Source of the DNA: Balneolales bacterium
GTDB taxonomy: Bacteria; Bacteroidota; Rhodothermia; Balneolales; Natronogracilivirgulaceae
DNA length: 54,656 nt
Assembly: GCA_007128855.1 (NCBI GenBank)
Contig: SKWQ01000061.1
Location: forward strand, 1 to 54,656
Reading direction: 5' to 3'
In this document: positions 1 to 54,656 of the stretch, in pieces
Position numbering within the stretch: position 1 is the stretch's first letter
Layout: each line of letters starts with the position of its first letter
Notes under the pieces: generated by a model
Databases searched by the model: none
What the model saw: only the letters and a program-made list of their open reading frames with translations
Told to the model about the DNA's origin: nothing
Made by a program: the position numbers and the translations under genes

Positions 1-1552
1 AGGTGGTGACGACCTTGGAGCCGGGAGCCAGGCTGGTCTTGACCCAGGGCTTGACGTTCAGGCCTTTGTCGACCGCTTTTTGGGCGACGAGTCCGGCCCC
101 GAGCATCACTGAGGGGTTGGATGTGTTGGTGCAGCTGGTGATGGCCGCCATGACCACCGAGCCGTCACTGAGCATGAATTCGGTGTCGCCGACCCTGATC
201 TCGACGGATTTGAGTCCATCTTTGGTCACTTCCGTATCCACGGAAATTTCCGCATCATCGGGCAGTTTATGGTCATGGTCCTCCCGGGGTTTGGTACTGG
301 GCACCTGTCCGCCTTCGGAAAGCCAGCGTTCCCGCTCTTCCATGTCGATGTAGTCCCGTGCGTAGGTATCCTTCATAATCTTGATGAAAGAGTCCCTGAC
401 GTCGGTGAGCACGATTCTGTCCTGAGGGCGTTTCGGGCCGGAAATGGCCGGCACGACATCGCCCAGATCAAGTGCGAGCTGGTTGGTGTAGGTGATCTTC
501 TCCTCGTTCTCACGCCACATCATGTTGTTTTTGGTATAGAGTTCGACCGTCCGTACATGGTCCTCATCGCGAGCCGTGAGGCGCATGTAGTCGAGGGTGC
601 GGTCGTCGATCGGGAAGAAAGTGACGGTGCATCCGAATTCCGGGGACATATTGGAGATGGTGGCGCGGTCTGGCACGGTGAGGTTGGCCAGTCCGTCGCC
701 GAAGACCTCGACGAATTTGCCGACGACGCCATGTTTCCTGAGCAGCTGTGTCACGGCCAGTACCATATCGGTCGATGTGGCGCCCTCGGGCAGGGATCCG
801 GTGAGCTTGAGTCCCACCACTTCCGGATTGAGCATGTAAATCGGCTGGCCGAGCATGACGGCCTCCGCTTCGATACCGCCGACACCCCATCCAACCACAC
901 CGATACCGTTGACCATGGGGGTGTGGGAGTCGGTGCCCACGAGGGTGTCAGGGAAAGCAAAACCATCGCGCAGATAGATGCCCTTGGCCAGATATTCCAG
1001 GTTCACCTGGTGGCAGATGCCGAGGCCGGGAGGCAGCACGCTGTAGTCGGCGAAGGCCTGCTGGGCCCACTTGAGAAGACTGTATCGCTCTTCATTGCGC
1101 TCATATTCCAGCTCGACATTCCTGCGGTAGGCGTCGCGCGTCCCGAAATAATCCACCTGGACGGAGTGATCGATGATCAGGTCCACAGGGATCTGCGGGT
1201 TGATCCTGGAGGCGCTTTTACTTCCTTTTTTGCGGCCGACCTCCGACCGGATCGAAGCGATGTCCACCACGGAGGGCACGCCGGTGAAATCCTGCATGAG
1301 CACACGGGCCGGCATGTACGGGATGTCGCTGGGAACACCGTCCGGCGACCAGTTGAGCAAGGTCTCGATGTGTTCCTTCTTTACAGCAAAATCGTCGTAG
1401 TTTCGCAGGGCGTTTTCCAGCAGGATGCGGATGGTGAAGGGCAGCTTCTGGATGTCGTGCCCCTGCTTTTGCAACTCGGCGAGACTGTAGTACCTGTGGG
1501 TGCCGGTTGGGGTTTTCAGTTCTTTCAGAATGCCGAAAATATCGTTGCTCAT
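1..1552 (-). CDS. acnA: Aconitate hydratase (AcnA type), 3' end cut by window
   Basis: Aconitase interconverts citrate and isocitrate in the TCA cycle using a 4Fe-4S cluster in the cytoplasm. The visible 517 codons are the N-terminal part of a protein that is normally about 900 residues. It starts MSNDIFGILKELKTPTGT and contains the AcnA signatures PARVLMQDFTGVP, VDLIIDHSVQVD, a GTDSHTPMVNG stretch, and, close to the cut, ITSCTNTSNP, which carries the first cluster cysteine. The remaining cluster cysteines and the swivel domain lie left of base 1. The start at 1552 is the natural AcnA N-terminus. Citrate synthase, the preceding TCA enzyme, is far away at 34.0-35.2 kb, so there is no TCA operon. 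Identification is certain; completeness cannot be judged. Confidence 0.97.
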   Translation of the reverse strand, partial: MSNDIFGILKELKTPTGTHRYYSLAELQKQGHDIQKLPFTIRILLENALRNYDDFAVKKEHIETLLNWSPDGVPSDIPYMPARVLMQDFTGVPSVVDIASIRSEVGRKKGSKSASRINPQIPVDLIIDHSVQVDYFGTRDAYRRNVELEYERNEERYSLLKWAQQAFADYSVLPPGLGICHQVNLEYLAKGIYLRDGFAFPDTLVGTDSHTPMVNGIGVVGWGVGGIEAEAVMLGQPIYMLNPEVVGLKLTGSLPEGATSTDMVLAVTQLLRKHGVVGKFVEVFGDGLANLTVPDRATISNMSPEFGCTVTFFPIDDRTLDYMRLTARDEDHVRTVELYTKNNMMWRENEEKITYTNQLALDLGDVVPAISGPKRPQDRIVLTDVRDSFIKIMKDTYARDYIDMEERERWLSEGGQVPSTKPREDHDHKLPDDAEISVDTEVTKDGLKSVEIRVGDTEFMLSDGSVVMAAITSCTNTSNPSVMLGAGLVAQKAVDKGLNVKPWVKTSLAPGSKVVTT

Positions 1553-1683
1553 AGTTCCTGGATATGGTTTTTCAGTAGTGGTAGTAACGGCTTAACGATA
1601 GCAAAATGATCGGCAAAAATCTACGCCCAACTTTGGTTTAAACAGTGCGGAATGCGGTCTGCACCGGGTCAAACATATGAATT

Positions 1684-1701
1684 ACCGCATGATCATGCGG
1701 T
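1684..1701. repeat. 18-bp perfect palindrome, copy 1
   Basis: The sequence ACCGCATGATCATGCGGT equals its own reverse complement. It lies 149 bases upstream of the aconitase start codon. An almost identical 18-base element, ACCGCATGGATATGCGGT, occurs at 5492-5509, and both are followed by GA. It could be an operator for a dimeric regulator or a dispersed repeat; the sequence alone does not decide. Confidence 0.6.
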
Positions 1702-1850
1702 GACATAAAGCCGGTGACTTCGTAACGTATGAGTGGGCAAGGACGACAGGTCCCGACAGATTTTCATAGCGGCGGTCCAACGGGAAGTTCCGTTTTTCCC
1801 GTTGTCGCACAACCGAATTATCAAGATGATGCTTGCTTAAGAGAGCGCTC

Positions 1851-1888
1851 AGCCCCCCAGCTCCCGGTTCGCCGAGGGGCGGGGGGCT
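1851..1888. repeat. GC-rich inverted repeat (hairpin)
   Basis: AGCCCCCC at 1851-1858 pairs perfectly with GGGGGGCT at 1881-1888, and the inner bases GCTCC/GGGGC extend the stem with one wobble. It is followed by TTGGTTGTTT rather than a clean T run. Because the flanking genes diverge, a terminator is not expected here, so it may be an isolated extragenic hairpin or part of an untranslated leader. Confidence 0.5.
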
Positions 1889-2030
1889 TGGTTGTTTCCG
1901 GTGATGTCGAATTTTAGCCCGCATCGGCGTTATTATTTTTTATATTCCCCATGCGAGTGAAGCATACTGGTGGAAGTGAATATTTCCTTTCATCAGTCAA
2001 CCATCTGAAAAGACAATGTGGAGGAGTATC

Positions 2031-2444
2031 ATGAGTGAAACAAGCGTTAAGAGAAGCATTTCCAACCGGACCGACAACAGGAAGGACCATCAGATCCGGT
2101 TTGTCATCAGTTCGCAGGGCAGGACGGTCTCAGACATCAAAACACTGAAGGCCGGGGAAACGGCCGGACTGGGGGATGGCAACCGGCTCATCATCATATC
2201 CGACAGACAGACCAACTACGCCATCAAGTGGGAAAATGGCGCGCTTTTAGGCGTCGAGCAGGTGAACAACAACCATCCGAAATTTCCGGAATCAACTGTG
2301 GCTACCTACCGCCTTGCATCTGCTTCCAAAGAAGTCGAGTCGGAACAGATCCAAACGTCCGATACTGGAAGAGATGGCGACGATCCGGATAACGGCAACG
2401 GTCCGGTGATCATCGTCACCGAGCCGGAACAGCCGGACCCCTGA
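2031..2444 (+). CDS. Small hypothetical protein with acidic tail
   Basis: I do not recognise this 137-residue protein. The start at 2031 is set by a clear GGAGG ribosome binding site six bases upstream (the in-frame ATG at 2016 has none). The N-terminal 30 residues are basic and polar (KRSISNRTDNRKDHQIR), followed by a part with alternating hydrophobic residues that looks like beta strands (IRFVISSQGRTVSD, NRLIIISDRQTNYAIKW). The last 30 residues are rich in Asp, Asn and Pro with a VIIVTEPEQ stretch. There is no signal peptide or membrane segment. It precedes the sensor kinase gene by about 110 bases on the same strand, but nothing links the two functionally. Confidence 0.7.
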   Translation: MSETSVKRSISNRTDNRKDHQIRFVISSQGRTVSDIKTLKAGETAGLGDGNRLIIISDRQTNYAIKWENGALLGVEQVNNNHPKFPESTVATYRLASASKEVESEQIQTSDTGRDGDDPDNGNGPVIIVTEPEQPDP

Positions 2445-2557
2445 TCTCCTTCCCGAAAAACAAAAAAGATTTCTTACATTGGAGTAAAATAGGGTAAACA
2501 TCGGTAAAACGGATGACTCGCATGCTCCGTGCAGGAAACTGGGTTTCTGGAGGAAGG

Positions 2558-5482
2558 ATGGTTTGTGTCGGCAGGATGGCATCCCTGCTGATTTGCATGC
2601 TTGCGGCATGGCAGCTTGCTCATGGTCAGCGCACCGGCCCGGCTCCGGCTGGTGGACCAGGTTTGCCACCAATACAAAACTTTGGTGTGGAGGACTATCG
2701 GGGGCATTTGCAGAGCTGGGGAATTGCAAAAGACAGCCACGGTGTCATATATGTGGCAAATTCATATGGTCTCATGCGTTTCAACGGGGTTGAATGGCAA
2801 TTTGTCCGCATCCCCGGCCAGATGGCTTTAAGCCTTGTCTACGACGATAACGAAAGGATCTATGTCGGTGGTTTGGGAGAAATCGGATATGTGTCGGTGT
2901 CCGATCCTGCCGATCCATCTTCCGGTAATCCCTGGTATTACGAGTCGCTGACCCCGATGATAGCTGATACCGTCGAATTTTCCTCCGTCTGGCACAGTGA
3001 GAAAACAGATGACGGTTTTTTCTTCCTGTCCAATGAATATTTCTTCCATTATGACGGAGAGCAGATACATGTCATTCCTGCAGAGGCCCGTTTCTCACAC
3101 CTTTTTACCAAAGGGGGGGAGGTGTATGTCCGGGAAGCGCCGTTCGGGCTGAAGAAATATTCCGGTGGGGAGCTTGTAGAGTGGGACAAAGGGTCGTTGT
3201 TCGGGAATACAACGCTGCGAAGCGTAATCGAGCTCGAAGACGGCAACTTTCTCTTTGTCACCTACTTCGGGCTGTTGTTCTTCGACGGACAGGATTTCAG
3301 TCCGTTTGATAATGAAGCAGCCGATTATCTCAGTATCAACTTCATAGACATGGCGATTCAACTGGCAGGCGGGACTATTGCCATAGCAACCCGCAATGGC
3401 GGGATTGTCTTGCTCCACAGGGATGGCTCCCTGCTAAAGATCATTACTGAGGACAGCGGCCTCATAAGTAATACGGTTTACAGTTTGCTTCAGGACAACA
3501 AGGGGTCCCTGTGGGCCGCGACCATCAACGGACTGTCCCGGATCGACCTGCAGCTGCCGTTTCGACACTTTGACAGCCGGCACGGATTGTCGGATACTGC
3601 CAACAGGATCACCTCCCGCAACGATACGATTTTCGTGTCGGGCAGCCGGGGTGTTTACATGCGCAACAGCAGGGGTGAATCGCATTTTTTCGACGGGAAG
3701 ACGTTTTGTCATCAATTCCTACATCATAACGAAGAATTGTATGTTATTTGCGGCGGAGCACTCTATCGTTTTATGGGAGGCCGATTTGAACAGGTTTCTG
3801 AATCCGTATTCAGCACCGCTGCCACAACACTGGACCGTGAGAAAGTGATATTGGTTCATCAGCTAGGTATAACTGTTGCAAGGTTGAGCGGTTCCGAGCT
3901 GGAACCCGTCTTCCAGGTCACGGATTTCAATTTTCGGCCCAACTCCGTAACGATGTGTTCCTCGGGAAATGTCTGGATAGGTACCGATACACAAGGGCTG
4001 TTCCAGGTCACGCTTGACTCTCTTGATGGACAGATAGTCGGACATTCCATTAAAAGGCACCTTCATCAGGCCAGGACATCTGAGAGCCAGGCACGTGTTT
4101 ATGCTTCCGTCCTGGATGGGGAACCGCTCATTATCACCAATCAACACGGCATCCTGAAGTACGATACGGACTCTGACACCCTTGTCCAGACAGATATTTT
4201 CGGACCAGTGTTCATGGATACAAACCGGCAATACCTCCACGCCATCGAGGACCCATCCGGAAATGTGTGGTTTAGTTTGGGGAACTGGTTCCGGGCTGCC
4301 ATGCGCCAGCCTGACGGCACCTATGAGATCAAGGCGGATATCTTGAATTGGCTTGATATTCCCCAGAATAACCACATGTACTCCGATCCGGAGGGTTATG
4401 TCTGGTATGTTGATGCCCGGCAACTTATGCGTTTCGATCCGCGTGTGCACTTTGATACCGGAATCGGCTTCCATACCGAAATAAGCGAAGTGCTGGTCAG
4501 GGGGGATTCGCTGGTGGCCAGAGGGGGCAACAGCAATCCGTTGGTTCTCCCGTATGCCGACAACGAACTGCGTTTCACCTATGCTGCCGCCGCCTATCTG
4601 GATCCGTCCCGCACACGATACCGCATCAAAATGGAAGGGTTTGATGAGGACTGGTCGGCATGGACATCCGAGGCCTGGAAAGACTACACAAACATCCCGG
4701 AAGGGAACTACCGTTTTCTGGTGGAAGCGCGCAACCTGTTCGGCGTGGTCAGTGTGGCCGAGCCTTTCCATGTTCGGATACTGCCGCCCTGGTACCGGAC
4801 CTGGTGGGCATATCTGATCTATCTGATGATTACGGTGACGGTTTTGTATGCAGGTTACCGGATCCGTGTGAACCAGCTGCTCAGGGTCCACCGCATCCGC
4901 AACAGGATCGCCGGGGACTTGCACGATGAGATCAGCGCCACACTCAGCAGTATCAGCTTCTTTGCCCGGGCCATTCAAGACGACAAATTCCGTGGTGACC
5001 GAAACAGGTTTGTGAAGCTGATTTCTGATAGTGCCGGTGATGCCAAGGAAAAAATCACCGATATCGTATGGGCCATCAATCCCGAACATGATGACTGGAA
5101 ATCGTTTCTGTCGAAATGTCGGCGTTATGTATCCGACCTCATGGAAAGCAAGGGCATCACTTACGACCTGCACATTGATCAACAGATCCCCGGTAAACTG
5201 GAAATGCAGCTTCGGCAGAACCTCTGGCTGATATACAAGGAGATGGTGACCAATGCTGCCCGTCATTCCAATGCAACGGAATTGGTGGTTACCCTGAATT
5301 ATCGTTCGGGCCTGATCCACATGAAAGTGTCCGATAACGGCAACGGCTTTGATGCAGCGGCGGCCACCGTAGGGAATGGCCTGAAGAATATCCGTGTCAG
5401 GGCAGAACAGATCGGTGCAAGGCTGACTCTGGATACAGATCCGGGCAAAGGAACCCGCTGGGAGCTGGTCCTGAAACTGTGA
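2558..5482 (+). CDS. Propeller-type sensor histidine kinase (Reg_prop/Y_Y_Y/HisKA_3)
   Basis: Membrane sensor kinase of the periplasmic beta-propeller type common in Bacteroidota. After a signal peptide ending near HGQ there are propeller repeats (residues about 40-640, several with the form GSLWAATINGLSRID or GNVWFSLGNWF), a Y_Y_Y domain with FTYAAAAYL and YRIKMEGFDEDWSAW, one membrane helix (WWAYLIYLMITVTVLYAGY), then a HisKA_3 dimerisation helix with GDLHDEISATLSS (phospho-acceptor His about residue 789) and a HATPase_c domain with NAARHSNA, DNGNGFD and GNGLKNI boxes. It lacks the fused receiver and AraC domains of full hybrid systems. The NarL-type regulator that follows at 5670 is the obvious partner. 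I chose ATG 2558 because GGAGGAAGG directly precedes it and it gives a short signal-peptide n-region; an in-frame ATG at 2513 would add 15 residues. The ligand is unknown. Confidence 0.93.
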   Translation: MVCVGRMASLLICMLAAWQLAHGQRTGPAPAGGPGLPPIQNFGVEDYRGHLQSWGIAKDSHGVIYVANSYGLMRFNGVEWQFVRIPGQMALSLVYDDNERIYVGGLGEIGYVSVSDPADPSSGNPWYYESLTPMIADTVEFSSVWHSEKTDDGFFFLSNEYFFHYDGEQIHVIPAEARFSHLFTKGGEVYVREAPFGLKKYSGGELVEWDKGSLFGNTTLRSVIELEDGNFLFVTYFGLLFFDGQDFSPFDNEAADYLSINFIDMAIQLAGGTIAIATRNGGIVLLHRDGSLLKIITEDSGLISNTVYSLLQDNKGSLWAATINGLSRIDLQLPFRHFDSRHGLSDTANRITSRNDTIFVSGSRGVYMRNSRGESHFFDGKTFCHQFLHHNEELYVICGGALYRFMGGRFEQVSESVFSTAATTLDREKVILVHQLGITVARLSGSELEPVFQVTDFNFRPNSVTMCSSGNVWIGTDTQGLFQVTLDSLDGQIVGHSIKRHLHQARTSESQARVYASVLDGEPLIITNQHGILKYDTDSDTLVQTDIFGPVFMDTNRQYLHAIEDPSGNVWFSLGNWFRAAMRQPDGTYEIKADILNWLDIPQNNHMYSDPEGYVWYVDARQLMRFDPRVHFDTGIGFHTEISEVLVRGDSLVARGGNSNPLVLPYADNELRFTYAAAAYLDPSRTRYRIKMEGFDEDWSAWTSEAWKDYTNIPEGNYRFLVEARNLFGVVSVAEPFHVRILPPWYRTWWAYLIYLMITVTVLYAGYRIRVNQLLRVHRIRNRIAGDLHDEISATLSSISFFARAIQDDKFRGDRNRFVKLISDSAGDAKEKITDIVWAINPEHDDWKSFLSKCRRYVSDLMESKGITYDLHIDQQIPGKLEMQLRQNLWLIYKEMVTNAARHSNATELVVTLNYRSGLIHMKVSDNGNGFDAAAATVGNGLKNIRVRAEQIGARLTLDTDPGKGTRWELVLKL

Positions 5483-5491
5483 GTGCAGAAA

Positions 5492-5509
5492 ACCGCATGG
5501 ATATGCGGT
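5492..5509. repeat. 18-bp palindromic element, copy 2
   Basis: ACCGCATGGATATGCGGT has 7-base perfect arms (ACCGCAT/ATGCGGT) around a 4-base centre and matches the palindrome at 1684-1701 at 15 of 18 positions. It sits between the sensor kinase stop and the response regulator start, within a 187-base spacer, where an operator or RNA hairpin could separate expression of the two genes. Confidence 0.55.
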
Positions 5510-5669
5510 GATACAGAAGAAGGGATGAGTTAGATTTCCGGTGCAATGCAACATCCATTGGCACAGACAGGAACTTAAGCACCGGGGTAACACATTGTTA
5601 ACGAATACAACAGAAAAAACGAAAACATCAGCTGGACTCCGGTCCGGTTTTTTTGATTGGCGCGAATAC

Positions 5670-6332
5670 ATGAACAAACAGGCTGCTTTGATCAACATCG
5701 GCATAATCGAAGACAATAAGTACATGCGTGACGGCTGGGAGGCGTTTATCGGTTCGGAACCCGACCTGAACGTGATCGGCACCTTCGGTTCCTGTGAGGA
5801 GGCCTTTGCATCGGATATCATGAACAGGGTGGACCTGCTTCTTATGGACATCGGTCTGCCTGGCATGAGCGGCATTGAGGGTGTCCGCTACGTGAAAAAG
5901 CACCATCCCGATATCATCGTGATCATGGCAACCGTATTTGACGACGATCAGCACATCTTTGATGCACTAAAAGCCGGTGCCATGGGCTATCTGGAGAAAA
6001 AGGTGAGCCCGGAAGGGCTCATTGCAGCCATTCGTGACGCCATGGACGGCGGTTCCCCGATCACACCCAACATCGCGAACAAGGTAATCCGCAGTTTCCA
6101 CCAGGGAGGCAATGAAGAGCAGCTTACGGAAAGGGAGCAGCAGATACTCGAAAAACTGGCAACGGGAGTCTCTTATCATGCCATCGGCAAGGAGATCTTC
6201 CTTTCGGTCGACGGCGTGCGGTACCACATCCGTAATATCTACCGCAAATTGCAGGTCAACTCCCGGTCAGAAGCCATTGCAAAAGGTATTTCCAGAAAAC
6301 TCATCAACCCGGGAGTACTGTTCCATTTGTAG
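5670..6332 (+). CDS. Two-component response regulator, NarL/FixJ family
   Basis: A 220-residue DNA-binding response regulator. The receiver domain (residues about 7-125) has the acidic pocket in GIIEDNKYM, the phospho-acceptor Asp about residue 60 in LLMDIGLPGMSG, the switch Thr in MATVFDDD and the conserved Lys in YLEKKV. The C-terminal LuxR-type helix-turn-helix (about residues 150-210) begins LTEREQQILEKLA and contains VDGVRYHIRNIYRKL. The start MNKQAALINIGIIEDN is chosen over longer frames because the receiver fold begins right there. It follows the HisKA_3 kinase on the same strand and is almost certainly its partner; HisKA_3 kinases normally pair with this regulator class. Targets are unknown. 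Confidence 0.95.
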   Translation: MNKQAALINIGIIEDNKYMRDGWEAFIGSEPDLNVIGTFGSCEEAFASDIMNRVDLLLMDIGLPGMSGIEGVRYVKKHHPDIIVIMATVFDDDQHIFDALKAGAMGYLEKKVSPEGLIAAIRDAMDGGSPITPNIANKVIRSFHQGGNEEQLTEREQQILEKLATGVSYHAIGKEIFLSVDGVRYHIRNIYRKLQVNSRSEAIAKGISRKLINPGVLFHL

Positions 6333-6366
6333 TCCGGGAATACGCGACAAAGACCTCGATTAACTA

Positions 6367-6399
6367 CCCCGTTTCCCTGACAGGAGGCGGGGTTTTTTT
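6367..6399 (+). terminator. Rho-independent terminator after response regulator
   Basis: A 10-bp stem, CCCCGTTTCC (6367-6376) with GGAGGCGGGG (6383-6392, two G-U pairs), a 6-base loop and then seven T. It ends the kinase/regulator transcript 35 bases after the regulator stop. Confidence 0.85.
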
Positions 6400-6496
6400 G
6401 TTTGTGGCTGAAAAATACCGCGAAATTCCGTATTTATAGGGCAATATTACTTGTTTTGAATCATACATACGCAACAAAAAAATAACCGCTAAATAT

Positions 6497-8536
6497 ATGT
6501 TAATGAAAAAGTTTGCTTCCGGTGCACTGCTACTGTGGTTTCTGGTTGCCGTACCTCTCACAAGCGATGTGCATGCTGAAGGGCTGACGCCACAGCAGGT
6601 ATCACAGATCCAGAATGTCGGATCCGCACTGATCTCACCCGATGGGGATTTCATCGCGTTTACGAAAGTGGTTCCCCGGGATCCCTTTGATACAAATGCA
6701 CCCGCCAATCTGGAGCTGCATGTCATGGATCGCCGGACCGGTGAGAGCCGTCTGATTGAGCTGGACAGCCGTGCCGGAAACCTCCAGGTGCGTCCCGGAC
6801 ACAACACGTATTCCTTCACGACCCGTGGTGAGGATGACAGTGCCGTGGCCCTGTACGAGCTGGATCCGGAGTCCGGTCAGATTACCCGTCTATACCATCA
6901 CGAAGCCGGGATCATGGCGTACAGCTGGCATCCGTCCGGAACCATTGTCTCGCTGGTGTCGCGTGAACAGCTGGACCGGCCGGAAAATCCGCTGCCCTAT
7001 GAGCCAACCGTATACGAAGAGAACATCCCAAACAGGGAGGCCTTCATTGTGGACCTGGATCAGGCCGAGCCGGAGCGGCGGCGCATTCAGGTTGCCGGTG
7101 CCGTATATCTGATGGAGTGGAGCCCTGATGGACGTTATCTGGCCATTTCGGAAACCCCGACTCCCAACATCGATGATTTCTACATGTTTCAGCAGGTCAG
7201 GGTGATCGACGCTGCCACGGCTCAGGTTCGCAATGAAATCGACAATGCGGGCAAACTGGCCCAGATTACTTGGAGTCCGGATGGCGACAAACTGGCGTTG
7301 CGTGCCGGCAACAGCATCAACGATCCGATTGATGGCCGGATCATGGTAGTTTCCGCTACCGGTGGCGCCCCGGAAAATATTTACCCTGATTTCGAAGGCA
7401 AGTTCGAGCGGATCGCATGGTCCGGGGACGGCCTGATCCGGTTCCTGGCCAGTGAGAGCACTGCCACCACTTTCGGATCCATTGCCTATGACGGCTCCGG
7501 TTTCACCCGGGTGCTTCATGTGGAGGACGGGTATGTCACCAACTTCAACTATGCAGATGACGGTACGGTTGTGTTCACAAAGCAGACCCCGGCCCATCCC
7601 ACCGAACTGTACGTCATGGATGCCGGGAGCACCGAGCCCGTACGCGCAACTGTAAGCAATGAGTGGCTGGCAGATGTGCCGATGGGACGCCAGGTCGTGG
7701 TCAGCTACGAGGCACGTGACGGCCGCAACCTCGAAGGCCTGCTGATCTACCCGCTGGAGGAGCAGGGCGGACCCTATCCCACCATTGTGGTGGTTCACGG
7801 AGGTCCCGAAGCGCACTACAGCAACGGTTGGCTCACGGCCTATTCCATTCCGGGACAGGTTGCCGCAGCACGTGGATTTGCCGTTTTCTATCCTAACTAC
7901 CGGGGCAGCACGGGACGCGGACTCGAGTTCATCAAATCCAGCCAGGGCGATCTGGCAGGCGCCGAATTTGACGATATTGTGGATGGCGTGGACTACCTGA
8001 TTGAACAGGGTATAGCCGACGAAGACCGTGTAGGTGTAACCGGCGGCTCCTATGGTGGATACGCGACCGCGTGGATGTCCACCCGCTATTCCCACCGCTT
8101 TGCGGCCGGGGTGATGTTCGTGGGCATCAGCAACAACATCTCCAAATGGGGTACCAGTGATATTCCAGAGGAGCTCTACCTGGTGCATTCCCGCAAGCGG
8201 CTGTGGGATCACTGGCAGTGGAACCTGGAGCGCAGCCCGGTCTACCATGTGGACAACTCCCAGACGCCGCTGCTGATCATGCACGGGGAGGATGATACCC
8301 GGGTGCATCCGGCGCAATCTCTGGAGCTGTTCCGCCACATCAAAGTGCGCAAGCCGGAAGTGCCGCTGCGCCTGATCTGGTATCCGAACGAAGGACACGG
8401 CAATGTCCGGTCCACTTCCCGGTTCGACTACCATCTGCGGATGCTGCAGTGGTTTGAGACCTATCTGCTGGGAGAAGATCCAGAAATGCCCTCTTTTTAC
8501 CTCGATCTCGACGAACTGGGCGTGGAAAAACCCTGA
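6497..8536 (+). CDS. Secreted S9 family prolyl-oligopeptidase-like peptidase
   Basis: A 679-residue serine peptidase of clan SC, family S9 (dipeptidyl/acylaminoacyl peptidase type). A signal peptide (KKFASGALLLWFLVAVPL, cleavage after VHA) sends it to the periplasm or outside. Residues about 30-400 are a WD40-like TolB-type beta-propeller with repeats such as YSWHPSG, MEWSPDGRYLA and ITWSPDGDKLAL. The C-terminal alpha/beta-hydrolase domain has the nucleophile in GGSYGGYA (Ser about 518), the acid in HGEDDTRVHP (Asp about 600) and the His in PNEGHGN (about 634). An ATG six bases later gives an equally good signal peptide. It is a stand-alone gene flanked by terminators. The exact substrate cannot be read from sequence, but such enzymes typically trim oligopeptides. 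Confidence 0.94.
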   Translation: MLMKKFASGALLLWFLVAVPLTSDVHAEGLTPQQVSQIQNVGSALISPDGDFIAFTKVVPRDPFDTNAPANLELHVMDRRTGESRLIELDSRAGNLQVRPGHNTYSFTTRGEDDSAVALYELDPESGQITRLYHHEAGIMAYSWHPSGTIVSLVSREQLDRPENPLPYEPTVYEENIPNREAFIVDLDQAEPERRRIQVAGAVYLMEWSPDGRYLAISETPTPNIDDFYMFQQVRVIDAATAQVRNEIDNAGKLAQITWSPDGDKLALRAGNSINDPIDGRIMVVSATGGAPENIYPDFEGKFERIAWSGDGLIRFLASESTATTFGSIAYDGSGFTRVLHVEDGYVTNFNYADDGTVVFTKQTPAHPTELYVMDAGSTEPVRATVSNEWLADVPMGRQVVVSYEARDGRNLEGLLIYPLEEQGGPYPTIVVVHGGPEAHYSNGWLTAYSIPGQVAAARGFAVFYPNYRGSTGRGLEFIKSSQGDLAGAEFDDIVDGVDYLIEQGIADEDRVGVTGGSYGGYATAWMSTRYSHRFAAGVMFVGISNNISKWGTSDIPEELYLVHSRKRLWDHWQWNLERSPVYHVDNSQTPLLIMHGEDDTRVHPAQSLELFRHIKVRKPEVPLRLIWYPNEGHGNVRSTSRFDYHLRMLQWFETYLLGEDPEMPSFYLDLDELGVEKP

Positions 8537-8580
8537 TCTATTTATGCCGTCATCCTGAATGACAGTACAATGAATTGTGG

Positions 8581-8617
8581 AAAGCGGATTCCGGGTGAGC
8601 ATCGGGTCCGCTTTTTT
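8581..8617 (+). terminator. Rho-independent terminator after S9 peptidase
   Basis: AAAGCGGA (8581-8588) pairs with TCCGCTTT (8607-8614) and the stem runs into a stretch of T. It lies about 45 bases after the peptidase stop codon. Confidence 0.8.
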
Positions 8618-8676
8618 TTACCGCTTTTTTGTGCTGGTACCTTGATTTTACTACACAAATATTTTTATATACTTAT

Positions 8677-8940
8677 ATGCGAACCACAGTCGACATACCG
8701 GATCATCTGATGAAAAAGGCAAAGATCAAAGCGGTCCAGGAGGGCATTACCCTGAAAAAAATGCTGATCAACTGTCTTGAGAAGGAATTGTCCGCTCCAA
8801 CAGGAAAAAAGGAGGCACCCTGGAGGGCATTGAGGGGCGAGGAATCGGCTGACTCGCTGAATCCGGAAGTTTCCGGATTCGATGGGTATGCCGGTCCTGA
8901 CTGGTACCATGCCTCACAGGTAAATGACCCTGACACATGA
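8677..8940 (+). CDS. VapB-type antitoxin (orphan)
   Basis: An 87-residue antitoxin. The N-terminus MRTTVDIPDHLMKKAKIKA is a ribbon-helix-helix/AbrB-like DNA-binding segment typical of VapB antitoxins that repress their own operon. The C-terminal FDGYAGPDWYHASQVNDPD resembles the flexible toxin-wrapping tail of VapB. The start at 8677 is chosen because the DNA-binding strand begins there. The stop overlaps an ATG (8937) that opens a PIN-toxin reading frame which ends after 21 codons, so the toxin partner has been lost. It may be retained as a free repressor or as an anti-addiction antitoxin; both are inference. Confidence 0.8.
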   Translation: MRTTVDIPDHLMKKAKIKAVQEGITLKKMLINCLEKELSAPTGKKEAPWRALRGEESADSLNPEVSGFDGYAGPDWYHASQVNDPDT

Positions 8941-9002
8941 TCCTTCTTGATACGCACGTTTGGCTTTGGTGGCTTCTTGGGGATGGGGCTCTGAACCCTT
9001 GA
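8937..9002 (+). pseudogene. VapC (PIN-domain) toxin stub
   Basis: An ATG overlapping the antitoxin stop by four bases opens a frame reading [21 protein letters not shown] and then TGA. This is a near-perfect N-terminus of a VapC ribonuclease, including the first catalytic Asp (residue 5) of the PIN fold, but a full toxin needs about 130 residues. The next gene, endonuclease IV, begins 15 bases later, so nothing is left of the toxin body. The stub matches a deletion that joined the toxin start to the nfo upstream region. It is too short to be active. Confidence 0.75.
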
Positions 9003-9016
9003 ATCAAACGGAACAC

Positions 9017-9874
9017 ATGGTCGACACTTCAGAAAAATGGATCGGGGCGCACGTGAGTGCAGCGGGTGGCGTACAAAATGCCCCTGTCAATGCACGTGAT
9101 ATCGGCGCGAACGCATTTGCCCTGTTTACGAAAAACCAGCGTCAGTGGAAGGCAAAGCCCCTGCAGGAAGCGGATATTGCCGCTTTCAGGGAGCGGTGCG
9201 GGGAACTGGGTTTCACGCCCGACCGCATCCTCCCGCACAACAGTTATCTGATAAATCCGGGACATCCGGAAAAAGCGGGCATCGAGAAGTCGCGCGAGGC
9301 CCTGCTCGATGAAATGCGGCGGTGCGAACAGCTGGGCATCACTCAGATCAACATCCATCCCGGCAGCCACCTGCGCCAGATCAGCGAGTCGGAGTGCCTG
9401 TCGCGCATCGCCGAAACGGTGAACATGATGCTGGACAGGACCCGGGGCGTGACAGTGGTGCTGGAGAACACGGCCGGACAGGGAAGCAACCTCGGCCACC
9501 GGTTCGAGCACCTGGCCGAGATCATCGAACAGGTCGGGGACCGCAGCCGTGTCGGTTTCTGCATCGACACCTGCCATGCCCATGCCGCAGGTTACGATCT
9601 GACCACGCCGGAAGGATACCGGAAGACCATGGAGGAGGCCGACCGCATCGTCGGCCTGTCAATGCTGCGCGGCCTGCATCTCAACGACGCCAAAACGGAG
9701 CTCGGGAGCCGTGTGGACCGCCACGCGCCGCTTGGCAAGGGAACCATGGGCGAAGAGCCGTTCCGGCTCATCATGAACGACGACCGGCTCAACCGCCTGC
9801 CGATGATCCTGGAGACGACCGAACCGGACAACTGGGCGGATGAGATCGCCTGGCTTCGCTCGCTGATGGAGTGA
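9017..9874 (+). CDS. nfo: Endonuclease IV (AP endonuclease)
   Basis: A 285-residue deoxyribonuclease IV that cleaves DNA 5' to abasic sites in base excision repair. It has the TIM-barrel zinc-site signatures in order: GAHVSAAGG at the N-terminus, [60 protein letters not shown] and the final LETTEPD. These supply the His/Asp/Glu ligands for three zinc ions. The length is normal for the family. The start [14 protein letters not shown] is preferred to longer forms because those would read through the VapC stub. Its 3' end converges on the S9-SUMF1 gene with a 23-base gap and no visible terminator. Confidence 0.97.
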
Positions 9875-9897
9875 GCCAACTCCAGGCTGACTGCTTG

Positions 9898-12834
9898 CTA
9901 CTCTGCCTCGCGGATAACGCGGAAACCGGTGAATTCCGGATCCAGTTCCCGGCTGTCGGGGTCGGCCGCATCCACAAAATCCCTGGCACTGTATCCGTAG
10001 ACGGAGCCGGCCTCATTGGAACCGGCACCCGACCATTCTGCCACATTGCCGCCCAGGTCGTAGATTTCGGCATCGCCGACCTTCACCGGAGGGAAGGAAC
10101 CGACCTCGCGCACCAGCCGTTCCGCCGGAAGCAGGTCCATTTTCTGCCTCAGGATGCCAACCTCATCCACGGTAATCCCGAACCCGGCCAGCTGGTTCAG
10201 CGTGTTCTGACGCGCTCCGCTGCGATGTGCGGTGCGGTGCAGCGCTTCTGACTCATCCTCGTTGGGCAAACGGTACGTGTGCCCGGTGTGTCCGCTGAGC
10301 CACTTTGTGTATGCGCGGGCCTCATCCACACTGATACCGCGGACCGGATGGTTGGCCTGCAGCGGGTGGAAGGTGTGCGTGGAGTCGAATGCCTGGAACT
10401 GCATGTTGGTGACTGTAAACCTGCCGATGGCAATCGTGTCCCTGCCCACGGGGACGACCTCGGGTATCAGAAGTTCGCTGTTGCGCACTCCGAAATACCC
10501 GTCGTGGATGGCCAGGCTGTCGCGCTTGAGGAGCCCGGCGAGCGGACTGTCATCCTTGAAGGCGCGGTTTGGCTCCTCATATGTGCCGAACAGCCAGCGG
10601 TCGAACCAGGCGATCTCTTCCTCCAGTTTGCGGCGCTGGTGGGTCAGCTTGAGCAGGCCGTGCGGTTGATCGGGGAACCACAGGAAACGCACGGGTGCCT
10701 TGCCTATCTGCTGGAGGGCGCGGAAGTGCTCCCAGCCCTGGTCGCGGGGCACGGCCCGGTCCTCGCTTCCGAAGAAGATGATGGTGGGGGCCTTGACGCG
10801 CTCCATCCGGAAAATGGGCGACTTTTCAATATAGGCACGGTTGTAGAAGGTGCCGTCGGTGCTGTCCCAGGGAGCCCCTCCGATATAGCTCTGGTTGAAC
10901 CGGACGCCGAATTCACATGTGCCGTAATCGGATGCCCAGTTGACGGTGCCGGCACCGGCGCCGACCACCCGGAACATGTCCGGGTACTCAATGGACAGTG
11001 CGATGCCGATTATGGAGCCGTTGGACCAGCCCATGACTCCCAGCGAATCCTTGTCTACTTTGCCGGCTTCGTGCAAGGTCTCGATTCCATTTACAATATC
11101 CACAAGTTCAAGCTCGTAATAGCGGCCCTTGATGGATTCCACGAATTCCAGCCCGTGGCTCGAGGAGCCGTGGTAGTTCGGCATCAGCACAAAGGACCCC
11201 TTCTGCGAAAGGATGTGCGGGAAGTAGGCCCAGCTCATGTTCCACCAGTCGAGGGTGACGGCAGCGGGTCCGCCCCGGATGGCCACCACCAGCGGATAGG
11301 CCCTGCCGGGTTCGTAATTTTCGGGGTAATAGAGGATACCGTTGACCTCGTTGTCCTCCGCGCCGGTCCAGCGGAAAATCTCGGATTTCGCCACGTGCTT
11401 GTCCGCCAGCGAGGAGTTCAGGCGGACCAGGTGTTCGCCTTCGGATAGCCGGGCGCCACGGCGCCGAATGTCCAGCTCCCCGATCCGGTACTGGGGCATG
11501 GTGGACGCGGTCGAATAGACAAACACCACCTTTTCATGATCCTCAGAAATGGCAGCAACTGCAACGCGCTCATCGTGTTTGCCAGTGTCAACAATGCGTT
11601 TGCGCCACTCCCCGTCCCCGCGACGCTCATAGTGTGCCAGGGTGCGTGTTGGACCGTTGGCCAGCGATGCGATCACATCATTGCCGACAATATCGTAACC
11701 CGATCCCAGGGCCCAGTCCCAATCCAGGGGTACGTTGACCGGTTGCAGCGGGTGGTTTGGCTGAGTCTGCTCTAGTCCGTTGTTTTCAGTGTCCGCGAAG
11801 GCACTGACGTCAAAATCTGACGGGATATCCACGTAGTAGAGTTTTGAGATGCCGGCTCCGCTCCATTGCGGATCCGAGGAGGTCACCGCCGTGAAATAAA
11901 AACCCTTGCTGTCTTTGGTAAAGTCGAAGCTGCCCGGGGTCTGCATCCCGTCAAGTATGCTCAGGCGTTTGCCGGATTCCAGGTCCCAGAAATAGTAAGA
12001 GGGAGGCGATTGTGCGTCGGCGCCGTAATGTGGACTCCGGATGTGTCCGGTCACGGCCCAGCGTCCATCATCCGATGCGGCATAGGTGTTTACGGGATAC
12101 CGGTTGTCCGTGAGCCGCCGGACCTGCTTGGATTCCGGATCAAAGGAAAACAGTCGCGACGGTTTGAACGTCAGCGTGTCTTCGATGACCTGAACATTGT
12201 CCTTTTGCTCTTTGCGCTGCGATTCAATGAGCAGGTCGCCTTCCTGAGAGACAAAAAGGATGGTGCCGTCATCGAGGATCCGGGTATTGCGGATCCCTTC
12301 ATCAAACTCATGGACCTCATATGGTTCGCCGCCGTAAAGGTTCATGGCCCAGAGTTTTTTGCCGCCATCTCGCGATGAAAGGAAATAGAGCAGCTTTCCA
12401 TCGCGGGAGAAAAACGGATTCCTGTCAGACTCTTCCGATCTGGTGAGCTGCACGGTCAGGAAAGGAGACCGGTCCCGGTTACCGCTGGCGGTGCCCGAGG
12501 CATCCGCTTTTTTGTCCAGCCGAGTCAGGTACAAGTCGGTGGCATTGCGGTCATTATCCGATGAGTTGCGTGATCTGACCCAGGCCACCATGGTCCCGTC
12601 CGGTGAAAACGTGAACTGACTGGCCGACTCCTGGCTCACGATATCGGCCGGGGTCCAGTGACTGGCTTCGCCATTCGGGGCCTTGACCCCACCATCAGAT
12701 TGTGAGGCGGCCACACCGGCTGGCATGGATGCTGCCGCTGACAGCGGTGTCAGCATTGAGGAGATCAATAAAATCGCTGTTAGCAGGGTATGGGACCTTC
12801 CTCTGGAAGGCTGATTCCAACGGGCTGTACTCAT
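9898..12834 (-). CDS. S9 peptidase fused to a SUMF1/FGE-like domain
   Basis: A 978-residue exported protein. After a signal-peptide-like N-terminus (TLLTAILLISSMLTPLSAAA) come propeller repeats (residues about 55-480; FTFSPDGTMVAWVRS, NPFFSRDGKLLYFLS) and an S9 hydrolase domain with GWSNGS (Ser about 604), GSEDRAVPR (Asp about 692) and PDQPHG (His about 725). Beyond about residue 775 is an extra 200-residue domain of the formylglycine-generating-enzyme/SUMF1 superfamily: IGRFTVTNMQFQAF, ARAYTKWLSG, YRLPNEDE, YDLGGNVAEWSG and the closing GFRVIRE. The two cysteines used by true formylglycine-generating enzymes are absent, so this part is more likely structural or binding. The domain order is uncommon. 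It is transcribed alone, convergent with nfo. Confidence 0.9.
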   Translation of the reverse strand: MSTARWNQPSRGRSHTLLTAILLISSMLTPLSAAASMPAGVAASQSDGGVKAPNGEASHWTPADIVSQESASQFTFSPDGTMVAWVRSRNSSDNDRNATDLYLTRLDKKADASGTASGNRDRSPFLTVQLTRSEESDRNPFFSRDGKLLYFLSSRDGGKKLWAMNLYGGEPYEVHEFDEGIRNTRILDDGTILFVSQEGDLLIESQRKEQKDNVQVIEDTLTFKPSRLFSFDPESKQVRRLTDNRYPVNTYAASDDGRWAVTGHIRSPHYGADAQSPPSYYFWDLESGKRLSILDGMQTPGSFDFTKDSKGFYFTAVTSSDPQWSGAGISKLYYVDIPSDFDVSAFADTENNGLEQTQPNHPLQPVNVPLDWDWALGSGYDIVGNDVIASLANGPTRTLAHYERRGDGEWRKRIVDTGKHDERVAVAAISEDHEKVVFVYSTASTMPQYRIGELDIRRRGARLSEGEHLVRLNSSLADKHVAKSEIFRWTGAEDNEVNGILYYPENYEPGRAYPLVVAIRGGPAAVTLDWWNMSWAYFPHILSQKGSFVLMPNYHGSSSHGLEFVESIKGRYYELELVDIVNGIETLHEAGKVDKDSLGVMGWSNGSIIGIALSIEYPDMFRVVGAGAGTVNWASDYGTCEFGVRFNQSYIGGAPWDSTDGTFYNRAYIEKSPIFRMERVKAPTIIFFGSEDRAVPRDQGWEHFRALQQIGKAPVRFLWFPDQPHGLLKLTHQRRKLEEEIAWFDRWLFGTYEEPNRAFKDDSPLAGLLKRDSLAIHDGYFGVRNSELLIPEVVPVGRDTIAIGRFTVTNMQFQAFDSTHTFHPLQANHPVRGISVDEARAYTKWLSGHTGHTYRLPNEDESEALHRTAHRSGARQNTLNQLAGFGITVDEVGILRQKMDLLPAERLVREVGSFPPVKVGDAEIYDLGGNVAEWSGAGSNEAGSVYGYSARDFVDAADPDSRELDPEFTGFRVIREAE

Positions 12835-13095
12835 GTTTTGTCAGGTTTTACTTGCAGGAATAGGTGAGGCAGGGCGTGAAATACTGAAAACGTCACTATT
12901 AATTGAGCATCGTCAAAGCGTCACGGAGATGCACAGCAAAATATTACTTTCTCCCCATCCAAGCACGCCGTGATGTTCATTTTGTTGGACCGGGGTTCAC
13001 TGAATGATAACATGGGATCAGTTGTTCAGGATTTTAGTATGTAATGCTGCGCAATCAACGATCCGGGTCCATTCTCCAATTTTTTTTTACAACTT

Positions 13096-13752
13096 ATGAT
13101 ATTCGACAAGACATCCAATCCGCACCGGGGACAACCGGTAATCGAAAAGGGAAAACTGCTCAAGGAAGCCGATGTGGCGGTGATCCTCGTCCATGGGCGG
13201 GGAGCCACAGCCGAGAGCATCCTCATGCTGGCCGATGATATTGACCGGCAGGATGCGGCATGGCTGGCACCGCAGGCGTCCAATTACACATGGTATCCGT
13301 ACTCGTTCCTGGCGCCCATCGATCAGAACGAGCCCGGACTCACTTCGGCTCTGGAGCTGCTTTCGGAGGCGGTTGCAAAAGTTGAAGAGGCCGGGATTCC
13401 GAAGGAGAGGATCGTGCTGGCCGGCTTTTCGCAAGGTGCCTGCCTCTCCCTGGAATTTGCCGCCCGGAATCCGGCCAGATATGGCGGTGTTGTGGCGCTC
13501 AGCGGCGGGGTGATCGGACCTGAACTGGATCATGGCCGTTATAAAGGAGATATGGCAAAAACACCGGTTTTCCTGGGTTGCAGCGACTATGACCACCATA
13601 TCCCTGAGGAGCGGGTCCATGAAACAGCGGACCTGTTAGAGCAACTGGGGGCCCGTGTCACGAAAAAGATCTACACCGGTCTGGGTCATACCATCAACGA
13701 AGATGAAAAAAAACATTTCCGGTCCATCCTGGATGATCTGCTTGGCAAATAA
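13096..13752 (+). CDS. Alpha/beta hydrolase, phospholipase/carboxylesterase family
   Basis: A 218-residue cytoplasmic serine esterase of the Abhydrolase_2 (PF02230) type. It has the oxyanion segment VILVHGRGATAES, the nucleophile elbow LAGFSQGACLS, the acid region LGCSDYDHHIPEERV and the catalytic His in YTGLGHTINEDE. No signal peptide is present. Members hydrolyse short carboxyl or thioesters; the substrate here is unknown. It is followed 108 bases later by the acetolactate-synthase-like gene on the same strand, which may share its transcript. Confidence 0.88.
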   Translation: MIFDKTSNPHRGQPVIEKGKLLKEADVAVILVHGRGATAESILMLADDIDRQDAAWLAPQASNYTWYPYSFLAPIDQNEPGLTSALELLSEAVAKVEEAGIPKERIVLAGFSQGACLSLEFAARNPARYGGVVALSGGVIGPELDHGRYKGDMAKTPVFLGCSDYDHHIPEERVHETADLLEQLGARVTKKIYTGLGHTINEDEKKHFRSILDDLLGK

Positions 13753-13782
13753 GCAGATGCCGGGGTACCGAAAAGGCACCGG

Positions 13783-13800
13783 GTCTGAAACCCGGCATGT
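13783..13800. repeat. Small hairpin between esterase and ALS-like gene
   Basis: CCGGGT and ACCCGG form a 6-bp stem with a five-base loop in the 108-base spacer. It is not followed by a T run, so it is not a convincing terminator. Confidence 0.35.
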
Positions 13801-13860
13801 GCAGCCCGCAAGTATTTTCCATTTTGTGGATACCGTTTGTCAACTCAAAACACCAGCACC

Positions 13861-15537
13861 ATGACCGTAGCCGAACTGTTTGTACGATGCCTTGAAAAGG
13901 AGGGGGTCACCCACATTTTCGGTGTACCCGGCGAGGAAAACGAGAGCCTGCTTTTTGCACTGGGGGACTCTTCCATCACATTTGTTCCGTGTCGCCACGA
14001 ACAGGGCGCCGCCTTCATCGCCAACGTGCATGGTCGGCTCACCGGCAAAGCGGGGGTCTGCCTGGGTACACTGGGTCCCGGTGCCACCAACCTGATCACC
14101 GGGGTGGCTGATGCCAACCTGGACAAGGCGCCCCTGGTTGCCATCACGGCGCAGGGAGGGCTCGATCGCCTGCATCACGAAAGCCATCAGAAAATCGACA
14201 TCGTCAACATGTTCCGGTCGATAACCAAGTGGAACGGATCGGTCACCTCGCCGGAAGTGGTCGCAGAGATGGTGTGCAAGGCATTCCGGGAAGCAGAGCA
14301 GGAAAAGCCCGGTGCCACGCACATCGAACTCTCAGAGGATGTGGCCGATCTTGAAACAGGGGACAAGGCCGTCCCGATGGAGCCGAGACGTCCCCGCCGT
14401 CCGGGGTCGGACTACAAGGCGATCCGGCAATCGGTGGATCTGATCGGCCAGTCCCGGCGTCCGCTCATCCTGGCCGGCAATGGCGCCATCCGCAAGCTGG
14501 CAAGCAAACATCTGACCGAATTCGCCGAGCGCCATCAGGTGCCGGTCGCCTCCACGTTCATGGGCAAAGGCGCCCTTTCTGACCGGTCGCCACTGTCGTT
14601 GGGAGCCATCGGACTCGGTTTCCGTGATTATGTGGCGGAGGCGTTCGACGAGGCGGACCTGGTCATTGCCGTGGGGTACGACATCGCCGAGTATCCGCCT
14701 CAGAAGTGGAACCAGGGCAAGCCCAAACACATTATCCACATTGATTTCGATCCGGCCGAGGTCTACTCGGAATACGATCCGGATGTGGAAGTTGTAGGGG
14801 ACATTTCAGCGGCGATTTGGGAGTTGAACCGCATGCACGCTGGCTCCGGTGCTGACGAGAAGAATGGAGCGCTCTTCAGAAATATGGAGAAAGGGTGGTT
14901 CGGGCCGGTGCGTGACCGGATCCGGGCCGACCTGGAAATGGCAAAGCCGAAGGAAAACGAGGCCCTCTCCGTGCCCTCGGCGTTGCATGTCATCCGGAAG
15001 GTGATGGCCGATGACGGATTGCTCATCAGCGACGTTGGCACCCACAAGATGTGGATCGCGCGCAACTATCCCACCTATTGTCCGAACGGATGTCTGATCA
15101 GCAACGGAATGGCCAGCATGGGGATCGCGCTGCCCGGGGCCATAGCCGCATCCATCAACCAGCCGGAACGGCAGATCGTGGCAGCTATGGGGGATGGAGG
15201 GTTCCTGATGAATGCGCAGGAGCTGGAGACGGCCAAAAGGATGGAAACGGCGTTTGTCGCCGTGATATTCAACGATAATGATTACGGGCTGATCAGCTGG
15301 AAACAGAAGCTTTCACGGCAGAAATCGGTCAGCACGCGCATCGGCAACCCGGATTTCCCGGCATTTGCCCGGAGTTTCGGGGTGGAGGGGCACCGGGCGG
15401 AAACGGCCGGCGAGCTGGAGGACCTGCTCAGGTCCGGATTCGAACGTCGGTCGCTCAGCGTGATCGAGGTGCCAATCCGCACACATGTAAACGACGAGCT
15501 GGTGAATCGTCTGGAAAATTATTGGAAAGGGAAGTAA
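13861..15537 (+). CDS. Acetolactate-synthase-like thiamine-diphosphate enzyme
   Basis: A 558-residue ThDP-dependent enzyme related to acetolactate synthase large subunits, which condense two pyruvates to acetolactate. Domains in order: N-terminal pyrimidine-binding domain with the cofactor-activating Glu (about residue 47 in CRHEQGAAF), a central domain, and the pyrophosphate-binding domain with GDGGFLMNAQELE and NDNDYGL, matching the GDG(X)nN motif. No small regulatory subunit gene is nearby and no ilvC/ilvD neighbours exist, so I infer a catabolic or specialised role rather than branched-chain synthesis. ATG 13861 was chosen; a TTG eight codons upstream is possible. An aldehyde dehydrogenase follows after 91 bases. 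Decarboxylases in this superfamily share these motifs, so the reaction is uncertain. Confidence 0.85.
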   Translation: MTVAELFVRCLEKEGVTHIFGVPGEENESLLFALGDSSITFVPCRHEQGAAFIANVHGRLTGKAGVCLGTLGPGATNLITGVADANLDKAPLVAITAQGGLDRLHHESHQKIDIVNMFRSITKWNGSVTSPEVVAEMVCKAFREAEQEKPGATHIELSEDVADLETGDKAVPMEPRRPRRPGSDYKAIRQSVDLIGQSRRPLILAGNGAIRKLASKHLTEFAERHQVPVASTFMGKGALSDRSPLSLGAIGLGFRDYVAEAFDEADLVIAVGYDIAEYPPQKWNQGKPKHIIHIDFDPAEVYSEYDPDVEVVGDISAAIWELNRMHAGSGADEKNGALFRNMEKGWFGPVRDRIRADLEMAKPKENEALSVPSALHVIRKVMADDGLLISDVGTHKMWIARNYPTYCPNGCLISNGMASMGIALPGAIAASINQPERQIVAAMGDGGFLMNAQELETAKRMETAFVAVIFNDNDYGLISWKQKLSRQKSVSTRIGNPDFPAFARSFGVEGHRAETAGELEDLLRSGFERRSLSVIEVPIRTHVNDELVNRLENYWKGK

Positions 15538-15628
15538 TGAAGGATCACAGGTGCAGGTGATGGTGCCGGTTTGAATCCGGGATCAGCCAGTCCGTGACAC
15601 AGGAAAATCAAAAAATGACGAGGTGACC

Positions 15629-16996
15629 ATGAGTATGAAAGCAGTCAATCCGGCGGATGGATCCACCATCAAAACCTATACTCAAATGAGCAAGGAAGAG
15701 ATGTGGGACGTACTGGACCGAAGCCACGAAACCTGGCTCAAGTGGCGGAAAACTTCTCTCGATGAACGCAGCCGGCTCATGAAACGCGCTGCCGGCCTGC
15801 TCAGGGAGCGGGCGGACAAATACGGCGAAATGATCACCCTGGAGATGGGCAAGACGCTGAAATCGGCCGTGGGCGAAGTGGAAAAATGCGCACTTGTGTG
15901 CGATTACTATGCCGAAAACGCCGGAAAATTCCTTGCCGAGGAGCCGGTGGAGACCGACGCCGCCGAGTCCTTCATCACCTACAATCCGCTGGGGGTCGTC
16001 CTGGCCGTCATGCCATGGAATTTCCCGTTCTGGCAGGTGTTCCGGTTTGCGGCTCCGGCGCTGATGGCCGGCAATACAGGCCTGCTCAAGCACGCCAGCA
16101 ACGTGCCGGGATCGGCGCTGGCCATCGAAGAGGTGTTCCGTGATGCCGGCTTCCCGAAGGATGCCTTCCGGTCGCTGCTGATCAAAACTTCGTGGGTGGA
16201 TGAGCTGCTGGAACACAAGCATATCAAGGCCGCCACGCTTACGGGCAGCGGACCGGCGGGAAGCGCCGTGGCCTCCAAAGCCGGGAAAATGCTCAAGAAA
16301 ACGGTGCTGGAGCTGGGTGGGAGCGACCCTTATATCGTGCTGGAAGACGCGGACCTGGACGCGGCCGCATCCACCTGTGTCACAAGCCGGCTGATCAACG
16401 GCGGACAGAGCTGTATTGCCGCCAAGCGGTTCATCGTGGTCGCTTCCGTACTTGAGGACTTTACGGAAAAATTCGTGGCGGGAATGAAGGCCGCGAAGAT
16501 GGGGGATCCGATGGATGAGGATGTGGCGCTCGGACCCATGGCGCGGGAGGACCTGCGCGATGAACTGCATGAACAGGTACAGAAGTCCGTGAAAGAGGGT
16601 GCAAAATGCGTCCTGGGCGGTGAGATTCCGAACCGGAAAGGGTCCTGGTATCCTCCAACCGTGCTCACCGGGGTGAAGCCGGGTATGACCGCATTCGATG
16701 AAGAGCTGTTCGGACCGGTGGCTGCCATTGTGTCCGCCCGTGATGAAAAAGAGGCGGTGGAGCTGGCCAATAATTCGGTCTTCGGGCTCGGAGCGGCCGT
16801 CTTCACCGGGGATGCGGGCCGGGGGCGGCGTATTGCGGCGGAGGAGCTTGAGGCCGGATCCTGCTTTGTCAACGAATTTGTGAAATCGGATCCGCGCCTG
16901 CCGTTTGGAGGTATCAAAACCAGCGGTTATGGACGGGAATTGTCGTATCTTGGGATTCGTGAATTCACGAATATCAAGACCGTGTATGTCGCCTGA
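15629..16996 (+). CDS. gabD: NAD(P)-dependent succinate-semialdehyde dehydrogenase (GabD1-like)
   Basis: A 455-residue aldehyde dehydrogenase, the short form typical of GabD1-type succinate-semialdehyde dehydrogenases that feed GABA or 2-oxoglutarate carbon into succinate. The cofactor region has VMPWNFPFWQVFR and LTGSGPAGSAV, the general base Glu sits in VLELGGSDP and the nucleophile Cys about residue 262 in NGGQSCIAAKRF. The C-terminus PFGGIKTSGYGRELS is typical of the family. The start is set by AGGTGA just upstream of ATG 15629; an ATG six bases later would also work. With the ThDP enzyme upstream and agmatine deiminase downstream it may act in polyamine/GABA breakdown, which is inference. 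Confidence 0.88.
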   Translation: MSMKAVNPADGSTIKTYTQMSKEEMWDVLDRSHETWLKWRKTSLDERSRLMKRAAGLLRERADKYGEMITLEMGKTLKSAVGEVEKCALVCDYYAENAGKFLAEEPVETDAAESFITYNPLGVVLAVMPWNFPFWQVFRFAAPALMAGNTGLLKHASNVPGSALAIEEVFRDAGFPKDAFRSLLIKTSWVDELLEHKHIKAATLTGSGPAGSAVASKAGKMLKKTVLELGGSDPYIVLEDADLDAAASTCVTSRLINGGQSCIAAKRFIVVASVLEDFTEKFVAGMKAAKMGDPMDEDVALGPMAREDLRDELHEQVQKSVKEGAKCVLGGEIPNRKGSWYPPTVLTGVKPGMTAFDEELFGPVAAIVSARDEKEAVELANNSVFGLGAAVFTGDAGRGRRIAAEELEAGSCFVNEFVKSDPRLPFGGIKTSGYGRELSYLGIREFTNIKTVYVA

Positions 16997-17129
16997 TGCC
17001 GTGCATGGCCAGGCGGCCCGCGTAATGGCATGGCCCGGTGTTCTGCGTAGTGAAAGTATTTTAGTACCAGCACAATCCCGTACCAGTGAATTTCTGTACC
17101 TGTAACAATCCCGTAACCGTAACATCCCA

Positions 17130-18242
17130 ATGCCGTCGCACCGCTATCGGATGCCCCCGGAATGGGCAACCCATGAAATGACCCTGTTGACCTGGCCGGA
17201 CAATCGCGAGACCTGGCCGGGTGCCCGGCTGAACCGTGTAGAGCACGTCTATGCCGATATCCTGGAGGCGCTCACGCCGCACGAAAAAGTCCTGCTGCTC
17301 GTAGCCAATGAAGATGCGCAGCAGGCCGCCGCATCCATGATCCAGAACCGCAACATCGGTTGGGACCGGGTCCGGATGGTGCGGATGCCGACCAATGATG
17401 TGTGGATCCGTGATTACGGTCCGATTACCCTCTTGCGGGAACACCGTGATGAACCGGAGGATGGAGCGAAGGGGGAGAGATCGCGCGACATGGTGATGTG
17501 TGACTGGGGGTACAACGCCTGGGGCGGCAAATATCCGCCATACGATGATGACAACGCGGTTCCGGGAAAGCTGGCCGAGTTGCTGGACTATCCGCTTGTT
17601 TTGCCGGGCATGATACTGGAAGGCGGATCCATAGAGGTCAACGGCGCCGGTTTCCTGCTCACTACCGAGTCCGTCCTGATGAACCCGAACCGCAATCCCG
17701 AAATGAGCCGGTTCCAAATTGAGAAAAACCTGAGGAAATATCTGGGGGTGGACAAGATCCTTTGGTTACGGCGCGGTTTGCGCGGTGACGACACCGACGG
17801 GCACATCGACGACCTGGCCCGGTTTGTCGGTCCACAGACCATCGTGACTGCGGTCAGCGACGATCCATCCGATCCCAACTACGAAATCCTCCGTGAAAAC
17901 CGTGACCGGCTGGTGAATGCCAACGATTGCAAGGGTGTGCCGTTTGAAGTGATCGAACTGCCCTTGCCTGCCACGCGCATCGAAGGTACGACTGTGGACG
18001 GGTCGGAACACGTGCCGGCCAGCTATGCCAATTTCTACATTGCCAACGGCTGCGTGCTGGTCCCGCTTTACGACAAGCGCTACGACGATCAGGTCCTGAA
18101 ACTGTTCCGGCGGCTGTTTCCGGACCGGAGCATCAAGGGGATCCCGTGCAACGACCTGGTCTGGGGACAGGGATCCATCCACTGCATTACCCAGCAGGTC
18201 CCCAAACTCCGGGTGCCGGGCCGACCATCCGGGACACAATGA
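17130..18242 (+). CDS. aguA: Agmatine deiminase
   Basis: A 370-residue guanidino-modifying enzyme of the Porphyromonas-type peptidyl-arginine deiminase/agmatine deiminase family (PF04371). Agmatine deiminase turns agmatine into N-carbamoylputrescine and ammonia. Catalytic landmarks are EGGSIEVNG, DTDGHIDDLARF (His and Asp) and the nucleophilic Cys about residue 352 in QGSIHCITQQ. NDVWIRDYGP is also characteristic. A charged loop, DEPEDGAKGERSRD, interrupts the domain near residue 110. The family is distinguished from secreted arginine deiminases by having no signal peptide. It lies downstream of the semialdehyde dehydrogenase, consistent with, but not proof of, a putrescine route to succinate. 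Confidence 0.93.
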   Translation: MPSHRYRMPPEWATHEMTLLTWPDNRETWPGARLNRVEHVYADILEALTPHEKVLLLVANEDAQQAAASMIQNRNIGWDRVRMVRMPTNDVWIRDYGPITLLREHRDEPEDGAKGERSRDMVMCDWGYNAWGGKYPPYDDDNAVPGKLAELLDYPLVLPGMILEGGSIEVNGAGFLLTTESVLMNPNRNPEMSRFQIEKNLRKYLGVDKILWLRRGLRGDDTDGHIDDLARFVGPQTIVTAVSDDPSDPNYEILRENRDRLVNANDCKGVPFEVIELPLPATRIEGTTVDGSEHVPASYANFYIANGCVLVPLYDKRYDDQVLKLFRRLFPDRSIKGIPCNDLVWGQGSIHCITQQVPKLRVPGRPSGTQ

Positions 18243-18291
18243 TTTTGTGATCTGTTCGTCGTATCATTTGTCAGTTTTCCCGTTAGCTGAC

Positions 18292-18307
18292 CATATTGAA
18301 CAATATG
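18292..18307. promoter_or_regulatory. Palindrome CATATTG-AA-CAATATG (candidate operator)
   Basis: A perfect 7-base inverted repeat separated by AA, 31 bases upstream of the rhodanese lipoprotein start. The same half-sites, spaced 15 bases apart, occur at 32360-32388 upstream of the AAA-type ATPase. This suggests a binding site for a dimeric regulator. Confidence 0.4.
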
Positions 18308-18338
18308 AACCCAACGAAAATCTGAACTGCCACCGAAT

Positions 18339-18749
18339 ATGAAGTTTCTGCCATTGAATTTCCTGTCTGTCATGCTGTTGCTTTTGCTGAGCTCCTGCAA
18401 CTCCACTGCCCAGGATGCCGGATTCAAGAGTATCCAACCGGGTGGACTTGCCGGGTTCCTTGAAGAAAATGATTCTGTTATCCTCGATGTGCGCACACCG
18501 GGGGAGTGGGAGGCGGGTAAAGTAGAATCCGCGTTGACGATCAATTTGGGTCATCCTCAATTCAATGAGTCCATTGCCCAGCTTGACCGCGACGTCACCT
18601 ACCTGGTCTATTGCAATTCCGGCAACCGAAGCCGTATTGCATCCCGGAGGATGGTGGAGATGGGTTTCACCAGTATTTACAACTACGACGGCTACCATTA
18701 CCAGATCCGCCGGGAGTACGAGGAACTCGGAAATCAGCCGTCCAGATAG
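18339..18749 (+). CDS. Rhodanese-domain lipoprotein
   Basis: A 136-residue protein with a lipoprotein signal (LSVMLLLLLSSC, lipobox LSSC at about residue 20) followed by one rhodanese domain. The domain shows VILDVRTPGEWEAGKVESAL and the active-site cysteine loop VYCNSGNRSR, so it could carry persulfide sulfur in the periplasm. The YCNSGNRS loop matches single-domain PspE/GlpE-like rhodaneses. It is monocistronic by spacing and is preceded by a palindrome at 18292. Confidence 0.9.
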   Translation: MKFLPLNFLSVMLLLLLSSCNSTAQDAGFKSIQPGGLAGFLEENDSVILDVRTPGEWEAGKVESALTINLGHPQFNESIAQLDRDVTYLVYCNSGNRSRIASRRMVEMGFTSIYNYDGYHYQIRREYEELGNQPSR

Positions 18750-18754
18750 TCGGG

Positions 18755-18770
18755 AAAATTCGTATTTTGT
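18755..18770 (+). promoter_or_regulatory. Possible promoter -7 element upstream of gatB
   Basis: AAAATTCGTATTTTGT lies about 45 bases before the gatB start and recalls the Bacteroidota -7 consensus TAnnTTTG with one base missing. Similar TTCGTA...TTTG strings occur at 35650-35660 and 41255-41265 upstream of other genes. No -33 TTTG is obvious. Confidence 0.3.
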
Positions 18771-18814
18771 CCCGCTGAATAGCAACAGTAATTTTTCACT
18801 GTCGGATATTATTT

Positions 18815-20278
18815 ATGAGCGTGGATACGCAATTTGAGACTGTCATAGGACTGGAAGTACACGCGCAACTCCTTACCGAATCCAAAGCATTTGCACCGGT
18901 TTCAAACCGGTTCGGCTCGGCCCCGAACACCAATGTCACGCCGCTGTGTCTTGGGCACCCCGGAACGCTGCCGGTCCCGAACGAGAACCTGATCCGGTAT
19001 GCCGTAAAGCTGGGACTGGCCACCAATTGCAAAATCCGCCCAAAATCCATTTTCGCCCGGAAGAACTATTTCTATCCCGACATGCCCAAGGGCTACCAGA
19101 TCTCCCAGTTCGAAACGCCCATCTGCTACGAAGGGCACATGGATATCGGGTTGGAGGATGGCAGCACGAAACGCATCGGCATCACCCGCATCCACATGGA
19201 AGAGGATGCCGGCAAATCGATACACGACCAGGATCCGCACAACACGCTCATTGACCTGAACCGTGCCGGCACGCCGCTGCTGGAGATCGTGTCCGAGCCG
19301 GACATCCGCAGTCCGCAGGAAGCCGGGGCCTACATGCGCAAGATCTGGCAGATCGTGCGCTACCTGGGCGTGTGCGATGGCAACATGGAGGAGGGAAGCC
19401 TGCGCTGTGACGCGAACGTATCCATCCGTCCGGCCGGACAAAAAGAATTCAACATCCGCACCGAGATCAAGAATCTCAATTCATTCCGCAACGTGGAGCG
19501 GGCGCTGACCTACGAGGTGGAGCGCCAGAAGGAACTGGTGTTGTCGGGCGGATCGGTCATCCAGCAGACCCTGCTCTGGGACCCCAACGAAATGCGCACC
19601 CGTCAGATGCGATCCAAGGAGGAGGCGCACGACTACCGCTACTTTCCCGAACCCGACATCCCACCGGTGCTGGTCACAGACGAGATGCTTGAGGAGATCC
19701 GCCTGGAGATCCCGGAGCTGCCCGAGGCGCGCCGCCTGCGCTACATCAGCCAGTTCGGCCTCACCGACTACGATGCGTCCGTCCTGACCGAAGACCGTCC
19801 GCTGGCCGACTTTTTTGAGTCGATCCTGGAGCAGGGCGCTTCCGCCAAACCGGCCGCCAACCTCATCATCACCGAAATCCGGCGCGTCTTGAACGAAAAA
19901 GGGATGGCCATAACCACTTTTCCCGTTGGGCCGGAGCGGCTGGCCGGACTGCTGGCCCTGCGCGGGGAGGACAAGATCAGCTCCTCTGCCATGCAGACGC
20001 TCCTTGACGCCATGGTGGATGCGGGTCCGGACAGCGCCGCTTCTGCCGGGGAGCTGGCTCAAGAGATGAACCTGCTGCAGGTTTCCGATACCGGGTTCCT
20101 GGATCCCATCGTCGAAGAGGTGCTGCGCAACAATCCCGAGGAGGTAAAGCGGTACCTGGGCGGAAAACATGGGCTCATCGGATTCTTCATCGGTCAGATC
20201 ATGAAAAAATCACAGGGCAAAGCAAATCCGGGCATGGTCCGGGAGCTGGTCCAGAAGAAAATAACGGAATTTAAATAA
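18815..20278 (+). CDS. gatB: Asp/Glu-tRNA amidotransferase subunit B
   Basis: The 487-residue GatB subunit of the GatCAB complex, which converts Glu-tRNA(Gln) and Asp-tRNA(Asn) to the amidated forms in the cytoplasm. It has the family signatures TVIGLEVHAQLLT, LCLGHPGTLPVPN, KNYFYPDMPKGYQISQ, HMEEDAGKSIHD and DLNRAGTPLLEIVSEPD in the kinase-like domain, RYFPEPDIPPV, and a helical YqeY-like tail ending IMKKSQGKANPGMVRELV. The length is standard. It heads an apparent operon: the next start is one base after its stop, then tpiA and purD follow. gatA and gatC are not in the window. Confidence 0.97.
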   Translation: MSVDTQFETVIGLEVHAQLLTESKAFAPVSNRFGSAPNTNVTPLCLGHPGTLPVPNENLIRYAVKLGLATNCKIRPKSIFARKNYFYPDMPKGYQISQFETPICYEGHMDIGLEDGSTKRIGITRIHMEEDAGKSIHDQDPHNTLIDLNRAGTPLLEIVSEPDIRSPQEAGAYMRKIWQIVRYLGVCDGNMEEGSLRCDANVSIRPAGQKEFNIRTEIKNLNSFRNVERALTYEVERQKELVLSGGSVIQQTLLWDPNEMRTRQMRSKEEAHDYRYFPEPDIPPVLVTDEMLEEIRLEIPELPEARRLRYISQFGLTDYDASVLTEDRPLADFFESILEQGASAKPAANLIITEIRRVLNEKGMAITTFPVGPERLAGLLALRGEDKISSSAMQTLLDAMVDAGPDSAASAGELAQEMNLLQVSDTGFLDPIVEEVLRNNPEEVKRYLGGKHGLIGFFIGQIMKKSQGKANPGMVRELVQKKITEFK

Positions 20279-20279
20279 G

Positions 20280-21800
20280 ATGGCGGACAGAAAATCAGGT
20301 TTGAGATTGCTTTTCCATCGAGGATGCGGGATGATTTCCGGCTGGATGCCGGTCCTGCTGGCAATGGCAGTTGTGCTTGGCGTCTCCGGATGCAGCAGTT
20401 GCAGCCGGGAGGAGCCCGGACCGATGGAGGAAAGGACAAGGGTGTACGGCACCATCACCCTGGACGATGGGTTTGTGCCGCAGCCGGACGACACGCTGGG
20501 CCTGGATGGCACCGGGGTTTTCCTGCTTGACCTGACCGGCGGACCGGACACGCTACTGCGGACCCGCGCGGATGTCAACGGTTTTTTTGACGGTGAGGCC
20601 GTCTTCCCGGGTCAGGGCGCCTACACGTTGCGCCTGTATCGCAACGAGCGCCGCATGGCTGATACCACGATGCTCCTGGCACACCAGGACACGGTCCGTA
20701 TTGAAGGATCACTCCCGCGCTTTTCCGGAGCGGCCCGCTTCCACTCCGCTGAAAACGAGGCGATGCGTACGTTGAACCGGCTGGAGCGTCAGTACAACCG
20801 CATCATCCAGATCGCCGCGGCCGGCGGCATAGCCCGGGATACCATCCCCCATGTGCTTGACAACTGGAGCTCCATTTTCTGGGAGGTGTATGACAAATGG
20901 CCGGGAACGGTTGCCGCGCGCATTGCCGCCCGCGAGTCGCTGCGCATGCTTGAGGACCGTAATGACGAACTCCTGATGCGCCGGCTTCGGGACTACGGAC
21001 ACGATGAGGACATCCGCATGTTGGCAGCCCGGTTCGGATTCATGTCGATTTTGCAGCGTGATGGGCTGGATGCGGCCATCGCCTGGGCCGATTCCATTGA
21101 GTCGGAAGCCACATCGCAGGAGACGCGGCTCCGGCTGGCCAAGAACCGCATCGAAGTGCTTTATGACAGCTCGCGGATCGATGAAGCGCGCACCCGGATC
21201 CGTGATTATGAAACTTTTTTTGGCGGCGATGCCGAAGCCGATGCCTGGCTGTCGGTCATCCGCTACGATGTGGAGCAGCTCTCACCCGGCCTGACGCTAC
21301 CGTCCTTTGAACTGGAAGTTGTTGTCCCGCAAACGGACGCTGGTGAAACCGGGGGCGCACGGGATGCCGGTGCCACAGACAGGTCCATCCCCGGATTCGG
21401 CGTTGAAACGAGAACGATGACCCTGGAGGATCTGCATGGTTCCATCGTGCTGGTAGAAGTCGCATCCCTTGCCGACCGTATGTACCAGGCAACCTATCCG
21501 CAGCTGCAGACACTCCATGTCATTTACAGCCAGGAAGAAGTGCAATTCCTGACCATTCCTGTGGAACAGAGTCCCGTCGCCGTGCGGGCTTTCTACGATG
21601 AACGGGGTCAGCAGTGGCCAGTGGCGAGGGCAGGCGCCTATGCCGAAACCGATTTGGAGGAGCGATGGAACATCTATGAAATGCCGGTCCGATTCCTGAT
21701 CGACAGGGAGGGCCGCATCATCCGCAAATTCCACGGACACAATGTCAACGAAATACTTATTGAACTGAACAACATCATAAACGACGGAGAAATCTCATGA
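20280..21800 (+). CDS. Lipoprotein with redox-inactive thioredoxin-like domain
   Basis: A 506-residue exported lipoprotein. A lipobox (VSGC, about residue 40) follows a hydrophobic stretch; an internal ATG at 20331 would give a more compact signal peptide. Residues about 45-140 look like an all-beta domain similar to the DUF4369 region of TlpA-like lipoproteins, then a helical part (about 150-330), then a C-terminal AhpC/TSA-thioredoxin fold (about 370-500) with MPVRFLIDREGRIIRKFHG carrying the cis-proline. Where thioredoxins have WCxxC this protein reads VEVASLADRMYQ, so the redox cysteines are absent. It starts one base after gatB and overlaps tpiA by four bases (ATGA), so translation is coupled. 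Function unknown. Confidence 0.8.
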   Translation: MADRKSGLRLLFHRGCGMISGWMPVLLAMAVVLGVSGCSSCSREEPGPMEERTRVYGTITLDDGFVPQPDDTLGLDGTGVFLLDLTGGPDTLLRTRADVNGFFDGEAVFPGQGAYTLRLYRNERRMADTTMLLAHQDTVRIEGSLPRFSGAARFHSAENEAMRTLNRLERQYNRIIQIAAAGGIARDTIPHVLDNWSSIFWEVYDKWPGTVAARIAARESLRMLEDRNDELLMRRLRDYGHDEDIRMLAARFGFMSILQRDGLDAAIAWADSIESEATSQETRLRLAKNRIEVLYDSSRIDEARTRIRDYETFFGGDAEADAWLSVIRYDVEQLSPGLTLPSFELEVVVPQTDAGETGGARDAGATDRSIPGFGVETRTMTLEDLHGSIVLVEVASLADRMYQATYPQLQTLHVIYSQEEVQFLTIPVEQSPVAVRAFYDERGQQWPVARAGAYAETDLEERWNIYEMPVRFLIDREGRIIRKFHGHNVNEILIELNNIINDGEIS

Positions 21801-22567
21801 GAAGCATATTGATAGCCGGAAACTGGAAAATGAACATGGGTCCGAAAGAGACCGCTGACTTTTTTGCGCAACTGGACGATGCCGCTCAAAAGCAGAACCA
21901 GGGAGTAGAAGCGGCCGTTTGCCCGCCATTCGTGTCCCTTTCTGCCGCCTTCTCGGCGCGCAAGTCCGGCAGCGCGGTGAAAATAGGAGCCCAGAACGTC
22001 CATTTTGAGGACAACGGGGCCTACACCGGCGAAACCAGCACGACCATGCTGAACGAACTCGGCTGCGACTTCGTGATCCTCGGGCACTCCGAGCGCCGCG
22101 AATATTTCGGTGAAACCGATGCCATCATCAACAAGAAAGTAAAAAAGGCACTGGCCGAGGGGATTACCCCCATCGTTTGTGTCGGTGAAGTACTCGCCGA
22201 GCGCAAGGAAGACCGCCATTTCGATGTGGTCAAAGAGCAGACGACCGGCTCCCTGGCCGGCCTGTCCGACGATGAACTCAAGAAGATCGTGGTCGCCTAC
22301 GAGCCCGTCTGGGCCATCGGCACCGGCGAAACCGCCAGCCCGGAGCAGGCGCAGGAGATGCACGCCTTCATCCGCAAGGAACTTGCGGCGCTTTTCAGCG
22401 AGGACGCCGCCGCCACCGTGCGCATTCTCTATGGCGGCAGCATGAAGCCGGACAACGCCGACGAACTGCTGCAACAGCCGGATGTGGATGGCGGACTCAT
22501 TGGCGGCGCCAGCCTGAAGCCGGCCGATTTCAGCCAGCTGGTGTCGATAGCTGCCAGCAAAAAATAA
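21797..22567 (+). CDS. tpiA: Triosephosphate isomerase
   Basis: A 256-residue TIM-barrel enzyme interconverting dihydroxyacetone phosphate and glyceraldehyde-3-phosphate in glycolysis. GNWKMN holds the catalytic Lys, ILGHSERREYFGE the catalytic His, AYEPVWAIGTGETA the catalytic Glu and hinge of loop 6, and LYGGSMKPDNADELL plus GGLIGGASL the phosphate site. The start overlaps the stop of the lipoprotein gene (ATGA). It belongs to the gatB operon, with purD 15 bases after it. Confidence 0.98.
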   Translation: MRSILIAGNWKMNMGPKETADFFAQLDDAAQKQNQGVEAAVCPPFVSLSAAFSARKSGSAVKIGAQNVHFEDNGAYTGETSTTMLNELGCDFVILGHSERREYFGETDAIINKKVKKALAEGITPIVCVGEVLAERKEDRHFDVVKEQTTGSLAGLSDDELKKIVVAYEPVWAIGTGETASPEQAQEMHAFIRKELAALFSEDAAATVRILYGGSMKPDNADELLQQPDVDGGLIGGASLKPADFSQLVSIAASKK

Positions 22568-22582
22568 CCCCATTCCAAGCCG

Positions 22583-23905
22583 ATGGCCAAATATAACGTA
22601 CTCGTTTTGGGATCAGGCGGAAGGGAGCACGCGCTGGCGTGGTCCCTGAGCCGGTCCCCGCTGCTCGGGAAGCTCTACATTTCCCCCGGAAACCCCGGCA
22701 CGGCAGCGCTTGGTGATAATGTCGACATCCAGCCGGCTGCAGATGCCCCGCCCGGACCGGAAGCCTGGTTCGAAGCAATTGACTCGTTCCTTCGTGAGAA
22801 GGAGATCGCACTGACGGTGGTCGGACCGGAACAGCCGCTGGTCGACGGGATCACCGACTACCTGGAAGCGCGCGGACACAAGGTTTTCGGGCCTTCCAAA
22901 GCTGCTGCACAACTGGAAGGGAGCAAAACCTTTGCCAAGTGGCTGATGCACAAGTATGAGATCCCGACGGCCGAGTCCATTGAGTTCAGCGGTGAAGCGG
23001 CCCTGCACGACCTGGAGGCCTGGCTCAGCATGGAGAACGAAAACTGGCCCGTCGTCATCAAAGCTGACGGACTTGCAGCCGGCAAGGGCGTGTTCATCAG
23101 CCACAACCGGGCCGAATCGCTCGATCATATCAACCGGATCCGCGGGGATGCCGAGCTGCGAAAAGCAGCCGGCAAGATCATCGTCGAGGAGTTCATGGAG
23201 GGCGAAGAGGCATCGGTGTTTGCCATCACGGACGGACGCAACGCGCGGCTGCTCCTGTCCGCACAGGACCACAAGCGGATCGGTGAGGGCGATACCGGAT
23301 TGAACACCGGTGGCATGGGCGCCTACGGTCCGGCACCGGTAATCGGCGAACGCATGCTGCGCCTCGTTGAGGACACCATCCTGTATCCGACACTCGGTGC
23401 GATGCAGCTCGAGGGCCACGCCTACCGCGGGGTGCTCTATCTCGGCCTCATGATCACCGATGAGGGTCCAAAGGTGGTGGAGTACAACTGCCGTTTCGGG
23501 GATCCGGAATGCCAGGTGCTGCTCCCGGCCATGAAATCCGACCTGCTCGAGCTCATGCTTGCAACCGTGAACTTCGAGCTGGAGAAGACCGAAGTGAGCA
23601 TGTCCGACGATCACTTCTGCTGCGTGGTCATGGCTTCGGGCGGCTACCCGGAGGCCTACGCAAAGGGCATGGAGATATCGGGCCTCGACAAGGTCTCCGG
23701 CGAAGCGCTTGTCTTCCACAGCGGCACCCGCTCCTCCGATGGCAAACTGCTGACCAATGGCGGACGTGTCCTGAGCGTTGTGGCGCACGGAGCCGACCTG
23801 AAGTCGGCCATTGACAATTGCTACCGGGAAGTCGATAAGATCTCGTTCGAAAATGCCTATCACCGTCGCGACATCGGTGCAAAAGGCCTGAAACGGTCCG
23901 GATGA
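22583..23905 (+). CDS. purD: Phosphoribosylamine-glycine ligase
   Basis: A 440-residue ATP-grasp enzyme of de novo purine synthesis (GAR synthetase). The N-terminal GSGGREHALAWSLSRS, GPEQPLVDGI and FGPSKAAAQLEGSK motifs, the ATP-grasp VIKADGLAAGKGV and LLLSAQDHKRIGEGDTG, and EYNCRFGDPECQ for metal binding all fit PurD. The length is near the family norm. It is the last gene of the gatB-lipoprotein-tpiA-purD run, 15 bases after tpiA; no other purine genes are present. Confidence 0.97.
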   Translation: MAKYNVLVLGSGGREHALAWSLSRSPLLGKLYISPGNPGTAALGDNVDIQPAADAPPGPEAWFEAIDSFLREKEIALTVVGPEQPLVDGITDYLEARGHKVFGPSKAAAQLEGSKTFAKWLMHKYEIPTAESIEFSGEAALHDLEAWLSMENENWPVVIKADGLAAGKGVFISHNRAESLDHINRIRGDAELRKAAGKIIVEEFMEGEEASVFAITDGRNARLLLSAQDHKRIGEGDTGLNTGGMGAYGPAPVIGERMLRLVEDTILYPTLGAMQLEGHAYRGVLYLGLMITDEGPKVVEYNCRFGDPECQVLLPAMKSDLLELMLATVNFELEKTEVSMSDDHFCCVVMASGGYPEAYAKGMEISGLDKVSGEALVFHSGTRSSDGKLLTNGGRVLSVVAHGADLKSAIDNCYREVDKISFENAYHRRDIGAKGLKRSG

Positions 23906-23966
23906 CCGAACAGGCAGCCTTTGGCAACATGGCATGGAACAATCCGAGTGGGTATATTGACAACAG

Positions 23967-24923
23967 ATGAAATACCGTTTCGCACCCTGGATAACATACC
24001 GGTCCACCCCCCGGAACTCACCGGACCCGGTCCGGCCTGCAATGCGACCACTCATATTGCTGCTGGCATTTTTATTTCCGCTTGCACTGCCGGGAGCTGC
24101 TGCATCCGGTGCACCGGAGGTCCTGCTGAGCGGACTCAATGATGCCCGAAGTGTGCGCACCTCCGCCCTGGGCAACATCTTCATCGTCGAGACGGGGCGG
24201 CACCGCATCCTCCAGCTTGACCGAAACGGGATCCGCGTGGATTCTGTCGGCCGCCTTGGCAACGGTGACTACCAGTTCGACTTACCCGTGGCCATTGACC
24301 CGACGAACGAGCTCAAGATCTACGTCGCGGACCAGAACAACCGCCGGATCCAGGTATTCGACAGGAGACTTCAGTATTTGTCGACCCTTCACATGCCCCA
24401 GCGGGCTGGATTGCCGTCACGGTACCTTCCGGCAAAATTGACCGTTGATCCGTCCGGCAACATTTTTTTCTTTGACGAAGACCGTCACGTGATGTACCGT
24501 TTTGAAAGTCACGGCCAGTACGAGCTTGATTTCGAACTTTTCGGGGAGGATGGGCGCATCGTACCCGTTGCCCTGGCCATGCTCGACGATGAGCTGTGGG
24601 TGGCCGGACAACGGGGGGAGCTGATCCATCGGTTTACATCCCGGGGATCGTACCTTGGATTTGTTTACGCTCCGGAACCGGTGCGTTCGCTTCGGGCGAG
24701 CGCCGGGTCAATCTGGATGTTAGGAGCCGATAACGTTATTCAGTTCGGTTCCGGTGGAGAGGCGATACGTGCACAGCCGCTTCCGGAATTCCCCGGGACG
24801 ATTCACGGGCAGGAACATTCGAGACAACATCCCCGGACTGCCTGGCACAGCTTTGACGTGCGGGACGACACTATTTATTTACTTTCAAGTGGCATGCTGG
24901 TCCGGGTGAAGCTTCCCGAGTGA
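23967..24923 (+). CDS. Exported NHL-repeat beta-propeller protein
   Basis: A protein of up to 318 residues with repeats of the NHL type, for example FIVETGRHRILQLDRNG, IYVADQNNRRIQVFDRR and IFFFDEDRHVMYRFE, giving a six-bladed propeller that usually binds peptides or other ligands. A signal peptide is visible at MRPLILLLAFLFPLALPGA. The first ATG (23967) would put 25 proline- and arginine-rich residues before it; the in-frame ATG at 24042 gives a cleaner signal peptide and may be the true start. TATATTG lies just before 23967. No catalytic motif is seen. It stands between purD and the LuxE-like gene with short spacers. Confidence 0.78.
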   Translation: MKYRFAPWITYRSTPRNSPDPVRPAMRPLILLLAFLFPLALPGAAASGAPEVLLSGLNDARSVRTSALGNIFIVETGRHRILQLDRNGIRVDSVGRLGNGDYQFDLPVAIDPTNELKIYVADQNNRRIQVFDRRLQYLSTLHMPQRAGLPSRYLPAKLTVDPSGNIFFFDEDRHVMYRFESHGQYELDFELFGEDGRIVPVALAMLDDELWVAGQRGELIHRFTSRGSYLGFVYAPEPVRSLRASAGSIWMLGADNVIQFGSGGEAIRAQPLPEFPGTIHGQEHSRQHPRTAWHSFDVRDDTIYLLSSGMLVRVKLPE

Positions 24924-24982
24924 GGCACGGGCCGCATCCAACCGGAATATTCCGGCGATTTTAATACATTTTGACCTATATT

Positions 24983-26089
24983 ATGCATCAGTCCTACACT
25001 ACCTGGCGAAACTATTTACTGAACACGGACATCCCGTTTTCTGACAAGGCGTGGACCGTCTACCGGCATCAGCTGGAGCATCAGCCCGTCTACCGGCGAT
25101 TTTGTGACGAGCTGCCCGTCAAGGAAGGGAGGAACGGCGATCACCGGGCGGATGCCGATCCCGATGCCATACCATTGATCCCGATCCAGACGTTTCGGGA
25201 TGCGGCGGTCAGGGCGGATTACGTGGAGGCACCACAGGCGGTTTTCCGGAGCAGCGGCACCACGGGGATGAAGCGGAGCACCCATGAGATCGCGGATCTT
25301 CGGCTCTATTTCGATTCCTGTTACCGCGGTTTTTCACAGTTCTACGATCCGCGCGAATTTGTGCTGCTTTCATGGCTGCCGGGCTATCTGGACAATCCGG
25401 AGTCATCCCTGGTTGCCATGATCGACCATCTTGTGCAACGCGATGGCACCGGTCAGAGCCGGTTCCTGCCGCTTGACCAGCCGCTTGCCGGTGTCGACCT
25501 GTCCACCGTATCCAACATGAACACGGTGAAATACCTGAACAAAAGGCGTCACCGCAGGTCTTCCGGGCTGCTTCATGCCAACGGCGAGGCCAGCGAAGCA
25601 CCTGCCAAAAAGCGGCGCATCATGCTTTTCGGGGCGGCATTCGGACTGCTGGACCTGATCGATGCCGGTGCCCCGAAACTGCCGGCCGATGCCATCGTCG
25701 TGGAAACCGGCGGCATGAAGACACGGCGGCGTGAGCTCTCGAAAGAGGAGCTGAGGGGGCAGCTTGCCGAGGGATTCGGACTCCCTTCGGCATCCGTCCA
25801 TTCGGAATACGGGATGGCCGAAATGTGCAGCCAGGCCTGGGATACGGGCAAAGGGAGCTTCCGTTGTCCACCCTGGCTCCGGATCACGGTCCGGGATCCC
25901 GAAAACCCGCTTCAGGCGCTGCCGCCGGGTGAAGAGGGGCTGATCGGCATCATGGACCTGGCCAATGTCCACTCGCTCGCATTTTTCCTTACCCAGGACC
26001 GCGGCGTGTTGTTTCCGGATGGCTCGTTCCGGGTCCTGGGCCGTTGGGATCATGCCGAACTGCGCGGGTGCAATTTCCTCGCGGAGTGA
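24983..26089 (+). CDS. LuxE-like acyl-protein synthetase/acyl transferase
   Basis: A 368-residue adenylate-forming enzyme of the LuxE family (PF04443). In luminous bacteria LuxE activates a fatty acid with ATP, carries it on a C-terminal Cys and hands it to LuxC. The signature FRSSGTTGMKRSTHE binds ATP, FGAAFGLLDLID and ETGGMKTRRRELS are conserved in the family, SEYGMAEMCSQAW is the acyl-adenylate motif, and the acyl-accepting Cys appears at position 363 in RGCNFLAE, six residues from the end. The start is the ATG at 24983; a TTG at 24971 is in frame. The LuxC-like reductase starts 10 bases after its stop. No luciferase or LuxD thioesterase is present. Confidence 0.86.
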   Translation: MHQSYTTWRNYLLNTDIPFSDKAWTVYRHQLEHQPVYRRFCDELPVKEGRNGDHRADADPDAIPLIPIQTFRDAAVRADYVEAPQAVFRSSGTTGMKRSTHEIADLRLYFDSCYRGFSQFYDPREFVLLSWLPGYLDNPESSLVAMIDHLVQRDGTGQSRFLPLDQPLAGVDLSTVSNMNTVKYLNKRRHRRSSGLLHANGEASEAPAKKRRIMLFGAAFGLLDLIDAGAPKLPADAIVVETGGMKTRRRELSKEELRGQLAEGFGLPSASVHSEYGMAEMCSQAWDTGKGSFRCPPWLRITVRDPENPLQALPPGEEGLIGIMDLANVHSLAFFLTQDRGVLFPDGSFRVLGRWDHAELRGCNFLAE

Positions 26090-26099
26090 TAACGCCCAG

Positions 26100-27341
26100 A
26101 TGGCACGGTCCCCCGAACATATCACCCAGCGGATAGCAGTAATATGCGAAGCGATCGGCGCATGGCTGGATAACGAGGACGGAATTCTCGGGATAACGGT
26201 CAATCGCACGGCCACCGAGGGCCTGTTCCCCCGCCATGATGTGATGTTCATGCTGGACCAGATTGCCCGTACCGTCACCCTGGAGGCGCTGCAGGGATGG
26301 GCCGATCGGGCCGCAGGCACGACGCCTGTTCCCGGACCGGCATCGGAAATGCCGAACGTGCTCTGCCTCCATGCCGGAAACCTGCCTCTGGTGGGTCTGC
26401 AGGACATCGTTGCTACCCTGCTCTCCGGTTCGGTCTACTATGGCAAGCTCTCCAGGAAGGATCCCTGGCTTGCGGACGGGTTGCTCCGTGTGCTTCGCAA
26501 GCGGATGCCCGGTCAGCTGGGTGGATGGGCGGTCCGGCTGGAGGATCTGGACAGGGCCGGGGCGGAGCGGGTCCTTTTCGCCGGGGCGGAAACGTCCGTT
26601 CCGGAAGTGCAGCGCAGGGTCCGGGAGCTCGGACTGGCCTCAGAAAAGGCACTTTTCCTGCCCAGGACGGCCCGGTTTTCCATGGCATGGCTTGCAGATG
26701 AGGACTTCCCCGCGGACAACGCACAGTTGGGCAAGCTGAGCAGGCAGCTGGCCGGGGCCATGCTGCGGTATGAGGGTCGCGGATGCCGGTCACTTGCCCT
26801 GGTCGTCGCACGGCGCAGTCTGTCCGATTTTGCCGGCAACCTGACCGATGCCGCGGAGGTCTTTGTTCGCAAAAATCCGCCATCGCATTTCAGATCGCCG
26901 GGTGTCAGCTACTGGAGAAGCTATCTGAACAGCACCGGGAAGGATGTGTACGACCTGGGTGGGCAGATCATCACGGATGATCCTGAACTGATCGGGAGGG
27001 ATAACGTAATCTGCTGGATGCGCGGCGACGAGGATGATGTCCGGCGGCTGGTCCGGCAACTTGGGCCGAAGCTGCAGCAAGTCTATGTGCATTCCGGGCA
27101 GGACGCCCCAGCCAGCCAGGATACTGCTGACAGTCTGGACACTGCTGCCAGCCTGGACACTGTTGCCAGTCAGGATACTGTTGCCGGTTCGGCCCATGAA
27201 GCCGGGATGGCGTTCCACCCCCTGGCCGGTGTCCCCGGAATACGCCTTGCGCCGCTGTCCGAGGCCCAGTCTCCGCCTATCGACTGGCAGCCGGACGGGG
27301 TCGACGCGCTGTCCTGGCTCTGGAAGGGCTACTCCCCGTAG
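26100..27341 (+). CDS. LuxC-like acyl-CoA/acyl-protein reductase
   Basis: A 413-residue protein of the LuxC acyl-CoA reductase family (PF05893), related to aldehyde dehydrogenases. LuxC reduces enzyme-bound acyl groups to fatty aldehydes with NADPH. The probable catalytic Cys is residue 229 in YEGRGCRSLALVV, and LCLHAGNLPLVGLQDIVATLLSG is a typical N-terminal motif. MARSPEHITQ was chosen as the start because it lies ten bases after the LuxE-like stop. An in-frame 18-bp tandem repeat near the C-terminus (27111-27182) inserts a Ser-Leu/Gln-Asp-Thr-rich loop. The last 13 bases overlap the convergent dehydrogenase gene. Pairing with the upstream gene strongly suggests a fatty-aldehyde-forming complex; the product's use is unknown. 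Confidence 0.83.
   Translation: MARSPEHITQRIAVICEAIGAWLDNEDGILGITVNRTATEGLFPRHDVMFMLDQIARTVTLEALQGWADRAAGTTPVPGPASEMPNVLCLHAGNLPLVGLQDIVATLLSGSVYYGKLSRKDPWLADGLLRVLRKRMPGQLGGWAVRLEDLDRAGAERVLFAGAETSVPEVQRRVRELGLASEKALFLPRTARFSMAWLADEDFPADNAQLGKLSRQLAGAMLRYEGRGCRSLALVVARRSLSDFAGNLTDAAEVFVRKNPPSHFRSPGVSYWRSYLNSTGKDVYDLGGQIITDDPELIGRDNVICWMRGDEDDVRRLVRQLGPKLQQVYVHSGQDAPASQDTADSLDTAASLDTVASQDTVAGSAHEAGMAFHPLAGVPGIRLAPLSEAQSPPIDWQPDGVDALSWLWKGYSP
27111..27182 (+). repeat. In-frame 18-bp tandem repeat, four copies
   Basis: Four imperfect copies of an 18-base unit encode the pattern A-S-(Q/L)-D-T-(A/V) inside the LuxC-like gene. The insertion sits in a variable loop between VYVHSGQD and GMAFHPLAG, and copies differ by a few bases, so it is a decaying minisatellite. 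Confidence 0.8.
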
Positions 27342-28096
27342 ATCATCCTCCGGGTCATCCCGCCGTCGATGACCAGCTGTTCTCCGGTGATGAAATCGTT
27401 GTCCGGGTGGCACAAAAACAGGCACGCCCTGGCTATGTCATCGGGTTTTCCGACCCGCCCGCAGGGATGTTGGCTGTGGTCGATGTCGCGAAGGCGTTCA
27501 TAATCACCGGTGTGGATCCAGCCGGGACTGATGGCATTGACCGTGATCTTTTTTCCGGACAGTGAAACGGCCATCGCATGGGTCAGGGCGAGCAGGCCAC
27601 CTTTCGATGCCGCATAGGCCTCGGATCCGGCCTCGGACATCAGAGCCCTGGTGGATGCGATGTTGACGATTGCGCCACCGTCGCTCATATGCAGGGAAGC
27701 TTCCCGGGAGCACAGGAAGGCTCCTCTCAGGTTGGTGTTCAGCACGTTATCCCACTCGTCGACGCCGAGTTCGTGGAACGGCTTGAATACCGAAATCCCG
27801 GCATTGTTGATGAGCATGTCGATCCGGGGGTTGTCAGAGACGGTTTCGGCGATCATCCGGCGGATCGAATCAGGGTCGGAGACATCTGTGCGGATGAACG
27901 TGGCGGATGCACCCGCACCGGTCAGGGAGCGTGCCAGTTCCTCACCGGCCGGTTCATCTGTATCGGCGATAACCGCGCGGGCACCAGCTGCGGCAAAAGC
28001 CATGGCAACGGAGCGGCCGATCCCGTTCGATGCTCCCGTGACGATGACAGTCCTGCCCTTGAATCCATCCTGGCTATCCAATCGTTCCATATCCAT
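27329..28096 (-). CDS. Short-chain dehydrogenase/reductase
   Basis: A 255-residue classical SDR oxidoreductase. The Rossmann motif TGASNGIGRS binds NAD(P), NNAGIS is the structural motif, the catalytic Ser lies in VNIASTRA and Tyr/Lys in YAASKGGL, and VNAISPGWIHTG and GEQLVIDGGM follow. The Asp in VIADTDE after strand beta-2 favours NAD over NADP. I chose MDMERLDS as the start because the fold begins shortly after; the frame stays open further upstream, but those extra residues look unrelated to an SDR. Its 3' end overlaps the LuxC-like gene by 13 bases in convergent orientation. Whether it reduces the LuxC product aldehyde is only an idea from position. Confidence 0.92.
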   Translation of the reverse strand: MDMERLDSQDGFKGRTVIVTGASNGIGRSVAMAFAAAGARAVIADTDEPAGEELARSLTGAGASATFIRTDVSDPDSIRRMIAETVSDNPRIDMLINNAGISVFKPFHELGVDEWDNVLNTNLRGAFLCSREASLHMSDGGAIVNIASTRALMSEAGSEAYAASKGGLLALTHAMAVSLSGKKITVNAISPGWIHTGDYERLRDIDHSQHPCGRVGKPDDIARACLFLCHPDNDFITGEQLVIDGGMTRRMIYGE

Positions 28097-28441
28097 TTGC
28101 GTATTTCGTTTAAAATGGGATGTTGCCCGCCTCATCATGTGCATCCTGCTCCGGTCCGCTGCCTGAAAACCGTAGATATGCAGAACTGTTCGCAGAACCG
28201 TGAGCCGATCCTTGGCGGCAATATCGAAAATAACAGGGTTACTCCAAAAGGTATGCAATTTGTGACCAAAAGGGACGTGAAAGGTCGTGCTGCAGCTTCA
28301 ATTAGCGGAAAAAAAGCTGTATCTTCATCCATCTAAAATCGGCCCGAATGGTTTCCTTCCCATCATTTCCAGGAAGCGGAACCGCAGCGGACCGCACCCG
28401 TCATCCACCAGAGTCAGTGATAACCCGACCGATCGCCCGAC
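28097..28441. other. Divergent intergenic region (SDR / leuS)
   Basis: 345 bases between the divergent dehydrogenase and leuS. It is more AT-rich than the flanking genes in its middle (about 28180-28340). I see no T-box-like leader, no convincing hairpin and no small gene. Confidence 0.5.
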
Positions 28442-31153
28442 ATGAAAGAATACAGACCTGCAGAAATCGAACCGAAATGGCAGCAGTACTGGCTTGAGAA
28501 CAAGACCTTCCGTACCGATGACAGCGATCGTGTGCGTCAGAAGTACTATGTGCTGGACATGTTTCCCTATCCCAGCAGTTCCGGCCTGCATGTGGGTCAT
28601 CCCGAGGGGTACACGGCCACGGACATCCTGGCCCGTTACAAGCGGATGAAGGGTTTCAACGTGCTGCATCCGATCGGGTGGGATGCGTTCGGACTTCCTG
28701 CGGAGCAGTATGCCATCAAAACCGGGACCCATCCCGGTGTGACCACGAACAACAATGTTGACGGATTCCGCCGGCAGCTGCAGGCGCTTGGATTCAGTTA
28801 TGACTGGGACCGCGAGGTCAACACGACCGACCCGGCGTATTACCGGTGGACCCAGTGGATCTTCCTGAAACTGTACGAACAGGGCCTGGCCTATGAGGCG
28901 AGCGTGCCGGTGAACTGGTGTCCGGAACTCGGCACGGTGCTGGCCAACGAGGAGGTGATCGACGGCAAGAGCGAGGTCGGCGGTTTTCCCGTCGAACGCA
29001 GACCGATGCGGCAGTGGATGCTCAAGATCACGGTGTATGCCGAGCGTTTGCTTCAGGACCTGGATGACCTGGACTGGCCCGAATCCATCAAGGAGATGCA
29101 GCGCAACTGGATAGGCAAGTCGGAAGGGGCCCATGTGGTGTTCCCGTTGAAAGCGGGATCGGCGGATACCGGTGAGTCGATCGAAGTGTTCACCACGCGT
29201 CCCGATACCCTTTTTGGCGCCACCTATATGGTACTGGCACCCGAACACCCGCTGGTGGACCGCATCGCCACGGCGGAACAGAAACAGGCCGTGGACGGTT
29301 ACCGTGAGACGGCTGCCAGGAAGACCGACCTGGACCGGACCGACCTCAACAAGGACAAGACCGGCGTGTTTACCGGTGCCTATGCCGTAAACCCGGTCAA
29401 CAATGAGGAAATACCGGTCTGGATCGCAGATTATGTGATGATGTCCTACGGCACCGGAGCCATCATGGCCGTACCGGGTCATGACGAGCGGGACTGGGAA
29501 TTTGCCCGCAAGTACGATCTGCCGATCGTTGAAGTGGTCAAAGGCGGGGATGTCACGAAGGAGGCCTACGTGGATTCGGAAGAGGGTATCTGCGTGAACT
29601 CTGCCAACGACGAGGTTTCCATCAATGACCTGCCGGTCCCCGAGGCCAAGAAAGTGATCACCACCTGGCTGGAAAAGAAAGAGCTGGGCAGATATGCGGT
29701 CACCTACAAGCTGCGCGACTGGCTTTTCTCACGGCAGCGCTACTGGGGGGAACCGTTCCCGGTGATCCATGTGGACGGCCAGCCCAAACCGCTTCCGGAA
29801 GATCATCTGCCGGTCACACTTCCCGAAATGGACGATTTCGAGCCTACCAAAACCGGGGAGCCGCCGCTGGCCAAAGCCAGAGAGTGGGTGAACACGACCG
29901 ATCCGGAGACCGGCAAACCGGCCGTCCGGGAGACGAACACCATGCCTCAGTGGGCCGGATCCTGCTGGTATTACCTGCGGTATATCAGTCCGGATTACGA
30001 GAAGGGTCCGGTCGATCCGGAATTGGAAAAATACTGGATGCCGGTGGATCTGTACGTCGGTGGGGCAGAGCACGCAGTCCTTCATTTGCTCTACGCCCGG
30101 TTTTGGCACAAAGTGCTCTTCGATATCGGAGTTGTTTCCACAAAAGAGCCGTTCCATCGCCTGGTCAACCAGGGTATGATCCTCGGAGAACTCGAATTTA
30201 CCGCCTACAGGGACGCCGGTGGAAACTACATTTCCTTCGATAAAAACGGGATGAGCGATGATTTTGAGCGGGTCAAGCTCCAGGAAAAGGATGTTGAAAA
30301 GCGCGGAGACCGTTTTGTGATAAAAGATACCGATACGGTCGTGGACGCGCGCTCATTTAAAATGTCCAAATCACGCGGCAATGTCATCAATCCGGATGAC
30401 GTGGTCGAGCTTTACGGAGCCGATGCGCTCCGGCTTTACGAGATGTTCATGGGTCCGCTTGAGCAGGTGAAGCCCTGGAGCATGCAGGGGGTCGAAGGGG
30501 TGTACCGTTTCCTCAAGCGGGTCTGGCGTTTGATCATGGACGAGGAAACCGATGGTGTGAACCAGGCCGTGGCGCGATCTGTGAACAGTGACGGTTCGCC
30601 CCCGGTGAAGCCGGACCGCGCCCAGCTGAAGATCCTGCACGAGACGATCAGGAAAGTGACGGAAGACATCGAGGGACACCGGTTCAACACGGCCATCTCG
30701 GCGCTCATGATCTTCACGAACGAGGCAATGAAGTGGGAAGTGCGTCCGGTCGAGGTGCTCAAACCCTTCCTGCTCATCCTTTCCCCGTTTGCACCGCACC
30801 TTGCCGAAGAGATGTGGGAAAGACTGGGGGAACTCACCGGGGTAACAGCCGCGGCTGGAACAACGACCGGCAGTTCCACAGGTGTGCCACAGGTGCCGGC
30901 CCGCACGCTTGCATACGAGCCCTGGCCGGCTTACGAGGAGGCATTGCTCAAAGACGACAGCAAGACCTATGCCGTGCAGGTGAACGGCAAGGTGCGCGGA
31001 CAGGTCGAGGTGCCTGCTGACCGTGCTGCCGACAAGGATTTTGTCCTTGATGCCGCACGTAACGAACCGACCGTAAGCCGTCATCTTGAAAAAGGCCGGG
31101 TCGTCAAGGAGATCTTTGTCCCGAACAGGGTGATCAACTTCGTGGTCAAGTAG
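28442..31153 (+). CDS. leuS: Leucyl-tRNA synthetase
   Basis: A 903-residue class I aminoacyl-tRNA synthetase that charges tRNA(Leu). The HIGH signature appears as [17 protein letters not shown] and KMSKS as [15 protein letters not shown]. The CP1 editing domain (about residues 225-420) has [21 protein letters not shown] and [15 protein letters not shown], showing intact post-transfer editing. The C-terminal domain ends [15 protein letters not shown] low-complexity Gly/Thr/Ser-rich insertion (about residues 798-820, [11 protein letters not shown]) lies just before it and is absent in typical LeuS. It is a single gene, convergent with the ATPase gene four bases later. Confidence 0.98.
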
Positions 31154-31157
31154 GCAC

Positions 31158-32330
31158 TCACCCATGCCCCAGGAAGTCCGAAATCTGGGTGGTGAGTTCA
31201 TTCAGCGGTGTCACCACGACGCTGTCGGAGATCGGGTAGCTTTCCTTGACCGGAGCAGCAATGAAGGTGAGATCCGCCTGGATATCCTTCAGCGCATTCC
31301 TGTTAGCGGGAGAAAGATCGGGCTTCATCGAAGGCCGGCACTCGATGGCAACCACCATGGATCCCGACTCGATGATGATATCGACTTCATTGCCATAACT
31401 GGACCGGTAGAAGTTCAGTGGCAGACTCGGGAAGTGGGTATGCAGGTGCATCAGCACCACGGATTCCCAGAGCGATGCCCAGACCGGATGTCCATAGGCG
31501 GCGTCGAAATTCTGAAGCTGCAGCAGGGCACAGGTTATACCGGGATCGGAAATGTAGATTTTCGGGGATTTGACCAGTCTGCGATCCGATTTGCCTTGCC
31601 ACGCATCCAATTGCGTGACCATGAACATCTTGCTCAGGACGTCGATATAGTTCCTGATCGTATTATGGCTGACTTCCAGTGATGTTCCGATTTTGCTGTA
31701 GTTGACGGTCTGTCCGTTACTGTTGGCAAGCATGGGCAGCAATCTTCTCATTGTGCGGTGCGTGATGCCGGCAAATTGCGGGAGTTCACGCTGAAGGAAT
31801 GAGTTGATGTATTCAAGCCGCCACTCCATCGATTGTTCATTGCTCCCGGCCATCAGGGACGGATAGTAGCCGCCTCGCGTCAGGTAGTTTTCGAGACTTG
31901 TACTGTTGGAGACTTCCATGTACAGAAGGGGCGGGAGATGGACATAGTTGACGTACCCGTACAGTGCTTTGTGATCCTGTCCCAGGAGTTCTCTCGAGGC
32001 TCCGCCAAGCAGGAGATACATTCCCGGACGCTTCCGCTCATCCACGGTACGTTTGAGCACAGAAAACAGATCGGGAACGTGATGGATACCATCGATACAT
32101 ACCAGTTTGTCGATCTGGGCTTCAAAAAACCATTCCGGGTCATCCAGTTTCTGAAGGTCCGATGGGTGCTCCAGATTGAGGTATAAGGTCTCCCTTCCGC
32201 GTATCTTTGACAGTAACTGTTTGGAGAGCATACTTTTGCCGCTGTGCCGCGATCCCGTGACGACCGTTACGGGTTTGGTTTGAAGTGAGCGTGCAATCTC
32301 TTTTTCTATCACTCGAGGAAAATAGTCCAT
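31158..32330 (-). CDS. AAA_14/DUF4143 ATPase with altered active sites
   Basis: A 390-residue protein of the archaeal-type AAA ATPase family (AAA_14 plus DUF4143). Walker A is VVTGSRHSGKSML (residues about 24-36; usually GxRQVGKT). In Walker B the usual IDE is LVCIDGIHH, so the catalytic Glu is Gly (residue 81). The helical middle carries LEVSHNTIRNYIDVL and YISDPGITCALL, and the C-terminal restriction-endonuclease-like part has NEVDIIIE and AIECRPS, where the usual final Lys is Arg. The changes suggest weak or lost hydrolysis and nuclease activity. The start MDYFPRVIEKEIARSL is the family N-terminus. The inverted repeat at 32360-32388 lies just upstream. Role unknown. Confidence 0.85.
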   Translation of the reverse strand: MDYFPRVIEKEIARSLQTKPVTVVTGSRHSGKSMLSKQLLSKIRGRETLYLNLEHPSDLQKLDDPEWFFEAQIDKLVCIDGIHHVPDLFSVLKRTVDERKRPGMYLLLGGASRELLGQDHKALYGYVNYVHLPPLLYMEVSNSTSLENYLTRGGYYPSLMAGSNEQSMEWRLEYINSFLQRELPQFAGITHRTMRRLLPMLANSNGQTVNYSKIGTSLEVSHNTIRNYIDVLSKMFMVTQLDAWQGKSDRRLVKSPKIYISDPGITCALLQLQNFDAAYGHPVWASLWESVVLMHLHTHFPSLPLNFYRSSYGNEVDIIIESGSMVVAIECRPSMKPDLSPANRNALKDIQADLTFIAAPVKESYPISDSVVVTPLNELTTQISDFLGHG

Positions 32331-32359
32331 AGCGTCCCGTGGTTTGTAAAGGTTGTTTA

Positions 32360-32388
32360 CATATTGCGCAAGGATATTGCACAATATG
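32360..32388. promoter_or_regulatory. Inverted repeat CATATTG-N15-CAATATG upstream of ATPase
   Basis: CATATTG (32360-32366) and CAATATG (32382-32388) face each other 30 bases upstream of the ATPase start. The half-sites equal those of the palindrome at 18292-18307. It is a candidate operator, possibly for autoregulation. Confidence 0.4.
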
Positions 32389-32511
32389 CCCGATATTGTC
32401 AAGGGAAAAAACGGAGTTTCAAGCGCTTGTAAATATGGGGCCACATTTGGCGAAGACAGGAACGGGGAAACGGGTGTAAAAAACTGCCCGGGAAGTAAAA
32501 TCGGGTACGGA

Positions 32512-33999
32512 TCAACCGCCGCTTTTTTTCTCAAGATCAGGTTCTGCATCCCTGCAAAATGTGATCATATCAGCAATTTTTTCTTCTTCATCGAGGATAC
32601 GCGGCATTTTTGTCTGTGCATGGAGGGCCTGATGTTTATCACGCCAGTGGAACATGGCATCCTTGGTAAGGTTCAGGAGCACAGGTGGATGGATTCCCAT
32701 GCTCTCTCTGCGGTTGTGGTAATGCCGGTTGATCTTCCGCAAGTTGGCATCCAAAATCCGGGCGAACTCTTCGGTATTTCGGGGCTCATCGACCCACTGG
32801 ATAAACCAGTAATGCCGCGGGGCGCCGATATCGGGATCGATCAGTCCACCCATGACAAAAACCGAGAATGAGTCACCGGTCTGCTCCGCTGTAGCTTCAA
32901 GGGCGCTTTGCGCCTCATGTGACTCAACAGCCTCGCCAAAACGGTCAAATATCTCGGATACACGTCCGACCACCTGGATCCGGGGCTGCTCCAGGTCCGT
33001 AAACTCGATCACATCGTTGATCATATAGCGGAAGAGCCCGGAATTACTGGTCACAACGAGGGAATACGGTACCCCTTTTTCCACCTGCCAGGTCGGAACC
33101 GTTTTCTGTCCCTGGAGATTATCCTTATGTTCTTTGGGATTTGGTATCCACTCATAGAAAACTCCGTTATCGATGATCAGGCGCAGGTCGGTCCGTGTCA
33201 GGTCGTCACTGAATGCGAAATAGGATTCCGAGGCTCCATAGTTCTCGATGTAATCCATATCAAGGCCTTCCAGAAGCTGGTTGAAATGAGGCCGGTACGT
33301 GTTCAGGGCTTCACCTCCACAGATAAGAAGCCGAAGGTTCGGCCAGATTTCCCGGATATGTTTTTTTCCGGTAATTTCCAGGGCTCGCTGGAAGAATCGC
33401 AATGCCCATGAGGGGATGGCCACGATTTTGCGCACATCGGATTTGATCGCCATTTCCAGTGTCCGGTCGAATTTCTCCGTCCATGCCTCCCGGATCATGG
33501 TTTGGGGGGAACGGACCTGGAAGAGGGAGAGCCACCCGGGTGACAGTTTGGCCAGGTAGGCGCTGATCTCACCCAGCCGCACATTGGACTTTGGGTCGAG
33601 CCGTTCGATGTTCCCGGGCAGACTCACATGGCTGCCCATGAAAAAGTGGAGGAAATTGGGATTCTGCTTGATGTAGGAGAGGATAACCTTGCGCATGAAG
33701 CGCTGGTCGCTGCGGAGCCGGTCTTCGCTGAGGGGGATATGCTTCCCTTTTCCGGTTGTGCCTGCGGAGACGGCGAAATTCTGGATGTTGCTCGGCCAGA
33801 GAAGGTACTGTTCCCCTTTTTTCACCCGCTCGATGTACGGCTCAATGTCGACATAGGTGATCATGGGCACATTGCGGACGTATTCATCAAATCCGGAGAT
33901 CCCTGAAAAACGGTATCGTTTTCCGTATTCGGTCTGGGCTCCTTTTCGGAGCATGTGGCCCAGAACCTTCTTCTGGGCCTTTTCAACTGATCCAGGCAT
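32512..33999 (-). CDS. GH3-family acyl-acid amido synthetase-like protein
   Basis: A 495-residue adenylating enzyme of the GH3 family (PF03321), whose plant members conjugate auxin or jasmonate to amino acids. ATP-binding signature FAVSAGTTGKGKHIPLS, then LRLLICGGEALNTYR and ENYGASESYFAFSDD, and the C-terminal RFGEAVESHEAQSALE region fit the family. Bacterial members have no established substrate. It starts 18 bases after the citrate synthase stop and in the same reading frame (TAA plus six codons between them), so both are likely co-transcribed. The N-terminus lacks the roughly 15-residue helix many homologues have before KAQKKVLGHML, but no earlier start exists without crossing that stop. 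Confidence 0.88.
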   Translation of the reverse strand: MPGSVEKAQKKVLGHMLRKGAQTEYGKRYRFSGISGFDEYVRNVPMITYVDIEPYIERVKKGEQYLLWPSNIQNFAVSAGTTGKGKHIPLSEDRLRSDQRFMRKVILSYIKQNPNFLHFFMGSHVSLPGNIERLDPKSNVRLGEISAYLAKLSPGWLSLFQVRSPQTMIREAWTEKFDRTLEMAIKSDVRKIVAIPSWALRFFQRALEITGKKHIREIWPNLRLLICGGEALNTYRPHFNQLLEGLDMDYIENYGASESYFAFSDDLTRTDLRLIIDNGVFYEWIPNPKEHKDNLQGQKTVPTWQVEKGVPYSLVVTSNSGLFRYMINDVIEFTDLEQPRIQVVGRVSEIFDRFGEAVESHEAQSALEATAEQTGDSFSVFVMGGLIDPDIGAPRHYWFIQWVDEPRNTEEFARILDANLRKINRHYHNRRESMGIHPPVLLNLTKDAMFHWRDKHQALHAQTKMPRILDEEEKIADMITFCRDAEPDLEKKSGG

Positions 34000-34017
34000 G
34001 GAGAATGGGTGAGAGGA

Positions 34018-35181
34018 TTACTTCCGTTTCCCGATTGGGGTCCAGGGCAGGTTCTTTTCACCAACATAGAGCTGCCGCGGTCGGATCAGCCGGTTGTTTG
34101 CGGCCTGTTCGATGTAATGGGCCGTCCATCCGGTAATCCGGCTCATGGCAAAGATACAGGTAAACAGATCCGTTTTGATGCCCATGGAGTAATACACGGT
34201 TGCCGAGAAGAAGTCGACGTTCGGATCGATCCCTTTTTCCTGTTTCATCACATCCATGATCTTTTCAGACCACTCGTAAAGGTAGACGCTGTCGGTTTCC
34301 TCGGCAAGGGATTTTGCCATGGCTTGCAGGTGCTTGGCCCTGGGGTCGACCGTGCGGTAGACGCGGTGGCCGAATCCCATCACTTTTTTCCTTTCAGCCA
34401 GGCGTTCCTTGATATACTCTTCGATATCGGCATCCTTGTCGAGTTTCAGCAGCATGTTCATTACGGCCGTGTTCGCACCGCCGTGAAGGGGGCCTTTGAG
34501 GGAGCCGATGGCCCCGGTGACCGCGGAATAGATGTCGGCCTGGGTCGAGCAGATGGCGCGCGCGGTGAAGGTGGATGCGTTCATTCCGTGTTCTGCATGG
34601 ATGATCAGGCAGATATCCATGGTCTTTTCGGCACTTTCACCCGGACGTTCACCATTGAGCATGTAGAGGAAATCGTAGGCGGTGCTACCTTCCTTAAGCG
34701 GTGCAATGATCTCCTTGCCATCCCTGGCTCGCTGATAACCGGCAATGATGGCCGGCATTTTTGCCGTCATGCGGATGGACTTCCTCATGTTGGCATCCGG
34801 GTCGTCCAGCGGTGCCTCCTCATCAAAATCAGCCAGCATGGAAGTGGCGGTGCGCAACACGGACATCGGCTCTGCATCTTTGCTGGTGCTGTTGAGATAA
34901 TTGATCACAGGCTCTGGAAGTTCCCGCTCGGCAAGAAGCTTGTTCTTCAGGTCTTCCAGCTCATCAGAGTTTGGCAGCCGGTCATTCCACAGCAAAAAAG
35001 CGACTTCTTCAAACGAGGAGTGCTTTGCAAGGGTGTCGATATTGTATCCGGAATAGATCAGTTCACCTTTTTCACCATCGATCGCACTTTTTGTGGAAGA
35101 AAACGCGACAATCCCCTCCAGTCCACGGTTGACGTAGGGATATTTGTCGGTGTCAATGTTCTCATGAAGTTGATTGCTCAT
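34018..35181 (-). CDS. gltA: Citrate synthase
   Basis: A 387-residue citrate synthase condensing oxaloacetate and acetyl-CoA to start the TCA cycle. Catalytic His residues appear in ICLIIHAEHGMNAST and KGPLHGGANTAV, the substrate loop in MGFGHRVYRTVDPRA, and the catalytic Asp in NVDFFSATVY; RPRQLYVG closes the active site. The length is that of the short bacterial/methylcitrate-like type without the N-terminal regulatory domain. It is first in a two-gene unit with the GH3-like gene. The AT-rich sequence at 35182-35240 should hold its promoter. A 2-methylcitrate synthase is possible but no prp genes are near. Confidence 0.96.
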   Translation of the reverse strand: MSNQLHENIDTDKYPYVNRGLEGIVAFSSTKSAIDGEKGELIYSGYNIDTLAKHSSFEEVAFLLWNDRLPNSDELEDLKNKLLAERELPEPVINYLNSTSKDAEPMSVLRTATSMLADFDEEAPLDDPDANMRKSIRMTAKMPAIIAGYQRARDGKEIIAPLKEGSTAYDFLYMLNGERPGESAEKTMDICLIIHAEHGMNASTFTARAICSTQADIYSAVTGAIGSLKGPLHGGANTAVMNMLLKLDKDADIEEYIKERLAERKKVMGFGHRVYRTVDPRAKHLQAMAKSLAEETDSVYLYEWSEKIMDVMKQEKGIDPNVDFFSATVYYSMGIKTDLFTCIFAMSRITGWTAHYIEQAANNRLIRPRQLYVGEKNLPWTPIGKRK

Positions 35182-35728
35182 AAATGCTCCGTATTTCGCA
35201 AAAGATTGTCAGTAGTCTCGTTATTTATTCTGTGCGGTTGAAAAACAACAGCTTAAGAATTCTTGCAATTGTGTTGCAGCACAGGAATTTACTTATGGTT
35301 ACCAGTCAATAACATTTCATTTTCCTGTGCGGTTCATCCAAATGTCAAAAAATTCAGCACCGCCACATTCCGTTGGGAGAGCTCGTCTTCCAGCTTGATG
35401 TGTTCTGCAGGAAATATTACCTGTGAAAGCGGGGCTGCCACCAACCCGACGCCATTGCAGAACTACCTGCCTGCCGGCTCTTCCGACAGGGAATAATAGT
35501 GATATTCATGGTAAAATTCATCTGGAATGTTCAAATGAAATTCACAAAAGGTTTTGCGGGTGCCGTTTTCAGTCCGATTTATTGGCATGAGAGTCAATGA
35601 TGGAATGTGCCTACGAATTAAATATAAATTTTGTATGAAGAAGTGATCCTTCGTAATTTGTCTTCCGTCTGACGTCTCGCATTAGCGATGCCAGATCAAC
35701 GACACCTGGAAGCTCATTCGTTCCGAAC
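35182..35728. other. AT-rich divergent intergenic region
   Basis: 547 bases between citrate synthase and the RraB-like gene. No convincing gene. A minus-strand frame is open from 35681 down to a TAG at 35463 but has only a late ATG (35588), giving a 41-residue peptide, and another open stretch lies just left of it; either could be a decayed gene. A possible promoter string TTCGTAATTTG occurs at 35650-35660. Confidence 0.5.
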
Positions 35729-36034
35729 ATGAAAGCAATCAATGACAAGGGGTTTTATCACGATTTCGGATACAGGCCATCGGAACCGGAGAAACTGATC
35801 GTTTTTTACCTTGAAATGTTCGAGGAAAGTTCCGCATATTATCTGGCAGCCCGATTGCAGAAAGAGCATTGGGAAATAAATGTCATGCCAGCCGGCTCCT
35901 GCTGGATTCTCCTTGCACACGCTCTGGTTTCACCGGATCGAAAGACAATAAGCGATCTTTGTGACTACCTGTCGGATCTGTCCGAATTTTATGGCGGGTC
36001 GTTCAAGAGATGGGAGCTGGATTCACCATTGTAA
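35729..36034 (+). CDS. RraB-like small protein
   Basis: A 101-residue protein that I assign tentatively to the RraB (regulator of ribonuclease activity B, PF06877) superfamily. It has the expected alternating pattern: an N-terminal phenylalanine-rich strand (VFYLEMFEESS), a helix LAARLQKEHWEI, strands VMPAGSCWILLAHA, then a helix and the closing YGGSFKRWE, which recalls the HGGxYDGWE end of RraB. Known RraB binds RNase E in gammaproteobacteria; here the partner is unknown. It is followed by mazG after six bases, so the two are likely one operon. Confidence 0.55.
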   Translation: MKAINDKGFYHDFGYRPSEPEKLIVFYLEMFEESSAYYLAARLQKEHWEINVMPAGSCWILLAHALVSPDRKTISDLCDYLSDLSEFYGGSFKRWELDSPL

Positions 36035-36040
36035 CGATAC

Positions 36041-36832
36041 ATGTCAGAACCCAGAAGTCCCTCCCGCAGTTTTTCCGACCTCGTAGAAATCATGGCCATC
36101 CTTCGCAGGGAGTGTCCCTGGGATCGCCAGCAAACCCATGAATCCATCAAGGATCTGATGGTCGAGGAGATTTACGAGGCCATCGAGGCGATTGACAATG
36201 ATGACCCTGTCGAACTCAGAAAAGAGCTGGGAGACCTGTTGCTCCATGTGGTTTTCCACACCGAGATAGCACGGGAGGCGGGTCGCTTTGAGATCGGGGA
36301 TGTCATATACGGCATCCAGGAGAAGCTTATCCGCAGGCATCCCCATGTCTTTGCCGATACCCGGGCCGACGACACCTCTGCCGTAATCCGAAACTGGGAA
36401 GATCTTAAGATGAAGGAAAAGGAGCGCAACTCCGTCCTTCAGGGTGTCCCGGACACGCTGCCTGCCCTCATCAAGGCGCAGCGCATGCAGGATAAAGCTG
36501 CTGCCGTCGGATTCGACTGGAAGACGTGGGAAGAGGCATGGCCCAAACTGGCCGAGGAAATAGAGGAGTTCCGGATTGCGGCCCAGGAGGGCGATGAGAA
36601 CCAGAAGGCCATGGAGTTCGGGGACCTGCTCTTTTCACTGGTCAACGTCGGACGCCTCGCAGGCCTCAATTCGGAGGACTGCCTGCGCCTGACAAACCGC
36701 AAGTTCAAGCAGCGGTTCCAGTACATAGAGGAGGTGCTGGGCGCTCAGGGCAGGCAACTGAAGGAAGCCACACTGGAAGAGATGGATGCCATCTGGAAGG
36801 AAGCCAAGAAGCACCTGGAAAGTGGCAGCTGA
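36041..36832 (+). CDS. mazG: Nucleoside triphosphate pyrophosphohydrolase MazG
   Basis: A 263-residue tandem MazG protein that hydrolyses NTPs and dNTPs to monophosphates and clears damaged nucleotides. The first MazG module has LRRECPWDRQQTHESI, the metal-binding EEIYEAIEAI and ELGDLLLHVVFH; the second has the matching EEIEEFRIA and EFGDLLFSLVNVGR. The length and two-module form match the family. It is co-oriented with the RraB-like gene, and its 3' end faces the AsnB-like gene six bases away without a terminator. Confidence 0.96.
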   Translation: MSEPRSPSRSFSDLVEIMAILRRECPWDRQQTHESIKDLMVEEIYEAIEAIDNDDPVELRKELGDLLLHVVFHTEIAREAGRFEIGDVIYGIQEKLIRRHPHVFADTRADDTSAVIRNWEDLKMKEKERNSVLQGVPDTLPALIKAQRMQDKAAAVGFDWKTWEEAWPKLAEEIEEFRIAAQEGDENQKAMEFGDLLFSLVNVGRLAGLNSEDCLRLTNRKFKQRFQYIEEVLGAQGRQLKEATLEEMDAIWKEAKKHLESGS

Positions 36833-36838
36833 TCACCA

Positions 36839-38200
36839 TCATTTACCGGATGCAACAGGAAGAAATAGTTCATCAAGGAGCCTATCCGTCTGCATTTCCT
36901 GCTTCTGCGCTGCCGGGAAAAGGATGTTGTTGAGGATCAGGCGGTAGCCCGGACTGTTGGGAAAGAGGTCCAGCTCGGTGGGCGGATCCCCGACGCGGTG
37001 GGTGTAGTCTTCGGGGTCATGTCCGCCATAAAACGTAAAAAAGCCCTCGCCGAGGTTGCCGTGTATGTATTTCACCTCGTCCCTGCCCGGCGTCTGTGCC
37101 AGGATCACCACGTTGCTCTTGATGGTTTCCTTACGAAAGGCGGTGGTCTGACCGTAAAAACCCTTGATGCTGCTGACATGGTTCTGGGTGAGCATGGTCG
37201 GGACCGGATCCCATTTGGCCGAGAAATTGAACAGGGTGAAGTAGTCCATTTCCTCATCGACTTCCGCCATGCGCTGCTGCACGTTGAGGATATCGATGTT
37301 GCCGTGACGGTATTCGGCAGGATCCAGGGTCACTTCAAAGTTGTGGAATGCCAGTGTGTGCCGGAAATCCAGTTTCTCATTGGCATCCGGGTCGGCCGGG
37401 TCGCCGTCGAACTGGGTCGGGACGATGTCGACTTCCATAGCTGCCAGTGCGATATCGAACGTATCGGTCCCGGAGCACATGGCAAACAGGAATCCACCAT
37501 CCTCAATGAATTCACGGATGGTCCACGCAACGGCTTTTTTCATCTTCGAGACTTTGTCATAGCCCATTTCGGAAGCCATTTCTTCAAGGTCGCGGACCTG
37601 GCGGATATACCAGGGCTGGTTGCGGTAGATCGCCCAGAACTTGCCGTGCTGTCCGGTGAAATCTTCGTGGTGAAGGTGCAGCCAGTCAATTTCGTCCAGC
37701 GCCCCCTGGAGAACTTCCTTATTGTAGATGGTCTCGTAGGGCACTTCGGCATAAGTCAGGGCCAGGGTCACGGCATCGTCCCATGGAAGGGCGTGATCAG
37801 GGGTATATACGGCGATGCTCGGGGCTTTTTCCAGCTCCACGACGGACATGTTCACATTGGGCCGTTCCACCTCCTCGATGATCTGGCGGGCCCGGGTTGC
37901 AGGGATCTGTTCGATGCTCACACCGCGGACACGGCTCCGGCGCACCATGGATTCTGTCTGGGGGGCCAGGAAACTTCCACCCCGGTAGTTGAGAAGCCAC
38001 TTTCCGGTGTGACCGTCCTGCAGGTGCTGGAACATGACGCCATAGGCTTTCAGGTGGTTGCGCTGGCTGTCATCCATCGGGATGAGCACATAATTGGATT
38101 GTGCCTGTGTCGCCGGAGCCGCGAGGAGCAGTATTGGTAACACGAGCAGTGCCAAAAGCAGGGGAGTGGCGATTGTGGTTCTACGATCCTGGTTTCTCAT
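36839..38200 (-). CDS. Exported conserved protein ('asparagine synthetase B' family by name only)
   Basis: A 453-residue protein with a signal peptide (LLLALLVLPILLLAAPATQAQ). It belongs to a strongly conserved Bacteroidota family that databases often label asparagine synthetase B, but there is no Ntn glutaminase Cys at the N-terminus and no asparagine synthase PP-loop. Family landmarks I recognise are YVLIPMDDSQRNHLKAYG, WLLNYRGGSFL, DWLHLHHEDFTGQHGKFW, GGFLFAMCSGTDT and FYGGHDPEDY. The GGFLFAMCSG and GGHDPED segments suggest a glutamine-amidotransferase-like (ThuA-like) Rossmann fold, but I am not sure. It is last in a minus-strand run after the TPR gene (41-base gap). Function unknown. Confidence 0.8.
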   Translation of the reverse strand: MRNQDRRTTIATPLLLALLVLPILLLAAPATQAQSNYVLIPMDDSQRNHLKAYGVMFQHLQDGHTGKWLLNYRGGSFLAPQTESMVRRSRVRGVSIEQIPATRARQIIEEVERPNVNMSVVELEKAPSIAVYTPDHALPWDDAVTLALTYAEVPYETIYNKEVLQGALDEIDWLHLHHEDFTGQHGKFWAIYRNQPWYIRQVRDLEEMASEMGYDKVSKMKKAVAWTIREFIEDGGFLFAMCSGTDTFDIALAAMEVDIVPTQFDGDPADPDANEKLDFRHTLAFHNFEVTLDPAEYRHGNIDILNVQQRMAEVDEEMDYFTLFNFSAKWDPVPTMLTQNHVSSIKGFYGQTTAFRKETIKSNVVILAQTPGRDEVKYIHGNLGEGFFTFYGGHDPEDYTHRVGDPPTELDLFPNSPGYRLILNNILFPAAQKQEMQTDRLLDELFLPVASGK

Positions 38201-38241
38201 GTTAAGCTTCCATTCCGGTGTGATAAATGTGTTTCCTTCGG

Positions 38242-40254
38242 TCAGATTTCCCGCTGGGTCCGTTCCAGGTCGCGGATCCGGTTCCTGGCGATGTCGGAGT
38301 AGTATCCATCCGGATAGTTCAACAGCAGTTCTTCATAGTACCTGGTGACCGCGTCGGCACCAAGCAGCATCAGGTCGGGGTTTTCGTTTCCTCCATAAAA
38401 CCGCTCTTCTGCAGAAAGCGGGTGTGCCAGAAGTCCGGCCGGAACCACACCGTCAGCGGACCTGTTATCCTGCGTATCGCGTTGCTGCATGATGTAGACT
38501 ACTTCCGCCAGCCGGGCGCGCTCCCACAGCAGGCGTTCACCGGCGTTCTGACGCACGGATGGGCGGCGGGTGTGCCGGTCGACGACTCGAAAAGCGACTT
38601 CCGGATGAATCCTGCGCAGTGTGCGCGTGAGCAGCAGGATCGATTCGCCATGAAGCGGGTTGGCAGCCGGTTCATCGAGCACCGGAGCCAGCAAGTCGGC
38701 CGCCTCGGCATAGCGCCCTGTGTCGTACAGGTAACGCGCATGGGCAAGGCGTTTGATTTCCAGGTTTTCACCATCTTCCTCATGGCCTTCCTGGATCATG
38801 AATCGAAGCTGAAGGGCATTGTTGGCATACCATGAATGGTTTTGCCGTTCCAGCGAACGCAGCTGAAGCCGCGCATAGGTGAAATCGCCATTGTAAAAGT
38901 CACCGAGTCCCAGGTAGTAGCGGCTTTTGTCTGCGTTCTCACTGCTTTCGGAAATCCGGTTGCTGCGGGTAAACGCCACACGTGCCATGGCGAAACTGCC
39001 CTCGAACAGAAGCAGCCGGCCTTCCACATAGTGAAGCAGTGCCTGATCGGACTCGTTCCGTGCGGCCCGCTCCATCTTCTGGTGATAGGCCGCTGCCTTA
39101 TCCGGTTCCTTGAGGTGATCCAGGGCCAGCTCTGACTGGATGGCCAGCGTGTGCATGAGGCGGTCGTAGCGGGGGAAACGGTCGGTCAGCAGCTCCACCG
39201 TGTCGAAGGCCTTTCGGTATAATGAGTCGGCGGCGCCGTCGAAGTCAAGGTTGCGATCCGTCAGGTAACCGGCCCAGTCCAGGTAGGAGCGCGACAGCTC
39301 CTCGTAGCTTCGGGCCTGAAGCGGATGCGCATCCAGTTCCAGGTAGTAGCGGAAAGCCTGTTCGGCAAGTTCAAACTCATTCCTGCTCCGCAGTTCCCTT
39401 CCGATGCGGAACATGGCGTGGTGTTCGTTGCTGGTGTGGCGTTCCAGCGTGCGCGCCGCCGCCAGTGCCCGGCGATAGAGTCCGCGCTCCATGGTCAACC
39501 AGATCAGGAAATCGCGGAAAGCCACATCGGTTTCACTTCCCGGTGTGAGCCGGGCGAGCCGCTCCTCGGTGAGCAGGATGGCCGTATCGTACAGCCGCCG
39601 TTCGTCGTAATTGAGCAGCTGACGCTGGATCAGGCTGGTGCGCCGGCTTTCCCGGCTGATGATGTCGAGGTACTCGCTGACGGCCGGCTCGAAGTCCGCC
39701 ACGGCGAGATGATTATTGGCGATCTCGAAGGCGAACAGGTTGGCATCGCCAAACTGTTCCCTGGCCTGCTCGTAGACAGTGATGGCTTCCCGGAACAATC
39801 TGCGCTGGTTCATGGTCTCGGCAACCCGGCGGTAGACCTGCGCATTCCGGGTGTTCTGGCGAAGCACCTGGTCCCAGGTATCCAGGGCATCGTCCCGCTG
39901 CCCGGATATGTCGTAAATCTCGCCCAGTTTGATGAGCGTATTGCTGTCATCTCCCACCCGGTCGAGCCGCTCCCGGGTCAGCCGGATCGCCTCATCATAC
40001 CGTTTCAGGTTGATGAGTGCCGTCGCCGCCCGGTCATAGATCGCATAGGAGTGGGGGTTCTCCCTGAGCATCCGTTCAAAAATCTCGAATGCCTCCTCAT
40101 TTTTTCCCTGTCGGAGCAGTTCGTTTCCGAGGGAATACTCACCGGCTCCGGTCTGTGCGTACAGGGAAGTTCCCGTGAACGACATAAGGGCGAGCGTTAT
40201 CATCAGCACGATCAGGTGAATGCGGATGCGGGACATGGAAAGGTTACGTGGCAT
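38242..40254 (-). CDS. Exported tetratricopeptide-repeat protein
   Basis: A 670-residue protein with a signal peptide (IHLIVLMITLALMSFTGTSLYAQ) followed by TPR-like helical repeats across most of its length, for example LGNELLRQGKNEEAFEIFERML, YDRAATALINLKRYDEAIRL and YDTGRYAEAADLLAP. TPR proteins are scaffolds for complexes. The start ATG 40254 is chosen over a TTG at 40272. It ends with a basic segment RNRIRDLERTQREI. It lies 70 bases after maf and 41 before the AsnB-like gene, all on the minus strand, so an operon is plausible. Confidence 0.85.
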   Translation of the reverse strand: MPRNLSMSRIRIHLIVLMITLALMSFTGTSLYAQTGAGEYSLGNELLRQGKNEEAFEIFERMLRENPHSYAIYDRAATALINLKRYDEAIRLTRERLDRVGDDSNTLIKLGEIYDISGQRDDALDTWDQVLRQNTRNAQVYRRVAETMNQRRLFREAITVYEQAREQFGDANLFAFEIANNHLAVADFEPAVSEYLDIISRESRRTSLIQRQLLNYDERRLYDTAILLTEERLARLTPGSETDVAFRDFLIWLTMERGLYRRALAAARTLERHTSNEHHAMFRIGRELRSRNEFELAEQAFRYYLELDAHPLQARSYEELSRSYLDWAGYLTDRNLDFDGAADSLYRKAFDTVELLTDRFPRYDRLMHTLAIQSELALDHLKEPDKAAAYHQKMERAARNESDQALLHYVEGRLLLFEGSFAMARVAFTRSNRISESSENADKSRYYLGLGDFYNGDFTYARLQLRSLERQNHSWYANNALQLRFMIQEGHEEDGENLEIKRLAHARYLYDTGRYAEAADLLAPVLDEPAANPLHGESILLLTRTLRRIHPEVAFRVVDRHTRRPSVRQNAGERLLWERARLAEVVYIMQQRDTQDNRSADGVVPAGLLAHPLSAEERFYGGNENPDLMLLGADAVTRYYEELLLNYPDGYYSDIARNRIRDLERTQREI

Positions 40255-40324
40255 GGGAACTGAGTAATGCAATGCGTCGATTTCCGGTGGAAGTGGTCAC
40301 TTGGCGACTGTCATTTTGCGTCTG

Positions 40325-41023
40325 TCATTTTACACCGGTCACCGGTGCAAAAGGTGTAACGATGCCGGGTGCCAGCTTATTGACTTCGCGATAGAAACGG
40401 AACAGCGGGAACCCGACCACGTTGTAGTAGTCCCCGTCGATGCGCTCGACGAACAGCGCCCCGAGGTCGTCCTGTATCCCGTAGGCGCCGGCTTTGTCCA
40501 TGGGACTGCCGCTGTCCACATAAGCGGTGATCTCTTCGTCGGCCAGGGAACCGAATGTGACGTCCGTGCGCTCGTGGAAGAGATGGTGACGGAAACCGTT
40601 CCGGTTGGATGCGGGCAGTCGTCCGAGTCCGGCCGCATCCACCAGTTTGCTTCCAAAAACAAGTGCGACCCCGGTATAGACCTGGTGGGTGCGTCCGCTC
40701 AGGGAGCGCAGCATGGCGGCGGCATGATCCGTGTCGTCGGGCTTGCCGAGGATCTGCCCGTCGAGCACCACGATGGTATCGGCGCCAATGACCATGGCAT
40801 CCCTGATGCCACAGGATTCCGGATCGCGCCGGGATGCCAGCTGTTCGGCGACCATGAGTGCTTTATCCAGGGACAGCGCCTCCACGGTGTCTGCCGGGGC
40901 GACGCCCGGAGCGACCTCTTCACTCATATCAGCCGGCAGCACATCAAAGGCAAGCCCTATCTGGCGGAGCAGCAGTCTCCTTCGCGGACTGGAAGAGGCA
41001 AGGATGATTCCGGGTCTGTTCAT
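40325..41023 (-). CDS. maf: Maf family nucleotide pyrophosphatase
   Basis: A 232-residue Maf/YhdE-type pyrophosphatase acting on dTTP, UTP and modified nucleotides as a house-cleaning enzyme. It has the N-terminal LASSSPRRRLLL substrate loop, EALSLDKA, the catalytic VIGADTIVVLDGQILGKP, and GSPMDKAGAYGIQ, the pattern seen in the dTTP/UTP-specific subgroup. The length is slightly more than the usual 190-210 because of a 20-residue loop around AAGLGRLPASNRNGF. The gene heads the minus-strand run maf-TPR-AsnB-like. Confidence 0.94.
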   Translation of the reverse strand: MNRPGIILASSSPRRRLLLRQIGLAFDVLPADMSEEVAPGVAPADTVEALSLDKALMVAEQLASRRDPESCGIRDAMVIGADTIVVLDGQILGKPDDTDHAAAMLRSLSGRTHQVYTGVALVFGSKLVDAAGLGRLPASNRNGFRHHLFHERTDVTFGSLADEEITAYVDSGSPMDKAGAYGIQDDLGALFVERIDGDYYNVVGFPLFRFYREVNKLAPGIVTPFAPVTGVK

Positions 41024-41250
41024 AGGGTGTTGTCTTCGTTGGCGGAGTTAAGGCGTAAACATACAAAAAAAACAGACAATTCCTCCGATTGCGCTCACCT
41101 GATCACATCCATACAGAATAATTCCTGCCGGATATAAAGATTACGGTGAAGACTGGTCATTGCTGAATACCGGTGTGTAAAAGGAGTAGTAACAAAAGTG
41201 CGGTTTGCTGACTGCTGTATTCGTCAAAACACCGGGTCCAATTAATGGCA

Positions 41251-41265
41251 AAAATTCGTATTGTG
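41251..41265 (+). promoter_or_regulatory. Possible promoter element upstream of sigma factor gene
   Basis: AAAATTCGTATTGTG lies 35 bases before the sigma start and closely resembles AAAATTCGTATTTTG at 18755 upstream of gatB. It could be a -7 box of the main sigma factor. Confidence 0.3.
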
Positions 41266-41299
41266 CCTCTTATCAGGTTTTTACGGATCCGGCAACAGT

Positions 41300-41866
41300 A
41301 TGACCAATGTAACCGAGTATCAGCAGTGGGCTCGCAGAATCCGCGCTTCTGATGAGAAGGCGTTTCATGACCTTTTCATGGATTCCTATCAGCCACTTAT
41401 GCGATACGCAATCAATTTTGTGAAAGACCCGGATGTCGCAAGCGACATTTTGCAGGAGGTGTATGCCCATCTGTGGGATATCCGCGACCGGCTGGATGAA
41501 AATAAGTCCCTCAAGGCCCTGCTGTACCGGATGGTCAAAAACCGCAGCATCAATGTGATCCGGTCCCGCCGCCCCGTCCGCCTGGATGATGTCGCCCCTT
41601 CGGAGCAGCCCAGCGAGGAGATGGCAACCGATTCCTTCCGGGTCGATGCAGACGGGATTCTGGAACAGCGGCTGAGCGAGTGGATCGAGGCCCTTCCGCC
41701 CAGACAGCGGGAAGCTTTTGAGCTCAGCAGATTTGAGGGGCTGGACCATCATGAAATTTCCGAGGTCATGGAATGTGCACCCCGGACTGTGAACAATCAT
41801 ATAGTGAGTGCCCTGAATACGTTACGGGAGCAGCTGAACCACTGGAAGGCAGAACGTGAGAATTGA
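41300..41866 (+). CDS. ECF RNA polymerase sigma factor (FecI-like)
   Basis: A 188-residue extracytoplasmic-function sigma factor. Region 2 has FHDLFMDSYQPLMRYAINFVKDPDVASDILQ-type sequence (core-binding helices), LLYRMVKNRSINVIRSR ends region 2, and region 4 has LPPRQREAFELSRFEGLDHHEISEVM with the recognition helix APRTVNNHIVSALNTLREQL. The start MTNVTEYQQWARR replaces a longer frame from 41261 that lacks a start context. The FecR-type anti-sigma gene begins one base after its stop, so both are translationally linked. Such sigma factors typically respond to an outer-membrane receptor signal; no receptor gene follows here. Confidence 0.95.
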   Translation: MTNVTEYQQWARRIRASDEKAFHDLFMDSYQPLMRYAINFVKDPDVASDILQEVYAHLWDIRDRLDENKSLKALLYRMVKNRSINVIRSRRPVRLDDVAPSEQPSEEMATDSFRVDADGILEQRLSEWIEALPPRQREAFELSRFEGLDHHEISEVMECAPRTVNNHIVSALNTLREQLNHWKAEREN

Positions 41867-41867
41867 A

Positions 41868-42809
41868 ATGAACAGAAAAGAACCGGACAAGAGCATACTG
41901 AACCATTTTCCCGGGAGTGAGCGGGACGATGTGCTGCTGATCTGGGACAAGGCCAGGTACAGCGATCCACAGGCCGGTGATCGGGCGGGGGTCGACCTGC
42001 AGGCCGAGTGGACGCGGTTGCAGAAACGCATCCATCCGGCTCGTCCATCCCTGCAGATCCGTCAGATGAGGACCCGCAATTCCACGGCAAAGACCTATGC
42101 TTTCATCGCTGCGATGGCAGCGGTCCTGCTGGGCGGGTTCATCATGTGGTACCTTTTTGTGCCGGTGAGCATGGAAGCCCCAAGGGGGGCGTATTCCACC
42201 TTCACATGGGACGATGGAGTCACCGTGGAGCTCAACAGCGGCTCCGTGATCACCTGGAACCGCAGTTTCGGAAACGGGCACCGCAACGTGCGTCTGCACG
42301 GGGAGGCCTATTTCGATGTGCCATCCTCAGACAAGCCGTTTGTGGTTGAGACGCGCACGGCCCGGGTGGAAGTGCTGGGGACACGGTTCAACGTCCGGTC
42401 CTGGACAGACGACCCGGACGGGCGGACCACGCTTACCCTGATTGACGGCCAGGTTCGGCTCGCATCACTTCTTGAGCCGGAGCATCAGGTGCTGCTTCCG
42501 CCGGGACACAGCAGCCAGATCGATCTGCACAGCGCAGAACCGCGGGTGCCCGAGCCGGTGGATACCGAACAGGCGCTGGCATGGCGCAATCACGGGTTTT
42601 ATTTTTCGTCGATACCGATGAGCGAAGTGGCCGCCGAGCTGGAACGGCGCTATGACACAAGCATCATCATTGAGAACGAGTCATTGAGCCAGCGGGAACT
42701 TACCGTTTATCTTCCCCGACCGGGCGATCTTGAAACCATCATCGAGACCATTTGCTTCGTGACAGACTGCCGTTATGAAGAGCAGGGCGGACAGGTGCAC
42801 CTCTACTGA
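41868..42809 (+). CDS. FecR-type anti-sigma factor with DUF4974 tail
   Basis: A 313-residue inner-membrane regulator. A cytoplasmic N-terminal region (residues 1-75) should hold the sigma factor, one membrane helix spans about 78-98 (FIAAMAAVLLGGFIMWYLFV), then a periplasmic FecR domain (about 115-210) with VTVELNSGSVITWNRSF, GEAYFDV and VEVLGTRFNVRSW, and a DUF4974-like C-terminal domain with MSEVAAELERRYDTSI. In FecIR systems the periplasmic part senses the STN domain of a TonB-dependent receptor. ATG 41868 lies one base after the sigma stop; a GTG at 41856 overlapping it is possible. Confidence 0.93.
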   Translation: MNRKEPDKSILNHFPGSERDDVLLIWDKARYSDPQAGDRAGVDLQAEWTRLQKRIHPARPSLQIRQMRTRNSTAKTYAFIAAMAAVLLGGFIMWYLFVPVSMEAPRGAYSTFTWDDGVTVELNSGSVITWNRSFGNGHRNVRLHGEAYFDVPSSDKPFVVETRTARVEVLGTRFNVRSWTDDPDGRTTLTLIDGQVRLASLLEPEHQVLLPPGHSSQIDLHSAEPRVPEPVDTEQALAWRNHGFYFSSIPMSEVAAELERRYDTSIIIENESLSQRELTVYLPRPGDLETIIETICFVTDCRYEEQGGQVHLY

Positions 42810-42915
42810 CAGGGTTTTCACGGGATCATGCCCGGTAATGGACATTTCATCTGTTTAACTCCCGACAGCAAATCTGACCGCTTAATTTCTGCAGGAATTA
42901 TCCTAAATTACCTGC

Positions 42916-43452
42916 ATGCGGCGCATCAAATCACATTCCCCGGGATTATGCAGGACACTGACAGCGGCTCTCTGTCTGACGGTCGTTTTTTTCCAAAGCA
43001 CAGCGGGAAATCCGGTCAAGGAAGCTTATCCGCCGCCGGGAGATGTTGCCCTGCAGACACATGACCAGGGGAGGAATGCCTGGAGTTTCGAATTCCGGAA
43101 TATAACGCTGGATCGCGCCCTGTACCTGATTTCGGAACGCACGGGTGCCGAGTTTATCTACGAACCCAGGGTCACGGCAGGGGCCATGGTGGATGCGGAA
43201 TTCAGGGAGAAAGAACTTATATCGCTACTTGACGCGCTGCTGCTGCCATCCGGGCTGGAAGCCCGCCGGATCCGGACCGGCATCTATGTCATCCGGCAAT
43301 CAATGAGGAGGGCACTTCCAACGCAGATGCTCACAACAAGGCGAACTTACGAGCCGGTACCGACACCCATCCAACCGCAACAGGTTCCGGTAAAAGCGAC
43401 GGACCGCACCGTTCCATTGCGGGAAATCATCAGGCAGATCGTTGTACCATGA
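42916..43452 (+). CDS. Free-standing secretin/TonB N-terminal (STN) domain protein
   Basis: A 178-residue exported protein. After a signal peptide (LTAALCLTVVFFQSTAG) comes one STN domain (about residues 55-125): FEFRNITLDRALYLISERTGAEFIYEP, then the strand/helix pattern ELISLLDALLLPSGLEARRIRTGIYVIRQ. In ordinary sigma/FecR loci this domain is the N-terminal signalling part of a TonB-dependent receptor; here no receptor plug or barrel follows. The last 50 residues are Pro/Thr/Gln-rich. The stop overlaps the next start by four bases (ATGA). It may be the periplasmic input for the FecR protein upstream, which is inference from position. Confidence 0.83.
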   Translation: MRRIKSHSPGLCRTLTAALCLTVVFFQSTAGNPVKEAYPPPGDVALQTHDQGRNAWSFEFRNITLDRALYLISERTGAEFIYEPRVTAGAMVDAEFREKELISLLDALLLPSGLEARRIRTGIYVIRQSMRRALPTQMLTTRRTYEPVPTPIQPQQVPVKATDRTVPLREIIRQIVVP

Positions 43453-44213
43453 GTTACAGTGAAAAGGCCTCCAGGTATGCCGAAAGCCTGATGCTGGGGG
43501 AACCGGCCCTGCTGAAGGAGTTGCGGGAGGTCACCGCGCGGGAGCTGCGTCACGATGACATGTTGAGCGGACCGGTCGTGGGTGGGTTGCTGAACATGCT
43601 GATCCGGATCAGCGGCGCCCGGACGGTACTCGAAGTGGGCACGTTCACCGGCTACGCCACCTTGTGGATGGCCATGGCGCTTCCGTCCGATGGCCTGGTG
43701 GTCACCTGCGAGTCCAATGAGAAATATGCCGAAATCGCGCGTCGCTTTTTTTCACGCTTCCAGGCCGGACAGGGGCAGGTTGGAGATGGATGCACAGGCA
43801 GGATAGGGAGCAGGCCGTCACCCGGACCTGCTGGTGATAAAAGCATGCGGCAGGGTGATGCCGCTGGGATTCAGCTCCTCATGGGTCCCGCTCTGAATGC
43901 ACCGCTGCCGGACCGGATCGATTTTGTTTTCCTGGATGCCGACAAGGAGCATTATCCCGAATATTATCAACTCATAAAACCGCTGCTTGCACCCGGGGGG
44001 CTCATGGTCATCGACAACGCATTCTGGGGTGGCGAGGTGTGGGGTGCCGGATCGGGAACCGGCGACAGGGAGGTGTGTAAGGGGACCGCTGCAACCGGGC
44101 ACAAGGCACAGGCCATTGACCGCCTGAACCAGGCGATTGCAAGAGATCCGGATGTTGAAAATGTGGTCCTTACCGTACGCGACGGCCTGCATCTGGTGAG
44201 AAAAATAAGATAA
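43449..44213 (+). CDS. Class I SAM-dependent O-methyltransferase
   Basis: A 254-residue methyltransferase of the COMT/caffeoyl-CoA O-methyltransferase type (Methyltransf_3). SAM-binding VLEVGTFTGYATLWMA is near residue 60, the second motif DFVFLDADKEHYPEYY provides the metal-binding Asp, and VIDNAFWGGEVW the other ligand region; the terminal VLTVRDGLHLVRK is typical. A roughly 30-residue Gly/Arg/Pro-rich insertion (GQGQVGDGCTGRIG to about DAAG, residues 103-135) splits the usual fold and is not in family members I know. It overlaps the STN gene by four bases, so its expression is tied to the sigma/FecR operon. Substrate unknown. Confidence 0.9.
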   Translation: MSYSEKASRYAESLMLGEPALLKELREVTARELRHDDMLSGPVVGGLLNMLIRISGARTVLEVGTFTGYATLWMAMALPSDGLVVTCESNEKYAEIARRFFSRFQAGQGQVGDGCTGRIGSRPSPGPAGDKSMRQGDAAGIQLLMGPALNAPLPDRIDFVFLDADKEHYPEYYQLIKPLLAPGGLMVIDNAFWGGEVWGAGSGTGDREVCKGTAATGHKAQAIDRLNQAIARDPDVENVVLTVRDGLHLVRKIR

Positions 44214-44440
44214 TTTGCACTTAATTATTGGCATATCCCCCATCATTGCCTTAAATTAGTCTGTCCGTCCAGGCGAACCGGGTCGTGCCAGACGAATTGG
44301 CATTTAAACAAATCTGGGGTTTAACCGGTATCGCCAGCAACAAGTGAACCTGGTGTCTGTACGTGCCGGGAGCGCGTTATTATTATTTGCGGCGGGTTGC
44401 TCTATTTTTCCATCGAACTGTCATTAATCGGAAATCTCTC

Positions 44441-45706
44441 ATGAAAAAAACACTTACCGTTATCGCGGCAAGCCTGCTCGTACTGTGTCTGAATGCAACT
44501 ACGGTCCTTGCGGGCGGTTATCAGCTCAATCTGTTGGGACAAAGGCAAATTGCCATGGGACACACCGGCGTCGGAATGCCGCTTGATATTGCCACTATCT
44601 CAATGAATCCGGGCGGACTTGCAACTATAGACCACAACGCGATCCTCCTGGGCTCCAGCGCCACTTTTATCAGTACCCATTACCGCGCTCCGGCGCCATC
44701 CAGCTATGTCGCAAAAACAGACAGCCCGATGCGCACCCCGTTCAGCATCTATGCCAGCTATGTCACCCCGGTTGAGAATCTCCGCGCGGGGATCGGGATC
44801 TATACTCCCTATGGTAATGCGCTGCGCTGGGAAGAGGGTTGGAAATACCGTTTCCTGATGCAGGAAATTTCACTGACCGCCATATTTGTACAGCCTACGC
44901 TCAGCTATCGCATTGGTGACCGGATCGGCATCGGAGCCGGATTCATTTTTGCCTATGGTGCCGTCAACGTACAGCGTGATCTTCCCGTTGATGCCCAGGA
45001 TGGTGTGACACCCATGGTGGAGCTTGACGGAACAACCACGGCATTCGGCTATAATGTGGGTATTCATGGAAAAATTACGGACCAGATTTCGTTTGGTGCT
45101 GCCTACCGGTCACAGATAGATATGGAAATGTCCGGCGGGGATGCCGATTTTACCGTACCTGTATCCCTTAGTGGAACATTTCCCGCCGGGAACCGTTTCG
45201 ATGCGGCCCTGCCGCTGCCGGCCGTGCTCAGTTTCGGTCTGGGATTCCGGGCCACGGAAAACCTGAGACTGAATGCCGATGCCAACCTGACGTTCTGGAG
45301 CGCCTACGAAAACCTCAGCTTTGAATTTGAGCAGAATCCGGAAACGCTGAATTCCGTCGGGCTCCGCAATTTCAACGACCGCTGGATCTTCCGAATCGGC
45401 GGTGAATTCGATGCCACCGATCGCTTGCAGCTCCGTCTTGGCGGCTATTATGACCCGTCACCGGTCGACGAAGGGTACATCACTCCGGAAACACCTGACG
45501 TTGACCGTATCGGTATTTCCGGTGGATTCGGTTATGCCTTTACTCCGCAGACCGAAATCAATGCTTCGGTGCTTCTGGTGCTCTCAAGCCCGCGGGAGCA
45601 GACAGCCCAGGATGCCATGGAGGCCGGAACTTTTGGCACCGTCCCGGTCGGTGAATTTGTCACACGCGCCTGGATTCCAGGCATTTCCATTTCTCACCGT
45701 TTCTGA
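44441..45706 (+). CDS. OmpP1/FadL-family outer membrane transporter
   Basis: A 421-residue outer membrane beta-barrel protein of the FadL type, which takes up long-chain fatty acids or hydrophobic compounds. Signal peptide KKTLTVIAASLLVLCLNATTVLA, then the N-terminal hatch GGYQLNLLGQRQIAMGHTGVG with ISMNPGGLATI, and many alternating strands such as IGAGFIFAYGAVNV and GFGYAFTPQTEINASV, ending in WIPGISISHRF with the terminal Phe expected for barrel assembly. ATG 44441 directly precedes the signal peptide; an upstream GTG is spurious. The SGNH lipoprotein 84 bases downstream is a common partner in Bacteroidota, so they may handle the same lipid. Confidence 0.93.
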   Translation: MKKTLTVIAASLLVLCLNATTVLAGGYQLNLLGQRQIAMGHTGVGMPLDIATISMNPGGLATIDHNAILLGSSATFISTHYRAPAPSSYVAKTDSPMRTPFSIYASYVTPVENLRAGIGIYTPYGNALRWEEGWKYRFLMQEISLTAIFVQPTLSYRIGDRIGIGAGFIFAYGAVNVQRDLPVDAQDGVTPMVELDGTTTAFGYNVGIHGKITDQISFGAAYRSQIDMEMSGGDADFTVPVSLSGTFPAGNRFDAALPLPAVLSFGLGFRATENLRLNADANLTFWSAYENLSFEFEQNPETLNSVGLRNFNDRWIFRIGGEFDATDRLQLRLGGYYDPSPVDEGYITPETPDVDRIGISGGFGYAFTPQTEINASVLLVLSSPREQTAQDAMEAGTFGTVPVGEFVTRAWIPGISISHRF

Positions 45707-45789
45707 GGTGACACTCATTATTTGTGGCTGCCGTTGCAGTCCACACATCCTGAAGGAAGACTTTTTTCAATCATTTAATTTTTACGACT

Positions 45790-47145
45790 ATGAAGCGGTT
45801 ATCTCAACTTTTTCTGTCTGCGCTCGCAATACTGGTACTGGTACAGTGTGAACCGACGCTGAACGAGCGTACCCCGGACGCCGGCCAGGCGGATTTCAGC
45901 AGTTACGTTGCCATTGGCAATTCCCTGACAGCCGGCTATGCCGACAATGCCCTGCACCGTGACGGGCAGCAGAGTTCCTTCCCGAACATCCTGGCGGGCC
46001 AGATGAAGCAGGCCGGCGGCGGCGACTTCTTCCAGCCCCTGGTAAACCCGGGTGTCGGATCCAATGCGGACGGCCAGGCCCGACTCGCGCTGCAGGTCAG
46101 TATCGGACCTGACGGCACGCCGTCCCTGGCTCCAGGTCCGGCCGCCGAAACCGGGCAGGATATCTTTTCCCGCCAGGTCGAGGGTCCGTTCAACAACATG
46201 GGTATCCCCGGTGCGCGGTCGTTCCACCTTGTCGTTGAGGGCTACGGCAACCTGAACCCGTTTTTCGGCCGCATGATGAGTGATCCCATGGCCACCGTGC
46301 TGGGTGATGCGATGATGGCGCAGCCCACCTTTTTCACCCTCTGGATCGGCAACAACGATGTGCTCGGGTATGCCACCAGCGGTGGAACCGGCGAGGGCTT
46401 TGCCGAAATGGGCGATCCCGCTGCCGTTGCCGGCAACGACATCACGCCGATGAACGTCTTTTCAGGCAGCATCGATGCCATTGCAGGCACCCTGGCCGCA
46501 TCCGGTGCCCAAGGGGCGGTTATCAACATCCCGGATGTGACCAGCATTCCGTTCTTCACGACCGTACCCTGGAACGGGCTGCTCCTGACCGCCGAGCAGG
46601 CGCAGCAGCTCCGCGCCGGCTATGCCGCACAAGGGGTGCCCGCACCACTGATCCCGGATTTCCAGGCGGGACAGAACGGTTTCATCCTCGCCGATCCTGA
46701 ATCGCCGATTGGATTGCGGATGGCGCAGCAGGGTGAACTTGTCCTCCTGTCGGTTCCCCAGGATTCCCTGCGCAACGCCGGCTGGGGCAGCATCACTCCG
46801 ATCCCGGATCAGTACACATTACGGGCATCGCAGATCGGGGAAGTGCAGCAGGCAACGGATGCCTTCAATGCAAAACTCCAGGAAGCGGCCAATGCTTACG
46901 ACCTTGTGTTTGTGGATGTCAACACAGTGATGGAATCCGCGGTGAATCCGGGACTGGTGTTTGACGGTACGTTGTTGAACACCGTTTTTGTACAGGGCGG
47001 TATCTTCTCGCTGGACGGGGTGCACCTGACCCCGCGCGGTTCCGCCGTTGTGGCCAATGTGATTTCCGAAAACATTAACGCCAAATATGGCTCAACGCTC
47101 TCACCGGTCAACGTGAGCGCTTACCCGGGAGTTCACTTTCCCTAA
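45790..47145 (+). CDS. SGNH/GDSL-family lipoprotein hydrolase
   Basis: A 451-residue exported protein related to SGNH lipases/esterases. A putative lipobox LVLVQC ends at residue 20 (Gln at -1 is unusual). Block I has AIGNSLTAGYAD with the nucleophile Ser about 45, block III WIGNNDVLGYAT, and block V LDGVHLTPRGSAVVAN with the Asp and His pair. It follows the FadL-like gene after 84 bases and may de-esterify lipids near the porin. The CrtC-like gene follows 12 bases after its stop. Confidence 0.88.
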   Translation: MKRLSQLFLSALAILVLVQCEPTLNERTPDAGQADFSSYVAIGNSLTAGYADNALHRDGQQSSFPNILAGQMKQAGGGDFFQPLVNPGVGSNADGQARLALQVSIGPDGTPSLAPGPAAETGQDIFSRQVEGPFNNMGIPGARSFHLVVEGYGNLNPFFGRMMSDPMATVLGDAMMAQPTFFTLWIGNNDVLGYATSGGTGEGFAEMGDPAAVAGNDITPMNVFSGSIDAIAGTLAASGAQGAVINIPDVTSIPFFTTVPWNGLLLTAEQAQQLRAGYAAQGVPAPLIPDFQAGQNGFILADPESPIGLRMAQQGELVLLSVPQDSLRNAGWGSITPIPDQYTLRASQIGEVQQATDAFNAKLQEAANAYDLVFVDVNTVMESAVNPGLVFDGTLLNTVFVQGGIFSLDGVHLTPRGSAVVANVISENINAKYGSTLSPVNVSAYPGVHFP

Positions 47146-47157
47146 AATGCAGCATTG

Positions 47158-48327
47158 ATGCATCTGCTTTCTGATATCAGAAGGGATGTGCGACATCCCA
47201 AATCACGGCCCGGTAGTTACGAATGGTGGTATTTCGATGGAATTTCGGAAGACGGTAACTATCAGGTCGTGATCATTTTTTATGAGGGATGTCCTTTCTC
47301 CACCCGGTATGTCCGGAGCGTGGAGAAAGACCCGGAGGGGGAAGATGCCCGGGCCGCCCGTCATCCCGCCATCAGTATCTCGCTGTACTACAAGGGAGTA
47401 CCGATTTTCTACAGTCTGAGCGAATATCCGCCGGACCAATGCTCTTTTGACGAGGGGCAGGCCGCTGTGGCCATCGGGGAGAATTCGCTTCGTTTCACTG
47501 AACGGGAGACGCACGGAAGCGATGGCTTCGGAAGTTACGACCTGCGCATCAACGAGCGGCTTCCATCCGGTGACGAACTCAAGGGCATCCTCACGTTCAG
47601 CGGGATGGATCCCAACGAGCGGCTTTTTACCGGGAACGGCAAGTCGCCGGCCGCTTCTGCTGATTCCACTGTTGCAGATGGGGAGGACGTACCTGGGCAT
47701 CTCTGGAATCTGGTGCTGCCGCGAGCCAACATGCAGTGCCGCATCAATCTTCTGCGGAACGGACTGGTCAAAAAGGAGCTGAAGTTTGAGGGAGCGGGAT
47801 ACCACGATCACAATCTCGGAAGCGAACCCATGAAGGAATCATTCCGGGACTGGTACTGGGGGCGGGTGCATTTTCCGCATGCGACCCTGGTGTACTACAT
47901 CATGAACAAAAACGGGGTACCGGGCAGCAAAGAGCGGATCCAGGATTATCGCGCCTGGCTTATCAGTCCGGACAACCGCCGGCTGCTGCATTCGCTGGAG
48001 CTGACCGGTCTCAAGAAGCGATCCACCAACGGATTCCTGCTTCGTCCGGCCCGGCGGCTGCACCTGCGCGACAAGGAGCTGGAAATCGAGGTGCGCCATC
48101 GGGTGCTGGCTGATTCCGGACCGTTTTACTGCCGATACATCTCGGAGGCAAAGCTGGTCCATCCCGCACTTGAGAAGCAGACAGCCACCGGAATTGCAGA
48201 GTATATCCGTCCCGACAGGATACATCGCCGGCTGTTCTGGCCGCTGGTACACATGCGTCTGAGGTACGTGGACCAGAAACCGCACTGGGTGCAGAAATCA
48301 CCGCGGCTTTTCCGCTGGACCTGGTAG
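47158..48327 (+). CDS. CrtC-like (carotenoid 1,2-hydratase family) protein
   Basis: A 389-residue protein of the CrtC/AttH-like lipocalin superfamily. It has the N-terminal signature YEWWYFDGISEDGNY, the metal/acid-rich FEGAGYHDHNLGSEP, and DWYWGRVHFPHATLVYY, matching hydroxyneurosporene synthase (carotenoid 1,2-hydratase) homologues. No other carotenoid genes are nearby, so water addition to a carotenoid is unproven. ATG 47158 was chosen; TTG at 47155 is adjacent. A Ser/Ala/Asp-rich loop near residues 166-181 (SPAASADSTVADGEDV) looks like an insertion. It follows the SGNH gene by 12 bases and is probably in its operon. Confidence 0.82.
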   Translation: MHLLSDIRRDVRHPKSRPGSYEWWYFDGISEDGNYQVVIIFYEGCPFSTRYVRSVEKDPEGEDARAARHPAISISLYYKGVPIFYSLSEYPPDQCSFDEGQAAVAIGENSLRFTERETHGSDGFGSYDLRINERLPSGDELKGILTFSGMDPNERLFTGNGKSPAASADSTVADGEDVPGHLWNLVLPRANMQCRINLLRNGLVKKELKFEGAGYHDHNLGSEPMKESFRDWYWGRVHFPHATLVYYIMNKNGVPGSKERIQDYRAWLISPDNRRLLHSLELTGLKKRSTNGFLLRPARRLHLRDKELEIEVRHRVLADSGPFYCRYISEAKLVHPALEKQTATGIAEYIRPDRIHRRLFWPLVHMRLRYVDQKPHWVQKSPRLFRWTW

Positions 48328-48344
48328 GTCCCGGACGTACTTTT

Positions 48345-48386
48345 GTCAGGGTGGATGTGTCAGGGTGGATGTGTCAGGGTGGATGC
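48345..48386 (+). repeat. 14-bp tandem repeat, three copies
   Basis: GTCAGGGTGGATGT is repeated three times head to tail (last copy ends in C) in the spacer between two convergent genes. It is a short minisatellite with no obvious role. Confidence 0.9.
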
Positions 48387-48422
48387 GGTGCGCGGTCTGA
48401 ACCGGGGTCGCACTGATTTCTG

Positions 48423-49463
48423 CTACTGACTTTGGCGGCGAAGATGTTCAGCCCTGGCTTTTCTGTCCCGCAGCACACGGACATAGCGCAGGGCGCGTTT
48501 GTCGCCGAAATCCTCGTAGGCAACGCTGGCCCAATCGATTGCCGCATCCAGGTCGCCGTTGATTTCGTTTATGATGGCCATGTTGTAGTGTGCGCGGCCG
48601 GCGATCTTGCCTTTGCGGTTGTCGGTCTCCATGAGCCACAGTTCGGCGGCGCCGTCCCAGTTGCCCGTCTGTGCCCGGCGTTTGGCCATCTTGAAATTGT
48701 TGTTGCCGCGCACGTAGTACTCCCTGCGCACCCGGGTCCAGTAGGGGAGGATGCTCTGGCCGTAATATCTGCCCACGTTGCCGCTGATGCTCTGGACGGC
48801 TTCGGTCCTGCCGGTGATTGCCCTGGCCGCTTCGGCCGGATTGATGCCCCTGCCGGCGGTCACCACATTATCCCCCGAAACGAACTCGTCGACGATGTTC
48901 CTGCCGGTGCTGTCGTAGATCCGCCAGCCGGTTTTGATGGTGGTGCGGACCTCTGCCTGGTGTTCCAGTGCGGGGATTTCCACCCCCAGAGGGCCCTGGA
49001 CCGTCACCCTGCGCGTGCTGTAGTCGATTTTGCTGTTCGTGTCATAGAATTCAAGTGAAAAAAGACCGTCCAGGTCGTGTTCCCTGCATATCTGCTCAAT
49101 CTTGTCCCAGGGAAGCGGGGCCGGGAAGACACCGAAGGCCGGATTTCCGAGCTGTGCCACATCCACCACGGTCACACTGGGGAACCGATCGTTTTTGCGC
49201 AACTCCTCCGTGAGGCCGTTCACTGCGGCGGCGGCCCCGAGTTTGTCCATTTCGGGGCTTTTCAATGAAAATACCTGGTCGACGGTCTCCAGGATGCCCG
49301 ATTCGGTCGTAGTCAGGCTGCGGTTGATCACACCGACGTTTTTCAGGGATGAGGGGAGTGTCACAACAGCCGGTTCCTGGACGCTCATGGTCACCGTATT
49401 GGTGGAACTGCATCCGATGGTCAGGGCAATCGCTGCCAGCAGGATAAGAGGTAGGCGGGCCAT
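48423..49463 (-). CDS. DUF6340-like lipoprotein
   Basis: A 346-residue lipoprotein, signal LPLILLAAIALTIGC with lipobox TIGC (Cys about residue 18). The body matches what I recall of the DUF6340 family: an early PSSLKNVGVINRSL segment, a mid-region ICREHDLDGLFSLEFYDTN, and a helical TPR-like tail (MAKRRAQTGNWDGAAELWLM, HYNMAIINEINGDLDAAIDWA). The middle resembles domains of outer-membrane assembly lipoproteins but no catalytic motif is seen. It is separated from the ATP-grasp gene by 72 bases on the same strand. Function unknown. Confidence 0.8.
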   Translation of the reverse strand: MARLPLILLAAIALTIGCSSTNTVTMSVQEPAVVTLPSSLKNVGVINRSLTTTESGILETVDQVFSLKSPEMDKLGAAAAVNGLTEELRKNDRFPSVTVVDVAQLGNPAFGVFPAPLPWDKIEQICREHDLDGLFSLEFYDTNSKIDYSTRRVTVQGPLGVEIPALEHQAEVRTTIKTGWRIYDSTGRNIVDEFVSGDNVVTAGRGINPAEAARAITGRTEAVQSISGNVGRYYGQSILPYWTRVRREYYVRGNNNFKMAKRRAQTGNWDGAAELWLMETDNRKGKIAGRAHYNMAIINEINGDLDAAIDWASVAYEDFGDKRALRYVRVLRDRKARAEHLRRQSQ

Positions 49464-49535
49464 TGTATGGGGTGGGTTTATTGGGGGTTATGCCGAACGT
49501 CCACAATTTATTTGAAAAAGGACTGAGGAACAAGG

Positions 49536-50462
49536 TTACCGGAGCATCCTGGCCAGTGCGCGTCCAAAGATTCCGGCCGCATCGGGATGATGGCGCAGCC
49601 AAAGTTCCGGTTCGATGAGCTCGAGTTCCATCACCGACCACTGTCCGTTATCGTCCCGGGCCATATCCACCCGGCCGTAAACGGGGTTCCAGGGGCATGC
49701 GGCCATGGTGCGTTCGGCCAGTGCGACCTGCTCCGCTGCGGGGTCGAGCGGGTAGACCGTGCCGCCGTGGTCATCCTGCACCCGGAAGTCACCCTTTTTT
49801 GCCACTTTGCGGACGGCGTGGGTGAAGCGGCCGTCGATGATCACCAGGGTGTCCTCACCCGTTTTCTGGATATCGGCGAGAAAGGGCTGGATGAGGAAGG
49901 ATCCATCGGAAAGGAGCGGTTCAATGACGGTTTGGAGCGTAGCGGCGTTGCTTTTGCTGATCCGATAGGTGTGCCAGGCGCCGCCGGAGATACAGGGTTT
50001 GATCACGGCTTCCTGCCACCCGGTTTCGTCCAGCAGGCGGGGGAGGTCGATGGCGCTTTTCGCATCAATGAACCTTGTCGGTACAACGGGGATGCCTTTT
50101 TCGGACAGGTCGGCAAGGTAGTGTTTGTCGAGGTTCCATCTGATGATCCGGGGGTCGTTGCACAGGCGGGTTTGGGTGCTGGCGCGATCGAGCCATCCGG
50201 TGAACTCCGGCAGCCGTTCGAAATAGTCCCAGGTAGTGCGGAAAACGGCGCAGCGGAAACCGGACCAGTCGATATCGGGGTCGGACCAATCCACCCGGAC
50301 AGAAGAGAGGCCGGCGTCTTCCAGTGCTTGTTGGAGCAGTGCGTCATCGCGGAGGATGTTACTGAGATACCAGTCGTCCTCGTGTGCCTGTGAAGCGGTG
50401 TAGCGTCGGTCGGTGAGCAGAGCGATATCGGCGAATTTGGATGTCAACGGGCTGGCGGTCAT
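49536..50462 (-). CDS. ATP-grasp ligase, DcsG/glutathione-synthetase-like
   Basis: A 308-residue ATP-grasp enzyme resembling DcsG-type (cycloserine-biosynthesis) and RimK/glutathione-synthetase ligases. N-terminal WSDPDIDWSGFRCAVFRTTWDYFER and RIIRWNLDKHYLADL are typical of that subgroup; ATP binding includes AVIKPCISGGAWHTYR and the metal-binding end VMELELIEPELWL. Such enzymes form amide or peptide-like bonds using ATP. The start MTASPLTSK overlaps the brnQ stop (ATGA), so it is translated together with the transporter. The product is unknown; a transporter-ligase pair suggests an amino-acid-derived molecule. Confidence 0.85.
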   Translation of the reverse strand: MTASPLTSKFADIALLTDRRYTASQAHEDDWYLSNILRDDALLQQALEDAGLSSVRVDWSDPDIDWSGFRCAVFRTTWDYFERLPEFTGWLDRASTQTRLCNDPRIIRWNLDKHYLADLSEKGIPVVPTRFIDAKSAIDLPRLLDETGWQEAVIKPCISGGAWHTYRISKSNAATLQTVIEPLLSDGSFLIQPFLADIQKTGEDTLVIIDGRFTHAVRKVAKKGDFRVQDDHGGTVYPLDPAAEQVALAERTMAACPWNPVYGRVDMARDDNGQWSVMELELIEPELWLRHHPDAAGIFGRALARMLR

Positions 50463-51778
50463 GGTTTTGTGGATGTGTGTTGCGAACCGGGGGCGGGATT
50501 GGTGCGGATGCGTGCTGCCAGAAGTCCCGCCAGCGCGCCGATGACGGTGGGGATGATCCAGGCAAAGCCGGCAGTGGCGAACGGAATCGTATCCACCAGA
50601 CTGTTGATGAAACCGATGGGCAGGCCGATGATCGTGAGTGCCTCGGGGATGCTTGTGAGCAGTGCGCCTGTGACCGCGCCGATGTAGACGGAGCGATGGG
50701 CGAGGGGGCCGCCGGCGAGGGTGAGGATGATCAGGGCGATGGCCACCGGGTAGACGGTCACCAGCAGGGGGTAGGCCACGTTTACAATGGTGGTCACGCC
50801 GACGGTGGCAAATATGCCGCTGAATACGACGGTCATCACGGCGATGGAGCGGTAGCTGAGACGGTTTTTGGTGAGGCCGCTGAAGTAGTCGGCGACGGTG
50901 GCGGTGAGGCCGATGGCGGTGGTGAGGCAGGCGAGGCTCACGGCGATCCCCAGTGCGATTTTCCCGGAGCTGCCCATGAGTCCGCCGGCGATGGCAATGA
51001 GCAGGTCGGTGCGTTCCACCTGGACGGGGTGCACGGAGCTGGCGGTGGCGCCCAGGTACATGAGTCCGCCGTAGACGATGCCAAGTCCCAGTGCGGCAAT
51101 GGCTCCGGCCATGGAGGTCATTTTGACCTGCTCCTTGACGTTGCCGTATCCTTTGAACACCAGTGCGGCAATGATGATCTGTGCGAAGACGAGGGAGGCC
51201 AGCGCGTCCATGGTCTGGTAGCCCTCGCGGAACCCGCGGCCGGTGGGGCCTTGCAGATCCATATCGACAATGGATCCGTAGGGGGTGAAGATGCCCTTGA
51301 GGATGATCCAGGCGAGTGTGATCACCAGCAGCGGGGTCAGGTATTTGCCGATTTTGTCGACGACCTGTGACCGGTTGAGGGCGAACCAGAGGGTGATGCC
51401 GAAGAAAACGGCGGAAAAGAGGGCGATCGGGAAATCCGGGAAGGAGGGGCGCATGCCCAGTTCGAATGCTGTTGCGCAGGTGCGGGGGATGGCCAGCAGG
51501 GGTCCGATGGCCAGGATGATGACGATGCTGAGCAGGCGGCCGAACCAGGGGCTCACACGGCGGCCCATGTGTTCGACGGTGCCGCCGGCGCGTGCAGCGG
51601 CCATGATGCCCAGCAGCGGCATGCCGATGCCGGTGATGAGGAAACCCAGGAGGGCCCATTTCCAGTCGACTCCCGCCAGCAATCCCATGTAGGGTGGGAA
51701 GATGAGGTTTCCGGCACCGAAAAACATGGCAAACAGCGCCACCCCCACTACAAGAACATCCTTGTTCGTTTTCTGCAT
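50459..51778 (-). CDS. brnQ: Branched-chain amino acid transporter BrnQ
   Basis: A 439-residue membrane protein of the LIVCS family (cation:branched-chain amino acid symporter). It has about 12 hydrophobic helices, beginning DVLVVGVALFAMFFGAGNLIFPPYMG, the family N-terminal signature, and contains KYLTPLLVITLAWIILKG and FAQIIIAALVFKGYGNVKEQVK. Known members import Leu, Ile and Val with Na+ or H+. Its stop overlaps the ATP-grasp start, so the pair is coupled. It is upstream in the transcript and its own promoter lies in 51779-51880. Confidence 0.95.
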   Translation of the reverse strand: MQKTNKDVLVVGVALFAMFFGAGNLIFPPYMGLLAGVDWKWALLGFLITGIGMPLLGIMAAARAGGTVEHMGRRVSPWFGRLLSIVIILAIGPLLAIPRTCATAFELGMRPSFPDFPIALFSAVFFGITLWFALNRSQVVDKIGKYLTPLLVITLAWIILKGIFTPYGSIVDMDLQGPTGRGFREGYQTMDALASLVFAQIIIAALVFKGYGNVKEQVKMTSMAGAIAALGLGIVYGGLMYLGATASSVHPVQVERTDLLIAIAGGLMGSSGKIALGIAVSLACLTTAIGLTATVADYFSGLTKNRLSYRSIAVMTVVFSGIFATVGVTTIVNVAYPLLVTVYPVAIALIILTLAGGPLAHRSVYIGAVTGALLTSIPEALTIIGLPIGFINSLVDTIPFATAGFAWIIPTVIGALAGLLAARIRTNPAPGSQHTSTKP

Positions 51779-52087
51779 CAGGCGACTCCCCCGTCATTTG
51801 AGTGCATTGCTTCCGCCGTTGGGTGAAATAATAGCGTTGCCGGTTGATCCGGCCGGCATTTGTGGAAGTAAAGAAATTTTCGGATAAGTTTCCCGGATTC
51901 TGTCAGAAACCTGACCGGCGCCGGGTGCCGGGTGTGGGTTGCGGGTGTCTATTGCTTGTTGCGGATTGTCGGGTACCGAGTGCCTATTGCCTATTGAAGC
52001 CTGGCGCCGGGTGCGGACTGTCGATTGCCGGAGTAGGGATAGCCATCCGTGCTCTCCGGCGGCCCCTGCCGCGGGTTGAAGGAAAAG
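51779..52087. other. Intergenic region with degenerate heptamer repeats
   Basis: 309 bases between brnQ and the PIN toxin. The right half is repetitive (51918-52030); the left half should hold the brnQ promoter. No gene is seen. Confidence 0.6.
51918..52030. repeat. Degenerate 7-bp repeat tract
   Basis: A run of about twelve related heptamers such as GCCGGGT, GTCTATT, GCTTGTT, GCGGATT and GCCTATT, the last twice in tandem. The sequence GGCGCCGGGTGC recurs at both ends of the tract. Such heptamer tracts arise by slippage. Confidence 0.65.
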
Positions 52088-52510
52088 TCAGGCAAACGGA
52101 TCGATGATCTGGAGTGAATAGATCTTTTGCTTGTGCTGCAGATCTTCTGAGTAGAGGACTGAGCAGGATGCTTCCAGGGCGGCGGCAACGATCAGGGCAT
52201 CATAAAATGAGTACTGCCACCGTTCGGAAATGTCCAGTGCACTGCTCACTAATTCACGGCTCGAATATATTTTCCATAGCGGGTGCAGAATATTCTCGAT
52301 ATACTGCCGGCAGTCGTCATGGCTCAGGGATACTGCAAATTTCCTTGTGGCCACGTTTGCAAACTCCTGGACGACCTGGTAGCTGATGCAACTGTTTTGT
52401 TCGCTCAACCCTCTTTCAATGAGCTCTCTTGCGATAGCCTGTTTCGAAGGATTGTTCCCGTCAAAAGAATAGATGATGATGTTCGTATCCAGAAAATATC
52501 TATCGCTCAT
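52088..52510 (-). CDS. VapC-like PIN-domain toxin
   Basis: A 140-residue PIN-domain ribonuclease, probably the toxin of a type II module. Catalytic acidic residues are Asp8 in FLDTNIIIYSFD, Glu49 in YQVVQEF, Asp104 in SFYDALIVAA and Asp123 in YSEDLQ, all intact. VapC toxins cut tRNA or rRNA. It overlaps the upstream antitoxin gene by 11 bases. Unlike the VapC stub at 8937 it is complete. Confidence 0.92.
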   Translation of the reverse strand: MSDRYFLDTNIIIYSFDGNNPSKQAIARELIERGLSEQNSCISYQVVQEFANVATRKFAVSLSHDDCRQYIENILHPLWKIYSSRELVSSALDISERWQYSFYDALIVAAALEASCSVLYSEDLQHKQKIYSLQIIDPFA

Positions 52511-52718
52511 GCATTTCCTCTCGTGTGAATTTTCTACCAGGTGAGGCGTATCCCAACTTCTTCATCACTTCACGATACTCTGAAACGGGACTTTCCAGGG
52601 CGGCATATGTTTCCAGCCATTCCCTGAACCGGTTGTTCAGCGAACTGTTTTCCCGTGCCGCTTTTTCACGAGCTTTGCGGATAAGCGACTCATCGGCGCT
52701 TAAGGTGATGTTTTTCAT
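52500..52718 (-). CDS. Ribbon-helix-helix-type antitoxin
   Basis: A 72-residue small antitoxin, start MKNITLSADESLIRKAREKA, which matches the N-terminal DNA-binding strand-helix of CopG/Arc-like antitoxins; the tail EYREVMKKLGYASPGRKFTR should contact the toxin. It is first in the operon with the PIN toxin. A longer start at 52790 is rejected because it would run through the presumed promoter. An AGTGTACACT palindrome lies about 25 bases upstream. Confidence 0.85.
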   Translation of the reverse strand: MKNITLSADESLIRKAREKAARENSSLNNRFREWLETYAALESPVSEYREVMKKLGYASPGRKFTREEMHER

Positions 52719-53066
52719 AGTATTAAAACATTTTCGTGCTAAAGTGTACACTGTTATCGTGTAATTTAATGGATCTGCTAAAAAAGTCAATCCTTTAGTG
52801 CGAACAATCGAGGAGCGCGCTTCCTGGCAACTGCCATTTCATTGCATCTCAGCATATTATGGAAACAAAATCGATCAGATAACGTATGGAAGGGTTAGAA
52901 CGCAATTATTATCGCGCAGGAACTTCCCGGTTATGGTCATGGATGCGATGCGATGGTCCGGGATGTTGAATGCACTGGTCCGGCATATGCAATGCGCTCA
53001 TGCGTGACACGAGATAGCATTGATGTGGGATGCGTGCTAAATCATAAATATTAATGAGGAAAGGGT
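52719..53066. other. AT-rich intergenic region
   Basis: 348 bases between the divergent antitoxin and the PDZ-hydrolase gene. It holds the candidate TA operator at 52743 and the hydrolase ribosome binding site (GAGGA, 53056-53060). A 69-residue frame at 52798-53007 looks random and is not called. Confidence 0.5.
52743..52752. promoter_or_regulatory. Palindrome AGTGTACACT upstream of TA module
   Basis: A perfect 10-base palindrome 25 bases before the antitoxin start in AT-rich DNA. It fits a self-repression operator of an antitoxin. Confidence 0.45.
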
Positions 53067-54509
53067 ATGGTGATTATGAGATTACGATTTTTTTACATTG
53101 CATTGGTTGCTTCCGCTTTGTGTGTGGCTGCTGAACCGGCCTGGAAAGTATCGGAGGGGGCTGCCTGGGAATCGTCACAGATGCAGGAATTGCGGGCACG
53201 TGCCTGGATGGGAACACGATTTGAAATCACTGGAGAAACCCCGGAGCAGGAAGTCCCGGTTGACAGTGAAGCGGATCAGGGCGCAGTGGCCGGACTGCTT
53301 GTGGAAGAGGTGCTGGGCGGCACCGGCGAGCGCCTGGGTCTTGTGCCGGGTGACCGCCTGCTGGCTCTGAACGGACAGCTGGTTGGGGATATGTCCACCC
53401 TGCGTTCCATTATTTCCGACAAAAGGGAGGGAGATCCTGTGACCGCGACGATTGTCCGCGATGGAGGGGAGCACATCCTGGAAGGTACGTTCGCATCCCG
53501 TGGGCCGGAAACGCATCCAAACTCAGAGGTCATCTATACCTCCGCGCCGTTCCGCGACGGGTTGCTGCGGGTGATCATCAACAAACCGGCGGGTGAGGAG
53601 CCTATGCCGGCGCTGCTGTTCATCCCGGGCTATACCTGTGCCAGCATCGAGCATTTCCGCGAAAACCACCCGTACAAGAGGATCATAGATGCTTATGTGG
53701 ATGCCGGTTACGTGACCCTGCGCATCGAAAAAAGCGGGCTGGGGGACAGCTGGAACACCCCGGAGTGTGCTTCCACCGACCTACTTGATGAGATCGAGAG
53801 TTTTGAGCAGGGGCTGAAGAAGCTGAAGTCCCTGCCATACGTGGATCCGTCCCGCATCATTATTTATGGACATTCGATGGGCGGGGTGGTGGCACCGGCC
53901 ATAAGCGCCCGTCACGATGTGGCCGGTGTGATCGCATACGGAACCACGGCTCTGTCCTGGTTCGAGTATTTGCTCGGTCTGGTTCGGGTGCAGAACGAAC
54001 TGGCGGGTATGGATCCCATCGAACACGAGCAATCTGTTGTCGACACATACGAAATGTATTATCGCTTCTATATCCAGGGGGAATCACTGGAGGATATGGC
54101 CTTGGAGGAGCACCTGGACACTCTGTTGCGATCGAGGATGAACTACGACGACGAGGGGCGCATTTACGGGCGGAATCCGGAATACTGGCGTCAGATCCAG
54201 CATCAGCCTCATCTGGTGAACTGGAAAAACACGACGGCGCAGGTGCTGGTGCAGTTCGGCGAGTCCGATTTCCAGGCCTATTCGCTTTCAGCGCACGAGC
54301 AGATCGTCAAGACCGTCAACCATTATCATCCCGGAAATGCCACGCTGGCGGTTTTCCCGCTGACCGATCATTACTTTGCGAAGTCGGGTACCATGCAGGA
54401 GGCCTACGACAAGCTGATGGGCGGACAGGTGCTTCAGCTGTTTGATGAATACAATCCGGAGGTGGGGAATTCGGCGGTGACATGGAGCGACGGGGTGGTG
54501 CGGATGTAA
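53067..54509 (+). CDS. Exported PDZ-domain alpha/beta hydrolase
   Basis: A 480-residue protein with a signal peptide (RFFYIALVASALCVAAEPA), a PDZ domain (about residues 70-150; LGLVPGDRLLALNGQLV and IVRDGGEHILEG) and a C-terminal alpha/beta-hydrolase domain. The hydrolase has ALLFIPGYTCASIE, the nucleophile elbow IIYGHSMGGVVAP (Ser about 270), the acid in QFGESDFQAYS (Asp about 401) and His in PLTDHYFAKSG (about 435). The PDZ part may guide peptide or protein ends to the active site. ATG 53067 is supported by GAGGA upstream. It is a single gene between the VapBC module and the recombinase. Confidence 0.9.
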   Translation: MVIMRLRFFYIALVASALCVAAEPAWKVSEGAAWESSQMQELRARAWMGTRFEITGETPEQEVPVDSEADQGAVAGLLVEEVLGGTGERLGLVPGDRLLALNGQLVGDMSTLRSIISDKREGDPVTATIVRDGGEHILEGTFASRGPETHPNSEVIYTSAPFRDGLLRVIINKPAGEEPMPALLFIPGYTCASIEHFRENHPYKRIIDAYVDAGYVTLRIEKSGLGDSWNTPECASTDLLDEIESFEQGLKKLKSLPYVDPSRIIIYGHSMGGVVAPAISARHDVAGVIAYGTTALSWFEYLLGLVRVQNELAGMDPIEHEQSVVDTYEMYYRFYIQGESLEDMALEEHLDTLLRSRMNYDDEGRIYGRNPEYWRQIQHQPHLVNWKNTTAQVLVQFGESDFQAYSLSAHEQIVKTVNHYHPGNATLAVFPLTDHYFAKSGTMQEAYDKLMGGQVLQLFDEYNPEVGNSAVTWSDGVVRM

Positions 54510-54513
54510 TGAG

Positions 54514-54565
54514 CGGATGGATTGTGCGTATGGATTGTACGGATGGATTGTGCGTATGGATTGAT
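54514..54565 (+). repeat. 13-bp tandem repeat, four copies
   Basis: Four copies of the 13-base unit CG(G/T)ATGGATTGTN alternate as a 26-base dimer, directly after the hydrolase stop and just 3' of the recombinase gene. Confidence 0.85.
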
Positions 54566-54573
54566 TCGTCTGG

Positions 54574-54656
54574 CTAAATCAGGGACGTATCCAGCGGACT
54601 TTTCACCGCATGTCCGCCTGTTTTCAGGACGTGCGTATAGATCATGGTGGTTTTGA
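54574..54656 (-). CDS. Tyrosine recombinase C-terminus, integron-integrase-like (partial)
   Basis: The last 26 residues of a minus-strand gene that continues beyond the right edge. It reads KTTMIYTHVLKTGGHAVKSP followed by LDTSLI and a stop (TAG at 54574-54576). This matches the C-terminal end of integron integrases (the TTMIYTHVLxxGGxxVxSPLD pattern, as in IntI1), including the catalytic Tyr in MIYTHV. With this orientation, the start of the gene, and any attI site and cassettes, would lie to the right of the window. The fragment is too short to exclude other tyrosine recombinases with the same end. Confidence 0.75.
   Translation of the reverse strand, partial: KTTMIYTHVLKTGGHAVKSPLDTSLI

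Follow-up and report, generated by a model that had tools for sequence, protein, structure and literature searches.

Background

Cell-surface signalling systems of the FecI/FecR/FecA type, FoxA/FoxR and PupB/PupR among them, combine an ECF sigma factor, a FecR protein with periplasmic beta and STN-like subdomains, and an STN partner that is fused to a plug and a 22-strand barrel. PupR has been crystallised bound to the STN domain of PupB, and in that complex alpha1 and beta2 of the STN domain form the contact (PMC7186176). The exported STN domain of FoxA is able on its own to block signalling and to protect FoxR from proteolysis in Pseudomonas, and in vivo cleavage of this domain has been proposed (PMC11637429). 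Within the open-access literature searched, the closest precedent for the locus described here is the PUMA3 system (VreA-VreI-VreR) of Pseudomonas aeruginosa, where sigma factor, FecR-type anti-sigma factor and an exported, barrel-less protein with an N-terminal STN domain are likewise encoded together (PMC2729926, PMC4971064), although an earlier description elsewhere is possible. VreA is regarded as a mostly soluble protein (PMC2729926).

The window analysed in this work is a whole contig of 54,656 nucleotides (C207) from a draft Balneolales genome (2.65 Mb, 89% complete). It carries a sigma-FecR-STN cassette that has its sigma factor, FecR subdomains and STN partner in common with the FecI/FecR/FecA type, but whose STN protein has no plug, barrel or carboxypeptidase-like domain. 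With the Bacteroidota arrangement of sigma, FecR and STN-carboxypeptidase-plug-barrel receptor, as found on contig C254 of the same genome, it shares gene order and STN homology; it differs in that the receptor is reduced to the STN domain and in that the FecR protein belongs to a separate clade. Compared by its published description, VreA is larger and has a modelled TolA/TonB-like C-terminal domain, where the window protein has a linker and a short peptide; the order vreA-vreI-vreR, under PhoB, is here sigma-FecR-STN, and the phylum is a different one. Since a comparable case is known from Pseudomonas, the locus is best called an unusual form of a known type, and the barrel-less STN partner as such is no novelty.

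Results

The initial annotation had described a sigma factor, a FecR anti-sigma factor, an exported 178-residue protein consisting only of an STN domain and an overlapping O-methyltransferase (OMT). A reading-frame check recovers all four genes on the plus strand at the positions first given, and families, profiles and structure models agree with the description. The FecI-like ECF sigma factor of Bacteroidota type (41300-41866; TIGR02985 4.4e-39, above cut-off, with PF04542 and PF08281) has an alternative TTG start at 41261 on the same strand, and a single base pair separates its stop from the ATG of fecR (41868-42809; PF04773 and PF16344, above cut-off). The STN gene (42916-43452) overlaps by four bases (ATGA) that of a class I SAM-dependent OMT (43449-44213; PF01596 3e-45), and a FadL/TodX-type outer-membrane channel follows, also on the plus strand (44441-45706; PF03349 4e-53). 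These profile searches make the sigma, FecR and methyltransferase assignments firm. No TonB plug domain is present on any part of the 54.6-kb contig.

Identification of the STN protein depended on its relatives. Pfam STN matches the window protein alone weakly (E=0.08, below cut-off) and a direct sequence search of the PDB with this single protein returned zero matches, but PF07660 is matched by 7 of the 12 members of the orthologue alignment (best 1.4e-6), and profile-profile comparison of the orthologues with receptor STN domains gives a probability of 99.4% (E=2.5e-21). The AlphaFold model of the core (aa 53-130, 43072-43305, signature GLEARRIRTGIFVIR) reaches a pLDDT of about 90-96 and matches FoxA, FecA and PupB-type signalling domains, with Foldseek returning FoxA (1e-4), FecA and chain B of the PupR:PupB entry (target TM 0.78). 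Once relatives are included, sequence and model thus point firmly to an STN domain and nothing else. A free-standing copy of the FecR C-terminal domain was also considered and rejected; PF16344 is weakly matched by 8 of the 12 alignment members, but the local FecR C-domain shows no profile similarity to the protein, against 99.4% for receptor STN domains.

The protein is likely exported to the periplasm, its probable Sec signal peptide (42916-43008; net charge +4, then LTAALCLTVVFF) being judged by hydropathy. Pairwise dN/dS (omega) among orthologues, in which saturated pairs are indicative only, is about 0.1-0.2 for the core, which is under strong purifying selection, about 0.3-1.0 for a flexible linker of low constraint (aa 131-159, 43306-43392; pLDDT about 52-58), and about 0.1-0.4 for a C-terminal peptide ending in VPLREIIRQIVVP (aa 160-178, 43393-43449). 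The N-terminus, like the linker, evolves fast. The tail after the core comprises only ~48 aa, mostly of low model confidence, and contains no TolA/TonB-like domain in the model. Its last 19 residues (consensus [LV][RS][EK][IV]I[RL][QKR]IV[VAL]P) are constrained, following a loosely constrained linker, and they are similar in G013, where the STN and OMT genes do not overlap. Compared with about 20 receptors of the genome and with the usual pattern [DE][DE]hhV[TV][AG], this peptide gave no convincing match to a TonB box, and the evidence for an amphipathic helix is no more than suggestive (p at best about 0.1).

STN-only orthologues without internal stops are found in nine of the ten genus genomes (the window's included) and in G011, G012, G013 and G019 of the family. 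Their frames span 125-252 aa, the shortest (G003) being cut by a contig end, so that the gene is intact in at least 12 genomes from five genera, with one further copy truncated by the assembly. In G018 the barrel-less protein has diverged further and measures 212 aa; the next gene there lies on the opposite strand. Order-level homologues, on the other hand, are STN-carboxypeptidase-plug-barrel receptors of 880-1150 aa encoded behind sigma-FecR. No STN-only system was found elsewhere in the phylum among 297 sampled genomes, and the sole short match outside the family (G145, 267 aa) proved to be a disrupted SusC-like gene next to an intact copy. The initial annotation had cautioned that homologues might continue into a barrel, which would point to a frameshift in the window; none of the orthologues does so. 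That the protein is a functionless receptor remnant in decay could draw on its small size and on its fast-evolving N-terminus and linker, but the selection data already contradict it, as do the intact copies across genera and the constrained C-terminus, and we consider it extremely improbable.

The predicted FecR model (pLDDT 78) shows the expected layout, with a cytoplasmic helical N-terminus, a transmembrane helix at about 42081-42158, a periplasmic beta subdomain and an STN-like C-terminal subdomain at about 42582-42806, and its Foldseek matches include BDI_1681 (E=1e-19) and the PupR CCSSD (E=2e-14). In a tree of 37 FecR proteins a single branch splits off all partners of STN-only proteins (support 89/72, rising to 99/99 for the core clade without the divergent G018), which indicates a single origin. 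The FecR protein of G014 also falls inside this clade, its downstream gene being cut off. Every orthologous FecR gene with readable downstream sequence, G012 included, is followed by an STN-only gene; in G002 and G009 the two genes lie on different contigs and adjacency is assumed because both contigs end at that point. The STN segment TGAEFIYEP, counterpart of the PupB contact region, is conserved among orthologues. In G005 (L042) the FecR-STN spacer is enlarged by CCCATC/CCAAC-like short repeats. Intact STN-only orthologues, strong selection on the core and a single clade of FecR partners together rule out a frameshifted or truncated receptor.

Behind each of the three further sigma-FecR pairs in the same genome (on C254, C8 and C172) comes an STN-carboxypeptidase-like protein. 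On C254 this is a full receptor of 1083 aa, while on C8 and C172 the frames run off the contig ends; the window system is hence the only STN-only one among the four. The initial annotation had allowed that a complete receptor with its own STN domain, regulated by this sigma factor, might exist elsewhere. The complete system on C254 does carry its own STN domain, but its FecR falls in a different clade. For an STN protein that stands alone, is intact, exported and conserved, and belongs with its FecR, signalling with no covalently bound transporter is, as first proposed, the natural reading.

Gene order in the genus and in G013 is MAF, sigma, FecR, STN, OMT, FadL and GDSL esterase. A 390-aa gene downstream of the esterase (47155-48327 in the window) travels with FadL across the family. 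OMT comes after STN in the genus as well as in G011, G013 and G019, and the 4-bp overlap suggests STN-OMT co-transcription; both observations favour the view that the relay chiefly controls OMT and FadL, with the OMT as its working part. However, G017 has MAF-OMT-FadL with the cassette absent, and in G012 sigma-FecR-STN sits at another place, OMT and FadL being together on a separate contig. OMT and FadL are hence neighbours rather than demonstrated parts of the relay, and their control as its main purpose, also at odds with the absence of an ECF-like element before FadL, appears very unlikely. Together with G010, where MAF-FadL-GDSL lacks the cassette, these arrangements imply that sigma, FecR and STN are relocated or lost jointly, OMT-FadL being the older neighbourhood. 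Genome comparison thus makes sigma-FecR-STN the unit. Of the four-gene synteny originally put forward, the first three members are kept together and the OMT linkage is lost in G012.

The same comparisons bear on whether the STN protein is a divorced receptor part, acting non-covalently with a TonB receptor devoid of STN, or with the neighbouring FadL, to report transport. The genome offers 23 plug-domain places outside the contig, and a downstream position of FadL is shared by the genus and G013. On the other hand, G011 and G012 conserve FadL with no linkage to the cassette, G010 and G017 contain it although searches of them yielded no cassette, and a conserved upstream region of its own precedes it; its adjacency not being kept across relatives, it was rejected as the STN partner. 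The separate STN-less receptor anticipated by the initial annotation has counterparts in paralogues of the full receptor, but these are only ~32% identical and unlinked. This explanation is, on balance, an unlikely one.

In G012 (L047:4732-5094, minus strand) and G014 (L180:1992-2336, plus strand) the divergent neighbour of the cassette-family sigma gene encodes a small exported protein that, as read from sequence, appears to consist only of a carboxypeptidase-regulatory-like domain, the domain following STN in full receptors. Homologues in frames of 116-148 aa occur in G002, G009, G011 and G019, and a second receptor domain may thus be free-standing too. In G019 and G011 (L186:1480-2639, L187:694-1848) an ECF sigma gene follows a small putative protein of this kind on the same strand, with no adjoining FecR.

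Aligned upstream regions reveal a conserved 15-base element, AAAAATTCGTATTGT (41250-41264, plus strand), some 35 bp before the sigma ATG, which is a candidate for the ECF -10 region (CGTAT) of a promoter under sigma's own control. It has one exact match in each of nine of the ten genomes searched, in eight of them on the sigma-bearing contig upstream of sigma and in the ninth (G009:C62) on that genome's sigma contig, whereas G013 offers no more than a match with one mismatch, located away from the cassette. The element hardly occurs outside the cassette, and a shorter core of it does not exceed chance frequency in the window. This pattern is compatible with an autoregulated sigma factor with few other targets, although loosely matching promoters would escape the search. 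Aligned upstream regions and a window search show no ECF-like element before FadL; the 227 bp preceding this gene (44214-44440) stand out for their conservation across the genus (TTATTGGCATATC...TTAAATTA, TGGGGTTTAACCGGTAT), which suggests a promoter and leader of its own. Between MAF and sigma, TGGTCAT and GTGTGTA (41154-41180) are kept in most genus members and could belong to either divergent gene.

Discussion

We propose, with a probability of roughly 0.55, that this locus is a three-gene cell-surface-signalling cassette in which the STN protein acts as a resident co-inhibitor guarding FecR. The cassette would have arisen from the common sigma-FecR-receptor layout once all of the receptor beyond its STN domain had been lost. 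The exported STN protein would then pair with the periplasmic domain of FecR, much as the PupB STN domain does with PupR, and FecR so bound would stay folded and shielded from periplasmic proteases, keeping sigma sequestered. Once a signal causes the STN protein to be removed, titrated or degraded, FecR would be exposed to cleavage, after which processing of the membrane-bound remainder would free sigma to transcribe at least its own operon. We infer the binding, its protective direction, the proteolytic steps and the autoregulation. Profile searches show that the genome encodes site-2 (M50) and S41 proteases, of the kinds that such a scheme requires and hence candidates for FecR processing. 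In the sigma-E system, RseB is likewise a soluble periplasmic protein that guards an anti-sigma factor against proteolysis, but its fold and components are unrelated and the likeness is one of analogy only.

The initial annotation had suggested that a soluble periplasmic sensor may drive the relay. In line with the classical FecA model, the STN protein would receive a ligand, or contact an unlinked outer-membrane protein, and then contact FecR to release sigma. Such an activator would have the same binding partners as a guard, and the constrained C-terminal peptide on its flexible linker could dock to an outer-membrane partner, in keeping with the published PUMA3 scheme, in which the second domain of VreA might touch a receptor (PMC2729926). 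In Pseudomonas, however, over-produced STN represses signalling instead of activating it, and the FoxA work favours a free STN domain as a FecR-protecting brake (PMC11637429), which leaves the driving role uncertain. The tail also lacks the length to form a second folded domain comparable to that of VreA, and the searches brought up no partner. We therefore regard the soluble activator as somewhat doubtful. A gene for the STN domain alone would directly supply a guard of the FoxA type, and with moderate confidence we prefer guard to trigger for this reason. Some points nonetheless count against the guard: its direction rests by analogy on work in Pseudomonas, VreA as the nearest analogue proved unnecessary for sigma-VreI activity in low phosphate (PMC4971064), and the constrained C-terminal peptide is left unaccounted for.

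Whether the STN domain is an on-switch or a guard of the anti-sigma factor until the receptor withdraws it is a question that has recently been reopened. Here evolution has already split the STN domain from its receptor, in a stably inherited system of single origin, and deletion or expression of the 178-aa protein would allow guard and trigger to be separated with no transport function confusing the result. More tentatively, it is possible that in this lineage of the Balneolales the STN protein has become a dedicated periplasmic co-anti-sigma factor that dispenses with an outer-membrane receptor and senses the envelope itself, with the C-terminal peptide as its sensing or docking element.

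Follow-up and report, generated by a model that had tools for sequence, protein, structure and literature searches.

The window analysed here, 54,656 nucleotides of DNA from a Balneolales bacterium, is the entire contig C207 (SKWQ01000061.1, assembly GCA_007128855.1) of a fragmented genome that comprises 287 contigs and is 88.75% complete. At its right edge lies the 3' end of a gene assigned to the integron integrases, intI, on the minus strand (54574..54654), identified by translation, by the family model TIGR02249 and by comparison with congeners. The last 26 codons (54654..54577) and a TAG stop (54576..54574) read in minus-strand translation as KTTMIYTHVLKTGGHAVKSPLDTSLI followed by the stop, and include the catalytic-tyrosine motif MIYTH. 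The frame runs off the end of the contig, which stops inside intI because the window is one whole contig of a fragmented assembly; no overlap of this end with the other contigs of the genome was found, and a profile search detected no further piece of intI elsewhere in it. Tail to tail with intI, and outside the integron, stands a gene of PDZ / alpha-beta hydrolase type (53067..54509, plus strand), recognised by domain matches and by comparison with congeners, in which it is kept. In one of these, G006 (L220), the hydrolase gene is broken up into several parts that lie in different frames. The repeat search placed a 13-bp tandem repeat of 5.1 copies (54498..54563) between the hydrolase end and the intI stop. 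Hence, the range 54514-54656, originally described in full as integrase-like, is coding only in 54574-54654, whereas 54514-54573 is intergenic and consists mostly of the tandem repeat.

Further to the left, a PIN-domain gene (52088-52510) forms a VapBC-like pair with a small upstream frame (52088-52790, minus strand) within a dip in GC content, 0.46 at 52250-52999 versus about 0.60 to its left. The AT-rich segment with a toxin-antitoxin gene and repeats, which the preliminary description had reported near the integrase, is thus partly borne out, but its reading as an accessory boundary is not supported in that form: the 1.4-kb hydrolase gene common to congeners parts the PIN segment from intI, and covariance-model searches found no attC site in the window, including beside the PIN-domain gene (52088-52790). 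The gene adjoining intI does not look accessory. Comparison of the hydrolase region with plasmids gave no match, an Rfam search of the window returned none either, and a tRNA search of the window found none.

The tail of the frame matches TIGR02249 with 23 of its 26 residues, at model positions 292-314 of 315 (28.4 bits, E 9.9e-7), and therefore corresponds to the C-terminus of the model, catalytic tyrosine included; the curated cut-off of this model, set for whole proteins, is 265 bits. A second model of integron integrases, NF011946, gives 22.2 bits (E 6.6e-5), and the search of NCBIfam with the tail listed no family beyond these two, while the Pfam search with this very short piece yielded no match. 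The integron-integrase matches exceed what chance would give. Two other proteins of the same genome, encoded on contigs C171 and C129, match TIGR02249, both with Xer-type ends. By itself the tail would be no proof, since SPLD or SPIE ends occur in recombinases without the IntI-specific domain as well; in the same order, eight loci (L212-L219) encode recombinases without the IntI-specific stretch whose ends are SPLD, SPIE or SPVE. These proteins also show a near-constant short gap. Could the window end in a XerA-like tyrosine recombinase of this kind, with SPLD reached by chance? We compared the tails of 76 proteins, namely those from the fetched loci that showed both motif patterns. Of these, 66 have the box I-box II gap of about 133 residues typical of IntI and tail scores of 74-111, and the 10 with a shorter gap score 6-71, so that every long-gap protein surpasses the best short-gap one. 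The focal tail agrees in 21 of 21 residues with that of a full IntI, encoded by congener G005, which scores 111 against the maximum of 71 among XerA-like tails. The full G005 protein reaches 431.7 bits with TIGR02249 and aligns end to end (residues 7-318, E 2.3e-84) with IntI4 (PDB 2a3v), an alignment that reveals the IntI-specific additional domain around patch III. Moreover, the last 79 bases of the window (54578..54656, minus strand) are identical in base comparison to the intI 3' end of congener G008 (contig C142), whose 89-codon fragment scores 137.7 bits with TIGR02249 versus 92.6 with XerD, the next model outside the integron family. It is this combination, 79 of 79 terminal bases shared with the G008 fragment and 21 of 21 residues shared with the full G005 protein, that decides the identity of the tail. 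The tail is therefore well supported, by sequence comparison, as that of an IntI, and the integron-integrase-like end first noticed at the window edge is genuine; a XerA-like origin we regard as scarcely credible.

Related bacteria of the order have genuine integrons, with complete integrases and cassette arrays. Full IntI proteins over the TIGR02249 cut-off are present in 69 of the 146 related genomes searched. A strict text search for attC sites found one palindrome (L064) and a relaxed one found three sites; both have been superseded by covariance models. The first of these, R1, was based on 35 attC sites detected in the stretches upstream of intI and, at E up to 0.01, recovered 131 attC sites in 21 of 22 regions beside intI, all on a single strand within each region. 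In their alignment, which was fitted to a related structure and so biases the pairing statistics in that structure's favour, 88.2% of the pair cells are standard, versus 77.6% after shuffling and 29-39% when slid, and the covariation score is 0.286 versus 0.114 in shuffles. Changes on both sides, which are hard to obtain by structure fitting, occur in 13 of the 16 inner pairs. On one arm, the bases in columns 20 and 29 are unpaired, in keeping with the extrahelical bases of attC. A second model, R2, made from the 131 sites, gives matches in 14 of the 21 genomes when E values up to 1 are admitted, including the focal one and congeners G004, G007, G008 and G009; the genome searches scored 150 of the 229-551 candidates in each case, so sites may be missed. 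Judging from translations, the cassettes at R2 sites include toxin-antitoxin genes of RelBE, HigBA and PIN type. Upstream of intI, AGTTATAGTGCG is common to G012, G017 and G019, and a related GTTA block occurs in G013 and G015. This conserved attI-like block, found in the five family relatives about 160-270 bases upstream of intI, is read as a putative attI. In relatives, the putative attI and the cassettes lie on the 5' side of intI, which is the layout that the preliminary description had predicted.

Since the focal intI is transcribed leftwards, the start of the gene, attI and any cassettes are expected beyond the contig end, on its right. The standard integron mechanism would apply: IntI, as a tyrosine recombinase, would recombine attI with the attC of a circular cassette, this attC taking the form of a single-stranded hairpin, and could excise cassettes again at attC. 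We infer that the focal intI is probably complete and active, with attI and cassettes directly to its right, and each of these recombination steps is likewise presumed. We are confident, short of certainty, that the right edge of the window is the 3' end of a Balneolales intI whose start, attI and any cassettes lie beyond the contig end.

Cassette DNA appears to be present in the focal genome. A single attC site was detected on contig C8 (L118 4303-4392, minus strand) with the independent model R2 (32.3 bits; E 0.0019, calculated for one genome), while a search of the genome with R1 found none; the site scores 54.4 bits with a further model, R3, a value left out as evidence because it is circular, the C8 site being itself included in R3. 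The site stands behind the end of an antitoxin-like gene, the last 38 codons of which have a translation identical to that in the cassette before the first attC of G013. Next on C8 is a redoxin (AhpC/TSA) gene (L118 3669-4253) whose frame closes with NNSFKPTQFRGTA immediately ahead of a GTTAGGC, as frames that run into a short attC do; we take this GTTAGGC to resemble such a site. The connection of this cassette DNA with the window we infer.

Some stem pairs of the C8 site are broken, and it is the one attC found in a genome whose integrase-bearing window yielded none, as would be expected if the focal intI were solitary or decayed, without a functioning cassette array (In0). Against this, congeners do hold attC sites, and contig breaks in the group tend to fall on the attI side of the gene, so that arrays are lost from such assemblies. 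Among the IntI rows over the cut-off, 13 of 38 on the plus strand begin less than 500 bases from the contig start (the attI side), as opposed to none of 40 on the minus strand (the 3' side), in counts that were read by hand from the coordinates of the 146-genome search and cover contig starts. That integrons are split between contigs in draft genomes is also stated in the part of the IntegronFinder 2.0 report consulted (PMC9024848). We judge a solitary or decayed intI distinctly unlikely.

The position of the gene raises a separate question: How did an intI come to lie beside the hydrolase gene? Among nine loci of the family examined, intI adjoins the gene for glutaminyl-tRNA synthetase (GlnRS) in seven (G005, G008, G009, G012, G013, G017 and G019), and the stretches fetched for the other two, G014 and G015, show no such arrangement. 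The focal GlnRS-DUF1648 locus, on contig C107, continues for about 900 bases without intI and has another gene instead. A gene near intI in G014 is a homologue of the focal gene that follows DUF1648 (L066 1602-2129; L130 11286-11906), a hint that the GlnRS site serves as a common point of insertion. A different gene follows the hydrolase in congeners G001 and G009, and a search of the focal genome did not recover the G001 gene. The G008 intI occupies the ancestral GlnRS site, and its shared part is 85% identical to that of G005 and 87% to that of G009. At such levels the chance of 79 identical bases would be about 4e-6 to 2e-5, a figure that is raised by the 91% identity with G005 over this short, conserved end. 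So low a chance points either to a recent transfer or relocation or to an artefact of the contig end; the off-site intI is one of relocation, acquisition or such an artefact.

In the last case, the final 79 bases would derive from the intI of another, G008-like species of the sample, and the hydrolase gene of the focal genome would have no intI beside it. The perfect identity to G008 falls at the extreme end, even though the G008 intI differs by 13-15% from the two other congeners over the same part, and the divergence between the focal genome and G008 over SerA-GlnRS is about 17%; the intI-free GlnRS locus, as well as the other gene behind the hydrolase in G001 and G009, fit the same explanation. 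However, the bridging bases 54510-54573, compared with 40 genomes at E 0.01, match nothing other than a single 24-base stretch (92%), so that a false join is not explained by shared sequence. A de Bruijn assembler also requires reads across each step. Separately, 79 bases might equal an assembler word length; the only study of the genus that we identified ran MEGAHIT with increments of 10 to a maximum of 121, according to the part consulted (PMC6704655). We consider an artefact unlikely on balance. Somewhat tentatively, it is possible that intI, or the whole platform, moved or was acquired from the GlnRS site to the hydrolase site, recently enough for its end to be identical to that of another species. 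If true, an integron of sedentary type would be able to pass from species to species within a community, with no known transposon to carry it.

These findings place a cassette-capturing system in a Balneolales genus of soda lakes, a habitat deduced from one named member. Integrons are known in Bacteroidota, and one complete integron has been recorded in Salinibacter, as far as the parts consulted of the respective sources go (PMC8618304; PMC9024848). Among the papers listed by our literature searches, none was a study of integrons in Balneolales, a host group in which, as noted, 69 of 146 genomes encode a full integron integrase. The position of the focal intI also makes it a straightforward example in which to ask if chromosomal integrons can relocate. 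Overall, the focal intI is an ordinary member of a known integron system at an unusual chromosomal place.

XerA/XerC-like recombinases share the tyrosine recombinase C-terminus, in some cases with an SPLD end, but differ in their shorter box I-II gap and lower tail score. With the known IntI proteins (TIGR02249; IntI4, PDB 2a3v) the window has its C-terminal sequence in common, and G005 the whole length with the IntI-specific stretch; in contrast to them, the window contains only 26 codons; the IntI-specific domain lies outside the contig, as do the remaining catalytic residues. The nearest full Balneolales protein, that of G005, is at most 56% identical to its best named relatives among the matches listed outside its own record. 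Relatives of IntI are also encoded by 20 IMG/VR contigs (L221-L240), with 39-66% identity. The focal array is unassembled and the Balneolales hosts have an attC sequence family of their own, which sets them apart from known sedentary chromosomal integrons; with these, nevertheless, the relatives share long arrays of similar, one-strand attC sites beside intI, together with toxin-antitoxin cassettes.
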